From Sphaerochaeta sp. (GTDB taxonomy: Bacteria; Spirochaetota; Spirochaetia; Sphaerochaetales; Sphaerochaetaceae), in NCBI GenBank assembly GCA_018399495.1, contig JAGYOG010000003.1, positions 62,001 to 126,000 of the forward strand: a stretch of DNA of 64,000 nt, read 5' to 3'. The notes under the pieces are model-generated. The model saw only the letters and a program-made list of their open reading frames with translations. It did no database searches and was not told the origin of the DNA. Below, in pieces: positions 1 through 64,000 of the stretch; the first letter of the stretch is position 1, and every line of letters begins with the position of its first letter. The translations under genes and the position numbers were made by a program.

Positions 1-150
1 ACGGTTATTGCTGATGCAGTTGCAGTTGTTCCTGGTCTGGAGCGAATTGGGGGACGGACAGTGCGGTACGTATCTGAGCAGTATGATGATGTGTTCCACA
101 TGATTTTGACCATAGCTATGCTTGGTGGTAAATTCGCTCAGTTTACATGA
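1..150 (+). CDS. C-terminal fragment of a peptidase, probably M55 (DppA-like) D-aminopeptidase (partial)
   Basis: Frame 1 open from base 1 to TGA at 148-150, reading ...VPGLERIGGRTVRYVSEQYDDVFHMILTIAMLGGKFAQFT; the ERIGxRTVRY tail resembles M55 C-termini; directly upstream of dpp-type ABC genes. Confidence 0.55.
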   Translation, partial: TVIADAVAVVPGLERIGGRTVRYVSEQYDDVFHMILTIAMLGGKFAQFT

Positions 151-177
151 TGAGAAATACAAGGAAATGGAGTCTGT

Positions 178-1155
178 ATGGGTAAGTATATTATTCGAAG
201 ATTGATTATGATGATCCCTGTATTGCTTGGGGTAACCTTCATCGTATTTTTCATCATGTCCCTCACCCCTGGTGACCCGGCGGCCATCATCCTCGGAGAC
301 CAGGCAAGCGCCGAGGCCTTGGAAATGAAGCGAATCGAGTTGGGTTTGGACAAACCCTTGTTGGTACGCTATGCAACCTACATGGGAAATCTGTTCCAGG
401 GTGATCTGGGGTTGAGTTACCGAAACCAGATACCAGTTGCTTCACAAGTATGGGACAAGTTCCCCAATACTGCCATCTTGGCAATATCAGGCATCTTGGT
501 TGCACTGATCATTGGAATTCCCATTGGAATCCTTTCAGCAAAGAAGCAGTATACGGTCATGGATAATACCTCGATGGTATTCTCCTTGGTAGGAGTGTCC
601 ATGCCGAACTTCTGGCTTGGTCTACTGCTCTCCCTTTTATTTGCACTGAAGTTAGGTTGGCTGCCGTCCCAAGGCATGGGCAGGGGATTTATTGGACTGC
701 TAAGGTCATTGGTACTTCCTGCCTTGACCCTTGGTACCGGAGCTGCCGCAACGGTGGTCCGTATGACACGTTCGTCCATGCTGGAAGTAATCCGGCAGGA
801 TTATATCTCAACAGCCCGGGCAAAGGGAATTACGGAAAAACAAATTACCAAGAAACATATGTTGAAAAATGCCTTGATCCCAATCGTAACTGCCGTAGGA
901 CTTCAATTTGGCCTCTTGCTTGGTGGTGCGATGCTCACCGAGACCATCTTCTCATGGCCTGGCTTGGGACGGCTCATGGTTGATTCTATCACCAGTAAGG
1001 ACATTCCTATGGTACTGGGGTCTGTCATCTTCATGGCTGTCATGTTCTCGTTTGTGAACCTCTTGGTCGATATTCTCTATGCGTTCCTTGATCCAAGGAT
1101 CAAGAGCCAGTATTCCAAAAAGGTTGTTAGGAGACGAAGAGGGGTGGTGGTATGA
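178..1155 (+). CDS. Dipeptide/oligopeptide ABC transporter permease (DppB/OppB family)
   Basis: 325 aa; EAA loop DYISTARAKGITEKQI; typical DppB N-terminus. Confidence 0.93.
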   Translation: MGKYIIRRLIMMIPVLLGVTFIVFFIMSLTPGDPAAIILGDQASAEALEMKRIELGLDKPLLVRYATYMGNLFQGDLGLSYRNQIPVASQVWDKFPNTAILAISGILVALIIGIPIGILSAKKQYTVMDNTSMVFSLVGVSMPNFWLGLLLSLLFALKLGWLPSQGMGRGFIGLLRSLVLPALTLGTGAAATVVRMTRSSMLEVIRQDYISTARAKGITEKQITKKHMLKNALIPIVTAVGLQFGLLLGGAMLTETIFSWPGLGRLMVDSITSKDIPMVLGSVIFMAVMFSFVNLLVDILYAFLDPRIKSQYSKKVVRRRRGVVV

Positions 1156-2042
1156 AACAGCCGGTGGTAAAGAAACAGCGAACACTCGCAGCTGAGACAT
1201 GGAGACGATTCAAGAAAAACAAACTGGCCCTAACCGGTATGATAGTTATTCTTACTCTGGTTGTGATTGCACTCTCCACGATGGTGATTGATTTCGTCAC
1301 TGACAAGGCAATTTACAATGACTATGTGATCAAGCAAAATCTCCGCATGCGTCTGCAAGGTCCCAGTAGGGAACACATCTTTGGACTGGACGAATTTGGG
1401 CGTGATATTTTCATGCGAATGATATGGGCAGTTCGCTACTCCTTGTTCATGGGAACCATTGCCATAGCTCTCTCTACCATTCTGGGAGGTTTGCTGGGAG
1501 CTGTTGCCGGCTATTATGGAAAGATTTCCGATAACATAATCATGCGTTTCATGGATGTATTGTTGGCAATTCCCTCTATGCTTCTTGCGACTGCAATCGT
1601 GGCAGCACTGGGTACAAGTTTGACCAATGTGCTTATAGCAATTGCCATAAGCTATGTTCCCACCTATGCCAGAACCGTGCGGGCTTCGGTGTTGACCATC
1701 AAGGACCAAGAGTTCATTGAGGCTGCTCGGGCTATGGGAGCCAGTGATGTGCGGATTATTTTCAAGTACATTCTTCCCAATTCAATGGCCCCTCTGATCG
1801 TCCAGGCAACCCTCGGTGTGGCTGGTGCAATCCTCTCCATTGCTGGTCTTTCGTTCTTGGGACTGGGTATTCAGCCCCCGACTCCTGAGTGGGGATCAAT
1901 GCTCTCCTCTGCACGGGCTTATATCCGTGAAGGGTGGCATATCACGGTCATACCAGGACTGGGAATTATGATCACCATCCTGTCATTGAATGTTATGGGG
2001 GACGGCCTCAGGGATGCCTTGGATCCTCGTCTGAAAAATTAG
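1152..2042 (+). CDS. Dipeptide/oligopeptide ABC transporter permease (DppC/OppC family)
   Basis: LGLDEFGRDIFMRMIWAVRYSL and EAARAMGASDVRIIFKYILPN motifs; overlaps upstream permease by 4 bp. Confidence 0.93.
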   Translation: MKQPVVKKQRTLAAETWRRFKKNKLALTGMIVILTLVVIALSTMVIDFVTDKAIYNDYVIKQNLRMRLQGPSREHIFGLDEFGRDIFMRMIWAVRYSLFMGTIAIALSTILGGLLGAVAGYYGKISDNIIMRFMDVLLAIPSMLLATAIVAALGTSLTNVLIAIAISYVPTYARTVRASVLTIKDQEFIEAARAMGASDVRIIFKYILPNSMAPLIVQATLGVAGAILSIAGLSFLGLGIQPPTPEWGSMLSSARAYIREGWHITVIPGLGIMITILSLNVMGDGLRDALDPRLKN

Positions 2043-2050
2043 GAGATACC

Positions 2051-3040
2051 ATGCAGAATCCAGATGACATATTATCCATCGAAGATCTCACCATTCATTA
2101 TGAAACTGATGAAGGGAGCGTTCATGCCCTCAACGAGGTCTCTCTTGCAATGAAAAGAGGAGAAACGCTTGGACTGGTGGGGGAGACTGGCGCGGGGAAG
2201 ACAACCCTTGCAAGAGGAATCCTTCGCTTGGTTCCTTCCCCTCCTGGAGTTATTAAACAGGGAAGCGTATTTTTCGAAGGACAGGATCTTCTCTCACTGA
2301 GTGAGAGCAAGATGCGCTCAATCCGTGGAAGTCGTATCTCCATGATATTTCAGGATCCCATGACCAGTCTTAATCCTGTCATGACGGTAGGGGAACAGAT
2401 TCAAGAAGTAGTAGAGGCCCATAACAGGGACCTGAGACAAGATGAGATAATCCGCCAGGCAAATGCAATGTTGGAGATGGTTGGGATTCCTGCCGAGCGG
2501 AGCCATGAGTATCCCCATCAGTTTTCCGGGGGAATGAAGCAGCGGGTGATCATTGCCATCGCGTTAGCATGCAATCCTGTATTGTTGATTGCTGATGAAC
2601 CAACTACCGCGCTCGATGTGACAATCCAGGCACAAGTATTGGATATGATCACGGCCTTGAAGAAGCGGTTGAATACAGCGATGTTGCTCATAACCCATGA
2701 TCTGGGGGTTGTTGCACAGAACTGTGACCGGGTTGCCATCATGTATGCCGGACAGATTATTGAGCTGGGGAATCTCGATGACATTTTCAAAAGACCAACC
2801 CATCCCTATACCAGAGGATTATTAGGTTCGATTCCTTCCCTTACGAAGGATGTGAAACGCCTTAGTCCTATCAAGGGGCTGATGCCCGACCCAACGGATC
2901 TACCCCCGGGTTGCAAGTTTGCTCCCCGCTGTAGATTCGTAACTGAAGCCTGTGAGCGAGCAATGCCTGAACCCACCCATCTGAGCGAGACCCATCAGGT
3001 TCGCTGCATTTTAGCCGAAGCGGAGGTGAGAAATGGCTGA
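2051..3040 (+). CDS. Oligopeptide ABC transporter ATP-binding protein (DppD/OppD family)
   Basis: Walker [10 protein letters not shown], signature SGGMKQR, Walker [13 protein letters not shown]; start at MQNPDDIL inside the longer ORF. Confidence 0.92.
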
Positions 3041-3986
3041 TGTCCTATTGCGAGTTGAACACTTGAAGAAATATTTTGATACCCCTGGTGGTACGTTGCA
3101 CGCAGTTGATGATATTTCCTTTGATCTGAATAGAGGGGAAACACTCGGTGTGGTTGGTGAATCTGGCTGCGGGAAGTCCACCTTGGGAAGAACTATCCTG
3201 CGTCTCTATGAACCTACCGATGGTACTGTATATTTCGAGAACCAAGAAATCACCTCACTCAGTAACAAGAGCATGAAAGTGCTGAGACGAGACATGCAAA
3301 TTATCTTCCAGGACCCGTTTGCTTCCCTGAACCCAAGAATGACAGTCAGTGAGATGATTGCAGAGAGTCTGTTGATCCAGAAGATATTTACCCGAAAACA
3401 GGGCCCACAGTTGCGTGCAAGGGTTACCGAATTGATGGATCTTGTGGGGCTCTCTTCCAAACTCATCAACAGCTACCCACACGAACTTGATGGGGGACGA
3501 AGGCAGCGTATCGGTATAGCTCGTGTTCTTGCATTGGACCCGAAATTTGTCGTGTGTGATGAGCCGGTTTCCGCTCTTGATGTATCCATCCAGGCACAGA
3601 TCCTGAACTTGATGCAGGACCTGCAGGATGAGTTTGGATTGACCTATCTCTTCATCACCCATGACCTTTCTGTAGTGAAGCATCTTTCGAATGACATCAT
3701 TGTCATGTATTTGGGGCAGATGGTGGAGAAAGCGCCTGCAAAAGAGCTGTTCTCCCATCCGATGCATCCGTACACCAGAGCGTTGCTTTCTGCCATTCCT
3801 GTTCCCGATCCTGATTACGCTGTGGACAGGGTGCTGCTCAAGGGAGAGTTGACAAGTCCAATTGATCCGGTGCCTGGTTGTCGGTTTGCAAAACGATGTC
3901 CATTTGTAACTGAAGCCTGTACCAAGGCCGATATTCCGCTTAGGGAGATTACCCCAGGACATTTTGTAGCTTGCATATTGGTTTGA
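3033..3986 (+). CDS. Oligopeptide ABC transporter ATP-binding protein (DppF/OppF family)
   Basis: [29 protein letters not shown]; signature is DGGRRQR rather than SGGQRQR. Confidence 0.92.
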
Positions 3987-4039
3987 GATTGGGGTGCCCC
4001 TGTATGGGGGCAACTATAGAGACAAATAGGAGAAAGAAC

Positions 4040-5572
4040 ATGAAAAAAATCCTGACAGTGCTAGTGGTTTTATTGAGCAGTATTGCGTTGTTCGCTGGAG
4101 GAGCTTCCGAACGTGATGCTGATGCAGGTAGCGGAGGCTACAAAGACACCATCACCATCGGACAGGGAGCTGACGTAACCTCTTTCGATCCACACATCGG
4201 AAAAGAGACTCCTGCAGTTGCGGTTACCAACCACATCTTTGACACCTTGGTGGATACTGACCCGGTAACAGGTGAAGTGGTTCCCCAGATTGCAGAGAGG
4301 TGGGAAGTTGTTTCACCCGTTGAATACCGTTTCTTTATTCGCAAGGGATTGAAGTTCCACAATGGGGAAGATTTGACCGCTGATGATGTCAAATTCTCAC
4401 TTGACCGTGCCATCGCCAGTGGCTCAGTCTCCTACATCGTTGATTTCATCAAGGAAGTAAAGATTGAGGATGAGTATACGGTGCTGGTAACCACAAAGGC
4501 CCCGTATGGTCCGACGTTGCGCAACCTTGCTGTTCCCTTCGCAGGTATTGTCCCCAAGGACTATGTAACGGCAAATCCAGATGGACTAAAAACCAAGCCA
4601 ATCGGAAGTGGACCGTATAAGTTTGTTTCCTGGGCACAGAATGACAATGCCAAACTGGAAGCGTATGCTGACTACTACCAGGGCGCACCTGAGACCAAGT
4701 ATTTGGTTTTCAAGATCATCCCTGAAGCATCCCAGAGAACGATTGCCCTCGAGACCGGTGAGCTTGATATCTCCTACGATATCCTCGTATCAGACCTCAA
4801 GCGAATTGAGGAAAACAAGGACTTAGTCCTTCTTGAAGCTCCTTCCCTGACTTGTTTCTACATCTCGTTTAATATGCGCAAAGCTCCATTTGACAACCAG
4901 AAGGTGAGACAGGCTATTAACATGGCTATTGATCGCCAGCTCTTGGTCGATACTGTGAACAGCGGCACCGGCGCAGCAGCTGATGAGATAATCGCCCCTG
5001 CAGTATTCGGGTATTATTCCACGGGAGTGTGGGACTATAACCCAGAAAAAGCTAAGCAACTTCTCAAAGAAGCTGGATATCCTGATGGGTTTGAATGTTC
5101 TCTTTGGGTAAACAACAACCAGAGTCGTGTTGAAATGTGCCAGGCAATTCAGGAGATGCTTAGAGAAATCGGTATCACCGTGAAGGTTGAAGTCATGGAA
5201 TTCGGTACCTTTATCAGCCGTTCAACAGCTGGTGAGCATGACATGGGATATTTCGGTTGGGTAACTTCCACCAAGGATGCGGACTATACATACTACTCCC
5301 TCGAGCACAGCTCCCAGCAGGGCGCTCCTGGAAACCGTTCATTCATCGCTGATCCTGAAGTAGATCGTCTTGTTGATCTTGGTCGTACCAGTGCTGACAT
5401 GGATGTACGTCTCGATGCCTACAAGGATTTGGCCCTCGAGCTGAAGGAGATTGCAAACAATGCTCCAATCATCTACACCGCCATCACCGCAGGGACGAAC
5501 AATGCAGTGGAAGGTTTTGTGCTTGATCCAATTGGTTATCACAAGCTGGAAGGTGTGAAGGTAGCGAAGTAG
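4040..5572 (+). CDS. Peptide ABC transporter substrate-binding protein (SBP family 5)
   Basis: Signal peptide MKKILTVLVVLLSSIALFAGG; FDPHIGKETPAV...VPQIAERWEV...F.IRKGLKFHNGEDLTADDVKFSLDR. Confidence 0.93.
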   Translation: MKKILTVLVVLLSSIALFAGGASERDADAGSGGYKDTITIGQGADVTSFDPHIGKETPAVAVTNHIFDTLVDTDPVTGEVVPQIAERWEVVSPVEYRFFIRKGLKFHNGEDLTADDVKFSLDRAIASGSVSYIVDFIKEVKIEDEYTVLVTTKAPYGPTLRNLAVPFAGIVPKDYVTANPDGLKTKPIGSGPYKFVSWAQNDNAKLEAYADYYQGAPETKYLVFKIIPEASQRTIALETGELDISYDILVSDLKRIEENKDLVLLEAPSLTCFYISFNMRKAPFDNQKVRQAINMAIDRQLLVDTVNSGTGAAADEIIAPAVFGYYSTGVWDYNPEKAKQLLKEAGYPDGFECSLWVNNNQSRVEMCQAIQEMLREIGITVKVEVMEFGTFISRSTAGEHDMGYFGWVTSTKDADYTYYSLEHSSQQGAPGNRSFIADPEVDRLVDLGRTSADMDVRLDAYKDLALELKEIANNAPIIYTAITAGTNNAVEGFVLDPIGYHKLEGVKVAK

Positions 5573-5587
5573 TCGCTCGTAACACCC

Positions 5588-5627
5588 AGGGGTTGAAGGT
5601 CCACCGGGTAATGGTGGACCAACCCCT
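5588..5627 (+). terminator. Strong GC-rich hairpin after SBP gene
   Basis: AGGGGTTGaAGGTCCACC ... GGTGGACCAACCCCT inverted repeat, extended by AACAC/GTGTT outer arms. Confidence 0.6.
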
Positions 5628-5670
5628 CTCTGTGTTGCGTCATTGAGTTACTTGTTTATAGAGGTCATAC

Positions 5671-6750
5671 ATGATGAAAAAAGAAGACCTCATCCGGAGT
5701 ATCATGCGCATTAGTGATGCAAATGGTATCAGCGGATTTGAGGATGAAGTGCTTGCTGTTATTAGGGATGAAGGAAGTACCTTGGGAATGTTCAAGGAAG
5801 ATAGGTTACGTAACCTGTATCTCTATCGTTCTGAAAACAATAATGGGCTGCCTGTAGTGCAGTTGAATGCCCACACTGATGAAGTGGGATTCATGGTGAA
5901 GGCCATCCGTCCTGATGGGATGTTGGAATTCATTGCCATTGGGGGGTGGATTCCTACCAATGTTCCTGCCCACATGGTTCGCATCCTCAACAAGGATGGG
6001 GAATATATCCCCGCAGTGGTAGCAAGCAAGCCCCCCCATTTTATGAGTGAAGCTGAGCGGAATGCTCCATTGGATCTTTCCAAGATGGTCTTGGATGTTG
6101 GAGCAAGAAGCAGTGAGGAAGTAGTGAAGGAGTATCACATTGGCATAGCTGCTCCTGTAATTCCTGACGTCAATAGCAGATATGATGCAAAGCACGATTT
6201 GCTCATTGGAAAAGCGTTTGACTGCCGAATCGGGTGTGCAGGTGTACTGGCAACCATGAAAGAGCTTCAGGGTAAACAGCTGTCGGTAAATTTGGTTGGG
6301 GATTTTTCCAGCCAAGAGGAAGTTGGCACCCGTGGCAGCATCGTAAGCACCGAGCAGATCGGCGCTGATCTTGCCATTGTGTTCGAAGGATGCCCGGCTG
6401 ATGATACGGTAGTCCCTGAGTACCAGGCTCAAACGTGTCTGAAGAAGGGGCCGATGTTGCGACATATTGATGCTAGGATGATAACAAATCCACGGTATCA
6501 GCGGTATGCTCTGGATCTGGCTGAAGAGCTCGGTATTCCAGTACAGGAAGCAGTTCGTGGGGCCGGTGCTACCAATGGTGCTCCAATTCATCTCTCTAAC
6601 GGGGGAGTCCCTTCCATTGTAATCGGGGTGCCGGTTAGGTATGCCCATACTCACTATGGAATCAGTTCTGTGTTTGATGTGGAATCAGCAGTTGCTTTGG
6701 CTAGTGAGTTGTTGCTACGTATCGATGAAAAGGTCATCAGGTCGTTCTGA
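5671..6750 (+). CDS. M42 family metallopeptidase (aminopeptidase/endoglucanase-like)
   Basis: GISGFEDEV, NAHTDEVGFMVKAI, AFDCRIGC, SSQEEVGTRGS motifs. Confidence 0.9.
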   Translation: MMKKEDLIRSIMRISDANGISGFEDEVLAVIRDEGSTLGMFKEDRLRNLYLYRSENNNGLPVVQLNAHTDEVGFMVKAIRPDGMLEFIAIGGWIPTNVPAHMVRILNKDGEYIPAVVASKPPHFMSEAERNAPLDLSKMVLDVGARSSEEVVKEYHIGIAAPVIPDVNSRYDAKHDLLIGKAFDCRIGCAGVLATMKELQGKQLSVNLVGDFSSQEEVGTRGSIVSTEQIGADLAIVFEGCPADDTVVPEYQAQTCLKKGPMLRHIDARMITNPRYQRYALDLAEELGIPVQEAVRGAGATNGAPIHLSNGGVPSIVIGVPVRYAHTHYGISSVFDVESAVALASELLLRIDEKVIRSF

Positions 6751-7811
6751 TGGTTACACCTCGGCTTGGGTTCATGTTCCCTTTGGAATCTTCTTCTCCC
6801 TGGAGTAAGGGGTTTCTGAAAGACATCGGATCTGATCTGTACTATTTCATGTCTGGCCGGTGTGCTTTGTATGCATGCCTGTTGGATGCGAAATCGAATG
6901 ATGAAGACAATATTGCGTATGTCCCTGCCTATACTTGTGAAACTGTACTTGCTAGCTATGAAAAGGCAGGGCATACGCTTCGTTTTTATGACGTAGATGA
7001 ACATGAACTTACACCACTATTCAAAGAAGAAGACCTACAGGGCGTGTCTGTTCTCAATCTCTGCGGATATTATGGTTTCAGCCGATACGATGAGCAGTTC
7101 CTGGGGCTGTGTAATGATCAGGGTGTGAGAATAATCCAGGATACAACCCATAGCATGTTCTCCCGTGATGGACATTCCCCCTACGCTGATTACTGGGCAG
7201 GTAGCCTCCGTAAATGGATTGGTGTCGCCTGTGGGGGTGTTGGGATCAAGAAAGAAGGAACATTCTCTGTAGAACGTAGAGTGCCTGATTCAAAACACCT
7301 TGAAGGTCGATATCAGGCCATGCAATATCGCGAAGAGGCAGTACGCACAGGCAATCAGGCATTCGACAGGTTGGCTGGTGAGGTTTTCTGGGAAACAGAA
7401 ATGCGACTGAGGGAGATGTTTGATGTGTTTGGAAGTGATTCACTCTCCAAGAGAATCATCGAAACCTTGGATGTCGATACCCTTGTACAAAAGCGAAGAG
7501 ACCATTATAAGACCGTGCTTGCCCACTATAAGCCATCATTGCAGTACCAAGCAATTTTCCCTCATCTTGATAGTGAAACATGTCCAAGTCATTTTAGCTG
7601 GTATAGTGAAGACAGAAATCGTGCTCAGCAGTTTCTGTTGGATCATGGGATACGCAGTACGGTATACTGGCCCAAACCTCCGCAACTCATACAAGTGGAA
7701 CAGTATCCCCATGCAACATGGATCTATGACCATGTGATGAGTGTTCAGATTGACCAACGCTATGCAAAAGAGGATATGGAGTATCTCGGAAAGATGCTTT
7801 CCCAGTTATAA
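6750..7811 (+). CDS. PLP-dependent aminotransferase-like protein (DegT/DnrJ fold)
   Basis: YVPAYTCETVLASYEKAGHTLRFYDVD, IIQDTTHSMFS, candidate PLP lysine in WAGSLRKWIGV. Confidence 0.65.
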   Translation: MVTPRLGFMFPLESSSPWSKGFLKDIGSDLYYFMSGRCALYACLLDAKSNDEDNIAYVPAYTCETVLASYEKAGHTLRFYDVDEHELTPLFKEEDLQGVSVLNLCGYYGFSRYDEQFLGLCNDQGVRIIQDTTHSMFSRDGHSPYADYWAGSLRKWIGVACGGVGIKKEGTFSVERRVPDSKHLEGRYQAMQYREEAVRTGNQAFDRLAGEVFWETEMRLREMFDVFGSDSLSKRIIETLDVDTLVQKRRDHYKTVLAHYKPSLQYQAIFPHLDSETCPSHFSWYSEDRNRAQQFLLDHGIRSTVYWPKPPQLIQVEQYPHATWIYDHVMSVQIDQRYAKEDMEYLGKMLSQL

Positions 7812-7910
7812 CGGTCTCAACAGGTTTTTTTATTCCAGATCGTTTTTATCCTTTACTTTACAAACCTTCAGCAAGCTTCTATGCTTTTTTTACACGTAGG
7901 AGAGATATTA

Positions 7911-8357
7911 ATGCGTATACTCGATTATCTTACTGAATCTTCCATTTTGTTTCTCAAAGAAACTCATAAAGACCAGATACTTACCACCATGGCAAGAAAA
8001 GCTGCTGAAAGCAGATATGTATCCAACGAAGAGGCATTCGTTGAAGCAATTCTTGAGCGCGAAGCCATCATGAGCACGGGAATCGGTCTCCAAGTTGCCA
8101 TTCCTCATGCAAAGCTGAAAGGCATCAAAGAGTTTTTCGTGTTTGCTGCAGTTCTGGAAAAAGATGTTCCATGGGATTCCTTGGATAAGAAGCCAGTACG
8201 TCTGGTTTTTATGATCGGGGGCCCTGCTGACCGGCAGTCTGATTATCTCATGATTCTTTCCAAGATTACCTTGGTGATCAAGAACCCTGAACGCAGGAAG
8301 GCCCTCATGGCTGCCAAGACTCCCCAGGCTGTGCTCGATGCATTTGCCGATCTGTAG
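7911..8357 (+). CDS. PTS EIIA (fructose / EIIA-Ntr type) domain protein
   Basis: VSNEEAFVEAILEREAIMSTGIGLQVAIPHAKLKGIKEF, His in IPHAK. Confidence 0.88.
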   Translation: MRILDYLTESSILFLKETHKDQILTTMARKAAESRYVSNEEAFVEAILEREAIMSTGIGLQVAIPHAKLKGIKEFFVFAAVLEKDVPWDSLDKKPVRLVFMIGGPADRQSDYLMILSKITLVIKNPERRKALMAAKTPQAVLDAFADL

Positions 8358-8366
8358 GACCAGAAT

Positions 8367-9578
8367 ATGGAATTCCATCTGTTTCTCTATCTGGCTGCAA
8401 TTTTTGCAGCGGGGTATGGGAGTAAAGTACTCACGACAACCCTGAAAATTCCTGAAGTCACCGGCTATGTCCTCCTCGGTGTATTGCTCGGTGGGTCCTT
8501 GCTTAATCTTCTATCCACTGAAGTGTTGGATATTTTGAACCCTCTTTCTTCCATTGCTCTTGCCTTGATAGCATTCACTATCGGGATCGAACTGAAGCTG
8601 GATGTAATTAAACGGTTGGGAAGGAGCATCATAACCATTGTGACTTTCGAATGCATTGGAGCTTTCCTTGTCGTTTTCTTTGGCTTGTTCTATGTGTTCA
8701 AAACCAATCTCAATACTGCACTGCTGCTGGGGTCCGTAGCATCGGCAACGGCTCCTGCTGCAACGGTTGCCGTCATCAAGCAGTACAAGGCAAAAGGTAT
8801 ACTAACGTCAACCATTTTGGCAGTGGTAGGTATCGATGATGCTTTTGCTCTTATCATCTATGTCTTTGTGGAGAGTTTCGTCAGTTCCAATCTACTGGGT
8901 AGTTCTCTAGCAGTCGGCCCTATGATTGTTTCAGCTTTGCTCTCTGTTGCAATTGCGGTAGGACTTGGTGCTGTTTCTGCGGTTCTCTATATCCTGCTTT
9001 TACGAGGTAGGAGAAACAACGAGTGGGTAATGTTGCTCCTTGTAGCATTCCTGTTCCTGTTGCTGGGAGTCTGTGAGTTGCTTGGTGTCTCTGAGTTGCT
9101 TTCAATCATGGCTTTCGGAATGACTATTGTGAATAGTTCTGCCGTTTTGAGTAAGAAAAGTGAAACGGTGGTCTCCTCTTTCAGCCCTGTGTTCCTGGTT
9201 GCCTTCTTTCTCCTTGGAGGAGCCCACTTGGACGTTTCCTTGATTACCCAGATTGGATTGCTTGGGCTTTTCTATTTTGCAGCAAGAAGCATCGGGAAAG
9301 TTGGTGGTGCAACCCTTGGGGCCTTAATCGGACGCGCGCCGAAGAAAGTCCGGTTTTTGATCGGTTTCTCTCTCTTGCCGCAGGTCGGAGTTGCCTTGGC
9401 CCTTGCCTTGGCAATCAACAAGACCTTCTCATCTCCAGCTTTTGGAGAAACAGGGCAGGAGCTGGCGAGCTTGATTATCAATGTACTGTTGTTTACCACA
9501 ATCATAACTGAGGTCGTAGGACCCTTGCTGACACGGTTGGCTCTGCGCAAGGCGGGCGAAACGAATGAGCGGATCTAG
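8367..9578 (+). CDS. Cation:proton antiporter (CPA2/KefB-like, Na+/H+ exchanger family)
   Basis: Multi-TM; KIPEVTGYVLLGVLLGG, GIDDAFALIIYVFVE. Confidence 0.88.
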   Translation: MEFHLFLYLAAIFAAGYGSKVLTTTLKIPEVTGYVLLGVLLGGSLLNLLSTEVLDILNPLSSIALALIAFTIGIELKLDVIKRLGRSIITIVTFECIGAFLVVFFGLFYVFKTNLNTALLLGSVASATAPAATVAVIKQYKAKGILTSTILAVVGIDDAFALIIYVFVESFVSSNLLGSSLAVGPMIVSALLSVAIAVGLGAVSAVLYILLLRGRRNNEWVMLLLVAFLFLLLGVCELLGVSELLSIMAFGMTIVNSSAVLSKKSETVVSSFSPVFLVAFFLLGGAHLDVSLITQIGLLGLFYFAARSIGKVGGATLGALIGRAPKKVRFLIGFSLLPQVGVALALALAINKTFSSPAFGETGQELASLIINVLLFTTIITEVVGPLLTRLALRKAGETNERI

Positions 9579-9587
9579 GAGGAAATG

Positions 9588-9929
9588 ATGAATCTATTGC
9601 TTATGGTGCTCTCACAACTGGATTATAAGGAGGATGTGTTTCTGGCAATGCAGAGTGTCGGGATCACCAAAGCCTCCGTGTTCGATGCCAAAAGCATGGA
9701 TCGAAGCCTTGAGAGCGAATTCAGTCTTTTTACCGGATTCTTACACAGTAGAAGTGAGATGGAAGGGGAGCAGTTGGTGATTCTTGCCCCATTAGCTTCA
9801 GCTGACCTTGCAAAGGAGTTGCTTACCAACCTTGAGGCCGGTGGAATTCCTTTGAAACGTGAGTATATCCTTTCTCTTATGGTACTTCCTGTTTCTTATT
9901 GCTTTGACCAGTCAATTGGTCTTTGCTGA
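9588..9929 (+). CDS. Small protein, possibly PII-like ferredoxin-fold regulator, coupled to antiporter
   Basis: 114 aa; ATG a few bp after antiporter stop with SD AGGAGG; LLLMVLSQLDYKEDVFLAMQSVGITKASVFD resembles PII-like beta-alpha-beta start. Confidence 0.55.
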   Translation: MNLLLMVLSQLDYKEDVFLAMQSVGITKASVFDAKSMDRSLESEFSLFTGFLHSRSEMEGEQLVILAPLASADLAKELLTNLEAGGIPLKREYILSLMVLPVSYCFDQSIGLC

Positions 9930-10000
9930 AATTTTTTATTGAAAAATGGATTCTTGTCCTCTAGGATGACTGTAAGGATTTGTGAAGAGGGAGCCTCTAT

Positions 10001-12511
10001 TTGTTGAAACAATTGCTCGCTGTACAGCTACAGGAAAAAGATCTTTCTCTGGTGAGAAAGGTAGTGGGACGCATACGGGTGCTTGCAGCTGGAAACAGCG
10101 ATGAGGCTCTTCACTTGATGGAACAACATGCTTCCATCGATATGGTGTTGATCGATATTGAACACTCGTATCTACAGAGTTTTCAATTACTTCACACCTT
10201 GGTCTACAGATTCCAGCAAGAACCACTGAGAATCTTCGTTCTCGGTGAACAACAGTTGCTCCAACAGAAAAAGAAAGTGTTTGACCTAGATATCGTAACG
10301 ATCCTGAACAAACCCTTGCAAGAAACCCAGCTGAGAGAAGTTCTTGAAAGGGTGAATGTGAAACAGGACTCCGATTTAGAGCAGCAGAATTTAGAAGAGC
10401 AAGCACACCTGTTCAATTCAATATTCTACCAAGCGCCTATTGGCATTTCCATTTCTCATCGAGTTGACCTTGGCGTGGAACCGGGTAAAGAACGTTTCTA
10501 TGTTAATCCCATGTATGAAAAAATTACGGGTAGAAGCATGGAAGAGGTCCTTAGGATTGGATGGACAGCGATTACTCATCCTGATGATCTTCCTGGTGAG
10601 TTGGAATATTTCAAGCGTTTGAAGCGGGGTGAACTGGAACATTATAGTTTGGAAAAACGGTTCATCCGTCCCGATGGTTCCCTTGTCTGGGTTGAGATGA
10701 CAGTTGCGCCTCTACAATCAAGAGACAGCCGGCTCTTTGCTCATATCTGTCTCATAAAGGATATCTCAAAACGAAAGGAAGCTGAAAGTATGCTCGCTGA
10801 GAGTGAACGCAGTAAGTCTGCGTTGCTCTCCCACTTACCTGGAATGGCATACCGATGCCGCTTCGATGCCCACTGGAGTATGCTTTACGTCTCTGCTGGA
10901 TGCGAGGCATTGACTGGTTATTCCCCTGACCAGCTGATAAACAATCGTGATATTTCATACAACGACATTATTGTTATTTCTTATCGCCAGAAAATTATTA
11001 ACGAGTGCAAATGGGCAATCCATGAAAACAAGCCCTTTGTGCTTGAATACGAAATACTTACTGCCCAAGGAAAGCGAAAATGGGTTTGGGAGATGGGGCA
11101 AGCCGCCTTTACAGATGATAGTAATATTGAAGCTTTGGAAGGAATCATCCTTGACATCACTGACCGGAAACAGATGGAGCAGAACCTTGCCTATCGTGAT
11201 GCACACGATTTGTGGACCGGACTGTACAACCGACGATATCTTGAGCAGTTGTTACGTCAGGATATCAAAGCAAGGAAGCATGCAAAACGAGCGCTTATCT
11301 CGATCAACTTAGGTACCTTGAATGCAAAGAGCATCGCCTACGGCTATCAATACAGCCAGGACATCATGAAGAAGGTTGCAGAGGGACTGAGTATACTCTG
11401 TAACGACCTTGCAGTGTTAAGTATTACGCATGAGTACCGATTCGTGTTCTACCTTAGGTCCTACAATGAAAAACAAAATCTATTGATGCTTTGTAAGAAA
11501 ATTGAGAGTATCTTGGAGTATATTATATCTCTGGAAAGAATTCCCTATGGGTTGGGAGTTTTGGAGATCAATGACTCCATTCAAGAGAACATAGATCAAT
11601 TACTCAGAAATATCCTGGTAGCTTCTCAACGTTCCATTGTTCTCTATGACGGAGAGGCAGAAATCTGTTTATTTGATGAGAGCATGGAAACCGAGATTCA
11701 GCGGGAAGCGAACCTTACTGCTATTCTGTCGAGGATTGTATCGGGAAAGAACCATGACTGTTTGTTCCTGCAATACCAACCCATCATAGATATGCAAACC
11801 GGGCGCATCTGTGGTTTTGAGGCGTTAGCGAGAGTGAAGTGTAAAAATATGCAGGTAATCCCGCCTTTGCAATTCATCCCAATTGCAGAAAAGACAAAAC
11901 TCATCATTCCCCTGGGCGATATCATCATTCGACAGGCATTCCAGTTCTTGAAGCAGTTGGAAGAGCATCATGTGATGGACTGCACGGTCTCCATCAATAT
12001 TTCTGCCATCCAATTGATAAAAGAAGGGTTTGCTGAACACCTCATTCGTTTGATGCATTCAATGGATGTAAACCCTTCCTGTGTTTGCTTGGAGCTTACC
12101 GAATCCATTTTTGCCTCGAATTTCCAGGAGATCAACAAAGTTCTGAAGACCTTACGGGCTAAAGGTGTCAAGATATCGGTTGATGATTTTGGGACTGGCT
12201 TCTCCTCTCTTTCAAGGGAGCGGGAGCTCTATGTCGATGAATTGAAGATTGACAAGTCGTTCATCGATAAACTGCTTTTTCTCTCTGATGATCAGGCAAT
12301 CACCGGGGATATCATCTCCATGGCCCATAAGCTGGGGCACAGTGTAGTAACTGAAGGAATTGAATATCAGAGGCAGCTCGATTATCTGAAACGCAATAAC
12401 TGTGATAGAGCTCAAGGATTCTTATTCAGCAAACCGCTGGATGCGTCTGATGCCTTGGCCTTGGTTGCTCGCAAGGATATACTCCATCTATTTGAAAATC
12501 TGGTTAAGTAA
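10001..12511 (+). CDS. REC-like/PAS-PAS-degenerate GGDEF-EAL protein (c-di-GMP phosphodiesterase candidate)
   Basis: PAS/PAC repeats; GGDEF site replaced by HEYRF; EAL motifs GFEALARV, INISAIQL, LELTESIF, DDFGTGFSSL, KIDKSFID, EGIE retained; TTG start. Confidence 0.88.
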   Translation: MLKQLLAVQLQEKDLSLVRKVVGRIRVLAAGNSDEALHLMEQHASIDMVLIDIEHSYLQSFQLLHTLVYRFQQEPLRIFVLGEQQLLQQKKKVFDLDIVTILNKPLQETQLREVLERVNVKQDSDLEQQNLEEQAHLFNSIFYQAPIGISISHRVDLGVEPGKERFYVNPMYEKITGRSMEEVLRIGWTAITHPDDLPGELEYFKRLKRGELEHYSLEKRFIRPDGSLVWVEMTVAPLQSRDSRLFAHICLIKDISKRKEAESMLAESERSKSALLSHLPGMAYRCRFDAHWSMLYVSAGCEALTGYSPDQLINNRDISYNDIIVISYRQKIINECKWAIHENKPFVLEYEILTAQGKRKWVWEMGQAAFTDDSNIEALEGIILDITDRKQMEQNLAYRDAHDLWTGLYNRRYLEQLLRQDIKARKHAKRALISINLGTLNAKSIAYGYQYSQDIMKKVAEGLSILCNDLAVLSITHEYRFVFYLRSYNEKQNLLMLCKKIESILEYIISLERIPYGLGVLEINDSIQENIDQLLRNILVASQRSIVLYDGEAEICLFDESMETEIQREANLTAILSRIVSGKNHDCLFLQYQPIIDMQTGRICGFEALARVKCKNMQVIPPLQFIPIAEKTKLIIPLGDIIIRQAFQFLKQLEEHHVMDCTVSINISAIQLIKEGFAEHLIRLMHSMDVNPSCVCLELTESIFASNFQEINKVLKTLRAKGVKISVDDFGTGFSSLSRERELYVDELKIDKSFIDKLLFLSDDQAITGDIISMAHKLGHSVVTEGIEYQRQLDYLKRNNCDRAQGFLFSKPLDASDALALVARKDILHLFENLVK

Positions 12512-12676
12512 TACAAAAAGAGTGTCCTGTCCAATTGGAAGATACTGCTTACGTTAGTTCATCTTGCATATAAAACTTTATAATAAAATAAGTTGTTATT
12601 CTTCTTGACGTGGTATTCCAAGGGAGTATACTGTACCTAGGTTAGTACAAAAGCGAACAAACTAGGAGGGTTTTCC

Positions 12677-13831
12677 TTGTCTGAACCACGAAGATCACGA
12701 CTCATAAACTCCTCACGGATAATTCATCGTCTTTGGATAGAAGATCAACTCAGTCGCGCTGATCTTGCCGTACGGCTTGGACTTACCAAATCTTCCATTT
12801 CAAACATAGTCAATGATTTGATAGCGCTCGGAATTGTGACTGAGAATGAGGTACTTGAAGCGAGTCCAAAGGGGGGAAGGAGAGCAATAGGCCTGACTCT
12901 CAATAAAGCATACTTTCATGTTATAGGAATAGAGATTCGTTCTGATTCCTATACAGCACTTTCCATAGATCTGGAAGGCAAGGTGCTTTTCTCACAAACC
13001 AAGCCCAAAGGCTTCACTGCCAAGACATTCAAGGCTGAAGTATGTGATCTCATTGAATTCCTCTGCAAAGACCTTGAGGAGATGCAAAGACATCTATTGG
13101 GTATAGGTATTGGCTTCTCTGGAGTAATTGATGCAGAGAATCAAATAATCTACCGCTCTGTCTCTCTCGATTTCCAAGAACCTTTTGATTTTCAGAAGGA
13201 GATTGCTTCCCATTTTTCCTTTCCTGTCCTCTTGGAGAATGATGCCAACTGTGGAGCATGGGGAGAGGTGGTATTCCAGAGAAAACAAAAACTCAAGAAT
13301 TTTTTGTTTGTGCTAATCGAATTCTGGAAACGCTATGAAGTACAGGCTGCGTCCGCACAGCCTACCATTGGCTTGGGATTTGGCTTCGATGGAAAAATCT
13401 ATCGAGGGAGTAGCCGCCAGGCGGGTGAATTCAAGAGTGTCTGTAACCGAGACTCGGCTTCTTTACAACAAGTGCAGATTGCTCAAGGAGTTTCTGTGAG
13501 TGAAGATAGAGAAGCCTTACGCAATTATATCCAGGAAATATGCCAGAATTTGGCATTTCTTATCAATACATTGGATATCGGGCATGTATTCATCGGGGGA
13601 ACGATAGAACCTTTCGCCTCATTCATGCCTGAGATGCTCAAAAAAGAAATACGAGCAAACTCCCTGATCCAGAGCGACGGGAATTGCCAAATTCAGTTTT
13701 CATCATTAGGGTATGATGCCGTCTCTTTTGGTGCTGCTGCCCTGGTTCTCGATAAGGTACTGATGAATCTGGAGCCACTCAGTGAGAACACTGTCAAGCA
13801 AGCTGTTCCACTCTTTCACTTGTTGTCCTAA
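12677..13831 (+). CDS. ROK family transcriptional regulator (NagC/XylR-like)
   Basis: N-terminal wHTH LSRADLAVRLGLTKSSISNIVNDLI; ROK domain GIGFSGVID...LLENDANCGAWGE; TTG start. Confidence 0.85.
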   Translation: MSEPRRSRLINSSRIIHRLWIEDQLSRADLAVRLGLTKSSISNIVNDLIALGIVTENEVLEASPKGGRRAIGLTLNKAYFHVIGIEIRSDSYTALSIDLEGKVLFSQTKPKGFTAKTFKAEVCDLIEFLCKDLEEMQRHLLGIGIGFSGVIDAENQIIYRSVSLDFQEPFDFQKEIASHFSFPVLLENDANCGAWGEVVFQRKQKLKNFLFVLIEFWKRYEVQAASAQPTIGLGFGFDGKIYRGSSRQAGEFKSVCNRDSASLQQVQIAQGVSVSEDREALRNYIQEICQNLAFLINTLDIGHVFIGGTIEPFASFMPEMLKKEIRANSLIQSDGNCQIQFSSLGYDAVSFGAAALVLDKVLMNLEPLSENTVKQAVPLFHLLS

Positions 13832-13877
13832 CGGTAACATCCCCACTAGGGGGGTGAGAAAAAAATGGAGGTCCTGT

Positions 13878-15170
13878 ATGAAAATGAAACGATTGTTGAT
13901 TCTAGCATTCGTGTCTTTCTTGATTCCCTCCCTGCTCATTGCAGCAGGAACAAAGGAAGCGGCAGCGGATGGAGTGATTGAACTTTCTGTATATCACTAC
14001 CTCGATCAGACGGATAAGACTACTGCACCAAATTTCCAACATTTGGTGGATGTCTTTGAAGCCGCAAATCCTGATATCAAGCTCAGTTTTGAGTATGGAT
14101 ATGGGGAGTCCTTCCATGACAAGCTGCAGACCATGGCTATGAGTGGGCAGTTGCCCGATATAGTCTTACTGTATCCTGGGGAAAGAACCAGCCAGGTGTC
14201 TTCTGCTGGATTGGTGAAGGACCTTCGTCCGTATCTTTCTGGTCATGAACATGAATTTGCTGACATGGCAATGCAGGCCCAGGGAGACAATGGTGAAATT
14301 TGGGAACTGCCTGAGGATATCTCAATCACCTCGATCATGTACACAAACAACCGATTACTTGCAGAGCTTGGTTTGGATTATCCCAAGTCATATGAGGAAA
14401 TGCTTGCTCAAGGACCAGTGATTCGTAAAGCCGGTTTAATACCCATCTCTATCGCAAATAAGGATGCTTGGCCAATGCAGTCCTGTGTAGCAGGTATGTT
14501 GGTTGAGCGTGCTTGTGGAATGGAGTGGTGGGACAAGGCTCTTATCGGTGAAGCAAGCTATGACGATCCTGAGTTCGTGTATGCCATGGAGATTATCAAG
14601 GAACTGAACGATAAGCAGTTGTTCTCTCCTGGGACCAACCAACTTGCCTATGGGCAGGGACTGGATGATTTTGTCAATGAGCGTGCTGTATATCTCCTTG
14701 ATGGTGGTTGGACAGTAAACAGCATGGTCGGTGAGCTCACTGATGAGCAGAAGACATATATGAGTCTTGAATCATTCCCTGATATTCCCAACCAGAAAGG
14801 AAAGAGCCTCTCTGCTTCTGCAACAGCAGGACAAGGCTTTGGCATGAATGCAAAACTTAATGAGAAGGAAGCTGACGCAGCCTGGAAATGGATCTGGTTC
14901 TACTCTGGACCTGAAGGGTCTGCCATCCGCCAACAGTACGGTCGTCTCCCAGCCTATAATCTTGATGAACCAGAGGATGCAGATACCATGATCAAGAAAC
15001 TGATTGCATTCGCTGGAGAGGTCCCGATGGGGTATGTCATGGACTCAGTAATAGCAGCCGAACCAATTGGAACATTCAATATCAATCTTCAGAATATGAT
15101 GTTTGATACGATGAGCCCATTGGAAGTTGCACAGGACCTGGAGAGAATGGTCTCTTCTGTCGGTCGTTAG
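13878..15170 (+). CDS. Sugar ABC transporter substrate-binding protein (SBP family 1)
   Basis: Signal peptide; VFEAANPDIKLSFEYGYGESFHDKLQTMAMSGQLPDIVLLYPG. Confidence 0.9.
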   Translation: MKMKRLLILAFVSFLIPSLLIAAGTKEAAADGVIELSVYHYLDQTDKTTAPNFQHLVDVFEAANPDIKLSFEYGYGESFHDKLQTMAMSGQLPDIVLLYPGERTSQVSSAGLVKDLRPYLSGHEHEFADMAMQAQGDNGEIWELPEDISITSIMYTNNRLLAELGLDYPKSYEEMLAQGPVIRKAGLIPISIANKDAWPMQSCVAGMLVERACGMEWWDKALIGEASYDDPEFVYAMEIIKELNDKQLFSPGTNQLAYGQGLDDFVNERAVYLLDGGWTVNSMVGELTDEQKTYMSLESFPDIPNQKGKSLSASATAGQGFGMNAKLNEKEADAAWKWIWFYSGPEGSAIRQQYGRLPAYNLDEPEDADTMIKKLIAFAGEVPMGYVMDSVIAAEPIGTFNINLQNMMFDTMSPLEVAQDLERMVSSVGR

Positions 15171-15185
15171 TAGTTCATAGCGGCG

Positions 15186-15203
15186 CTTCCCCTTCGGGGG
15201 AAG
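15186..15203 (+). terminator. Hairpin with UUCG loop followed by T-rich tail between SBP and permease genes
   Basis: CTTCCCC-TTCG-GGGGAAG then GGCTGTTTTTC. Confidence 0.7.
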
Positions 15204-15228
15204 GGCTGTTTTTCAAAGGTGAGATCCC

Positions 15229-16116
15229 ATGACGTATGCACAACAAAAACATATGAGTTACTGGATTCTGGTGCTACCAGGAATTTTGGTGTTTGCTTCA
15301 ATCATCATATTCCCCGTGCTCTTCAGTTTCTCTCTGAGTTTTACCACCTGGAATGGGTATGGAATGCCAACATTTGCGGGGTTGGAAAACTATCGGACAA
15401 TTATCTCTGACTCTGTGTTCCAGCATTCACTGAGAAACAATCTTCTCATTGTTGTTATTTCAGTCTTTGGTCAGATCCCGTTAGGGTTTCTTCTGGCATA
15501 CCTACTCCATAGAAGAATGGTTCGTCACGGTTCGTTTTATCAGACGATGATCTTTCTGCCCATCACCATATCTCCGGTCGTGGTTGCGCTACTGTGGAAC
15601 CAGATATTCTCATCGTCGGGAATGGTTGTAGCTTTGGTTCGTTCGATTACTGACAATCCGCAATATGTAATTAGGATTTTTGAGAACCAGCAGCTTGCCA
15701 TCGTTCCTATTCTTTTCGTGTTGCTGTGGATGCATACCGGAACATATATGATCATCTATTATGCAAATTTGCAGAAAATGACACCTTCGGTTCTGGAAGC
15801 AGCCCAGATAGACGGTGCAAGTGAAAAGCAAATGTTGATGCGTATTATTCTTCCCTCAATGGTTGGAACCATAGCCACCACTGCAATCTTTGCTATTTCA
15901 GGTAGCTTGAAGGCTTTCGATTTGATCTATGCCATGACAGGCGGAGGTCCCGCACATTTTACAGAAGTGATAGCAATCTACATGTATGTGAATACCTTCA
16001 AGTATTATAAGTATGGGTTTGGCAGCGCTGCTTCCATAATCATCGTTTTGCTCGCCGTTGGCTTGATTCTGCTGTTGCAATATTTCAGCCGAAGACTCGA
16101 GAGACGGTTCGAATAG
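15229..16116 (+). CDS. Sugar ABC transporter permease (MalF-like)
   Basis: EAAQIDGASEKQMLMRIILPSM EAA loop. Confidence 0.92.
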   Translation: MTYAQQKHMSYWILVLPGILVFASIIIFPVLFSFSLSFTTWNGYGMPTFAGLENYRTIISDSVFQHSLRNNLLIVVISVFGQIPLGFLLAYLLHRRMVRHGSFYQTMIFLPITISPVVVALLWNQIFSSSGMVVALVRSITDNPQYVIRIFENQQLAIVPILFVLLWMHTGTYMIIYYANLQKMTPSVLEAAQIDGASEKQMLMRIILPSMVGTIATTAIFAISGSLKAFDLIYAMTGGGPAHFTEVIAIYMYVNTFKYYKYGFGSAASIIIVLLAVGLILLLQYFSRRLERRFE

Positions 16117-16125
16117 GGGAGCAAC

Positions 16126-16956
16126 ATGAAAAAATCAGTGACGATTGGAAAAATTCTGGCATACATACTCATGATTACATTCACATTGCTGACGGTGGTA
16201 CCCCTTGTGTGGATGATTCTTAGCTCTTTCAAGCCGCATGCCTTGATCGTTCGCCAGCCTTTGGCTCCACCGTTTACCTTCTACGTAGAGAACTTCATCC
16301 TCTCTTGGGTACAGGGCCATTTGGGAATCTATTTCCTCAACAGTATTGTGTACTCCTTGAGTGCGACCTTTGTAACGGTGATACTTGCCATGAGTAGTGG
16401 TTATGCACTTTCAAAGTTCCACTACCGCTCTGGCCGAATTATCTATGGGCTCTACACCCTAGGATTGCTCATTACGGTACATTCAGTCATTGTTCCCCTT
16501 TTCATCATGGAAACCAAGTTGGGTATTTCCAATACACGGCTGGGAGTAATTCTGCCCTATATCGCCTTTGGTCTTCCCTTTCAGGTGTTTCTTGCCACCA
16601 CCTATGTGAAAGGTATCCCTGACTCAATGCAGGAGTCAGCCATCATTGATGGGGCAACCTTTTTGGAAGTGTTCGTAAAAATTATCATACCAGTGGCGAC
16701 ACCTATCCTGTCGACCATGTTCATCTATACGTTTTTAGGAAATTGGAATGAGTTTGTCTTGGTCCTGACCCTGACCAGCGATATGATGATCCGTTCCCTC
16801 CCTGTTGGAATCAACAGCTTTGCAGGAGGGATGAGTCGGGATTATGGGTTGCAATTTGCGGCTTTGGTTATTGGTACGGTACCCATGATCATTTTTTACA
16901 TGATTTTCAAAGATAAGATTGCCCAGGGATTCGCTGCTGGGTCCTTAAAGGAATAG
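16126..16956 (+). CDS. Sugar ABC transporter permease (MalG-like)
   Basis: ESAIIDGATFLEVFVKIIIPVATPIL EAA loop. Confidence 0.92.
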   Translation: MKKSVTIGKILAYILMITFTLLTVVPLVWMILSSFKPHALIVRQPLAPPFTFYVENFILSWVQGHLGIYFLNSIVYSLSATFVTVILAMSSGYALSKFHYRSGRIIYGLYTLGLLITVHSVIVPLFIMETKLGISNTRLGVILPYIAFGLPFQVFLATTYVKGIPDSMQESAIIDGATFLEVFVKIIIPVATPILSTMFIYTFLGNWNEFVLVLTLTSDMMIRSLPVGINSFAGGMSRDYGLQFAALVIGTVPMIIFYMIFKDKIAQGFAAGSLKE

Positions 16957-16966
16957 TGTTGCACGT

Positions 16967-18471
16967 ATGAATTATCAGAAATTTCTTCTTCCCTATCCAT
17001 CAGACGGAATAATGCTTCTGAAAGGAACCTTTGTTTTCTCAGAACTCCTCACCATTGCATTTCAGGATTCCTGTTTCCCAGAGCGTGCACAATTTCTGCG
17101 GGAGTACCTGGGGAAAGTACTGGGTATGGAGGTGATTCTTGCCGGTGAAATGGATAATCCTGACTTGCTTATCATCGAGAGGAAAGATCTGCTTGACGAG
17201 GAAGGATATCTGCTGGAGGTAAGAGAGACGGGGTGTATATTAGCCTCTAGTTCACAAAGGGGAATTTTCACTGGTCTCCAGACATTTATCCAACTGAAAA
17301 AGTCCAACAATACACTTCGTTGTTGCAAGATTTCCGATTTCCCAGCGCTCTCCTGGAGAGGGCTTATGTTGGATGTTGCCCGTTCTTTCTGTCCATTGGA
17401 AGAGCTACTGACAATCATTGATACCATGGCTCTGTATAAATTGAATGTCTTGCACTGGCATATAAGTGATGATCAAGGATGGAGATTTCCTGTGGATGGA
17501 TACCCTGCTCTGGTGAGCGAGAAACGTGGATACTATTCGAGAGAGGAAATCAACTATGTGGTAGCCTATGCAGAGGAAAGGAATATCATGGTAGTTCCTG
17601 AGGTAGATATGCCTGGGCATATGATTGCTGCCCTGAGTGCTTACCCTCATCTGAGCTGCACAGGGGGACCTTTTACGATTCCAATAGGGGAGGGAATATT
17701 CCAGGATATTCTTTGTGTGGGGAAAGCAGAGACCATCACTTTCGCCAAAGAGGTGGTCGACACCCTATGCACGCTTTTTCCTGTCACCCTATATCCATCT
17801 TGGGGGTGATGAGATTCCTTTGGATCGTTGGGTAACCTGTCCTAACTGCCAACATCGCATGCGGGAGTTGGGATACAAGGATGAGAAATCATTGCTTGGT
17901 TGGTTCTGCAATGAGATTGCTACCATGCAGAGAGAAAGGCAAACTAACAATCTTCTGGAGCGATTACATTGATGCTTCGTATGATCCGTCAATAATCACG
18001 CAAGTATGGAATCCGCTTCTTGGAAAACATAAGAGAAACCATAGCGGCCACCAGGTAATAAAGAGTGATTACTTCCATTCCTATCTCGATATGTCCTATG
18101 CTTTGGTCCCTCTCTCCAGGGTGTATCGATATGGCAAAAGAGTACAAAAGGATAGGAAGCAGAATAAAAGAGTATTGGGTGCGGAGTTGTTGCTGTGGAC
18201 AGAGTACCTAGACACGTTGGAGAAGCGGGAAGCTCATCTCTACCCGCGTCTCTTGGCTGGGGCAGAGTCTTTTTGGACAAAGGATTCTTCACTCAAGTAT
18301 AGTCGATTCAAACGAATATTAGAGTATGTCATGAATCAGATTTTGGATAGACGTGGCAACCTGAGTGATTCCTCTTCATGGGACCCCCCGTTTCTGGGGC
18401 AACTAAAAGAACGAAGAGCAAGAAAAAAACGGGTCACTATAAACAGCAAGGAAGCTGGAATTTCACTGTAA
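16967..18471 (+). pseudogene. Glycoside hydrolase family 20 (beta-N-acetylhexosaminidase-like) interrupted by two frameshifts
   Basis: Frame 2 ORF (16967-17809, LNVLHWHISDDQGWRF), then frame 3 (SPYIHLGGDEIPLDRWVTCPNC), then frame 1 (KGKLTIFWSDYIDASYDPS) give one GH20-like protein; shifts near 17775-17783 (TTTTT) and about 17930-17940 (GAAAGG). Confidence 0.8.
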
Positions 18472-18474
18472 TCC

Positions 18475-19212
18475 TCAATAGATCCAACGTTTCTTGATGT
18501 TATGGGTACTCACTAAAAACAATCCTACAGCATACAACAGGAGTATCGCGAAACTCACAATCCTATTGATAGAAGCTTGGTGGTTTACAGAGAATTTCAA
18601 GATATCTGCACCATAGGTAAGCGGGAATAAATAGGAGAGAGGCCGTAGGACACGTGGAAGTTGCTCCAAAGGAATGAACAATCCACAGAGAAAGACCATA
18701 GGAAATCTGAAAAAGTTCGAAAACGTTTGGGCTTCAAATACCTCATTCACCGATACGGCAATGAACAATCCAAGGAAGGTGGATGTAACTGCAATCAAAA
18801 CCACCCCCGAGAAAAGTAAAGTCCATTGGATGCCCCCCAGATCAACAAAAAATGATGCAAACAGGACTGGAATGAATGCGTTGATAATCCCAAAAATGAT
18901 AGCTCCCGTTGTTTTTGCAAGCATAAGGAGATTTAGGCTGATAGGGGAAAGAAGTAACCGTTCAAATGAACGGCTCTTTCTCTCAAATGTAATAGTCACA
19001 GAGAGCATGGAGGTGGTGCCAAAAAGGATTGACAGTGCCATGACACCAGGAAGAATGGCCTTGATATCAACATCACTGCCACTACGCAAGAAAAACATAA
19101 GGGTCCAAGAGATTGGGAAAATAATGCCCCAGCTTAAGTTTGGTGGTTTCAGATAGTAGTTCTGCATATCTTTCTTGAGGATGTTTCCATATGCCATTAA
19201 CCTGTAATTCAT
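18475..19212 (-). CDS. ABC-2 type transporter permease
   Basis: Multi-TM; LSWGIIFPISWTLMFFLR, FERLLLSPIS. Confidence 0.85.
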   Translation of the reverse strand: MNYRLMAYGNILKKDMQNYYLKPPNLSWGIIFPISWTLMFFLRSGSDVDIKAILPGVMALSILFGTTSMLSVTITFERKSRSFERLLLSPISLNLLMLAKTTGAIIFGIINAFIPVLFASFFVDLGGIQWTLLFSGVVLIAVTSTFLGLFIAVSVNEVFEAQTFSNFFRFPMVFLCGLFIPLEQLPRVLRPLSYLFPLTYGADILKFSVNHQASINRIVSFAILLLYAVGLFLVSTHNIKKRWIY

Positions 19213-20171
19213 TTTTTTCCCTCCTTTTCTTTCTTGAGACGATCAATCTCAACTCCGGTAATATGTACGAAAACCTCCTCAAGTGAAGGATGTACCAATT
19301 TGGCTTCTAGCACTTTGCTGTTATGGGAAGTCAAGAATTCCATATACGGCATGAGCTCAATGGGACGTCCTGAGCTGATTCGGATGGTTTGGTCAGAAAT
19401 TCTTGGAACCTGAATTTGGTTGAATGATTGCAAGAATTCTTGAATTACACCTTCATCAAGGTGTTCCACCTTGAACTCTACAATGTGTTCTCTCTGTGCT
19501 TCCTGAAGCAACGATTGGGTTTCTTCAACCTTGATAATCCTTCCCTCTACGATGAATCCTATACGGTCGCACAAGCGCTCTGCATCCTCGATGTAGTGTG
19601 TTGTGAGAAAAATGGTTGTTCCCTGGTTGTTGAGAGATCGGATCATGGTGCGGATCTGACGTGCACTCTCCACATCAATTCCAGTTGTAGGTTCATCAAG
19701 GAAAAGTATCGTTGGATTATGGATAATGCCGGCTGCTATGGTAAGTTTTCGCTTCATGCCCTTTGAGTAAGCCTTAAATGGACGTGACCCTGTATCGTCG
19801 AGAGTGAACTGCTTGAGCAACTGTCGAGCACGTTTTTCTCGTTCTTGCTTTTTGATTCCGTACAACGAAGCACAGAAAACAAGATTCTCATACCCACTCA
19901 TATCGTCATAGAGGTTGCTCTCATCAGGGACAATGCCAATGATACGTTGTACTTTCTTTATCTCTCTGATACCGTCATGTCCTGCAATTTGAATCGTGCC
20001 AGCGGTTGGCCTTGCCAAGCCGGTAAGCATATTAATGGTGGTAGTTTTTCCAGCACCGTTGGGACCAAGGAATCCAAATACTTCATCCTGTTCAACAAAG
20101 AAATCGATTCCTTTGACCGCTTTAAAATCACCGAAATGCTTCTGTAATTGTGTTACTTCAATAATGTGCAT
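19209..20171 (-). CDS. ABC transporter ATP-binding protein (drug-exporter type)
   Basis: GPNGAGKTTTINMLTGL, YSKGMKRKL, LFLDEPTTGIDVE. Confidence 0.9.
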   Translation of the reverse strand: MHIIEVTQLQKHFGDFKAVKGIDFFVEQDEVFGFLGPNGAGKTTTINMLTGLARPTAGTIQIAGHDGIREIKKVQRIIGIVPDESNLYDDMSGYENLVFCASLYGIKKQEREKRARQLLKQFTLDDTGSRPFKAYSKGMKRKLTIAAGIIHNPTILFLDEPTTGIDVESARQIRTMIRSLNNQGTTIFLTTHYIEDAERLCDRIGFIVEGRIIKVEETQSLLQEAQREHIVEFKVEHLDEGVIQEFLQSFNQIQVPRISDQTIRISSGRPIELMPYMEFLTSHNSKVLEAKLVHPSLEEVFVHITGVEIDRLKKEKEGKK

Positions 20172-20182
20172 TCTATGCTCCC

Positions 20183-20503
20183 TTACTGACATGTATGATG
20201 CTTTATGTCCCCATGCATGCAGGCTTTTCCCTGAGGGGGTGTTGCTGCCAATGCATAACAGACTTCTCCTAATTGTGAGACGACATCTCTGTCTACCAGA
20301 TAGTGGGTGTAATATCCACGTTTTTCTGGCTTTACAATCCCAGCAAGCATTAGAATTTTTAAGTGCTGGGAAACTGCAGATTCACTAATCTGCAACTCTC
20401 TAGCGAGAGCTGTGCCACAGTATTCATGCTGCAACAAGAGAAAAAAGATTGAGAAACGGGTGGAATCTCCCAAAGCTTTAAATAGCTTGACATACTGTTC
20501 CAC
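20183..20503 (-). CDS. ArsR family transcriptional regulator
   Basis: FKALGDSTRFSIFFLLLQHEYCGTALARELQISESAVSQHLKILMLAGIV. Confidence 0.88.
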   Translation of the reverse strand: MEQYVKLFKALGDSTRFSIFFLLLQHEYCGTALARELQISESAVSQHLKILMLAGIVKPEKRGYYTHYLVDRDVVSQLGEVCYALAATPPQGKACMHGDIKHHTCQ

Positions 20504-20594
20504 ATATAGCTCCCTAAATCAATTAAGTAACCACTGAATTAAATCCTAGACACGTCTGTTTGATCTGTCAATCCTTTATGCATGGGAAGAGCTC

Positions 20595-21992
20595 TTATGT
20601 CCAGGCTTCTTTCAGAAGTGTTACCGCCTTGGGTATCTCTTCCAGATTCAATGTGGCAAACCCCAACAATAGAGTAGCTTCCCTTGGTTCCTCGGGAGGC
20701 TGTGAATAGTAACGGGTGATTCCATAAATCTTTACCTGATAATCTGCAGCTCTCTGTTCCAATTCTTTTTCATCCATTCCGTTGTGGACGTTCAGTAGAA
20801 GATGCAATCCTGCTGAATCTCCGGTAATCTCAACATAGGGGAGTAGCGAATTGATGCAAGAAACCAAGAGTTCCCGTTTTTGTCGGTAGAGATGACGCAT
20901 TCTATTAAGGTGTCGCTCAAAGTGTCCTTTCTCGAGAAATGCATGCAGGACTTTTTGTTCAATAAGGGGAACAGGACAGTAATAAAAACTGAGATAGGTT
21001 TCATAGCGTTCCATCAGCACGTCAGGAAGTACCATATAGCTGATTCTTAAAGCAGGGGAGAGTGATTTACTGAAGGCCCCAAGATAAATGACCTTCCCTT
21101 GTCCATCAAGACCTTGCAGGGAAGGAATTGGTTTCCCTGCATAACGAAACTCACTGTCATAGTCATCTTCCAGGATGTATCGTCCGAATTTTTCGCTTGC
21201 CCACTGTAAAAGCTGGAGCCTTCGTGTAACCGGCATAATACGGCCAGTAGGAAACTGGTGGCTGGGTGTGATGGAAAGAACATCTGCACCACTCGCATAT
21301 AGTGCTTTTATCTCCACCCCTTGGTCATCCAAAGGCAGTGAAACATATTGTACCCGATTGCTCTTGAACAACTGGTTAAGTTTCTCATATCCAGGATTCT
21401 CAATTGCATAGACGGCTTTTGCATCCAAAAGCTGGATTAAGAGTTGCATCAAGAACTCGGTGCCACTACTGATGATGATCTGGTTTGCATTGCAACGTAC
21501 ACCACGGCTGGACTGTAGGTAGTGTGTGATGCTGGAGCGTAGAGCAAGCAATCCTTTTGGATCACTAACAGAGAGGAGTTCGGCATCCTGTGTACTGATG
21601 ATTTGATTGCTCAAACTTCTCCAGAGTGAGAATGGAAACTGTTCGTGATCAACCCCTTGATGGGAGAATGTATACCGATAGGGGGGTGACTTCTCTGCTT
21701 CCACTTTTTTCTTATACTCTTCTGGTTCTAGTACGAGGATACCGCTGAGATCAGCTACGTAGTACCCACTCTTTTCTCTTGTCTGGAGATACCCTTCGTC
21801 AACCAGCTGGTTGTAGGCTGCCTGTACAGTATTGATGCTGCACTGTAGATTTTCTGCAAGCCTTCGTTTGGAAGGAAGTTTCTCATGCCTTGTGAACGTG
21901 CCCTTGATGAGTTCTTCCTTCAAATATTGATAGAGCTGTTCAGTCAATGTTTTGGGAGAATCACTTTGTAGCTGAAGGTTGATCTTGTACAT
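20595..21992 (-). CDS. pdxR: MocR/PdxR-type GntR-aminotransferase regulator, divergent from pdxST
   Basis: GntR wHTH LPSKRRLAENLQCSINTVQAAYNQLVDEGYL plus class I aminotransferase domain (ILEDDYDSEFRY, GAFSKSLSPALRI). Confidence 0.88.
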   Translation of the reverse strand: MYKINLQLQSDSPKTLTEQLYQYLKEELIKGTFTRHEKLPSKRRLAENLQCSINTVQAAYNQLVDEGYLQTREKSGYYVADLSGILVLEPEEYKKKVEAEKSPPYRYTFSHQGVDHEQFPFSLWRSLSNQIISTQDAELLSVSDPKGLLALRSSITHYLQSSRGVRCNANQIIISSGTEFLMQLLIQLLDAKAVYAIENPGYEKLNQLFKSNRVQYVSLPLDDQGVEIKALYASGADVLSITPSHQFPTGRIMPVTRRLQLLQWASEKFGRYILEDDYDSEFRYAGKPIPSLQGLDGQGKVIYLGAFSKSLSPALRISYMVLPDVLMERYETYLSFYYCPVPLIEQKVLHAFLEKGHFERHLNRMRHLYRQKRELLVSCINSLLPYVEITGDSAGLHLLLNVHNGMDEKELEQRAADYQVKIYGITRYYSQPPEEPREATLLLGFATLNLEEIPKAVTLLKEAWT

Positions 21993-22105
21993 AGCCCTCC
22001 ATAATCTGGTACCATAAAATATTTATAAACTGGAACTTTTGATACTATCAGATACCACCTATACTAGAACAAATCATTGAAAAGCGCAACGTTAGGAGGT
22101 ATGAA

Positions 22106-22978
22106 ATGGATGAACGAAATACACTGAATAAAAATCTTGCACAGATGCTTAAGGGAGGGGTTATCATGGATGTTACTTCTCCTGAACAGGCCAAAATAGC
22201 GGAAGATGCAGGGGCTTGTGCCGTTATGGCTCTTGAAAGAATTCCTGCAGATATTCGAGCAGCCGGGGGGGTCTCCCGAATGAGCGACCCCATCTTGATC
22301 CAACAGATTCAGGAAGCGGTTTCCATACCGGTCATGGCAAAGGTTCGAATCGGTCATATTGTTGAGGCGCAGATCCTTGAAGCCTTGGAGATTGATTTCA
22401 TCGATGAGAGTGAGGTCCTCTCTCCAGCCGATGATCTCTACCATATCGACAAGCAGAAGTTCTCTGTTCCCTTTGTATGCGGTGCCCGTGATTTGGGTGA
22501 AGCACTACGTCGAATAGGCGAGGGCGCAAGCATGATCAGGACCAAAGGAGAACCTGGAACAGGGGACGTGGTACAGGCTGTCAGGCATATGCGATTGATA
22601 CAACAACAAATGCGAAAAGTCCAATCCATGCGTGAAGATGAGTTGTACGAGGAATCAAAGCAACTCCAGGTTCCCTATGATGTATTGCGTTGTGTGTTTG
22701 AGACAGGAAAGCTTCCGGTGGTCAACTTTGCAGCTGGTGGGGTGGCTACTCCCGCGGATGCTGCATTGATGATGCTTCTTGGAGCGGAAGGCGTGTTTGT
22801 GGGTTCAGGAATCTTCAAGTCTGGAGATCCAAAAAAACGGGCAAATGCCATTGTGAAGGCTGTTGCCAACTATCAGGATCCACTGATGCTGGCTGAGCTT
22901 TCCAAGAATCTGGGAGAAGCCATGATTGGTATCAATGAACAGGAAATTGCACTGCTTATGGCTGAGCGTGGCGTATGA
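22106..22978 (+). CDS. pdxS: Pyridoxal 5'-phosphate synthase subunit PdxS
   Basis: [49 protein letters not shown]. Confidence 0.97.
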
Positions 22979-23544
22979 CGGTAGGCGTTTTGGCTCTGCA
23001 GGGAGGGTTTGCCGAACATGTTCATGCATTGAATAAGTTGGGTGTTTCGTCCATTGAGATTCGTAGGCCGAAGGATTTGAAGAGTCCAATGGATGCCTTG
23101 ATCCTCCCTGGTGGAGAGAGCACGGTGATGGGAAGACTACTTAGGGAACTTGATCTCTATCGTCCTCTCTTGGATTTGATTCGGCAAGGGATGCCCGTTT
23201 GGGGCACCTGTGCCGGGATGATCCTGCTGGCAAATGAGGTAGAAGGGGAAAAGGATACGCACTTTGCTGTGATGCCGATCAGCGTGAGGCGAAATGCGTT
23301 CGGTCGGCAACTTGGCAGTTTCTCCTGTAGTGGCCTATTCACAGGTATCGGGGATCTACCGATGACGTTTATCAGAGCCCCGATTATTCAGAAAGTGAAC
23401 AAAAATGTACAAATTTTAGCGACACATGATAATTTTAGAGTAGCAGCAAGATATGATACGATGCTGGTGACTGCATTCCATCCGGAATTGACGAATGATA
23501 CTCGGGTTCTCCAGTATTTTCTGGGTATGGCTAACGCTTTATGA
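22975..23544 (+). CDS. pdxT: Pyridoxal 5'-phosphate synthase glutaminase subunit PdxT
   Basis: [51 protein letters not shown]. Confidence 0.97.
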
Positions 23545-23575
23545 AAAGGATATATATCGCTGGTTGGGAATTTCC

Positions 23576-24001
23576 CTAAAAGGATCTCAACCAGACTAAC
23601 ACTTTTTCATGAATTGCATTACGGATGGGCCTGATTCCCTCCAGTTTTTCCCCATCACTACCAGTGATGGCGCTTGGATCGGGGAAACCCCAGTGCATGC
23701 GTTTACTTTTCCCTGGGAACATAGGACAACGTTCAGCGTTGCTCTCGTCACAGACGGTCACTACATAGTCGAAGGCTTCATTCCTATCGATATACTCTTG
23801 GGCAGGTTTCGCAAAGTGATCTTTCATGGAGATTCCAATCTCTTCCATAGCCTGAACAACCAAGGGATTTAGTTTACCTGCTTCTATCCCGCTGCTGTGA
23901 GCTTCAAACCGGTCGCTTGCATAGTGCCGGACTAAAGCCTCACACATTTGGCTTCTCGCTGAATTATGGATACAGACAAACATGATACGCTCTTTTTCCA
24001 T
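23576..24001 (-). CDS. arsC: Arsenate reductase ArsC (low-MW tyrosine phosphatase family)
   Basis: IMFVCIHNSARSQMCEALVRHYASDRFEAHSSGIEAGKLNPLVVQAM. Confidence 0.9.
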   Translation of the reverse strand: MEKERIMFVCIHNSARSQMCEALVRHYASDRFEAHSSGIEAGKLNPLVVQAMEEIGISMKDHFAKPAQEYIDRNEAFDYVVTVCDESNAERCPMFPGKSKRMHWGFPDPSAITGSDGEKLEGIRPIRNAIHEKVLVWLRSF

Positions 24002-24007
24002 GGGGCA

Positions 24008-24307
24008 TTATTCCTTTACTTCATTTTGTGGTTTGATTGCACAGTGCATCATCTCCAGCACACAGGGCATGGTCAATATGCAATTGACCCTAGTCCCCTC
24101 TCTCTGCATGTCGATGATTCCTACATGCTTCAATGCCGAGAGGTGTTTGGAGGTAATTGATTTGTGCATCCCAAGCAGTTCCGCAAGTTCGCAGACACAA
24201 TAGGAACGTGCAAAGAGAGCCTCAACGATAGCAAGTCTCATTGGGTGGCCAAGCGTCTTGAAACGTTTTGCAGTATCCTCAAACTGTTCAGCCTTATACT
24301 CGTTCAT
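24008..24307 (-). CDS. ArsR family transcriptional regulator
   Basis: FKTLGHPMRLAIVEALFARSYCVCELAELLGMHKSITSKHLSALKHVGII; start could also be 24358. Confidence 0.87.
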   Translation of the reverse strand: MNEYKAEQFEDTAKRFKTLGHPMRLAIVEALFARSYCVCELAELLGMHKSITSKHLSALKHVGIIDMQREGTRVNCILTMPCVLEMMHCAIKPQNEVKE

Positions 24308-24368
24308 GCATACAATGTTGCAAAAAGTAGAAACTTTGTCAATGAATCTGGTTGACATTATAATGATA

Positions 24369-24386
24369 GTTTCCAATAATGGAAAC
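24369..24386. promoter_or_regulatory. Candidate ArsR-type operator
   Basis: Perfect inverted repeat GTTTCCA-ATAA-TGGAAAC in the divergent arsR/trx intergenic region. Confidence 0.55.
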
Positions 24387-24401
24387 ATAGGAGATATACA
24401 T

Positions 24402-24641
24402 ATGGTTATTCAGATACTCGGGACTGGATGTCCCAAATGCAAGGCCCTTGAAGCCAATGCAATAAAGGCCGTAGAAGAGGGAAACATCGGAGCCACAATT
24501 GAGAAAATCACTGATCTCGATAAAATCATGGAGATGGGTGTCATGATGACCCCTGCCCTTGCAATTGACGGCGATGTAAAGAACATGGGTAAGGTGCTGA
24601 ATAAGGACCAGGTGCTTACACTTATAAAGGGGAGTCTGTAA
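24402..24641 (+). CDS. Thioredoxin-like small disulfide protein
   Basis: MVIQILGTGCPKCKALEANAIKAVEE; CPKC motif, TPALAIDG. Confidence 0.88.
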   Translation: MVIQILGTGCPKCKALEANAIKAVEEGNIGATIEKITDLDKIMEMGVMMTPALAIDGDVKNMGKVLNKDQVLTLIKGSL

Positions 24642-24672
24642 TGCGGTTCCTCGTTCTCAAGGAGGAACTTCA

Positions 24673-25857
24673 ATGGCGATGAAGCAGCTTACTCCTAACA
24701 AAAAACTTTTAGTGATAGCCGGGATTTTTTTGGCAATCTTTTTTACTCCCTTTACGCATTCACGCGTGGTGGGGGCCATCCAGGAAGCGTTCCTCATGCT
24801 GGCTGATTATGCACACGAGCATGTCTTGCTTTGTGTAGTTCCTGCGATGTTCATTGCTGGGGCGGTGGTGGTATTTCTCAACCAGCAGGCAGTGATGAAG
24901 TATCTTGGTCCCAAGGCAAAGAAGCTGGTGGCTTACTCAGTAGCTTCTGTTTCTGGGGCAATCCTGGCTGTCTGTTCCTGTACTGTATTGCCTCTCTTCA
25001 AGGGCATCTACAAGAAGGGTGCTGGACTCGGTCCAGCAGTTTCCTTCCTCTATAGTGGACCATCGATCAATATTCTGGCAATTATCCTTTCTTACAAGGT
25101 CTTCGGATGGAAAATGGGATTGACCAGAATGATTGTGGCTATCATCTTTGCCTTCATAATCGGTTTGCTCATGCATATGATCTTCCGTAAAGAGGATGAG
25201 AAACGGCTTGCTGATGAACGCCTGTTCAAAAACATGGATGGTTCTGATGCCCGCTCCCTTCCCCAGATGGCTTTCTATATGGTTTCCATGATTGGTATCC
25301 TGGTCTTCCTGAACTGGGCACCAAGCCAGGGAGCAAGTACTATTTGGGAATTCATCTATCAGTCCAAGTATTGGATTACCGGAGTGTTCGCCCTTATGCT
25401 GGCATACTCCTTGGTCAGATGGTTTACAAAGGATGAGCTGAAAGAGTGGGGTGGCGCAACCAGGGACTTTGCACTCCAGATTCTTCCCTTGCTCTTCGGT
25501 GGTGTGTTGGTTGCAGGATTCTTACTTGGAAGGCCTGGACAGGAAGCACTCATACCCACGGCATGGGTTGCATCCTTGGTAGGCGGGAATTCTCTCTATG
25601 CCAACTTCTTTGCAGCAATCTCAGGGGCATTCATGTACTTTGCAACGCTCACTGAAATCCCTATTGTGCAAGGCTTGCTGGGTGCTGGAATGGGACAAGG
25701 TCCAGCCTTGGCTCTCTTGCTGGTCGGTCCAAGCCTCTCACTCCCTTCTATGCTGGTAATAGGTGGTGAACTTGGGTTCAAGAAGACCGCTGTCTACATT
25801 GCTTTGGTGGTATTCTTTTCCACCCTTGCAGGATTTGTATTTGGAATGGTAGCTTGA
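24673..25857 (+). CDS. Permease of the DUF318/YraQ/ArsP family
   Basis: SVSGAILAVCSCTVLPLFKGIYKKGAGLGPAVSFLYSGPSINILAI. Confidence 0.88.
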   Translation: MAMKQLTPNKKLLVIAGIFLAIFFTPFTHSRVVGAIQEAFLMLADYAHEHVLLCVVPAMFIAGAVVVFLNQQAVMKYLGPKAKKLVAYSVASVSGAILAVCSCTVLPLFKGIYKKGAGLGPAVSFLYSGPSINILAIILSYKVFGWKMGLTRMIVAIIFAFIIGLLMHMIFRKEDEKRLADERLFKNMDGSDARSLPQMAFYMVSMIGILVFLNWAPSQGASTIWEFIYQSKYWITGVFALMLAYSLVRWFTKDELKEWGGATRDFALQILPLLFGGVLVAGFLLGRPGQEALIPTAWVASLVGGNSLYANFFAAISGAFMYFATLTEIPIVQGLLGAGMGQGPALALLLVGPSLSLPSMLVIGGELGFKKTAVYIALVVFFSTLAGFVFGMVA

Positions 25858-25877
25858 TATCCCCAAACGTTTATACT

Positions 25878-25909
25878 CGGGAGTTGTCGTGAATCATCGA
25901 CAACTCCCG
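25878..25909 (+). terminator. 12-bp perfect stem hairpin after permease gene
   Basis: CGGGAGTTGTCG-TGAATCAT-CGACAACTCCCG followed by TTGTTGTAT. Confidence 0.65.
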
Positions 25910-26458
25910 TTGTTGTATATCCCCAAACATACAGCGACCACTTCCTAGAAAACAATATATTCATCTCGTTGAGCTCTACTATCACTCGTAGCATCACATA
26001 TGCACGGGGCTTTTGTTGTGTTTTCAAGACATCCAAAAACAACCTGAAAACCATTTATCATGCTAATAGCGCAAAAAGTCACGTAAATTCCCTAATAATC
26101 AGACATTTGCCATTTGTCACAATTGTTTTGACATGTCTAATTGTATCATTGCGACGCAACCTTTTAATACATAATGAATTGAATACAAATTGCATATATA
26201 TACGTCTTGACACGTGTCCAAACAGTGCTTTATTTAGTACAACTTATGTCACTGACATATGTTATAAGTCTTTGTATTATAAAGAAAAATATAATTATTT
26301 TTGTTGACAGTAAAAAATGTGTGTGATTAACTGAAGCGGAGTTTTAAAACAGATATGCATTGGATAAGGTTACAAAAAAATACATCTGAGACGTTGAAGT
26401 TTTTGAATTAGAAGCATTACTGCTTTTGATATTTTGAAAATTCCGCTGGAGGGAAAAC

Positions 26459-27484
26459 ATGAAGGAAAAAACGAATTTATCAGTGGGTGTCGATTTAGGT
26501 ACCTCGAACCTTCTCATTTATGTTGAAGGGCAAGGTACACTTTTCAATGAGCCTTCGATCATTGCAATTGACAAGGCAACTGGTAATGTAGTCTCAGTTG
26601 GGTATGAAGCAGCAAAACTGGATGGAAAGACTCACAGCAAAGTTGAGGTTGCTAGGCCTTTGCAGGGAGGGGTAATTTCTGATATTCAGTTGATACGAGA
26701 GATTCTCCTGTTCACATTAGACAAGATTTTTCTTTCGAACTTGGATTCGATTAGCAAACTCTTGATCTGTATTCCTTCAGAAATCACCAATACAGAAAAA
26801 GAGGCCATCATAGAGCTCGGCCACGGACTTGGAATCCAAAATACAGAAATTGAACAAGAGATAAAGGCAGGTGCTCTTGGATCTGGTGTAGACATCTTTG
26901 CACCAAGAGGGCACATGGTTATTGATATTGGTGGTGGTACAACCGATTTTGGAATCCTCTCACTTGGAGAAGTAGTGCTCTCCAAATCAATCAAGATTGC
27001 CGGAGATTATTTTGACAAGCAGATTATCGACTATGTAAAAACCAGTCATAAGCTGGAGATCGGAAATCAGACAGCAGAAAGAATCAAGATATCACTTGCT
27101 TCGCTCACTGGGCCCTTCCCAGCAGATGAAGATGGGGCTCCTGTCGTGACTGAGGCAATGGGACGTGATCTGGTAACTGGACTTCCTCGGCAGATTCTCC
27201 TACATCCTGATGAAATCAGGGAAGTCCTACTCAATTGCTTCGATCCTATTAAGTCCATCTTGTTGGCGACTCTGGAAGAGACACCTCCTGAGCTGGCTGG
27301 CGATCTGGTTGATTCTGGGATTTTGTTAACAGGTGGTTGCTCACAGATTCCAGGAATCAAGGAATATTTCAACGATATTGCCCAGATTCCGGTGTATCTC
27401 TCTGAGGTACCTCTCTCTGCGGTAATTGATGGATGCAAAAAGATGCTCAAAATGACGAATCGGCATTTTTATAGTGAACTATAG
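26459..27484 (+). CDS. MreB-like bacterial actin (paralogue 1 of 3)
   Basis: GVDLGTSNLLIYVEG, MVIDIGGGTTDFGILSLGEVVLS, TAERIKISL, TPPELAGDLVDSGILLTGGC. Confidence 0.93.
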   Translation: MKEKTNLSVGVDLGTSNLLIYVEGQGTLFNEPSIIAIDKATGNVVSVGYEAAKLDGKTHSKVEVARPLQGGVISDIQLIREILLFTLDKIFLSNLDSISKLLICIPSEITNTEKEAIIELGHGLGIQNTEIEQEIKAGALGSGVDIFAPRGHMVIDIGGGTTDFGILSLGEVVLSKSIKIAGDYFDKQIIDYVKTSHKLEIGNQTAERIKISLASLTGPFPADEDGAPVVTEAMGRDLVTGLPRQILLHPDEIREVLLNCFDPIKSILLATLEETPPELAGDLVDSGILLTGGCSQIPGIKEYFNDIAQIPVYLSEVPLSAVIDGCKKMLKMTNRHFYSEL

Positions 27485-27497
27485 GAAGGGTATAAGA

Positions 27498-28526
27498 ATG
27501 AGTGCAGCAATGGTACATGACAAACTGGGATTGGGAATCGATCTCGGAACCGCAAATTTATTGGTGTTTCTTGAAAAGAAAGGGATTATATTCAATGAAC
27601 CTGCAGTAATTGCGTTCGATAGAGAGTCTGGGAAAATTGTGGCGGCTGGAGAGGATGCCCATAGAATGTTGGGTAAGGTCCACTCCAAAATTGCAGTGAT
27701 AAAGCCATTGAAAAATGGTGTTATCTCAGATATGCGTGCAGCAAAGGCGTTGTTGACGTATGTGCTTGGGAAAATTGAGAATCTTACAGAAAAGGATCTC
27801 TCCAAGACTACGTGTGTTATTTGTTGTCCGTCTGAAGTAACAAAGATTGAACGAGACGTCATGGCTGATCTTGCAGCGAAAATGAAGATCACAGATGTGT
27901 TCATCGAGGAAGAGATCAAGTCAGGAGCACTGGGCGCCGGTGTTGATATCTTTAAATCTAAAGGGGTAATGGTTGTCGATATTGGAGGTGGTACCACAGA
28001 CGTCGGTATTATTTCTTTCGGTGATATTGTGCTTTCTCGTACCATACGAAAAGCAGGAAGTTTCATGGATGATGAAATCTCCAAATATGTGAAAAAGACC
28101 CAGAGTGTTGAGATTGGTGAACTAACCGCCGAGAAAATGAAGATTGAGCTGGGTGATCTACATGTGGGAGCAAAAAACGTCGTGAATAGGTATGCAGGAA
28201 GAGATATGGTGAAGGGAATTCCCAAGTGGGTCATGCTTTCGACAGAAGAGGTCCAGACAGTACTGACCCCTGTATTCGATGAAATTGTAAAACTTATCAC
28301 TGGAGTGCTGAAAGATACACCACCGGAACTATCTGCAGATATCTACAAGCACGGGATTCTTCTCACCGGTGGATGTGCCTTGATTCGTGGGATTGAAGAG
28401 TACATTAGTGAACGGATTCAAGTTCCTGTGAAAGTGGTCCAAAACCCACTTACTTGTGTTGCAGAAGGTACTAAGTATTTACTGAAAAACCGCGGAGACT
28501 ATCTCGTTAATCCGCTTCAACTGTAG
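27498..28526 (+). CDS. MreB-like bacterial actin (paralogue 2 of 3)
   Basis: GIDLGTANLLVFLEKKG, MVVDIGGGTTDVGIISFGDIVLS, TPPELSADIYKHGILLTGGCALI. Confidence 0.93.
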   Translation: MSAAMVHDKLGLGIDLGTANLLVFLEKKGIIFNEPAVIAFDRESGKIVAAGEDAHRMLGKVHSKIAVIKPLKNGVISDMRAAKALLTYVLGKIENLTEKDLSKTTCVICCPSEVTKIERDVMADLAAKMKITDVFIEEEIKSGALGAGVDIFKSKGVMVVDIGGGTTDVGIISFGDIVLSRTIRKAGSFMDDEISKYVKKTQSVEIGELTAEKMKIELGDLHVGAKNVVNRYAGRDMVKGIPKWVMLSTEEVQTVLTPVFDEIVKLITGVLKDTPPELSADIYKHGILLTGGCALIRGIEEYISERIQVPVKVVQNPLTCVAEGTKYLLKNRGDYLVNPLQL

Positions 28527-28538
28527 GAGATTTTCATC

Positions 28539-29588
28539 ATGGCAATCACCATCCGAAAACAAGAGAAAGAAACAAAAAGCGTTATTGGGAAAAATATTGG
28601 AATAGACTTGGGTACAGCAAACATCCTTGTCTATGTCGAAGGAGAAGGCATCATCACGAATGAACCTTCGGTTATCGCATTTGACTATGAGACCAATGAG
28701 GTAATAGCTGCGGGGGATATGGCGGCCAATATGATCGGAAAGGGTCATCATGGCATCAAGATTGTGAGTCCGCTGAACCAAGGTGTCATCTCAGATATTG
28801 ATGCTACCAAGAAGCTCATTGAGATTTCCCTGCACAAGATTGAGAACATCAATATCGACATCAAAGAATCAACGCTCTTGCTCTGCTGTCCTTCTGAGGT
28901 GACTCAGTTGGAACGTGACTCATTCATGGACCTGGGAAATAAGCTTGGGGTCAAGGATGTATTCATCGAACAGGAAGTGAAAGCAGGGGCTATCGGGTCA
29001 GGGCTTGATATTTTCAGCAGCAATGGGTCCATGATCATCGATATTGGGGGAGGGTCCACCGATATTGGCGTACTCTCCTTGGGTGATATTGTGGTCTCTG
29101 AGTCCAATCGTATTGCAGGTAACTATTTTGATAGTGAGATTATGGACCACATGCAGTATAAACATGGCCTACTGATCGGAAAGAAAACCGCTGAGCGGAT
29201 CAAAGTTGAAATTGGTTCCTTGCGGCAGAAGATTGAGAATCCGAAGGAGACTTGGGTCAGTGGACGAGACGTAGTAACCGGACTTCCCAAGAAAATTACG
29301 ATACATGAAAATGAGATTCGTGACGTTTTGGTCAGACCCTTTGAATCAATTGCTACCATGGTGCTGAAGGTACTGCAGAATACTCCCCCTGAGCTCTCAT
29401 CCGACATTATCGTGAACGGCATCTATGTCAGTGGTGGTGGAGCGATGATTGATGGGGTGGATGAGTTCCTTCACCGCAAGGTTGGTATGGATTTCCACAT
29501 TTCCAGACGCCCCATGACGGCAGTGGTTGATGGAACCAAACTACTTCTGAAAAATCGTGGAAGTTATTTCGTAAAGCCAACAGATTAA
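28539..29588 (+). CDS. MreB-like bacterial actin (paralogue 3 of 3)
   Basis: GIDLGTANILVYVEGEG, MIIDIGGGSTDIGVLSLGDIVVS, TPPELSSDIIVNGIYVSGGGAMI. Confidence 0.93.
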   Translation: MAITIRKQEKETKSVIGKNIGIDLGTANILVYVEGEGIITNEPSVIAFDYETNEVIAAGDMAANMIGKGHHGIKIVSPLNQGVISDIDATKKLIEISLHKIENINIDIKESTLLLCCPSEVTQLERDSFMDLGNKLGVKDVFIEQEVKAGAIGSGLDIFSSNGSMIIDIGGGSTDIGVLSLGDIVVSESNRIAGNYFDSEIMDHMQYKHGLLIGKKTAERIKVEIGSLRQKIENPKETWVSGRDVVTGLPKKITIHENEIRDVLVRPFESIATMVLKVLQNTPPELSSDIIVNGIYVSGGGAMIDGVDEFLHRKVGMDFHISRRPMTAVVDGTKLLLKNRGSYFVKPTD

Positions 29589-29670
29589 GAGAGGTGATTC
29601 AAACAGGCCTTTCTTCTCTGGATGGGGAGGGAAGGTCTGATTCCTGATAACTGTCGAAAAGGAACACCTT

Positions 29671-31125
29671 ATGAAAATCATGCAGCGTCATTGTATAGCG
29701 GTTGGAAGTATCTCCCTCCTCGCTGTATTAATCAGCATCTACATTACTAGATATATTGTCAGTATCTTCTTCGCTCTCTTGCTTCTCATCAGTATAGGTT
29801 TAGGAGTCATGACTTACAAAAAGATTGGACCTTGGGGAACTACCGGTAGATTGCTCTCAAAATGGCTGAGAAGTCACCAAGACAAATTGGACTCTTTGTT
29901 TTGTCTCTATGTATCTATTCATGCAAGAGGCGTCTTTCAATCCTGTGTCGACCGTCAAGAGCTTGAAGGGGTGTATAATCGGTGTTTCCAAGAACTTATG
30001 GGATATTTTGGAGTAGATAATGTACAAAGGATGACCCATGATGAATTTGCCATCCTACGAGATTTTCCCTCTTCAACCGTAGTCGATGAGAAAGAGAAGA
30101 TTGAGTATCAGGGAATCGTGTGCCGGACTATTATAGACCGAATCAATGAGTTGCTTTCATCAATGGATACCCGGAGATTACCACCGTTTGAGATTACCGT
30201 TGGATGTGCTTCCTCTGGGTTGCGTTATCGCATGGATACACTGGAGCAACTAGTAGATTTGGCTTATGTTACAGAGGATGCAGCAAAGAAAAATCGTAAA
30301 AAGTTTCTCGTTGCTGATGAAGTGATACGGGCAAGAAAGCTGGATGTTGATGAGTGCAAGCAAGGGTTCTTGACTGAAGGATGGGAAGAGGAGTTCAATC
30401 CGTTTTTCCAGCCGATCATCGACCCTGTATCGTTTTCCGTAGTGGGTGCAGAAAGCTTGGCAAGATGGCAACTCGGAGGCTTTAGAGTGCTCTCGGCACA
30501 GGTGTTCAAGGATGTGGCGAGTGAATTGCATCATATCACCACCATTGACTTGACTATTATTTCCAAGACATTCTCCATTTTGCGTCGTCTGATGCTTGCC
30601 AGAGTTATCCCCTATACCTTTAAGACGGTAATCAATGTAAGTGATGAGAGTTTAAAGAAGGGGTTTGCAAAACGTATGTTTTTCTTGGCTGAACAACATG
30701 GATTGCACCCTTCCCAGGTTGAATTTGATATCAAGGACTCGGCATTGGTGTCCCCCAAATCCTTGCTGGTTATAAAGGAATTACGTGAAATTGGATTCAG
30801 GGTCTCTCTCGATGTCTTTACTGAGACCGCGTTTGACTTGCAAGCATTGGTGAGGGCTGACTTCGACATCATCAAGCTGGATTTCAGAGTTTTCTCACCT
30901 CAGTTGCAACAGGTGTATGCAGCCTTGAAGGAGGCAGCAGAGAAGGGAGGTGTTGAGATTCTGGCAAAGGGAATTGAGAGCAAAGCTGTGCTCAATGCTG
31001 CTATATCGCTTGGATGTACCTATATGCAAGGTAATTATTTCACGCAACCCATTCCTGAATCAACATTCGAGGTATTCATGAAGAAATATCAACAAGGACT
31101 CTATCTGGACTCATCGCTGGGCTAA
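29671..31125 (+). CDS. Membrane-anchored protein with degenerate GGDEF and degenerate EAL domains
   Basis: N-terminal TM segments; MTHDEFAIL in place of GGDEF; AESLARW in place of EALxR, FDIKDS in place of LELTES, DVFTETAFDL in place of DDFGTGYSSL. Confidence 0.78.
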   Translation: MKIMQRHCIAVGSISLLAVLISIYITRYIVSIFFALLLLISIGLGVMTYKKIGPWGTTGRLLSKWLRSHQDKLDSLFCLYVSIHARGVFQSCVDRQELEGVYNRCFQELMGYFGVDNVQRMTHDEFAILRDFPSSTVVDEKEKIEYQGIVCRTIIDRINELLSSMDTRRLPPFEITVGCASSGLRYRMDTLEQLVDLAYVTEDAAKKNRKKFLVADEVIRARKLDVDECKQGFLTEGWEEEFNPFFQPIIDPVSFSVVGAESLARWQLGGFRVLSAQVFKDVASELHHITTIDLTIISKTFSILRRLMLARVIPYTFKTVINVSDESLKKGFAKRMFFLAEQHGLHPSQVEFDIKDSALVSPKSLLVIKELREIGFRVSLDVFTETAFDLQALVRADFDIIKLDFRVFSPQLQQVYAALKEAAEKGGVEILAKGIESKAVLNAAISLGCTYMQGNYFTQPIPESTFEVFMKKYQQGLYLDSSLG

Positions 31126-31259
31126 TGGGGAATAACCTCACTGTTTTGTATACTACTAAAGCATTATTCATTATGCTTCCTGCACAATATGAAATTGTAC
31201 TTCTAGGAAGAGAAGTGTAGATTGTCTGGGGATAGTGCTCATTTTCAAGTCTAGTAGTT

Positions 31260-32351
31260 TTAAACATCTTTGGTGAGTGCACTCCATTTTCGGTCCATGT
31301 CCTGTATCAACGCAATCTGGTTTCTTGCTCTCTCGAGATTTTGGTTCTCCCGATCAATATGATAGTAGCAATCCCCGTTGAGAAAATCTGTAAGGAATCG
31401 TACTGCCATAATCTGGGTGATGTTCCTACCTGATTCAACCACCAAGGATCGTTCGAGCGGTGTTAGGAAATCAGCTTTAGAGAAATATCCTTCCAGTAAA
31501 GCATGATGGAGTGAGGTGTCACAGTGTACTGTGGAAAGATCAGTGGCATCCTCCTCTACTGTGGTGGTTGCTGTCCTGATCATGTCCCCTGTATCAAAGA
31601 GGATGGTTCCTGGCATCACGGTATCGAGGTCAATGATACAGAGTGCTTCTTTGCCATCGAGGCTGAACAGGACATTGTTGATCTTCGTGTCATTATGGGT
31701 AACCCGTACAGGAAGACTTTCTTCCTGCAGTTTGTCCCAGAGAATGAATCCCCGCTCCTTGTTACCCATGAGATACTCCACTTCAGGACCTACCATCTGT
31801 ATCCGATCCTGATGGTTCACCTGTATCGCTTCTTCAAGCTGTTCATAGCGTAGGCGCATATCATGGAAGTGAGGAATTGTTTCATGGAGTAGATTCCCAT
31901 TGAAGTCCGATAGCTGCAACTGGAAGTTGCCAATGGCCTCACCCAGGAGATATGCTTGTTTTGCATTTGCTATTGTTTTGAAGGTCTTCACGTGATCAAT
32001 ATACTGATAGGTTCTCCAATACCCTCCATCCTCATCAACATGCACATTTGAGCCTGAACGGGTAGGAATGACGCGTAGGCACCGTTGCTCAACATTGTCA
32101 TAATGACCAGCAAGCTTTGAGCGGATATGCGAGGTAACCAAGCTGACGTTCTCCATCAATGCTACCGGCTGTTTGAATACCAGTGTATTGATTTGCTGAT
32201 GGGTGTATTTCTGCAATGTTCCATTGTTGGAGAAGATGGTGAAGAATGTGGAGTTTATATGTCCTTCCTTGTTGACCTCAATGGAAGTAAGAGAACCTTC
32301 GATGGCGAAATGGTTGATAACGTTTCGGAGTTTGCTTTCTAGAATGTTCAT
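31260..32351 (-). CDS. APH/phosphotransferase family kinase (N-acetylhexosamine 1-kinase-like)
   Basis: VTHNDTKINNVLFS and CIIDLDTVMPGTILFDTGD kinase motifs. Confidence 0.8.
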   Translation of the reverse strand: MNILESKLRNVINHFAIEGSLTSIEVNKEGHINSTFFTIFSNNGTLQKYTHQQINTLVFKQPVALMENVSLVTSHIRSKLAGHYDNVEQRCLRVIPTRSGSNVHVDEDGGYWRTYQYIDHVKTFKTIANAKQAYLLGEAIGNFQLQLSDFNGNLLHETIPHFHDMRLRYEQLEEAIQVNHQDRIQMVGPEVEYLMGNKERGFILWDKLQEESLPVRVTHNDTKINNVLFSLDGKEALCIIDLDTVMPGTILFDTGDMIRTATTTVEEDATDLSTVHCDTSLHHALLEGYFSKADFLTPLERSLVVESGRNITQIMAVRFLTDFLNGDCYYHIDRENQNLERARNQIALIQDMDRKWSALTKDV

Positions 32352-32618
32352 TAATGCCCTCTTTTGGATGAACGTTGTAAGAGTGTATTACCCCTTCACT
32401 ATTCGACTTTCCGCAGCTCAGGTTTTGAGTTCTCCTGCTTCGAACTTTTTTGAACCCTAAGAGTTGCTAAGAAGCGAATGCATGAAAACCCATAGGCTAG
32501 AGTAGACGGTTAGTAACTAATCTTCCTTCTGTGTTAGTATAAGCTTGTTTGGTATATTTGATTTATCCAAAAAAACATTATGTTTGTCGTTTATGATTTT
32601 CTCTTGTATGCTAGAATC

Positions 32619-33539
32619 ATGACCAAACACATCGATGGATTTTCACTTTCCCCTATGAAGATTGAGCTTAATGTGAGTCATTTTGTGACCTTTCATTATT
32701 TTGAATACCCCCACAAGTTTATCTTCAAAGGGGAGCGACATAACTTTTGGGAGTTGCTGTATGTGGATAAGGGTGTGGTATTTGCTGAAACCGACAGGGA
32801 ACGGTATCAGCTGCAGCAGGGACAGATAATCTTCCACAAGCCAAATGAGTTTCATAGTGTGGAGTGTAATGGGATCATCTCACCTTGTTTGGTGGTGATC
32901 TCATTTGTCTGCAATTCCCCGAGTATGGAATATTTTGAGAACAAGGTGCTTCGAATAACCCAGAGAACCAAGAGTCTGATGTCCATCATCATCAATGAAG
33001 CGAAGAAGAACTTCCAAACCAATCTTTCAGACCCTTTCTATACCAAGTTGGAATTACGTGACAACCGGCCATTTGGGAGCGAGCAATTGATCAAGAATTA
33101 TTTTGAGGCATTTCTCTTGGAGTTGATCATCCAGAACTCCCAGAATGAGAAAGAGGGAACCTTGCTCAATACCACCCAGGTGGAAGACAGGCGTTTCCGC
33201 TTTGAGATGGCAAACTCTTTCATGCAACGAAACCTTGCTGAAAATCTCAGTCTTACAGACATCTGCAACCACTGCTCAATGAGTAGTTCGCTTGCCCAGC
33301 AGCTATTCAAGCATGAGACAGGGAATAGCGTCATGCAGTGGTATGCCAGGTTGAGGATTGAGAAAGCAAAACAGCTAATCAGGGAAGGGAAGGGGAATAT
33401 GACCACCATTGCCTACCAGCTTGGTTATAGTTCCATCCATCACTTCTCAAAACAGTTCTCCAAGGTTGAGGGAAAAAGTCCTACTGAGTATGCCAAGTCT
33501 ATCACCAGCCTCCTGAACAAGGATCTTGGGCTGTTGTAG
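32619..33539 (+). CDS. AraC family transcriptional regulator
   Basis: N-terminal cupin-like domain; C-terminal double HTH SLTDICNHCSMSSSLAQQLFK...MTTIAYQLGYSSIHHFSKQFSKVEGKSPTEYAK. Confidence 0.9.
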   Translation: MTKHIDGFSLSPMKIELNVSHFVTFHYFEYPHKFIFKGERHNFWELLYVDKGVVFAETDRERYQLQQGQIIFHKPNEFHSVECNGIISPCLVVISFVCNSPSMEYFENKVLRITQRTKSLMSIIINEAKKNFQTNLSDPFYTKLELRDNRPFGSEQLIKNYFEAFLLELIIQNSQNEKEGTLLNTTQVEDRRFRFEMANSFMQRNLAENLSLTDICNHCSMSSSLAQQLFKHETGNSVMQWYARLRIEKAKQLIREGKGNMTTIAYQLGYSSIHHFSKQFSKVEGKSPTEYAKSITSLLNKDLGLL

Positions 33540-33624
33540 TAATAGAATGATGTAGGTGACTACAGCAAGTTTGTATTGTATAATTCCCTCCATAAAAACC
33601 TTATGCAAATGGTTGGAGAGGTAT

Positions 33625-34797
33625 ATGTGGAGAAAACGTTTAGCAATTCTTGTTGTGTTATTGGTATTTCTGGAGGCCGTAATGATTGCCAGTACTCTAA
33701 CTGAACCCACCGCTCTTACTCGTTTGTTTACGGATGGCCCTGCCAGTATCAAGTACACACGGCAATTCGAGGCAGCAGTTCCTCCCTCCTCCATGCAACA
33801 GCTCATCAGCCAACTGACTGAGCAACTTGGTGCTTTCAAGAGGGTGGATGGACATAAGAATCCGTATACCATTGTTCTTGAACATGGAACAATTACTGCA
33901 TATATCAGTTTGGATGGACAGGCAAAGGTTGCCGGTCTTCAGTTTACCGAGGTCATCGATACACGTGGAACCCTCGCTGATGCAATCAAGGAAATTAGCT
34001 CCTTGGATGGCGAAAGCTCCGTGTTGATCCGTAGGAATGGAAAGATTATCGTGGACCACCAAGGGGATACTCCTCTTGCAGTGGGCTCTTCTTTCAAACT
34101 GGGGATTTTAGCAGCCCTCCTGGATGCCGTATCAGATGGGAGACTACGATGGGATCAGAGTGTACCATTACGCTCTTCACAGAAGAGTCTTCCCACCGGT
34201 ATTCTTCAGGATTGGCCTGATGGTACCCAAGTAACCATTGAGACGCTTGCTGCACTCATGATCTCCCAGAGTGACAACACTGCCACTGATGTATTGCTTT
34301 CTCTGGTAGGCAGGCCCAGCGTAGAGAAGTATCTCCCTCATAGCATTCCTGTCCTTTCTACCGGGGATATGTTTCGGCTTAAAAATCCAGAGAATGTGGA
34401 TATTCTCAAGCAATATCGTAAAGCTTCCTCTGCTCACAAGAGAACATTACTTACGGTTCTTCAATACCGCAATCTTCCTGAAGCAAGTCTCTTCTCAGGG
34501 GACCCGGTATCCCTTGATATAGAGTGGTTCATGACAGCAATGGAGCTTGCCGATTTGGTCGAACGACTCCAGCATCTAGATTTAATGACCATCAATGCAG
34601 GCTTGGCAACCAAGGAGAAGTGGCAGCGTGTTGCCTATAAGGGAGGCAGTGAACCAGGTGTGCTCAATCTCACCACGTTCCTTATTGATGAAGAGGGAAC
34701 CCAATATACGGTAGTGGTAACTGTGAACAACGCAAAGAAAGCGCTTGATGAGGCAAAGATCATGGAGACCTATCAGGCAATGCTAAACTATCTATAG
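33625..34797 (+). CDS. Class A beta-lactamase-like serine hydrolase with N-terminal membrane anchor
   Basis: SSFK (SxxK), SQSDN (SxN), YKGG (KTG-like) motifs in correct order. Confidence 0.82.
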   Translation: MWRKRLAILVVLLVFLEAVMIASTLTEPTALTRLFTDGPASIKYTRQFEAAVPPSSMQQLISQLTEQLGAFKRVDGHKNPYTIVLEHGTITAYISLDGQAKVAGLQFTEVIDTRGTLADAIKEISSLDGESSVLIRRNGKIIVDHQGDTPLAVGSSFKLGILAALLDAVSDGRLRWDQSVPLRSSQKSLPTGILQDWPDGTQVTIETLAALMISQSDNTATDVLLSLVGRPSVEKYLPHSIPVLSTGDMFRLKNPENVDILKQYRKASSAHKRTLLTVLQYRNLPEASLFSGDPVSLDIEWFMTAMELADLVERLQHLDLMTINAGLATKEKWQRVAYKGGSEPGVLNLTTFLIDEEGTQYTVVVTVNNAKKALDEAKIMETYQAMLNYL

Positions 34798-34837
34798 GAA
34801 GATTCAAGTTGATTGTTCTCTTGGAAAGTCATTACAT

Positions 34838-35455
34838 TCATTTATGAGATGTTATGACAACAAAAGATCCTTCTCCGAATCCTGATTTGATTGCATCCAA
34901 GTTTGGTTCAGGAAAGAGGGTTTGTATCGTGGACGATTCTTTAAATCCAGCGTTTTGTAGATGTTCCAATACTTCTTTTGTCGAATAGAATGTTGCATCT
35001 TGATAGAATACGCTTTCATGCTTTTTCTTGAGATATGTTGTTCCAATCTCGCTTTCACTGTCTACAAAACCAATGATGATGATTCCATTTGGCTTCAATA
35101 CTCTCCATGCTTCCTTGAATGATTGTTCAATATCATCTACAAAACATATGGTTGTAACCATCAGTGCATAATCAAATTGTTGCGGTAGGAAGGGAAGTTT
35201 TTCAGCAATACCTGAGAATACCTCAATTCCACGATCACGTGCTTTTTTTGCCATCTCTAGTGAAGGTTCCACTCCAATACGTATTCCGAGAGGTTTTGCA
35301 AATATTCCTGACCCAACACCAATTTCCAAGCCTTTGCCTGTCTTGGGGAATACTGAACGAATTGCTTTGAGTTCAGCTTTGTACAGAAGTTCGTGGTTAT
35401 CGAACCAGCGGTCGTACTCTTCACTATGTATATCAAAAGGAGTTGTCTTTGCCAT
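34838..35455 (-). CDS. SAM-dependent methyltransferase (class I)
   Basis: GKGLEIGVGSGIFAKPLGIRIGVEPS, FDYALMVTTICFVDDI, AWRVLKPNGIIIIG; start taken at MAKTTPFD. Confidence 0.88.
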   Translation of the reverse strand: MAKTTPFDIHSEEYDRWFDNHELLYKAELKAIRSVFPKTGKGLEIGVGSGIFAKPLGIRIGVEPSLEMAKKARDRGIEVFSGIAEKLPFLPQQFDYALMVTTICFVDDIEQSFKEAWRVLKPNGIIIIGFVDSESEIGTTYLKKKHESVFYQDATFYSTKEVLEHLQNAGFKESSTIQTLFPEPNLDAIKSGFGEGSFVVITSHK

Positions 35456-35523
35456 GTTGTCAGTATATATCATTGGGGAAGAGAAATGTAGTGGGTTAGT
35501 TGCATGTGGAGGGACTGAAAAAA

Positions 35524-35550
35524 ATAAGCCGTTGATTAACAACGACTTAT
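35524..35550 (-). terminator. Rho-independent terminator of tRNA-Ala
   Basis: ATAAG.CGTTG/CAACG.CTTAT hairpin followed on the minus strand by TTTTTTT. Confidence 0.8.
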
Positions 35551-35556
35551 GTAAAG

Positions 35557-35630
35557 TGGAGGTAAGGGGAATTGAACCCCTGACCTTTTGAATGCCATTC
35601 AAACGCTCTAGCCAACTGAGCTACACCCCC
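35557..35630 (-). tRNA. tRNA-Ala (anticodon GGC)
   Basis: Minus strand GGGGGTGTAGCTCAGTTGGCTAGAGCGTTTGAATGGCATTCAAAAGGTCAGGGGTTCAATTCCCCTTACCTCCA folds as a cloverleaf; anticodon loop ATGGCAT. Confidence 0.95.
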
Positions 35631-35801
35631 AAGACAATAACAAAAAGTATCATACGAATTGACCCGTAATAAGTCAAGTATGTCCAGCAATTTTTCTCAT
35701 GGTCCAGATCTATCGTTGTTCTTTTCAAAGTGATGAAGTATAAAATAATATTGTAAAACAAGTTAGAAAAAAAATACAAAAAAGATTATTGCTATATCAA
35801 G

Positions 35802-36002
35802 ATGCATAAAAAGGTAAGGGAAGGTTGGCTATGCATAGGATTTGGCTTCCCTGCAACTGATGAAGAGTTATTCTTTACCCTCCTTTCTCATGCACAATGT
35901 GGTGCGGTACTCAACGCAATAGCAAAACTCTCTTTTTTACAAGAGGAGGGCAGTGGTATTGCCTTTATTGTTCCAGTACAAAAGGTTGCTACACTAAAAT
36001 AG
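35802..36002 (+). CDS. Short ORF resembling the C-terminal half of a P-II-like regulator (possibly truncated)
   Basis: EELFFTLLSHAQCGAVLNAIAKLSFLQEEGSGIAFIVPVQKV resembles the PII C-terminal ...GxGIAFVLPVxxV pattern; no clear SD. Confidence 0.4.
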   Translation: MHKKVREGWLCIGFGFPATDEELFFTLLSHAQCGAVLNAIAKLSFLQEEGSGIAFIVPVQKVATLK

Positions 36003-36140
36003 TAAGGTCCTTCTCTATACATCCCGGGAGAGGTTTTGTATTATGCAAAACACCAAAACAGGTTCACTATCTTGAACTTTGTGTTAATATAATAACATTC
36101 TGTTAAAATATACAATTATTTGTTACTAAACTATTGCACA

Positions 36141-36200
36141 AACCGGAATAAATCAGTACCGTACTGATACATTAGTGAATATACGGATGTAAATCCGGTT
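36141..36200 (+). promoter_or_regulatory. Candidate structured 5' leader of asd with alternative pairings
   Basis: AACCGGA...TCCGGTT outer stem, internal ATCAGTA-CCG-TACTGAT hairpin, competing CGGAT-GTAA-ATCCG hairpin; SD AGGAG directly follows at 36201. Confidence 0.5.
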
Positions 36201-36213
36201 AGGAGATTCCTCG

Positions 36214-37233
36214 ATGGAGAAGAAAATTAAAGTTGCTGTAATGGGTGCCACTGGCGCAGTTGGACAGGTTTTTATGTGGATGCTTGCAGACCATCCTTGG
36301 TTTGAGCTCACCTATGCAACAGCTTCAGCTTCCCGCGTCGGCTTGAAATATGCTTCCACAGTACATTGGGTCATGCCATTTGAGATGCCCAAGAAGATCA
36401 GGGATGTGGAAGTAAAAGAGTTCAATATTGAAGCAATGCAAGAGGAAGGAGTACAGATTGTTTTTTCTGCACTTCCTGCCGAGGTTGCAAGTGAAGCTGA
36501 ACCACAGCTTCGAGATAATGGTTTTTTTGTATTTTCGAACGCCGCCTCGATGCGCTATGACCCGAATGTTCCCATTCTCATCCCGGAAACCAATATCGAA
36601 AAGCTTGACTATATTAAAGCCCAAGGATATCCCGAGAAGGGCTTTGTTGTGACCAATGCTAACTGTGTCACCACTGGGTTGGCAATGGCACTTGCACCAC
36701 TACGTAAATATGGTATCAAGAGTATCACCTTGCACAGCTACCAGAGCGTAAGTGGAGCTGGCTATCCGGGTCTTTCTTCTTTCGATATCACCGATAACTG
36801 TATTCCCTTTATCAGGGGAGAGGAAGAGAAGATTGAGAAAGAAATCAAGAAAATTCTTACCATTGACCCTGAGGTATACTGCTTCACCGTACGTGTCCCG
36901 GTCATGTTCGGACACCTTGAAGCGGTCTGGTTGGATTTGGAACAGGATGCTGAAGTTGAGGACATCATCAAGGATTGGGCAGATTTCAAGAATGTTCCAG
37001 ACCTTCCTTCCACAGCAGCACAACCAGTTGAATATGGTGCGGATCCAACCTTTCCACAGCCCAAGTATGCCTTTTGGGGGAATCCCAATGGGATGGTGGT
37101 GTTCACCGGTCGCTTGAAGAAGAAAAACGGAAAGATCGGCTTCCTCTTGATGGTCAATAACATTGTAAAGGGCGCAGCAGGTGGTTCCATCCAGAACGCT
37201 GAAGCCTTTGTAAAAAAGTTTGGCCTTATTTAA
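36214..37233 (+). CDS. asd: Aspartate-semialdehyde dehydrogenase
   Basis: VAVMGATGAVGQVFMWMLADHPWFEL, TNANCVTTGLAMALAPL, HSYQSVSGAGYPG. Confidence 0.93.
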   Translation: MEKKIKVAVMGATGAVGQVFMWMLADHPWFELTYATASASRVGLKYASTVHWVMPFEMPKKIRDVEVKEFNIEAMQEEGVQIVFSALPAEVASEAEPQLRDNGFFVFSNAASMRYDPNVPILIPETNIEKLDYIKAQGYPEKGFVVTNANCVTTGLAMALAPLRKYGIKSITLHSYQSVSGAGYPGLSSFDITDNCIPFIRGEEEKIEKEIKKILTIDPEVYCFTVRVPVMFGHLEAVWLDLEQDAEVEDIIKDWADFKNVPDLPSTAAQPVEYGADPTFPQPKYAFWGNPNGMVVFTGRLKKKNGKIGFLLMVNNIVKGAAGGSIQNAEAFVKKFGLI

Positions 37234-37253
37234 ACAACCCATCATGCACTCTA

Positions 37254-37288
37254 AGGGCTTCCGTTCTCAGTTGAGAATAGGGAGCCCT
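37254..37288 (+). terminator. Terminator hairpin after asd
   Basis: AGGGCTTCCGTTCTC-AGTT-GAGAATAGGGAGCCCT then GTTTTGT. Confidence 0.65.
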
Positions 37289-37348
37289 GTTTTGTCCATA
37301 CTTGCAGAAACCATGAAGAATTTCTACTATGCAGAGGAAGGAGCCATC

Positions 37349-37843
37349 ATGATAGAATACTGGGACCTCTATGACCATGCAAGAAAGCCTTTGGGGAGGA
37401 CCCACCAGAGGGGAGTCCCTCTCAAGGAAGGTGATTGCCATGTAGTGGTTTCGGTGTGGACTGTGAATCAGAACAACCAAGTTCTCATCACCTTGCGCTC
37501 TGATCAGAAGGAATTGTTCCCTGGCCACTGGGAGAATACTGCAGGATCGGTGATGAAAGGAGAAACCAGCTTGGATGCCGCGCTCCGGGAACTGCGAGAA
37601 GAGACAGGCATTGAGGTTTCCAGTGATGAAATTAGCTACTTGGGGACCGTTCTCAAAGTAGCTTCATTTGTCGATATCTTTCTGGTGAGAAAGAAGATGA
37701 ATCCCGATTCCATCCGCCTGCAGAAAGGAGAGACTACTGCCTACCGTTGGGTTTCCTACGATGAGCTGAAAGAGATGGACAGACAAGGCAAGCTTGCCTT
37801 TCCTCTCTTCGCCCCCTTCCAAGAAGCTATAGCTAAGCTTTGA
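37349..37843 (+). CDS. NUDIX hydrolase
   Basis: NUDIX box GSVMKGETSLDAALRELREETGIEV. Confidence 0.9.
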   Translation: MIEYWDLYDHARKPLGRTHQRGVPLKEGDCHVVVSVWTVNQNNQVLITLRSDQKELFPGHWENTAGSVMKGETSLDAALRELREETGIEVSSDEISYLGTVLKVASFVDIFLVRKKMNPDSIRLQKGETTAYRWVSYDELKEMDRQGKLAFPLFAPFQEAIAKL

Positions 37844-40052
37844 CAACCGTAGTGATGCAATCCTCTACCAAAACCTGATACCGTTGGTTGTCTCCCTTTA
37901 CATACCAAGATCCTCGATGAGGACACTCTTCGCAGCTCAAGAGCAGAGAATCATGGCGGAAGCAAGAGCGGCTGATGAACAGTGGTGGGCTGAAGGCATC
38001 ATCCACCACTGTGGGTACAAATGGCCAGAACTCTGGGTCAGTCTCTTTTCGTTCCATCCAAAGATAGCCACCTTCCATTTTCAGCCCAAATGTGAGAGCA
38101 AGGTTTGCTGCTTCGCTGTTTGCCAGGTATAGGTAGATGTCAAAGAAGCAAGGAAGTTGATGGTCCCTGAAATATGGAATTTGGCCTAGGTTGTTCAATC
38201 CAAAGGTAACAGAATCCAGAAGATTCTCTTCTTTCATTCTTGCAATGACCTTGTCCAGATCAGAAAAGAATGCATCCTCATCAAACATGACCGGGCTCAA
38301 GGGTAAGTAGTAATGATCTTCATGGGTGAAGAGCAAGGAAGCAATTGGCTGCTCTGCATTCACGAGACCCTTGAGATCGATGTAGGGGAGTTTTCCTTCT
38401 GTCTGCAACAGGGAACGTGGAGGTAGCTGCTTCATTGCCAGTTTCTCAGTAATGGGCTTACGAACAAGACTCTTCGTCAATTCCTGCGCAAGCGTCCGGT
38501 CAAGAAGATCATACCAATCACGTCTGATTGTCTTCAGGGCAGAGAGAGGAAGGAATACCTGCTCAAGAGGGAGCTGTGTCTTGTTGACGAGGTTGATGGA
38601 GCCAAGAGTGAGGAAAGATGTATCACTCTGGCTGAATATGGAAACAATATTTGCCTCTGTCTCCTGGGGTTTTCGCGCCTCGCTTGTTGGAATCTCGTAC
38701 TTTGTCTCACCATACGGGCATTGGATTAGCAATGATCCATCCTCAAGGGTAAATGTCATGTCTACTGGATGTTTACTGAGAGGAAGCGCCTCACTGATCA
38801 GGGCAGGATTCTGGTCGTGTCGACTGATTAAGTAGAAGAACTCACCGGTATGGGGCCGAGGGGCATTTGCAGGTAACATTATTGCTACTGACTCACCCTC
38901 ATATGCTTCGGTAATACTTCTTCCGCGTTGGTCTATCAGGGAGTTGATACCAAACTTGATCGTGTCGATTGGTTGCTTCTGGCTTCTAATGAAGTACATC
39001 AAACCATCACGGAGGGATACATCCGTGAGTAAGGTCACCATGACTGAATCACTCTTTACCAGTGTAATCTTTGCTGCCTTGATCCCGCGATGGCCTGGGT
39101 AGCTTGTGCTACCGAGAGTAGGAGCCTTTCTTACGGTGAAATCATGCTTTTCTCGTCCATAGGAGCCCAACCAACCTGAGGTTTGTCGACGTGAAAAGAC
39201 GATGGAAAGAGCCTCATCCAGTTGCTCGGCATCATCATTCCCATCCAGGACAGCCCTGTAATACCGTGCAGTTAAGCCGGTATAGGCAGGACTTTTCATT
39301 CTCCCTTCCACTTTTAGGCTTTCAATGCCCAACTCCTCCAGCTCTTTTGCTATTGGACCGGCTTTCATGTCACTCATGGAGAAGAACCAACCATCCTTGA
39401 CCCCTTTCGGGATTGGGGAGAGAGCGCTTGGCACATTGCTGTCATGTTCCACGGTGAAGTAATTCCTGCAAATCTGGGCACAGCTACCCCTGTTTGCACT
39501 TCTGCCACATAGTTGTTCACTGGCAGTACAGAGCCCTGAGAAGCTATAGCAGAGTGCTCCATGGATGAATACTTTCAGTTCCACATCTTTGCATGCTTCA
39601 CGAATCCGTTTGACTTCCTGAAACGTCAGCTCCCTGGCAAGTACCACTCGTTCGAATCCAAGACGAACCAGTTCCTGTACCCCACCGATGGTATGTACGG
39701 CCAATTGGGTACTTGCATGTAGGGAAAGATTTGGAGTATAGGTCTTGATGAGATTTACCAAGCCAAGATCTTGGATGATGATACCGTCACAGCCGATGAA
39801 ATCAATATGCTTGAGTGTCTTGTATGCTTCATCCAGTTCTGATTCTTCAATGAGGGTATTAACGGTAACATAGATTTTTTTCCCTTCAGTAAGCGCGACT
39901 TGGCGAAGCTTTGCCAAGTCTTCGAAGGTAAAATTGGTAGCATTTGCACGAGCCGAAAAACTTTTCAGCCCGAGATATACAGCATCTGCACCTTCTTTGA
40001 AGGCTGTCAGTGCTGATTGCAGGGATCCTGCGGGGAGTGCGAGTTCTGTCAT
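37833..40052 (-). CDS. Peptidase U32 family protein
   Basis: ADAVYLGLKSFSARANATNF, LKVFIHGALCYSFSGLCTASEQLCGRSANRGSCAQICR, ESLKVEGRMKSPAYT. Confidence 0.92.
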   Translation of the reverse strand: MTELALPAGSLQSALTAFKEGADAVYLGLKSFSARANATNFTFEDLAKLRQVALTEGKKIYVTVNTLIEESELDEAYKTLKHIDFIGCDGIIIQDLGLVNLIKTYTPNLSLHASTQLAVHTIGGVQELVRLGFERVVLARELTFQEVKRIREACKDVELKVFIHGALCYSFSGLCTASEQLCGRSANRGSCAQICRNYFTVEHDSNVPSALSPIPKGVKDGWFFSMSDMKAGPIAKELEELGIESLKVEGRMKSPAYTGLTARYYRAVLDGNDDAEQLDEALSIVFSRRQTSGWLGSYGREKHDFTVRKAPTLGSTSYPGHRGIKAAKITLVKSDSVMVTLLTDVSLRDGLMYFIRSQKQPIDTIKFGINSLIDQRGRSITEAYEGESVAIMLPANAPRPHTGEFFYLISRHDQNPALISEALPLSKHPVDMTFTLEDGSLLIQCPYGETKYEIPTSEARKPQETEANIVSIFSQSDTSFLTLGSINLVNKTQLPLEQVFLPLSALKTIRRDWYDLLDRTLAQELTKSLVRKPITEKLAMKQLPPRSLLQTEGKLPYIDLKGLVNAEQPIASLLFTHEDHYYLPLSPVMFDEDAFFSDLDKVIARMKEENLLDSVTFGLNNLGQIPYFRDHQLPCFFDIYLYLANSEAANLALTFGLKMEGGYLWMERKETDPEFWPFVPTVVDDAFSPPLFISRSCFRHDSLLLSCEECPHRGSWYVKGDNQRYQVLVEDCITTVVKA

Positions 40053-40084
40053 AGTCCTAAGGGTAGTGGTGTGCCTCTTCTCTG

Positions 40085-41437
40085 TCAATCTGAAGCCATT
40101 CGGCGTCTGTGGAGCTCTTCGACAATCTGGTGATGCTTCTCTTCACTCAGTGGATAGAAGAGTATCGGGATGATACCGAAAATGCTGGCGAGAAATGGGA
40201 GTAGGGTGGTAAGGCTATGAATGCCCCAGAGGGTTGTGCTGCTTTGCGCAACGTTGGGAATATAGCCAACCAAGGAGAGGGTGGAGGCAATGATTATCGA
40301 AGTGACAGCGGCGGTAAGCTTGGCAAGGAACGTCTGACTGCTGAAAATGGTGCCTTCATTGCGTTTACCACTCTTCAGTTCACCATACTCAATGGTGTCC
40401 GCGATCATGGCTGTCTGAATGACCTGTGGGCTTGCCATTCCGATCGAACTGATACAGTTGAAGAACAACAGTACGAAAAAGTTGTTCCAGCCGGTAAGGA
40501 AGAATCCTAGGCTGCCTGCGGCAAAGATGGCATAGTAGATGATGCAGGCTTTCTTCTTGCCTATCTTGTTGGTCAAATAGGGAACTGTAGCGATACCGAT
40601 GAGGATGAAGGGAATGTTGATCCCCGCGAGCAGGGTATAGAGCAGTTCATTCTGCAGATTGTACTTTGCATAATAGATCAACATGGAAAGTTTTCCGGTC
40701 TGGGCAATACCGGTGAACAGGCCACTGAGGATGACAAGCAACAGTGGCTTGTTTGCTAGGAACACCTTGGGAATCTCAGAGAACTTGGGCTTTTCCTGCC
40801 CGTCGGCGTAGACCCGCTCTTTCACAAACCGGAAGGCAATAAGAAAGCAGATGACTGTGAGCAGTGCATAGGTCAGGCTTGTCATTTGGTAGCCACGCTC
40901 CGGTTTCCCTTCTACTGAGAAGAGAAGGATCAGAGGTTGGGTAGCCAAGGTTGCCAATGCGATCGCAATAGTCGCCATGAACCGTGGATACACCACAATA
41001 CTACTTCTTTCCTTGGTGTCCTCGCTTATGGTGCTGCTCATTGCCCAGAAGGGGACATCGCTGGCCGTGTAAATCATGCCGAAGCTGATATAGGTGAACG
41101 TTGCCCAAGCAATCTTTCCTCCGGGTGAGAAATCAGGTGAACTGAAGGCAGCAACGGCAAATGGTACAAAGAGAATTGGGGTGAACAAGAGGTAGGGCCT
41201 GAATTTCCCCCAACGGGAACGCGTACGGTCAGCAACCATTCCCATCAGGGGGTCGTTGACTGCATCCCACATCCTGGCAAGCAGTAAGATCATACCGGCA
41301 ACTGCTGGGAGAATACCAAAAATATCTGTGTAGAAGAACAGCAAAAAGTTTGCCATAAGATTGTAGAGCATGTTCTGCCCAAAGCAGCCAAACCCATAGG
41401 CAAACTTTTCTTTCTTTGGTACCTGCGGTGATTCCAT
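40085..41437 (-). CDS. MFS sugar:cation symporter (GPH family)
   Basis: FAYGFGCFGQNMLYNLMANFLLFFYTDIFGI, MWDAVNDPLMGMVADRTRSRWGKFRPYLL. Confidence 0.9.
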   Translation of the reverse strand: MESPQVPKKEKFAYGFGCFGQNMLYNLMANFLLFFYTDIFGILPAVAGMILLLARMWDAVNDPLMGMVADRTRSRWGKFRPYLLFTPILFVPFAVAAFSSPDFSPGGKIAWATFTYISFGMIYTASDVPFWAMSSTISEDTKERSSIVVYPRFMATIAIALATLATQPLILLFSVEGKPERGYQMTSLTYALLTVICFLIAFRFVKERVYADGQEKPKFSEIPKVFLANKPLLLVILSGLFTGIAQTGKLSMLIYYAKYNLQNELLYTLLAGINIPFILIGIATVPYLTNKIGKKKACIIYYAIFAAGSLGFFLTGWNNFFVLLFFNCISSIGMASPQVIQTAMIADTIEYGELKSGKRNEGTIFSSQTFLAKLTAAVTSIIIASTLSLVGYIPNVAQSSTTLWGIHSLTTLLPFLASIFGIIPILFYPLSEEKHHQIVEELHRRRMASD

Positions 41438-41532
41438 AGCAGAAAGTCTACCACAGAAATTGAAGGTTGCAAGCTTCCCTTGTACTACAGTTACAGGTAA
41501 TAGTATACTCAGTATAGGAGAGGAGGTCGCCC

Positions 41533-42081
41533 ATGACTGATACAAACGATGACAAACACCCGATACTTGAAGTCCAAAAGGGAACCATCATCTATGAACA
41601 GGGTTCTTCCTGTTCAACCATGTTTTTGCTTAAAAGCGGTACTGTCGGGTTGTACCTGAACTATCACACGCCCCAACAGTTCCAACTCTTTGAGATATCC
41701 AAGTCTGATTCCAGTCTTGGTGAGATGGGGCTATTCGAGCAAGAGCCACGCAATGCAACTGCTGTAGCACTTAGTGATTGCCAGTTGGTTGAGATTTCCC
41801 AAGAGAGTTTCCCTGCCTTTATTGCCTCACATCCAGAGGCTACAAAGCAAATCATTCTTGATCTGAGCCAAAGGTTCAAGATGGCGATTCAGGAAGTGAA
41901 AAACAGCCAGCAGATTATCCTCGAGAGTCTGGAAGCTCTGAAAGAAGCACAGGCAAACAAGAAGGATAGCTTGAAGGAGCGTATCCGGAAAATCTCGGAT
42001 TATTTGCTTGATATCCCCGAGGATGTTCCTCCTGAGCTTTATCTAAGCTTTAATTCCAGATTCCACGGGACGATGTTCTAA
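41533..42081 (+). CDS. Cyclic nucleotide-binding (Crp-like sensor) domain protein
   Basis: GTIIYEQGSSCSTMFLLKSGTVGLYL...GEMGLFEQEPRNATAVALSDCQLVEIS. Confidence 0.85.
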   Translation: MTDTNDDKHPILEVQKGTIIYEQGSSCSTMFLLKSGTVGLYLNYHTPQQFQLFEISKSDSSLGEMGLFEQEPRNATAVALSDCQLVEISQESFPAFIASHPEATKQIILDLSQRFKMAIQEVKNSQQIILESLEALKEAQANKKDSLKERIRKISDYLLDIPEDVPPELYLSFNSRFHGTMF

Positions 42082-42210
42082 AAAAAATAGAAAATATTAC
42101 AAAAACAATAGCCCATTATATTGCTAAAGATTGGAAAATCAGTAATATAGGAAAAACACATTTCCTCTGATTGTAGTGAATTGTGCATCCCTATTATGAA
42201 GGAGTAGTCC

Positions 42211-44040
42211 ATGAACGTCGCAAATCTTACGCATTCTGGGCTCAAGCAGTGGATTCTGGATTTTGCAGAACTCACGACCCCTGAAGAAATCGTCATTGCC
42301 GATGGTAGTGCCGCCCAGTACGACGAATTGGTCGCACAGCAGATAGCTGGTGGCTATTGCGTACCCCTGAATCCTGAGAAGAAGCCTGGTAGTATTGCTT
42401 ACAACTCAGACCCTTCTGATGTCGCACGCGTTGAGAAAAGAACCTACATCGCAGCACAGAATAAGGAAACAGCAGGGCCGACCAACAACTGGATTGATCC
42501 AGTTGCCTTGAAAGAGACCATGACCGGTCTTTATCGCGGTTGCATGAAGGGACGCACCCTCTATGTTATTCCTTTCTCCATGGGTCCTGTTGGCTCCCCA
42601 ATTGCAAAGATTGGTGTTGAGCTCACTGACAGTGCTTATGTTGTCATCAACATGATGATTATGACTCGTGTTGGTGAAAAGGTCCTCGAGGTGCTCGGAA
42701 CCGATGGTGATTATGTACCTTGCTACCACTCTGTAGGCAAGCCGCTTGCTGATGGTGAGAGTGACAATGGCCAGTGGCCTTGTGCTCCCATCGAGCAGAA
42801 GTACATCTCTCACTTCCCTGAAACTCATGAAATCTGGTCCTATGGTTCAGGTTACGGCGGGAACGCACTACTCGGTAAAAAGTGTCTTGCACTTCGTATC
42901 GCTTCAGTGTTGGCTCATGATGAAGGCTGGCTTGCAGAGCACATGCTCATCCTCAAGATAACCAGTCCTGAAGGTAAGAGCAAGTTTGTTGCAGGTGCTT
43001 TCCCCTCAGCATGTGGAAAGACGAACCTGGCAATGCTTGTTCCAACCATCCCAGGTTGGATTGTAGAGACTGTTGGTGATGACATCGCTTGGATGAAGTA
43101 TGGTTCCGATGGACAGCTTTATGCCATCAATCCAGAAGCCGGATTCTTTGGTGTTGCACCAGGAACCTCCGATGATTCCAACTACAATGCAATGGTAAGT
43201 GCATCCAAGAACAGCATTTTCACCAACTGTGCCCTCACTGAGGACAATGATGTTTGGTGGGAAGATATTGGCTACGATGCCCCTGGCAAGTTGATCGACT
43301 GGCATGGCAATGAGTGGGTCCAGGACAAAGGGAACAAGGAGCAGAAGACTGCTGCACATCCCAATGCCCGCTTTACCGCTCCGGCATCCCAGTGCCCCAG
43401 TATTGCAAGTGAATGGGATGATCCGAAGGGTGTGCCCATCAGTGCAATCCTTTTCGGTGGAAGAAGAGCTCATACGGTTCCTCTTGTACACCAGAGCTAC
43501 GACTGGAACCACGGTGTATTCCTCGGCTCCATCGTTGGATCTGAGATTACTGCAGCAGCCCTCGACCTCAAGGTTGGTACCATCCGCCGTGACCCGTTTG
43601 CCATGCTTCCCTTCTGTGGATACAACATGGGAGACTACTTTCAGCACTGGATCAACGTTGGCAAGGCTACAGATGACGAGAGCAAGCTTCCCAAGATTTT
43701 CTACGTCAACTGGTTTCGTAAGACCGAAGATGGTAAGTGGCTCTGGCCTGGTTTTGGAGAGAACAGCCGCGTCTTGAAGTGGGTCTTTGAGGCCTGTGAG
43801 GGGACTGCAAAGTCTATTGATACCCCGATCGGTACCATGCCTACAGCTGATGCAATTGATCGTCCTGAAGGCGTGAGTGAAGAGGATATGAGAGAGCTTC
43901 TCTCAGTCGATGTAGATGGTTGGCTCAAAGAAGTCGAAGACGTCCGCGCCAATCATTACCCGAAGTTTGGTGATTATCTGCCCAAGGAACTTTCTTCGTT
44001 CCTGGACAAACTCGAGGCAAACCTGAAAGCTGCCAAATAA
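42211..44040 (+). CDS. pckG: Phosphoenolpyruvate carboxykinase (GTP)
   Basis: [59 protein letters not shown]. Confidence 0.97.
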
Positions 44041-44062
44041 GCAGAAGTTAGAGCAATGTTTC

Positions 44063-44094
44063 ATAACGGCCCTTCCCCCGGGAATGGCCGTTAT
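44063..44094 (+). terminator. Terminator hairpin after pckG
   Basis: ATAACGGCC...GGCCGTTAT inverted repeat. Confidence 0.6.
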
Positions 44095-44110
44095 ATAGTA
44101 TACTGGCTGT

Positions 44111-45064
44111 ATGAGCCAGCTTGAACGTATTGTTTTCATCAACCGGACCATTGAGGAATCTGGGGGAGTTCAAACCTCCCTTATAGAGCAAGAGTTCTCC
44201 ATTTCCCGCAGGCAAGTACTGAGGGACATCACCTATTTGCGTGACCATCTTGGAGCTCCCGTTGCCTATGACCGCTCCAGAAACTGGTATCACTATCAAA
44301 CGTCTTTTACCCTTTTCTCCAATTCAAATGAGCGAATGCTGGTGCTGAACGCCATCGTAAAGAGTTTGGCGCAATCTCAAGGCATTATGTCCGGACTCAC
44401 AGAGATGATCAGTGAGGGTATCGATAGTGGGGTTGAGAAACACTATCGCTCCCTCTCTGATAAGATTATTTTCATTACTCCAGTACAAGATTGGCCCGAC
44501 TATGAGATCTTCAACAAGATCTGCTCCGCGATGAAGAGTGAAGAACGAATGAGCATGCACTATCGCAATGCGCTGGGGGTGCATTCCCATAGGCACATCG
44601 AGCCACTGAGGTTGGTCAACTATAGTGGAAGGTGGTACTTGCTTGCATTTGACATGCAGCACAAACAGCTCAGGACTTTTCACCTCTCCAGGGTCGAACA
44701 GCTTGCTCAAATTGAAGGAGACCGGATGAAAAACCGGTTTTCCATTGTTGAGTTAGACAAGTTTATCAACTCTGGATATGGAATTTTCATGGGGAACGAA
44801 GTCACCTATGTGACCTTCCGCGTATATGGATGGGCCATCCATACCTTGAGCACTCAGAGTTGGCATTCAGAACAGAAACAACGATTGGTGCAGGAAGAGG
44901 GAAGGGAAGCTCTGGAAGTCATCCTGCCTGTGTCCAATCTGCAGGAGATTCTCTCCACACTCCTCTCCTATGGGCCAGATGCGCGTCCCATTGCTCCCGA
45001 GGAGTTTGTTGTTCGCTACAAGCAGTCTGTTGGGCAGATGTGGGAAACAATAAAAACTTTTTAA
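44111..45064 (+). CDS. WYL-domain transcriptional regulator (DeoR-type HTH)
   Basis: HTH SLIEQEFSISRRQVLRDITYLRDHLGAPVAYDRSRNWY; WYL HIEPLRLVNYSGRWYLLAFD. Confidence 0.88.
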   Translation: MSQLERIVFINRTIEESGGVQTSLIEQEFSISRRQVLRDITYLRDHLGAPVAYDRSRNWYHYQTSFTLFSNSNERMLVLNAIVKSLAQSQGIMSGLTEMISEGIDSGVEKHYRSLSDKIIFITPVQDWPDYEIFNKICSAMKSEERMSMHYRNALGVHSHRHIEPLRLVNYSGRWYLLAFDMQHKQLRTFHLSRVEQLAQIEGDRMKNRFSIVELDKFINSGYGIFMGNEVTYVTFRVYGWAIHTLSTQSWHSEQKQRLVQEEGREALEVILPVSNLQEILSTLLSYGPDARPIAPEEFVVRYKQSVGQMWETIKTF

Positions 45065-45123
45065 TGTGACATTAGATGTCACATGGTGTAGGGTATTCTG
45101 TTCCCAGAAAGGGAGGATGACCT

Positions 45124-45279
45124 ATGAAACAAAAAAGGAATAAAAGTGTTGGATTGCCCGTTTGGTATGACAGGATGCTCTCCAACCCTTTGCTTTTGGT
45201 GGTAGGTATATTCGTTGTATTGCTTGCTTCTCCACTTCTGTTCATCTACGGCGCATTACTTCCTTTGTTTAGGAGGTAG
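45124..45279 (+). CDS. 51-aa single-pass membrane small protein
   Basis: MKQKRNKSVGLPVWYDRMLSNPLLLVVGIFVVLLASPLLFIYGALLPLFRR; preceded by GGGAGGATGACCT. Confidence 0.55.
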   Translation: MKQKRNKSVGLPVWYDRMLSNPLLLVVGIFVVLLASPLLFIYGALLPLFRR

Positions 45280-45559
45280 TTTCAAGTAAGAGAAGATACG
45301 TGTCAGTCCGAGAAAATCGAAAAAAGAGCTTGATCTCCTATGTCTCTATGCTTACGAATATCCCATTGTAGTGAATATAGTATAATGTTGCACTTCGGTG
45401 CCGAATACCTGGTTATTTTGCATATTCATGCAGATATACACTTCCCATACCCTCCGTTTTCTCGATAGGATGGAGAGACTTCCTGCAAGTCATCATCCCC
45501 TCTGTCTGTAAATAACACCCATAGTGTGTTTTTTGTGTGCAGACTCAAGGAGCTTTCTG

Positions 45560-46832
45560 ATGGCAAATCAACCATCCAGCACCATGAAGTATGGTCCGGC
45601 CGACAAGCCACCAATGGGACAATGGATTCCCCTGAGTGTCCAACATGTCTTCGCAATGTTCGGTGCGACCATTCTCGTCCCGATCCTGACCGGTCTCAGT
45701 CCGAGTACTGCACTCTTTACCGCAGGTACCGGTACGCTTATCTACATTCTGATTACCGGAGCAAAGGTCCCAGCGTTCCTTGGTTCTTCTTTTGCATTCA
45801 TCCCGGCTCTGGTTGCGATAAGCAGCGCCTATGGGGTTCCCTATGCAATGGGCGGTGCGGTAGTCTCTGGTCTCTTCTACATCCTGGTGGCCTACATCAT
45901 CAAGAAAAGTGGACACAACTGGTTGAACAATGCGCTTCCTCCCGTAGTCATTGGATCAGTCATCGTGGTCATCGGTTTGAACTTGGCTCCTACTGCCATG
46001 AGTATGGCAATGTATAAGTGTGAATATATATCTATTTCCGCTTATCGCCAGGATACACACCTCTCGACCATTACTGCAAATATCTTTGGTAAAGGTTTCT
46101 TCACTTCAGCATCATCCCCATTTCGATTTGGTTGCCTTGGAGGATACTTTTTTGCGTTGGTCCTTGGCCTTCTTTCCCCCCAATATGCATTGGATCGATT
46201 TTAAGGTAGTCAAGGAAGCTGCTTGGTTCGGTCTTCCACCTTTACCTTGCCAAAGTTCAATCTAGTTGCTGCCATCACCTTCATCATGGTCTCTCTTGCC
46301 ACTATCTGTGAGCACCTTGGAGATACGCTTACGATCAGTAAAAGGTAGTAGAAGGATTTCTACATGATCCAGGTTTGCACAGGACCATCGCAGGTGATGG
46401 AATTGCAACGCCATGGCATCCTTGTGGGTGGTCCTCCTAACACGACCTATGGAGAGAACATCGGGGTACTCGCACTTACCCCGTGTCTACAGTGTATAAA
46501 CTGCAGCGCTGTTGTTGCCATTATCCTTCGTTCTTCCCGAAGTTTGGGGCCTCGATCCAGACCATCCCGAATCCAGTGCTTGGCGGTATTTCCATGTTGC
46601 TCTTCGGCACCATTGCTTCCAGCGGTCTGCGTACCTTGGTCGATGCTGGTGTAGACTACGAAGATAAGCGCAATCTTACGCATCAGCAGTGTGATTCTGG
46701 CGACGTGGAATCGGTGGCGGCATGCTTTCCTTTGCCATGGGCGAGAACTTGGAATTTACCTTGGCTGGAGTTGCATTGGCTACCTTGATCGGTATTCTGC
46801 TCAACATCTTCCTTCCGAAAGAAATCGCATAA
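45560..46832 (+). pseudogene. Decayed uracil/xanthine permease (UraA/NCS2 family), multiple frameshifts
   Basis: Intact N-terminus MANQPSSTMKYGPADKPPMGQWIPLSVQHVFAMFGATILVPILTGL; core in several frames (VVKEAAWFGLPP, MVSLATICEHLGDTLTI, GGPPNTTYGENIGVLALT); intact tail ALATLIGILLNIFLPKEIA*. Confidence 0.85.
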
Positions 46833-46858
46833 GCAAGAACAGTAATCGAGAACAAGAT

Positions 46859-46882
46859 GAGAGCCACCGCAAGGTGGCTCTC
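46859..46882. terminator. 10-bp stem / GCAA loop hairpin between convergent genes
   Basis: GAGAGCCACC-GCAA-GGTGGCTCTC. Confidence 0.6.
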
Positions 46883-46905
46883 CATATAATACAAAAGAGA
46901 ACGTC

Positions 46906-48060
46906 TTATTTTACTGCTGTTCCATAGTAGGCAGCCTCATACAACATCTGGACATCAGCGGCTGTAGGAGTACCTGGGTTGGTCAAGGTGCAGGGGTCTT
47001 CAAATGCATTTTCACTCATTCTCTGCAAGACTTCCTTGAACTTCTCTTCGTTGAAATCAACCTCACTGCAGTCCTTGAAGCAGGAAGGGATGTCCATTTT
47101 CTGGTTCATTTCCTTGATAGCATGGGAAAGGTCGGTAACACCGAGGATTTTCTCTGCATATGCGTACTTGTTGGTGAACTTTTTGTTGTAGGCGATTACG
47201 TAGGGAAGGAGAATGGCGTTTGCCAGTCCGTGGGTTACCCCAAATTCCCCTCCGATCTTGTGAGCCATGGAGTGAACCAAGCCAAGGGAGGCATTGGTGA
47301 ATGCCATGCCTGCCAAGGCTGATGCTTCGTGCATTGCCTCTCTGGCTTCAATGTTTTTTGGCTCATGGTAGGCAACAGGAAGATTTTCGAGGACCATCTT
47401 GATCGCCTGGATGGCATAAGGATCGGTAAATGCGGTTGCTGCGGTAGAGACCACTGCCTCTGCTGCGTGGCACATGACGTCCATGCCGGTGTTGGCGGTG
47501 ATGTGCTTAGGCATCGTCATGGGCAGTGATGGGTCGAGGATAGCAATATCTGGAACCATGTCGGCAGCAACAATGGGGTACTTGATGTGCTTCTTGGTGT
47601 CGGTGATAACCGAGAACGCGGTGATCTCACTTGCTGTTCCACTGGTTGAGGGGATTGCAATGAATTTGGCCTTGTTGCGAAGGGATGGCATGCTGCCCGG
47701 CTGAATGATATCCTCGAAGGCAAGCTCGGGGTGTTCATAGAAACACCACATGACCTTTGCCGCATCAAGCGCTGATCCGCCGCCAATTGCTACAATCCAA
47801 TCAGGGGAGAAGTCAAGCATTGCCTTGGCACCTTTTTGTACTGTTTCCACCGATGGGTTGGGTTCGACGCCATCGATCAGGATAGAATCGATACCTGCTT
47901 TTCTCAGGAGTGCTTCTGCCTGATCAAGGAAGCCAAAGCGCTTCATTGAACTACCTCCGGTCACGATTGCTGCTTTCTTACCCTGAAGCTGGGCAAGTTT
48001 ATCAAGGGAACCTTCTCCGTAGTAGATGGTTCTGGGAATGGAAAAACTCATAATACTCAT
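46906..48060 (-). CDS. Iron-containing alcohol dehydrogenase
   Basis: PRTIYYGEGSLDKLAQLQGKKAAIVTGG, IVAIGGGSALDAAKVMW, GLVHSMAHKIGGEFGVTHGLANAILLP. Confidence 0.93.
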   Translation of the reverse strand: MSIMSFSIPRTIYYGEGSLDKLAQLQGKKAAIVTGGSSMKRFGFLDQAEALLRKAGIDSILIDGVEPNPSVETVQKGAKAMLDFSPDWIVAIGGGSALDAAKVMWCFYEHPELAFEDIIQPGSMPSLRNKAKFIAIPSTSGTASEITAFSVITDTKKHIKYPIVAADMVPDIAILDPSLPMTMPKHITANTGMDVMCHAAEAVVSTAATAFTDPYAIQAIKMVLENLPVAYHEPKNIEAREAMHEASALAGMAFTNASLGLVHSMAHKIGGEFGVTHGLANAILLPYVIAYNKKFTNKYAYAEKILGVTDLSHAIKEMNQKMDIPSCFKDCSEVDFNEEKFKEVLQRMSENAFEDPCTLTNPGTPTAADVQMLYEAAYYGTAVK

Positions 48061-48369
48061 TTTGTTGACTCCTTAGGTCTATCTATTTCTATTTGACTAC
48101 AAAGTATCGATATATATTTATCGTGTAAAGGGGGTTTGTGGAAAACTTTTCATATAATTAAGAATATTAAACTATAATTCCAAAATAAAAAGAAAAAAGA
48201 ATATTAAAATAGGTAAAATAATGAATAATGTGTAAATATTATAACTTATAAGAATATAAATAGAATATGTGTAACTATATTGTACGTGTTCTAATACAGG
48301 CTAATAATTTCGCTGTTGCAGGTATGTATAGGTGTTCTCTTTTTCTGTTATTTGCTATGCTTATATCCT

Positions 48370-49257
48370 ATGCTTAGTTACACCATTGTTGATTCTGATT
48401 CTGCCTTAGCGGAGCTACGTACCTCTTGGAGGAAGCGCGGCGTTGTATCGGTTGCCATGGATTTTGAAGGGGAGTTCAACCTCCATATCTATGGGGAGCA
48501 TCTCTGTCTTATCCAACTTTTTGATGGAAATTCATATTATTTGGTTGATCCCTTTACTCTATCAAAGGAGTCCTTGCAGGAGTTTTTGGAAGATACCTCA
48601 CTTGAAAAAGTGATGTTTGACTGTGCCAGTGATTCCGCCTTGGTAAGAAAGCAATATGGGATTATCATGGAAGGCGTGTATGACATCAGGGTCCCTGCCA
48701 TGGCCTTGGGATATATGGGAAATCTTAGCGGACTGGTGGAACGCTATCTTCCTGAAATTCCAAAACAGCCAATGTCAAACAAAAAGAAAAACCAGATGAC
48801 CAATTGGCTTAAGCGTCCCTTGAGGCCAGAGCAGATCCAATATGCATTAAGTGATGTAGAACATCTATTTGCACTTAAAGAACTGCTGATAGAAGCAGTC
48901 GCAGAAAAGGGCTTACAGACAAAAGTAGCTGAGCAGATGCAGGTAGTAGGAAAGAGTAAAGGTCCTGACAAGCCAGGCTGGTCCAAGTTTTCTTCTTGGA
49001 AGTACTTGTCAAAGGATGAGAAAATCTTTCTTAAACACTTTTTCCTTGCTCGCGACAATCTTGCAAGAAAATACAATGTTCCGGCAGTACGAGTTCTGGA
49101 GAAACCACTGTTGTTGCAGATGGCAAAGAATGTACCAGCCTCCGACATAGATTTCCACATTTACTGTGGGAAGTGTGCACCCAGAAAACTCAATGAGTTG
49201 GTACAGACTCTGAAACAGGCAAAGCAGAAAGCGCTTATTGAACTTGGGCGAGCCTAA
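48370..49257 (+). CDS. Ribonuclease D-like 3'-5' exonuclease with HRDC-like region
   Basis: VAMDFEGEFNLHIYGEHLCLIQLFDG, FDCASDSALVRKQYG, YALSDVEHLFALKELL. Confidence 0.85.
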   Translation: MLSYTIVDSDSALAELRTSWRKRGVVSVAMDFEGEFNLHIYGEHLCLIQLFDGNSYYLVDPFTLSKESLQEFLEDTSLEKVMFDCASDSALVRKQYGIIMEGVYDIRVPAMALGYMGNLSGLVERYLPEIPKQPMSNKKKNQMTNWLKRPLRPEQIQYALSDVEHLFALKELLIEAVAEKGLQTKVAEQMQVVGKSKGPDKPGWSKFSSWKYLSKDEKIFLKHFFLARDNLARKYNVPAVRVLEKPLLLQMAKNVPASDIDFHIYCGKCAPRKLNELVQTLKQAKQKALIELGRA

Positions 49258-50158
49258 GGCTTATGTTTTCTCGGGCCTCTACCAAGGCTGAGAGTACTTC
49301 ACAGGTGGGGGTAGGGATCCCATGGACCTTTCCCAGTCTGATAACTGTCCCACTGAACCATTGGTTTTCTGTCTTTCTTCCAGCCTCCATGTCTTGGCAC
49401 ATGGAGGTTTTTCCTGTAAACCCAAGTGATGTTACGATGCGATGATTCTCTTCAATGAGAGAATCAGGGAGAAGGACCCCCTCAGCCTTTGCAACTGCCT
49501 GCACTTCCTTGCATACCTTCTGTGCGAGGAGCCACACCGGATCTTGCCCTAGGTCCCCGTAAGTTGCAGAGAGCAATCCGCTGATGGTGTTGTAGGCTGT
49601 GTTGAGCATAAACTTGTTCCAAAGCTCACGCTCAATATTTTCTGGAACGACATAGGAAATACCTGCATTATCAAACAGGGTTGAAATTTCTCTCACCCGC
49701 TCTGTTTTCTCATCGCTCTTCTCGCCGAAGACAATCCTGCCTTCCTTTGTATAGGTGATGCGATTACCAACGTGTGTGGAATTCAGTCCTACAGCAAAAC
49801 TATAGAGGACCTTCTCCTTTCCAAAGACTTGTGAGAGGGTACGCTCACTCTCAATGCCATTGAGCAATGAGAGAATTGCAGTGTTTGGTCCCACTACAGG
49901 TTGCAACATAGTTATCGCTGCATCCTGGTGGTGGTTCTTGGTGGCAAGGATGACAAGATCAGCCACTGGAGCTTCTTCTGGGGTACAGTAGCGAAAGGGA
50001 GCTGTCTGGTCATTGAGGTATATGCCTTCCTGCAAATACCGTTTCTTTCGTTCCTCATCAACAAGGAAGCAGACATGCTCCTTTCCTAGCAGTTTGTGTA
50101 AACGCGAACCATAGAGGGCTCCGACTGCCCCGCAACCAAGCATTGCTATATTCTTCAT
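49235..50158 (-). CDS. 2-dehydropantoate 2-reductase (ketopantoate reductase)
   Basis: IAMLGCGAVGALYGSRLHK, LVILATKNHHQDAAI, LLNGIESERTLSQVFGKEKVLYSFAVG. Confidence 0.9.
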   Translation of the reverse strand: MKNIAMLGCGAVGALYGSRLHKLLGKEHVCFLVDEERKKRYLQEGIYLNDQTAPFRYCTPEEAPVADLVILATKNHHQDAAITMLQPVVGPNTAILSLLNGIESERTLSQVFGKEKVLYSFAVGLNSTHVGNRITYTKEGRIVFGEKSDEKTERVREISTLFDNAGISYVVPENIERELWNKFMLNTAYNTISGLLSATYGDLGQDPVWLLAQKVCKEVQAVAKAEGVLLPDSLIEENHRIVTSLGFTGKTSMCQDMEAGRKTENQWFSGTVIRLGKVHGIPTPTCEVLSALVEARENISLRLAQVQ

Positions 50159-51225
50159 AACGTAATCAACTCCAATACCAAGGAGAATAGGTTCTCCAGT
50201 TCTTTTATAGGAATGTATTCACTCTTTGTATGAGGTTCCTCATAACCGGATGTACAGACGAGGGTCTCAATACCCAGCTTATTCAAGACATTTGCATCAC
50301 TGCCCCCGAGAGTAGGCTCTAGATGAAAGGAGAGTCCTGCTTTCTCACAGGCTTGTTTGAAGTGTTTCAATACCGGTGCATCTTCCCTATGGTGATACGC
50401 CTCATACTGATGTTCATGGGTAATATCGACGCTTCCGCCATGGTCCTTTGCCGCGTTTTCCATCGCCTCGATCATGCTTGCAGACTGTGCTTCCAATTTT
50501 TTAGGATCAAGACTTCTTGATTCAAAAACCAATGTAGCGGTATCACAAACTATATTCTTTGCCCCTGGGGCAATGAATGAACCGACGTTTGCCGTGGTTT
50601 CCTCATCAATGCGTAGCAATCTCATAGAACTGACAGCTTGGCTTGCCATCTGGATGGCACTGATACCAGTCTCTGGTTTGAATCCGGCATGAGCTCCCTT
50701 GCCATGGAATACCGCTTCTATCTTGTCCTGTGATGGGGCAGCGATGATTGCTCCTCCCACGGGGCCCGAGGCATCGAACGTGAATCCATGGGATACGGCA
50801 GCGAGCTTGCTTGCATCAATATGCTGTGCTCCGACCAATCCTTGTTCTTCACTTCTGGTGAAGAGCACCACAATATTTGGATGTGCGATTTCTTGCTGTT
50901 GTATGGTATCCAGAGCAACCAGGATGGCAGCGAGTGCTGCCTTGTCATCAGCACCGAGGGCGGTGATTCCGTCACTTTTTAGGAGAGCTCCATCTTCAAT
51001 AATTCTTGCTCCACGGGCTAGATCAACTGTATCCATATGTGCGTTGAGCAATAAGGTTTTTCCTTTCCCTGGAAGATAACCGTACAGGTTCTCTCCATCA
51101 TCATATTCGGTATGGAGCCCTGCTTGAAGCAATGCAGTTTCCAAGAAGAGAGCTATTTGGTCTTCCTCAAAGGAGACTGAGTCGAGTGAAACCAGTTTAG
51201 AAAAGGTGTCTATAAGGATTTGCAT
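50155..51225 (-). CDS. M20 family peptidase (PepT-like)
   Basis: LLLNAHMDTVDLARGARI, GADDKAALAAILVAL, FTRSEEQGLVGAQHID, PTLGGSDANVLNKLGI. Confidence 0.9.
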   Translation of the reverse strand: MQILIDTFSKLVSLDSVSFEEDQIALFLETALLQAGLHTEYDDGENLYGYLPGKGKTLLLNAHMDTVDLARGARIIEDGALLKSDGITALGADDKAALAAILVALDTIQQQEIAHPNIVVLFTRSEEQGLVGAQHIDASKLAAVSHGFTFDASGPVGGAIIAAPSQDKIEAVFHGKGAHAGFKPETGISAIQMASQAVSSMRLLRIDEETTANVGSFIAPGAKNIVCDTATLVFESRSLDPKKLEAQSASMIEAMENAAKDHGGSVDITHEHQYEAYHHREDAPVLKHFKQACEKAGLSFHLEPTLGGSDANVLNKLGIETLVCTSGYEEPHTKSEYIPIKELENLFSLVLELITL

Positions 51226-51288
51226 GTAGTGACTATACCACAGGAAAAAAGGCTTTGACCACACCAACTTGTCGGCTATAGTAAGAGT

Positions 51289-52290
51289 ATGAGTTACACA
51301 GCAAAAGAGACACGTTATGATTCCATGCGGTATCGGTATGCAGGCAAGAGCGGACTCCGCCTTCCTGAGCTCTCCCTCGGACTCTGGCACAACTTTGGGT
51401 CAGAAGCTGATGATGGGGTATGCAGAAGCATTCTTACAACTGCATTTGACAATGGTATTACTCATTTTGATTTGGCGAATAATTACGGCCCTCCCGCTGG
51501 CAGCGCAGAAGAGCGGTTTGGGTCCATTCTGAAACACGATCTTGCTCCTTACCGAGATGAGCTGATTATCTCCAGCAAAGCTGGTTACTATATGTGGCCA
51601 GGCCCATATGGTGAGTGGGGTAGTCGCAAGTACCTGATCAGCAGTTGTGACCAGTCCCTGAAGAGAATGGGTCTTGAGTACGTGGACATTTTTTATCATC
51701 ATCGTCCTGATCCCAACACCCCCCTTGAGGAAACTATGGGAGCTCTTGCCCATTTGGTCCGTCAGGGAAAAGCCTTGTATGTGGGAATCAGTAATTACCG
51801 CGCAGAAGAGGCTGTGAAGGCAATCAAATTGCTTAAAGAAATGGGAACTCCCTGTGTATTGAACCAAGTACGGTACTCGATGCTGGACCGCTGGGTGGAA
51901 GAGAATGATTTGCTGGATGCTATGGGTAACCAGGCAGGAACCATTTGTTTCTCTCCCCTTGCCCAAGGACTGTTGACTTCCCGCTATCTTGATGGAAACG
52001 TTCCAGAAGGCTCACGAGCAAGTGAAAACCAATTCCTGAAGGCTGATTCAATCACCAAAGAGAGAGTTGCCCTGCTCAATGAACTCAATGAGGTAGCCAA
52101 ACGCCGTGGGCAGAGTCTCTCTGAACTTGCGGTGAGTTGGTTGCTCAAGGATGCTCGCATCACCAGTGTACTCATTGGTGCCAGCAGTAAGGCACAATTG
52201 CTCCAGAACCTGAGGGCATTGGATAAGCCGGCTGCATTCACTCCAGAAGAGCTGGCTGAGTTAGATGCTATTTTGCAACGGTGGGAGTAG
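51289..52290 (+). CDS. Aldo/keto reductase (YghZ / L-glyceraldehyde-3-P reductase-like)
   Basis: GLRLPELSLGLWHNFG, FDLANNYGPPAGSAEERFG, YVDIFYHHRPDPNTPLEETMGAL. Confidence 0.93.
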   Translation: MSYTAKETRYDSMRYRYAGKSGLRLPELSLGLWHNFGSEADDGVCRSILTTAFDNGITHFDLANNYGPPAGSAEERFGSILKHDLAPYRDELIISSKAGYYMWPGPYGEWGSRKYLISSCDQSLKRMGLEYVDIFYHHRPDPNTPLEETMGALAHLVRQGKALYVGISNYRAEEAVKAIKLLKEMGTPCVLNQVRYSMLDRWVEENDLLDAMGNQAGTICFSPLAQGLLTSRYLDGNVPEGSRASENQFLKADSITKERVALLNELNEVAKRRGQSLSELAVSWLLKDARITSVLIGASSKAQLLQNLRALDKPAAFTPEELAELDAILQRWE

Positions 52291-52296
52291 GTTTTG

Positions 52297-52385
52297 AAAA
52301 CACCCCCGCGTGAGCGGGGAAAACGTGAACAAATTCAACCATACAGTTTCCAAAATAGAAACACCCCCGCGTGAGCGGGGAATAC
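52297..52385 (-). CRISPR. Two-repeat CRISPR mini-array 1 (type I-E-like repeat, one 33-nt spacer)
   Basis: AAAACACCCCCGCGTGAGCGGGGAAAAC (52297-52324) and GAAACACCCCCGCGTGAGCGGGGAATAC (52358-52385), period 61 bp; spacer GTGAACAAATTCAACCATACAGTTTCCAAAATA. Confidence 0.8.
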
Positions 52386-52440
52386 ACTGACATATAGTAG
52401 CATAGTACCCTTATAGGTACTAGATTTAGTAGGGATTGAT

Positions 52441-52687
52441 TTACCTTTCCTGCTCTATTCTTTCAAAGATTAATTGTAGACCATCCATCAATGCAATTTT
52501 TTTTTATTGGTGTCGCCGAGTCCCCATATTTTATAGAAAGGTGGGGTGTTGATTTTTTGAAGCACAAGAAGACCTGAAGAAGGAGAACATTGTTAAAGAG
52601 GTACTTCACAACGCGATCAGCCACTGCGTCTTTAATTCCTGCAAGAGAGACTATGTCAGGAGCCCTGTACCTGAAAGAATTACACAA
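52441..52687 (-). pseudogene. Remnant of unknown coding sequence with a 4-bp duplication frameshift
   Basis: ORF 52463-52687 (...VADRVVKYLFNNVLLLQVFLCFKKSTPHLSIKYGDSATPIKKNCIDG) continues in another frame as ...GLQLIFERIEQER* after a duplicated GATG (minus ATTGATGGATGGTCTACAA). Confidence 0.5.
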
Positions 52688-53732
52688 GAGTTATGATTGA
52701 GTCTTCGTATTTCTCTGCTTCATAGGTTTTCTTATCAAACACACAGTAGGAATTCTTTCCAGCGCGTTTTGCCTGGTACATTGCAAAGTCGGCATACTCT
52801 ATGAGCTCAAACAGATTGGTAGTGTCTTTGTTGTAGCTAGCCATTCCTAGGCTGCAACAGATAGGAAGGTCCCCTGCATCGGTATGTATAGGATCTTTTG
52901 TCACGTGAGAGGTAAAGGTCTGATAAAACTGGTGTAGAAATGCTTCATCCACCGCTTCCATTCCATGGAGATAGAGACCGAACTCATCGCCTGCTATCCG
53001 CATTGCGATAGAGACTCCTTTGCAGAAAAGACTGGAAAGGCGAGTTGAGAATCCAACCAGGTATTGATCTCCTATGGCATGCCCATAGGTGTCATTGACT
53101 TGTTTGAAGTTGTCGATGTCGATGAAGACAAAGAGCCCCTGAGCCTCAGGATTCTCCTGGATGACGCCTTGCATTTCTGAATGGTACTGATAGCGGCTCA
53201 CCAAGCCGGTCAATGCGTCCTTAACGAGGTGATTATTCAGCTCAAGGTTCAGCTGTTCCAGTTTTCGGTTTGCTCTTTGGAGCTGACGCTGCGTGTTGAC
53301 CAAATCATTGTTGAGTTTCTGAATCTCTTCAAAATGGTTATAGACTTCTTCTGATGCATGCATGAGCTGTTCCCCGTGCAGGACAGCAAACTGCTTGATC
53401 ATACGGAAGATGACTTGGTTGTGTGCTTCTTGAATAGAGGGAGGAAGATGTACAAGATAATCCAATGCCAACACATACACGAATTTCTTTGCGCTGGCAA
53501 TGAAAAAGCAGAGTTGCTCTTGTTCCTCTATGATAGGTAAATGGGCACAAAACACTTCCTGCTCATGCTCCAGCGCATTGGAAAATATGGTATTGAAATG
53601 ATTCTTATCGTCCTGATGGAAAAGGGACTCTAAGGTAGTCTTGAAAGGCATGGCCAATGATATGGGTTTTGACCAGTAGGTCTCTTGGACTACCTTACTT
53701 GTATCAGTTCGGACAAAGAATGAGTGGTTCAT
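52680..53732 (-). CDS. Diguanylate cyclase (GGDEF; AGDEF variant) with N-terminal sensory region and coiled coil
   Basis: DALTGLVSRYQYHSEMQG, VFIDIDNFKQVNDTYGHAIGDQYL, RIAGDEFGLYL. Confidence 0.92.
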   Translation of the reverse strand: MNHSFFVRTDTSKVVQETYWSKPISLAMPFKTTLESLFHQDDKNHFNTIFSNALEHEQEVFCAHLPIIEEQEQLCFFIASAKKFVYVLALDYLVHLPPSIQEAHNQVIFRMIKQFAVLHGEQLMHASEEVYNHFEEIQKLNNDLVNTQRQLQRANRKLEQLNLELNNHLVKDALTGLVSRYQYHSEMQGVIQENPEAQGLFVFIDIDNFKQVNDTYGHAIGDQYLVGFSTRLSSLFCKGVSIAMRIAGDEFGLYLHGMEAVDEAFLHQFYQTFTSHVTKDPIHTDAGDLPICCSLGMASYNKDTTNLFELIEYADFAMYQAKRAGKNSYCVFDKKTYEAEKYEDSIITLV

Positions 53733-54799
53733 GATTTGGTAGCCACCTTATCTGCCCATAGTACCAGCTCTGTTGCAAGGTTGGTGTACACATCAATGGG
53801 CCATGTCTTATAGACACCCCCACTCGTTTTGAACGCTCTGCCCCCTACGGCAATAAGGAGAGAAGGGTAGGCATCCTTGAGAGCTTTTACTGCAAGGAAA
53901 CACGTCTGGAGATGTTGTGGCATGGTAACCGAAAGTGCGACAAGATTGGGCTTATGCTCTGCTACTGCGTTAACCAAGGAGGGTATGGGAACCGCTGCCC
54001 CAAGGTAGACGCTTTCCCAGCCATGATACTCAAAGAGGTCGGCTACCATGCGCCCCCCCATCTCATGCAGTTCACTGCCGATGCAACAGGTAAGGATTTT
54101 CTTATCAACCGGGTTCTGGTTGAAGATATATGGATAGAAGCGGGCGAGTATCATCTGAGTAGTAGAGGTCGCATAGTGTTCTTTGTCCACCGTAATTTTG
54201 TTTTGGTACCAGAGTTCTCCGACTTCTTGCATGCTCAGACGAATGATATTCTCATAGATTACTTCCAAGCTCAGCCCTGCTTTTCTAGCATCTTCAATAA
54301 TTTGGATTGCATTCTGGGTTTCACTCCTGAGCAGTGCATTAAGATATGCTCGTCGTATGGGTAGGTGATCTCCCTGGAGAAACTCTTCAGATACCTGATA
54401 GTTGTCCATTGCCTGTTCTGTTGCATAAATGGCAGCATCAAGGATAGTTCTCGCTGAAGTGCTCATCGCCTCTTCTTCAAAGAGCTTGTCACTGAAGGTT
54501 TTTAGAATCTCGTAGTGATGCACCATCTGGTCCTTGATGCGATCGCGGTCGAGATCTTTCATCAAGTTGCAGAGCAGTTCATACAACCAGACAGCATAAT
54601 TGGTGAAGAGCTCTTCATCTCCAATCTGTACTGCAGTGGTGAGGAAATCAAAATTGTAGAGTATGTCCTGGAACATGAGGCGTTTACGACGCTCATCCAT
54701 CTCTTTATCCAGTTTAAGGTCCTGCTCGAACTGCTGGTCGAATATCTTTTGTGCGATACTGATACGCCTTGGGTCAATGTCCGGAAGTAATAAACTCAT
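53729..54799 (-). CDS. Cobalamin (B12)-binding domain protein with CarH-type W-x9-EH cap motif; candidate B12-dependent sensor
   Basis: Cap motif WYQNKITVDKEH; B12-binding ELHEMGGRMVADLFEYHGWESVYLGA; ATGA overlap with downstream GGDEF gene; no MerR HTH seen. Confidence 0.87.
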   Translation of the reverse strand: MSLLLPDIDPRRISIAQKIFDQQFEQDLKLDKEMDERRKRLMFQDILYNFDFLTTAVQIGDEELFTNYAVWLYELLCNLMKDLDRDRIKDQMVHHYEILKTFSDKLFEEEAMSTSARTILDAAIYATEQAMDNYQVSEEFLQGDHLPIRRAYLNALLRSETQNAIQIIEDARKAGLSLEVIYENIIRLSMQEVGELWYQNKITVDKEHYATSTTQMILARFYPYIFNQNPVDKKILTCCIGSELHEMGGRMVADLFEYHGWESVYLGAAVPIPSLVNAVAEHKPNLVALSVTMPQHLQTCFLAVKALKDAYPSLLIAVGGRAFKTSGGVYKTWPIDVYTNLATELVLWADKVATKS

Positions 54800-54884
54800 A
54801 CAAGACCTCCATTTCACTGCTATCACATCTTATCTGTAGCATAACAGGATATAAAGGGTTTGTCATAAGAAAAGAAAATACAAA

Positions 54885-54973
54885 TTAAGAGCCCCGCCGA
54901 AGCGGGGAAAACAAGATGAAGAAAGGGACTGCGATGATTACGTAAGAAACACCCCCGCATGAGCGGGGAATAC
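54885..54973 (-). CRISPR. Two-repeat CRISPR mini-array 2 (same repeat family, one 33-nt spacer, one degenerate repeat)
   Basis: TTAAGAGCCCCGCCGAAGCGGGGAAAAC (54885-54912) and GAAACACCCCCGCATGAGCGGGGAATAC (54946-54973), period 61 bp; spacer AAGATGAAGAAAGGGACTGCGATGATTACGTAA. Confidence 0.78.
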
Positions 54974-55197
54974 TGGAACTGCCTAAGGTTTTAGCTAAAT
55001 GTTATATGTCCCCAACACTCCTATAATTATATCATAGGATACAGATGTTTAGTAAAATATGCATCAGAAGAATTTTGATACCTCGAATATGAAAACTCCC
55101 ATTAATGCCACAAATAAAATATTCTTAGACAAGGAGACGCATTGGACTGAGGAAAAGCTGTCTGTTCCCCAACAGCCAGGTTTCAGTAGGAAGTTCC

Positions 55198-55650
55198 TCA
55201 AACAAGAATCTTGAAAACAACCTTTACTACATCAGTGGAATGCCCATCGGTAAGGTTGCATGCATGGCCTTCCCCTGGGAAGAATAGGGCAAAGGTAGAG
55301 GGAGTTGCATGATAGGTGATAAGCTGATCGCCTTTTGCAAACGAAGCATCCTTGCTGTCATCATACTCGGTGGTCTCCTTTAGTGTTGATGTATCAGCAA
55401 TTACCATCGTTTCAAATCCGGAAAGGAGAATCTGTACATCCACTTCCTTTTCATGTATCTCAAACGTCAGATTCTCTGGTGTTGCAGTTTTATAGGTAAA
55501 TAGATTGTAGCGGACGTTGGGGTTAGCAGTTTTATAACTACCATATTCCATGGTTGGTAGCTTGCCACCTTCCAGAATATCCTGAACGGTCTGAAGGGCC
55601 GATAGGCTGGGAATATAACGTTGTAGATTGCTGATCTGGTCAAATATCAT
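55198..55650 (-). CDS. YhcH/YjgK/YiaL family protein (DUF386)
   Basis: EIHEKEVDVQILLSGFETM, FALFFPGEGHACNL, VVKVVFKI. Confidence 0.88.
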   Translation of the reverse strand: MIFDQISNLQRYIPSLSALQTVQDILEGGKLPTMEYGSYKTANPNVRYNLFTYKTATPENLTFEIHEKEVDVQILLSGFETMVIADTSTLKETTEYDDSKDASFAKGDQLITYHATPSTFALFFPGEGHACNLTDGHSTDVVKVVFKILV

Positions 55651-55811
55651 AGGATTCTCCTCGCGCCCAGCATACAAGATTGCTCGCAAAGAGAGAAGCA
55701 GGATGCAGTGGGAACAGTTTATAGCAATCTCTTATTAAGATTAGTTCTTTTTTAATAATTAAACCATATCTACTTCTTGCTTTTCTCTACCAAACCACAT
55801 AGGATTTTTCC

Positions 55812-57287
55812 ATGAATAAGAAAGCAGTAGTCATCGGTGGAGGCTTCGGTGGACTCAGCACAGCGGCACTCCTGGCCCGTGATGGATGGACCGTAACTTT
55901 GGTGGAGAAGAACACCCAGTTAGGAGGAAGAGCTCGGTACTGGAAGAAGGACGGATTCACGTTCGACATGGGGCCGTCCTGGTACCTCATGCCTGAAGTC
56001 TTTGAACACTACTTCTCTCTCTTTGATAAGAAACGGGAAGACTACTACGACCTTAGTCCTATCGACCCCTACTATAAGGTGTACTTTGAGGGTGGGGAAA
56101 CAGCCCACCTCACCCCACGATTCGAGGAGAACCAGAAACTCTTTGAGTCTTTTGAGAAGGGTGGGGGAAAAGCACTGAAAGCCTACATGGAGATGTCGAC
56201 CTATAAATATGATGTGGCCATGGAGGACTTCCTCTATCGTGATTACAAACATATCGGTCAATTCTTCAATAGACGGTTGATGACTGAGGGATTGCGGTTG
56301 GGAGTGCTTGGAAAGCTCGATGCCTTTGTTTCAAACTATGTTAAAGATCATCGGGCGAAACAGATTCTTGAATATGCCATGGTGTTCCTGGGCACCGACC
56401 CCGCCCAAGCACCTGCAATATACTCCATCATGACCCATGTGGATCTCAATCTAGGTGTATTCTTTCCTCAGAAAGGCATGGCTGGAGCTGCAGAAGGATT
56501 TGCCTCTCTCTGCAGGGAACTGGGTGTTGAGTTGGTAAGCGGTGCTGAAGTGCTGAAAATCCTGACCGAAGAGAATCAAGCAGTTGGGGTTGAGACCAAT
56601 AAAGGAACATTCCTGGCAGATGTGGTTGTCTCCTCTGCCGATTATCACCACAGTGATACCAATCTTCTTGACGGGAAGCATCGCACCTATTCTGACTCCT
56701 ACTGGGAGAAGCGGGTGGTTGCCCCCTCGATGTTCATCGCCTATTTGGGAATTGGCAGGGAACTGAAAGGGCTGGAACACCACAATCTCTACTTTGCAAA
56801 AGATTGGAATACGCATTTTGATGCAATTTTCAAGAACCCTGCCTGGCCTGAAGACCCCTGTTTCTACCTCAGTTGTATCAGCAAGACAGATTCATCTTCA
56901 GCACCTGAGGGGTGTGAGAACGTATTCTTATTGGTACCGGTAGCTCCAGGACTTGTTGATACCGAGGAACAGCGAAACGCCTACTTTGAGCATATAGCTG
57001 ACCATGTCCAGAAGGTGACAGGAGAGGATATCCGAAAGGACCTCTTGGTAAAGCGGTTGTATTCGCACCGGGACTTTATCTCTGACTACCATGCGTACAA
57101 GGGAACGGCACTAGGGCTGAGTCATACACTGATGCAGACTGCCGTCTTCCGTCCACGTCACCAGAATAAGAATGTAAAGAATCTCTATTACACTGGGCAG
57201 TACACGCACCCAGGGGTGGGGGTGCCCATGGTACTCATCGCCAGTGAATTGATAGCAAAGGAAATTAAGGAAACCTATGGTAGCTGA
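55812..57287 (+). CDS. crtI: Phytoene desaturase-family carotenoid dehydrogenase
   Basis: KKAVVIGGGFGGLSTAALLARDGWTVTLVEKNTQLGGRARYWKKDGFTFDMGPSWYLMPEVFE; C-terminal YYTGQYTHPGVGVPMVLIASEL. Confidence 0.95.
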   Translation: MNKKAVVIGGGFGGLSTAALLARDGWTVTLVEKNTQLGGRARYWKKDGFTFDMGPSWYLMPEVFEHYFSLFDKKREDYYDLSPIDPYYKVYFEGGETAHLTPRFEENQKLFESFEKGGGKALKAYMEMSTYKYDVAMEDFLYRDYKHIGQFFNRRLMTEGLRLGVLGKLDAFVSNYVKDHRAKQILEYAMVFLGTDPAQAPAIYSIMTHVDLNLGVFFPQKGMAGAAEGFASLCRELGVELVSGAEVLKILTEENQAVGVETNKGTFLADVVVSSADYHHSDTNLLDGKHRTYSDSYWEKRVVAPSMFIAYLGIGRELKGLEHHNLYFAKDWNTHFDAIFKNPAWPEDPCFYLSCISKTDSSSAPEGCENVFLLVPVAPGLVDTEEQRNAYFEHIADHVQKVTGEDIRKDLLVKRLYSHRDFISDYHAYKGTALGLSHTLMQTAVFRPRHQNKNVKNLYYTGQYTHPGVGVPMVLIASELIAKEIKETYGS

Positions 57288-58113
57288 CCGACATGAACAT
57301 ATATTTAGAAACGGAAGTAACACCTATTACTTCAGCTCCCGCTTTTTCCCTCCTCAGGTTCGGAGGGACGTCTATGCGCTCTATGGGTTTGTACGTGTAG
57401 CTGATAACCTGGTGGATGACCAGCTGGTAGAGCCTGACAGGTTTCATGAATTTCGCTCTCTTTATACGAAGGCATTTATCAGTGGCGGCCCAAGTGGTGA
57501 TGACATAATTGACGCTTTTCTTGAGTTGCAGAAACGGAAAAACTTTGACCCAGCATGGACTGATGCCTTCCTTGATTCCATGGAACACGACCTGAGTGAA
57601 TCAACTTGTGAGACACTTGAGGAGGTACTGACCTATATCTATGGTTCAGCAGAGGTCATTGGCCTATTCATGGCACGGATCATGGATTTGAATGAAGCTT
57701 CATTTCCCTATGCAGCCATGCTTGGTCGTGCGATGCAATATATAAACTTCATCCGTGATATTGCGGAGGATAATGGACTGGGAAGACGTTACCTGCCTTT
57801 ATTGGATACCCCACTAGCGTCGCTGAGGGAGACTGAAGCCAAGAAAAATCCTGAGGCTTTCTCCGTCTTTATCAGAAGGGAGATTGTGCGATATCAAGAG
57901 TGGCAGAAGGAAGCAGAGAAGGGATATTCCTATATTCCACGTCGTTATAGGATTCCTATCATGACCGCCGCCGACATGTACTGCTGGACAGCAAACCGGA
58001 TTGCCAAGGACCCGTTTATTGTCTTCGAGAGACAAGTAAAGCCTCCGGCTTCCAGAATTCTACGAAAGGGATTTGCCCATACCCTAGGAGTAGCCCTACC
58101 ATGTTCAATCTAA
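57277..58113 (+). CDS. crtB: Phytoene/squalene synthase
   Basis: SSRFFPPQVRRDVYALYGFVRVADNLVDDQ, GRAMQYINFIRDIAEDNGLGRRYLPL. Confidence 0.94.
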   Translation: MVADRHEHIFRNGSNTYYFSSRFFPPQVRRDVYALYGFVRVADNLVDDQLVEPDRFHEFRSLYTKAFISGGPSGDDIIDAFLELQKRKNFDPAWTDAFLDSMEHDLSESTCETLEEVLTYIYGSAEVIGLFMARIMDLNEASFPYAAMLGRAMQYINFIRDIAEDNGLGRRYLPLLDTPLASLRETEAKKNPEAFSVFIRREIVRYQEWQKEAEKGYSYIPRRYRIPIMTAADMYCWTANRIAKDPFIVFERQVKPPASRILRKGFAHTLGVALPCSI

Positions 58114-58745
58114 CAAAAGAAGAACGTCTGATCATCTATCTCCTGGTTCCCTTCTATTTCGTAGGCACTATTGCACACAGCATCGATGTCACGCTTCCGC
58201 TCATGTTGCTCTTGACTCCGTATTCAATCCTGTTAACCTCGGTCATTGGTTTCTTTTTTGATGTACGGGAGAAGAACCATTGTCTGTTACTGTGGGCCTT
58301 GGTTACCTTCCTCATCACATTGTTCCTTGAGATTGTGGGGGTGGCAACTTCTCTTATATTTGGTGCCTATACCTATGGGGACACGCTTGGCTTGAAGCTG
58401 CTGGAAGTTCCTCTGCTTATCGGGATAAACTGGACCATCATCATCCTGGGAATTGCAGATGTCGTGAGACAGAAAGTCTCCAACAATGCTTTTGCTGCTC
58501 TGATTACTGCTTCCCTGACCGTCTTGTTTGATTACGTCATGGAACCGGTAGCCATTGCATTCGACTACTGGAATTGGACACAGGGGCCGATTCCCCTGCA
58601 GAACTATATTGCTTGGTTTGTGATAGCATTTCTCTTCTCCTATCTGTTTTACAGGAATAGCTTGCACAGTACGAGCAAGATACCTACAATCATAGTTGTG
58701 ATACAGTTCCTGTTTTTTCTTTTCCTACGGGTATTTACAATATGA
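58101..58745 (+). CDS. cruF: Carotenoid biosynthesis membrane protein, CruF (DUF422)-like hydratase
   Basis: Multi-TM; EIVGVATSLIFGAYTYGDTLGLKLLEVPLLIGINW, LFDYVMEPVAIAFDYWNW; in crtI-crtB operon. Confidence 0.87.
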   Translation: MFNLTKEERLIIYLLVPFYFVGTIAHSIDVTLPLMLLLTPYSILLTSVIGFFFDVREKNHCLLLWALVTFLITLFLEIVGVATSLIFGAYTYGDTLGLKLLEVPLLIGINWTIIILGIADVVRQKVSNNAFAALITASLTVLFDYVMEPVAIAFDYWNWTQGPIPLQNYIAWFVIAFLFSYLFYRNSLHSTSKIPTIIVVIQFLFFLFLRVFTI

Positions 58746-59593
58746 AAATAAAACTTGTGAGTGTTATTGTCCTTGTATTTAGTCTGGCTTCCCTGTTTGC
58801 AGAGCCGCAGCAGGAGTCTTATTATGCACCCAGTGTTAGCTACTGGGCTGATGCTCAAGGCTCTGTTCTGGTCTCTGAACATACTGTTCCTCTTCGCGCT
58901 GATCCAAAGCTAATGGTCTTGCTCTACCATAATGTAGTGTTTGGCCGTACCGGAAATGCCTACAACCGGGATCTGTACAATTTTGAAAATGACTTATCGT
59001 TTGTAAAAAGAAATTTTACCATAACTAATTTCAAGCAGTTGCTCACCAATTCGGGTGAAACCAAGACTGATCAAGCCATCATTACCTTTGATGACGGAGA
59101 CCTCTCCTTATATGCAATCGTATTTCCTCTGTTCAAGGCCTATGAAATGGAAGCAACTATCTTTCTGGTTCCTTCATTCATTGGTGAGGTGGGGTATATG
59201 AGCTGGGACCAAGTCAGGGAGATGAGTAATTACCGAACAGGGGATGGTCGTAAGCTGTTTTATTTTGAATCGCATTCACAGACCCATCAAATGATGGGCG
59301 AGCTGAGTAAGGAAGAGATCATTCGGGAACTTCAGCAATCGAAACAGATTATTGAAGAGGAAGTAGGAGAGCCGGTTACCATCTTGGCGCTCCCCTTCGG
59401 CAGCGGAGCGGGAGATGAACGTATTATCAGTGCAGCCTATGATCTTGGGTACCAGGCTATCAGGACCTCAAAGTCTGAAGCCCGTCTCCTTTCCAAGGTA
59501 AATCCTTGGATGATCGGGGCCATGAATGTTGAGAACTACAGCAGTGACGTGTTGGTACAGAACGTACTCTCATTAATGGGAAAACGGAAATGA
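58742..59593 (+). CDS. Polysaccharide deacetylase (NodB homology) with signal peptide
   Basis: LMVLLYHNVVFG, AIITFDDGDLSLYAIVFPLF, FESHSQTHQMMGELSKEEI. Confidence 0.88.
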   Translation: MKIKLVSVIVLVFSLASLFAEPQQESYYAPSVSYWADAQGSVLVSEHTVPLRADPKLMVLLYHNVVFGRTGNAYNRDLYNFENDLSFVKRNFTITNFKQLLTNSGETKTDQAIITFDDGDLSLYAIVFPLFKAYEMEATIFLVPSFIGEVGYMSWDQVREMSNYRTGDGRKLFYFESHSQTHQMMGELSKEEIIRELQQSKQIIEEEVGEPVTILALPFGSGAGDERIISAAYDLGYQAIRTSKSEARLLSKVNPWMIGAMNVENYSSDVLVQNVLSLMGKRK

Positions 59594-60339
59594 AAAAACA
59601 ACTATCTGTCCTCTTGCTAAGTTTTCTCTTCGTCTCTTGTGCACTCTTTGCTGAGGAAACCACCTTGATAAAGGTACGACCTAGAGAGCTTGCATTCGGG
59701 GGGTTGCATTGGAGAACCAAGAGTAGTATCACTCCAACCAGTCCTGGGCCCAACTATTTCAGTGCTGACCCTTCCGCTGTCTGGGTTGATGATTGGGGCC
59801 TGCACCTTACGCTCAAGCAACATGATGAGAAATGGTGGGCTACCGAAATCTTTACCCGGGAACGGGTAGGGTATGGAACCTATACCTTCACCGTTGAAAC
59901 AGACGCTGCATCGTATGACCCACATATTGTTGCAGGATTTTTCACTTGGGACACAGCACCGGAGGAGTACAACAGGGAGATTGACATTGAGTTTGCTGCT
60001 TGGGGGGCGCAGGATGGTACAAAATTCCAGTATGTTGTGCAGCCCTATACGGATCCTGGGAGAATTGAGGTATTTGACCCAGAGCTGAATGGAAATCTCA
60101 CTACACATCGTATTATCTGGACGCCACAGGATGTCTCTTTTGCTTCCTATCATGGGGCGGTTGATCCCGATGATCCAGAAAGTGAACGTATGCTTATCAA
60201 CAGATGGAGCTATCCAGAGAGTCCAAGTGAAGGCAAGGTGCGTTTCAGAGTCAACCTTTGGTTGTATCAGGGAAAAGATCCTGTTTCACCTGTTCATCTG
60301 GTTATTACTTCTTTTTTGTTTGAGAAGTGGAAGCCTTGA
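59590..60339 (+). CDS. Glycoside hydrolase family 16-like secreted protein
   Basis: Signal peptide; EIDIEF (ExDxE) catalytic motif in NREIDIEFAAWG; YGTYTFTVETDAASYDPHIVAGFFTW. Confidence 0.78.
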   Translation: MKKQLSVLLLSFLFVSCALFAEETTLIKVRPRELAFGGLHWRTKSSITPTSPGPNYFSADPSAVWVDDWGLHLTLKQHDEKWWATEIFTRERVGYGTYTFTVETDAASYDPHIVAGFFTWDTAPEEYNREIDIEFAAWGAQDGTKFQYVVQPYTDPGRIEVFDPELNGNLTTHRIIWTPQDVSFASYHGAVDPDDPESERMLINRWSYPESPSEGKVRFRVNLWLYQGKDPVSPVHLVITSFLFEKWKP

Positions 60340-63157
60340 AACCCACCCTAACCTGGGCTCCCCACCCACGATTCTTCCGCATGGCACTGAAATAGGCCGA
60401 AACACGAAGCAAGCTGATTACCTGCCGTACCCCAAAATTCTCGATAATGGCCATTGCAAGCAGTCTGGAGATATCTCTCCAGGAATAGAGTGGCTTATCG
60501 TACTCACTGATGAATACGGCTGAGAGCGAGACAAGGATTCCCAAACCGATGGTTGCAGTGAAAAGCAACAGGGCTATTGGAAGGTTGAGCAATCCAAGGA
60601 AGGCTCCAATTATCACAAACAGCAACCCCTGGGCTTCAATGAAAGGTCCAAGCAATTCGAATACAAAATAGTAAAGCATCCCAACCATCCCCAACCTTCC
60701 ATACCGGGGATTTGCTATCATGGAACTGTGGAAGAGCATGATGTCAATCAAGCCTCGATGCCAACGGTTTCTCTGGCGGCGAAGCACCTTCCACTTTTCA
60801 GGGACCTCAGTCCAGCAGTTTGCATTGCATGCATACTGGACGCGGTATGGCTTATGCTTCTCACGCATGTACCTGGAGAGACGGACCACCAATTCCATAT
60901 CTTCTCCCACCGTGTCCTTATGAAATTTACCGCTCTTGGTAAGGTATCCCCCTGTGGCGATGGTTCTTTCCCGATGAAAGATCCCGAAAGCTCCGCTAAT
61001 GATGAGCAATACATTCATACTCGCCCAACCTACCCGGCCGGTCATGAAGGAACGGATATATTCAAGGCTTTGTAATCTGGCCAAGAAGTTATCTGGGAGT
61101 TGGACGTTGTCCAGTGATCCCAACTCAACCGTACATCCATTGACCGGGCAGATATTCCCTCCTGTAGCTATGCTCTCAATCGGGGTGTCCAGCATTACTG
61201 AGACCGCCTTCAGGAGGGCATCGGGCTCAAGAAGTGAGTCTGCATCGATGCCACAGAAGAATTCCTTGGTTGAGACATTCAAGCCAAGGTTCAAGCTATC
61301 AGCCTTACCGCCATTCACCTTGTCCACCACAATAAGGTTGGGAATGTTCTTGTTCGCGTAGATTCCGCGCAGAGGACGGGTTGGAAGTCTCCCCCAGACC
61401 ATTTTGTCCTGTTTTTCCAGGTTGTAGTATTCGATCATGGTCTTGAGTGTTTCATCCTTTGAGCCATCGTTGACAACAATCAACTCATAATCAGGATACT
61501 GTTGGTTCAATAAACTGTTGGTACTCTCAATAATGTTGCTTGCCTCATTATAGGCTGGAGCAATGATGGATATTGAAGGGAGTAACCCTCTGGTAAAGAG
61601 CATTTGATTATCTTTTGCTCTCCAGAGCCGGTTTTGAATGTTGGCAGCGCGGAAAGAGACTGCCATTACTACGAGATAAATAATGTTGATTGTAACCGAG
61701 TAATACACTAGTAGGTAGTTGAACCGTACCACGTATAAGTTAAGTATCTCGCGGGCAGTGAGATTAACTAAGTTTGGGAGCTCTGTAATAAGGATGAGCA
61801 AAGGGAAGCTCAAGAGCGTTACTACCAACAGGAGAATGAGCATCAGCCGCTGGGGTGCTTCTTGGTGGGGGGCAGCCACAGGTCCTCTTGTCCTGAGAGG
61901 TTTCAACTGGATTCTCTGAAGGATATCCGCATCAAGATACGTAAGAAGCAACACCCTAAACTTTTTTTGTTTTTTAGCATGCTGTTTGATAAGTGCCAGG
62001 ATTGCCTCCTGTTTCTCATTATCTTTGGTGGTATTGAGGTACTGTATCAATCCGCTAATATGAAGTTGGTCGACCAAGGTGGAAATCAAATCGGAGAGCT
62101 GGGGTGTCAAAGGTCCCTCATTTGATTCCAATATATAGGAGAGTCGGTTATCAAGTACTTTCGCAATTATCTTTTTTTGCTGTTGAGACGTATGTTTAAT
62201 AAATCTTGTGAGCAACAGGGAAATGAGTGAGGGGTCACGTTCGCTCATCTCTGTGAGACCTTGAACCAGGTAATCATGTAATTTCGTATGGCTTGAATAC
62301 GCAAGCATCGCATGGATCAGTCGTTTATCCTGAAGATTGGCGTACGCCTTGATAACAAAGGGAAGAGTATCCTGATAATGGGGTTTCTGGAATTCAGAAA
62401 CGAGCAAGCGTTTTGGGAAATGCCTGCAGAGCGCTTTAAGTGCAGTAGTTCTGACCTTTTTGTTGGGGGTTTGTGCTTGTTCGACCAGATATTCCTTGAG
62501 TGATTCAGTCGAATAGAGCAGGGCGTATTCACAAATGAGGAGGCGCATCGAAGGACTTTTTCGGTCCAATCGTCTTAGAAGATAGGGCAGTAGCTGGCTT
62601 TGGTAATTCAAGAGAAGTGAACGATAGCGACCAGCCATCCAAGGAGTGGAGTAATGTAGTTTCCTGAGCATAATGGATAGTGCTTTTTTCTCTCCTATGC
62701 GAGCCAGTGCTTGGAACAGATAGAGGATGACCACTGGGTTTGTTTCTCTCTTGAGCGCAACAAGCATGGTTTCTCGGATATAGGGGTCCATAGCTAAGTT
62801 TTTGAGTTTTGCAGCGGCTTCAATTCTGCCTAGTACGGAGAACCCTTTGAGGTGTTTACAAATCTTTCGAACATAGGAAGAGGAGGTGAAGTGATTATAA
62901 AACTGCTTTTCTGTTATTTCATCAAAATACAGTGTTGGAGAAAGTTTGTTAAAAAGCCGGAGAAGATCTTTTGCCCTGAATGTATCCAAATCGAGCGTCT
63001 CGTTTTCCAGTTGCTCAAGCAATTGATCTTCGATGGCGTGGTCTTTCCGCTTCTGTATTGCTCGTGCCAAACGGACCACTAAAGTAGCAAGCAAGAGCAC
63101 CAAATCTATGGAGAGGACTGCAATTGTCAATATTATAGCAAGTGAATTAGACAACAC
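60305..63157 (-). CDS. Processive family 2 glycosyltransferase with N-terminal HEAT-like repeats
   Basis: GT2: SIIAPAYNEASNIIESTNSLLNQQYPDYELIVVNDGSKD, FCGIDADSLLEPDAL, QRNRW; TM segments; about 400 aa N-terminal helical repeats. Confidence 0.9.
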   Translation of the reverse strand: MLSNSLAIILTIAVLSIDLVLLLATLVVRLARAIQKRKDHAIEDQLLEQLENETLDLDTFRAKDLLRLFNKLSPTLYFDEITEKQFYNHFTSSSYVRKICKHLKGFSVLGRIEAAAKLKNLAMDPYIRETMLVALKRETNPVVILYLFQALARIGEKKALSIMLRKLHYSTPWMAGRYRSLLLNYQSQLLPYLLRRLDRKSPSMRLLICEYALLYSTESLKEYLVEQAQTPNKKVRTTALKALCRHFPKRLLVSEFQKPHYQDTLPFVIKAYANLQDKRLIHAMLAYSSHTKLHDYLVQGLTEMSERDPSLISLLLTRFIKHTSQQQKKIIAKVLDNRLSYILESNEGPLTPQLSDLISTLVDQLHISGLIQYLNTTKDNEKQEAILALIKQHAKKQKKFRVLLLTYLDADILQRIQLKPLRTRGPVAAPHQEAPQRLMLILLLVVTLLSFPLLILITELPNLVNLTAREILNLYVVRFNYLLVYYSVTINIIYLVVMAVSFRAANIQNRLWRAKDNQMLFTRGLLPSISIIAPAYNEASNIIESTNSLLNQQYPDYELIVVNDGSKDETLKTMIEYYNLEKQDKMVWGRLPTRPLRGIYANKNIPNLIVVDKVNGGKADSLNLGLNVSTKEFFCGIDADSLLEPDALLKAVSVMLDTPIESIATGGNICPVNGCTVELGSLDNVQLPDNFLARLQSLEYIRSFMTGRVGWASMNVLLIISGAFGIFHRERTIATGGYLTKSGKFHKDTVGEDMELVVRLSRYMREKHKPYRVQYACNANCWTEVPEKWKVLRRQRNRWHRGLIDIMLFHSSMIANPRYGRLGMVGMLYYFVFELLGPFIEAQGLLFVIIGAFLGLLNLPIALLLFTATIGLGILVSLSAVFISEYDKPLYSWRDISRLLAMAIIENFGVRQVISLLRVSAYFSAMRKNRGWGAQVRVGFKASTSQTKKK

Positions 63158-64000
63158 AAGCCTCCCTTTTCGCGAGTATTTTTATTAGACCTACGAGTTC
63201 ATAGAGCGCGACAGGGCGGGAGAAAAAGTGCATGATGCCTAAACTATGTGCCCTTATTATCGTTTGTTCTTGCTTGTTTACAGACATCAGGATGAAAGGT
63301 ATCTTGCCAGCAGATGGGGTCGCTAGTAGTTGTTTCCTCAACGTAAGTCCGCTGACTTTTGGGATGAGCAACTCACAGAGTATGAGCTCTACCTGCTCTG
63401 AGAGTATCTGTTTCTTAGCTTCCAATCCATTCGATGCGGTGAGGACACGAAATGAGTTTTTCTCCAGGGTTTGTTGGATCAAGTCACGGGAAAAGCCGGG
63501 TTTGTCTACCAGGAGCACAGTAAAGGCAGCACTGCTGCTTGGATTACTCGTTGAGCTGGAGACAATGCCTCCTCCCTGCTTTTTTGCCAAGCGGTCCCTG
63601 AACAATGTTACCTGGTTCACCAATAGTGCCATCTGTTCAGGATCTTGGTATAATGTCTGGGGGATTTCGGAAGAGTGAAAAATGCCCATGGAAACATTGA
63701 TAGGAACAATGAATCGATCATCTTCATGAATAGCATTTCTCAGTTGTGTTACACGCTTGATTACTTCTTCCTTCCCAAGTGAGGTATAGAGAAGCGCAAA
63801 GGCACTCCCTCCAATACGACAAACCTGTACTTGAGGTTCAACGTATTCTGTTACCAGGTCTGCGAGCAGACGGAGTGTTTTATTCCCCTCGGTACTCCCG
63901 AAATCGAGATTGATCCGATCCAAATTATCAATATTCATCACACATGAGGTGATGATCTTCTCCTGAGTGGCTATTCCTGAAAGCTCCCTCTGCAGCCATG
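63147..64000 (-). CDS. GGDEF-like plus receiver (REC) domain protein, partial (5' end beyond window)
   Basis: Open frame continues to the window edge (RELSGIATQEKIITSCVMNIDNLDRINLDFGSTEGNKTLRLLADLV); degenerate GGDEF (IGGSAFALLY); REC TVLLVDKPGFSRDLIQQTLEKNSFRVLTASNG. Confidence 0.8.
   Translation of the reverse strand, partial: WLQRELSGIATQEKIITSCVMNIDNLDRINLDFGSTEGNKTLRLLADLVTEYVEPQVQVCRIGGSAFALLYTSLGKEEVIKRVTQLRNAIHEDDRFIVPINVSMGIFHSSEIPQTLYQDPEQMALLVNQVTLFRDRLAKKQGGGIVSSSTSNPSSSAAFTVLLVDKPGFSRDLIQQTLEKNSFRVLTASNGLEAKKQILSEQVELILCELLIPKVSGLTLRKQLLATPSAGKIPFILMSVNKQEQTIIRAHSLGIMHFFSRPVALYELVGLIKILAKREACVV

Follow-up and report, generated by a model that had tools for sequence, protein, structure and literature searches.

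What does a B12-binding protein with the cap motif of the CarH photoreceptors do when its gene overlaps that of a diguanylate cyclase (DGC)? This question is raised by two genes, P0001 and P0002, in the window, the 64,000-nucleotide stretch of Sphaerochaeta sp. DNA analysed here (Table 1). A sequence-only reading had placed both genes on the minus strand and had described a sensor stop that overlaps the cyclase start in an ATGA; the gene positions, the strand and the overlap (53732-53729) are as it described them. Upstream lie a pair of terminator-like hairpins and a match that resembles a promoter, and P0001 and P0002 are thus probably a separate transcription unit. Downstream of P0002, the next gene encodes an aldo/keto reductase on the opposite strand, with no co-directional gene before it, and a search of the locus for a riboswitch found none.

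Table 1. Features of the sensor-cyclase pair and its surroundings, in window coordinates
Feature	Position	Strand	Basis
Photocobilin-type (photoglobin-B12) sensor gene, 356 aa, P0001	53729..54799	-	Pfam, structure and profile searches, model
Photoglobin (bilin-type globin), P0001 N-terminal residues ~8-135	54395..54778	-	profile matches, invariant residues, helical model
D45 codon	54667-54665	-	aligned to SasPcob Asp270
W71 codon	54589-54587	-	aligned to SasPcob Trp296
Four-helix B12-binding cap, P0001 residues 149-220	54140..54355	-	Pfam PF02607 (B12-binding_2), 1e-12
W-x9-EH motif, residues 197-208, WYQNKITVDKEH	54176..54211	-	sequence
B12-binding Rossmann domain, residues 234-324, ELHEMG and GAAVP	53828..54100	-	Pfam PF02310, 2e-15
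Predicted lower ligand H245 (in ELHEMG)	54067-54065	-	sequence
DGC partner gene, 350 aa, P0002	52680..53732	-	sequence, Pfam, model, fold search
ATGA overlap, P0001 stop and P0002 start	53729..53732	-	sequence; overlaps likewise in relatives L049-L052
PAS-like N-terminal domain of P0002 (tentative), residues 1-95	53448..53732	-	strand-helix order in model; no Pfam match
Long helix, probable coiled coil, P0002 residues 98-170, with LNNDLVN	53223..53441	-	model; motif shared with partners
GGDEF domain of P0002	52752..53219	-	PF00990 2e-30, fold search, alignment
AGDEF active site of P0002	52994-52980	-	sequence, alignment
Candidate extended -10 promoter of the pair	54838..54866	-	consensus match only; shuffles give as many
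Two terminator-like hairpins 5' of the pair	54892..54969	-	sequence
crtI, crtB (phytoene synthase), carotenoid biosynthesis protein (context)	55812..58745	+	Pfam
Polysaccharide deacetylase, 249-aa protein without Pfam match, HEAT-repeat/family 2 glycosyltransferase, beside the carotenoid genes	58742-63157

Domain architecture of the sensor

Sequence and Pfam agree that P0001 combines an exact W-x9-EH motif (W197-YQNKITVDK-E207-H208) with a B12-binding domain, as had been claimed. Among 62 homologous open frames, GxxW-x9-EH is present in all 43 of the non-DxH frames in which the cap is covered and in none of the 17 D-type (DxH) frames, 15 of which read DxHDIG, the site of the methyltransferase type. 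By this distribution, the motif in P0001 is evidently not a chance occurrence. W197, E207, H208 and H245 are invariant in an alignment of ten members. Searched against solved structures, P0001 matched SasPcob (1.6e-20), the photoreceptor CtMerR (5e-13) and AbDPcob (5e-11) ahead of MetH and CarH, and CtMerR and CarH domains ranked first in a fold search with its structure model, the Rossmann part of which has low confidence. Structure matches, fold search and motif thus settle a choice that the sequence-only reading had posed between a CarH-type domain and a MetH or corrinoid shuttle: the B12 half groups first with CarH and photocobilin domains. CarH is also the top NCBIfam model for P0001, yet the match falls under its cut-off.

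The published SignatureFinder signature of light-responsive B12 domains comprises GxxW, EH, GxxH and GxxxP (PMC11796333). P0001 has GELW, EH and GAAVP, and one of the four elements differs, with SELH in place of the photoreceptor GxxH; SELH is found in all Sphaerochaetaceae members, and NEYH in one further genome (G051). The residue after the cap Trp is also variable. In CarH it is a His (H132) that serves as second ligand in the bis-His light state, while SasPcob has Gln and AbDPcob Tyr (PMC11796333); it is Tyr in the P0001 clade and His in deeper relatives. This Tyr/His switch occurs naturally within Sphaerochaeta. The only other B12 match in the window's own genome is one long methionine-synthase-like frame, and the same search found no second B12 photosensor there.

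The part of P0001 that precedes the B12 cap has no Pfam match. It had been described as about 190 N-terminal residues of another type, most of which can now be assigned: residues ~8-135 are, by profile comparison, a photoglobin, that is, a phycobiliprotein-related bilin-binding globin. We built a profile from ten N-terminal regions that had been picked through homology of the B12 domain and not of the globin, and it matched AbDPcob (8j2y, 8.4e-8), allophycocyanin (6e-5), SasPcob (8j2w, 1.2e-3) and dozens of further phycobiliproteins. Matches of this profile to 7rdr were rejected as weak matches added up along a repeat protein. In the search of solved structures, residues 33-82 of P0001 gave a second, weak match to the photocobilin bilin domain, and the structure model of the N-terminal domain is all-helical, with pLDDT mostly 73-94. 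Moreover, D45, Y68 and W71 are invariant across an alignment of ten diverse globin-first relatives. In an ungapped alignment, D45 and W71 correspond to SasPcob Asp270 and Trp296, given that the chain index and the published numbering (PMC10979010) differ by 6, which we checked on His108 and His137. Both of these SasPcob residues contact the bilin (PMC10979010), while the His137 contact is a Ser in P0001. The Cys position of the phycobiliprotein attachment motif (CxRD) is Met42 in P0001, and therefore any bilin is expected to be bound non-covalently, as in SasPcob.

Photoglobins, or BBAG-2 globins, that occur with B12-binding proteins are reportedly covered in a 2022 photoglobin survey by Schneider. 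BBAG-2 globins resemble P0001 in coupling a globin of the phycobiliprotein clade to a B12 domain, and their CxQD motif corresponds to MFQD in P0001 (PMC10151467). The N-terminal domain is likewise homologous to allophycocyanin, with which it shares the CxRD Asp; P0001 lacks the attachment Cys and is not a light-harvesting protein. In the CarH/LitR proteins (for example, Thermus thermophilus CarH), as in P0001, the B12 part consists of a cap and a Rossmann domain and carries W-x9-EH, and carotenoid genes are found nearby. However, P0001 has an extra photoglobin, and the earlier observation that no MerR helix-turn-helix is visible holds in Pfam, so we do not class P0001 as a CarH. Since its N-terminal domain is a bilin-type globin, photocobilins and not CarH are the right comparison.

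The solved photocobilins are SasPcob from Saccharothrix syringae (8J2W/8J2X) and AbDPcob from an Acidimicrobiaceae member (8J2Y) (PMC10979010). Like P0001, photocobilins combine a CarH-like B12 domain with a bilin-type globin in a single chain and have the W-x9-EH and E/DxH motifs and, in SasPcob, the bilin-contacting Asp and Trp. They are also tied to diguanylate cyclases, and the standalone form acts on a cyclase in trans. P0001 differs in that its globin precedes the B12 domain, an order reported for one known group, in its separate, overlapping cyclase gene, which is fused in AbDPcob, in its SxxH in place of GxxH, and in its host, an anaerobe without a canonical heme oxygenase. P0001 is thus, as judged from its sequence, a globin-first, photocobilin-type B12/bilin photosensor with a separate DGC. 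Globin-first photocobilins and cyclase coupling have both been reported already, and the P0001-P0002 pair belongs among them.

Two further kinds of sensor came to light among the relatives. Cro/C1-type (HTH_3) domains are fused to W-x9-EH B12 domains at L044:6642-7586, L045:6970-7896, L046:6878-7786 and L102:5478-6461, and these proteins appear to be CarH-like regulators with a head other than MerR. Additionally, a second type of N-terminal domain (NHxNHA ... PWVYRAYHxxGFxYDYF; L090:5369-5869, L043, L092, L098, L100, L101) is coupled with B12 photosensor domains as well as with kinases or cyclases. In G051, L090, L092, L098, L100 and L101, this type has no PDB match and gives a weak collinear profile match to the photoglobin (E 4e-4, probability 34%), and any relation between the two is at most tentative.

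The partner cyclase and the conservation of the pair

The neighbouring gene had been read as encoding a GGDEF protein. The domain was correctly named, while its active-site motif proved to be AGDEF, with the first Gly replaced by Ala in all six aligned members. The remaining catalytic residues are retained, and the inhibitory RxxD I-site is absent from the alignment of P0002. The N-terminal domain may be PAS-like by its modelled fold; residues 1-95 have no Pfam match, and the call is therefore tentative. The modelled helix that follows is 73 residues long. A motif of this helix, LNNELVNxxREL, precedes the catalytic part in the P0002 coiled coil and at L085, L086, L087, L089, L091, L095 and L096, and it is possibly a common docking or signalling helix of partner cyclases and kinases. 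We rejected the idea of a common N-terminal domain in these partners: the coiled-coil motif alone aligns, and profile comparison of the preceding domains was unsupportive.

How tightly is this cyclase coupled to the sensor? A near full-length sensor homologue is present in 12 of the 60 genomes in our near-relative set (the window's own included), all Sphaerochaetaceae, and in all 12 the cyclase adjoins the sensor on the same strand. The pair is also present, with overlapping frames, at two loci of 63% identity in other Spirochaetia assemblies, and across these loci and the 12 genomes the frames mostly overlap. Conservation in relatives, on which the sequence-only reading had made its proposal depend, is therefore borne out by all examined carriers in Sphaerochaetaceae and their close kin. 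On the scale of the phylum, the globin-first protein adjoins a GGDEF gene in five genomes (G190, G368, G389, G120, G319) and a histidine kinase in three (G390, G376, G131). Since the partner varies with the genome, the output is exchangeable, as expected for a sensor module. Frames of 694 aa in G120 and G319 were rejected as fusions, being over-long open frames with the cyclase in another frame. Other cyclase partners for the sensor are conceivable as well, because the source genome has 28 GGDEF matches.

Carotenoid genes had been noted about 1 kb from the sensor. Indeed, crtI starts 1.0 kb away at 55812, with a DUF386 gene in between, and Pfam backs crtI, phytoene synthase and the carotenoid-synthesis protein. 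Counting matches above the family cut-off in 26 genus genomes, we found crtI in 10 of the 11 that bear the sensor and in 3 of the 15 that do not (Fisher p 0.001, uncorrected for shared ancestry or incomplete assemblies), and in 10 of the 11 carriers it lies 1-16 kb from the sensor. Beyond the genus, no crt genes were found in the sensor flanks. This is a genus-level association and not evidence of control. The suggested links to carotenoid and exopolysaccharide expression are weaker than was claimed. For exopolysaccharide there is only the nearness of the polysaccharide deacetylase and glycosyltransferase genes, and no PilZ receptor was found in 11 genomes.

Proposed light control and competing explanations

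The proposal of a B12 photosensor with c-di-GMP output in place of direct DNA binding draws support, by inference, from its closest solved relatives, the photocobilins. Light alters diguanylate cyclase activity through two of them, activating the cyclase both when fused and in trans, and separate photocobilin domains also alter a cyclase in trans (PMC10979010). In the fused AbDPcob, AdoCbl inhibits the cyclase in the dark and light activates it more than tenfold (PMC10979010). For this reason, we regard a light-controlled c-di-GMP switch as the best explanation of P0001-P0002, and a likely one. In the dark, AdoCbl would be held base-off via H245, with its adenosyl group beneath W197 and, across the dimer, engaged via E207-H208. 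The Co-C bond would then be cleaved by light: green light would act directly, and red light as well if a bilin sits in the globin. The cap and dimer interface would rearrange and so alter how the sensor touches the separate cyclase, for which the PAS-like domain and the long coiled coil of P0002 are the probable sites, and the c-di-GMP output would change. We infer AdoCbl and bilin binding and the light response itself by analogy, and the wavelengths and the direction, activation and not inhibition in light, would likewise follow the photocobilins.

The supply of the two cofactors bears on this mechanism. A CobA-type B12 adenosyltransferase is encoded in 12 of 12 genomes, and AdoCbl is thus plausibly made from corrinoids; the PduO type was found in 0 of 11. 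BBAG-2 globin genes have bilin reductases and heme oxygenases in their cluster or elsewhere in the genome (PMC10151467), and no heme oxygenase was found here. None of the 26 genus genomes has the canonical family (PF01126), and the bilin pocket may therefore be unoccupied or contain another ligand. Of 32 spirochaetes that carry related B12 photosensor genes, in some cases lacking the globin, 30 are without this family too. HutW-type anaerobic heme breakdown was set aside, with sub-threshold matches only, of the same kind in all control genomes. In the two spirochaetes that bear PF01126, from one genus, the oxygenase gene immediately precedes that of a standalone W-x9-EH B12 protein and is fused to ~220 residues without a Pfam match (L097:1908-3218, L099:4570-5853), a part that may be a globin.

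The strongest competitor is a sensor of B12 status or redox, in which AdoCbl occupancy and not light sets the cyclase and the photoglobin is a bilin-free structural relic. The anaerobic hosts without a canonical heme oxygenase and the SxxH sequence would suit such a sensor, as would AbDPcob, whose cyclase is already less active with AdoCbl bound than in the apo form and which binds bilin poorly (PMC10979010). However, the cap W, E and H that hold the photolabile adenosyl group are invariant, and so too are the Asp and Trp that contact the bilin, residues whose loss would be expected in a relic, and carotenoid genes accompany 10 of the 11 genus carriers. We therefore consider this alternative unlikely. 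Another possibility, which we regard as quite improbable, keeps the light sensor but takes P0002 for an AGDEF protein with weak catalysis or of the receptor type, the output then following another route such as protein contact or carotenoid gene control. While AGDEF is non-canonical, histidine kinases partner related sensors in some genomes and carotenoid genes are nearby in the genus, all other catalytic positions are retained, an AGDEF enzyme of Vibrio cholerae produces c-di-GMP (PMC3974145), and neither protein has a DNA-binding domain in Pfam. Moreover, without an I-site P0002 is not an I-site receptor. Finally, a corrinoid methyltransferase shuttle (MtaC/MetH type) beside the cyclase by chance is strongly disfavoured. 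Both Pfam B12 domains are common to such proteins, but P0001 lacks their DxHDIG site and has W-x9-EH, which occurs in 43 of 43 covered non-DxH relatives and in 0 of the 17 DxH-type, mostly methyltransferase-like frames. Its nearest structures are photocobilins and CarH-type domains, it has an additional globin, and no methyltransferase gene adjoins it.

Meaning for photocobilins and spirochaetes

What would a light-controlled c-di-GMP switch mean for these organisms? In its fullest form, P0001 would be a two-colour B12/bilin photosensor that obtains a linear tetrapyrrole without canonical heme oxygenase, by uptake or by a novel oxygen-free route, and the cognate cyclase, encoded separately, would be the partner on which it naturally acts in trans; we hold this complete picture to be doubtful. 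A conserved bilin pocket in genomes without that enzyme nevertheless poses a pointed question about the ligand of the pocket. The pair would also supply what the founding paper left open (PMC10979010), a likely natural partner for a photocobilin of the standalone type. In the literature searched, we found no photoreceptor paper on anaerobic, carotenoid-bearing spirochaetes, and it is in these bacteria that our analysis would place light-controlled c-di-GMP signalling.
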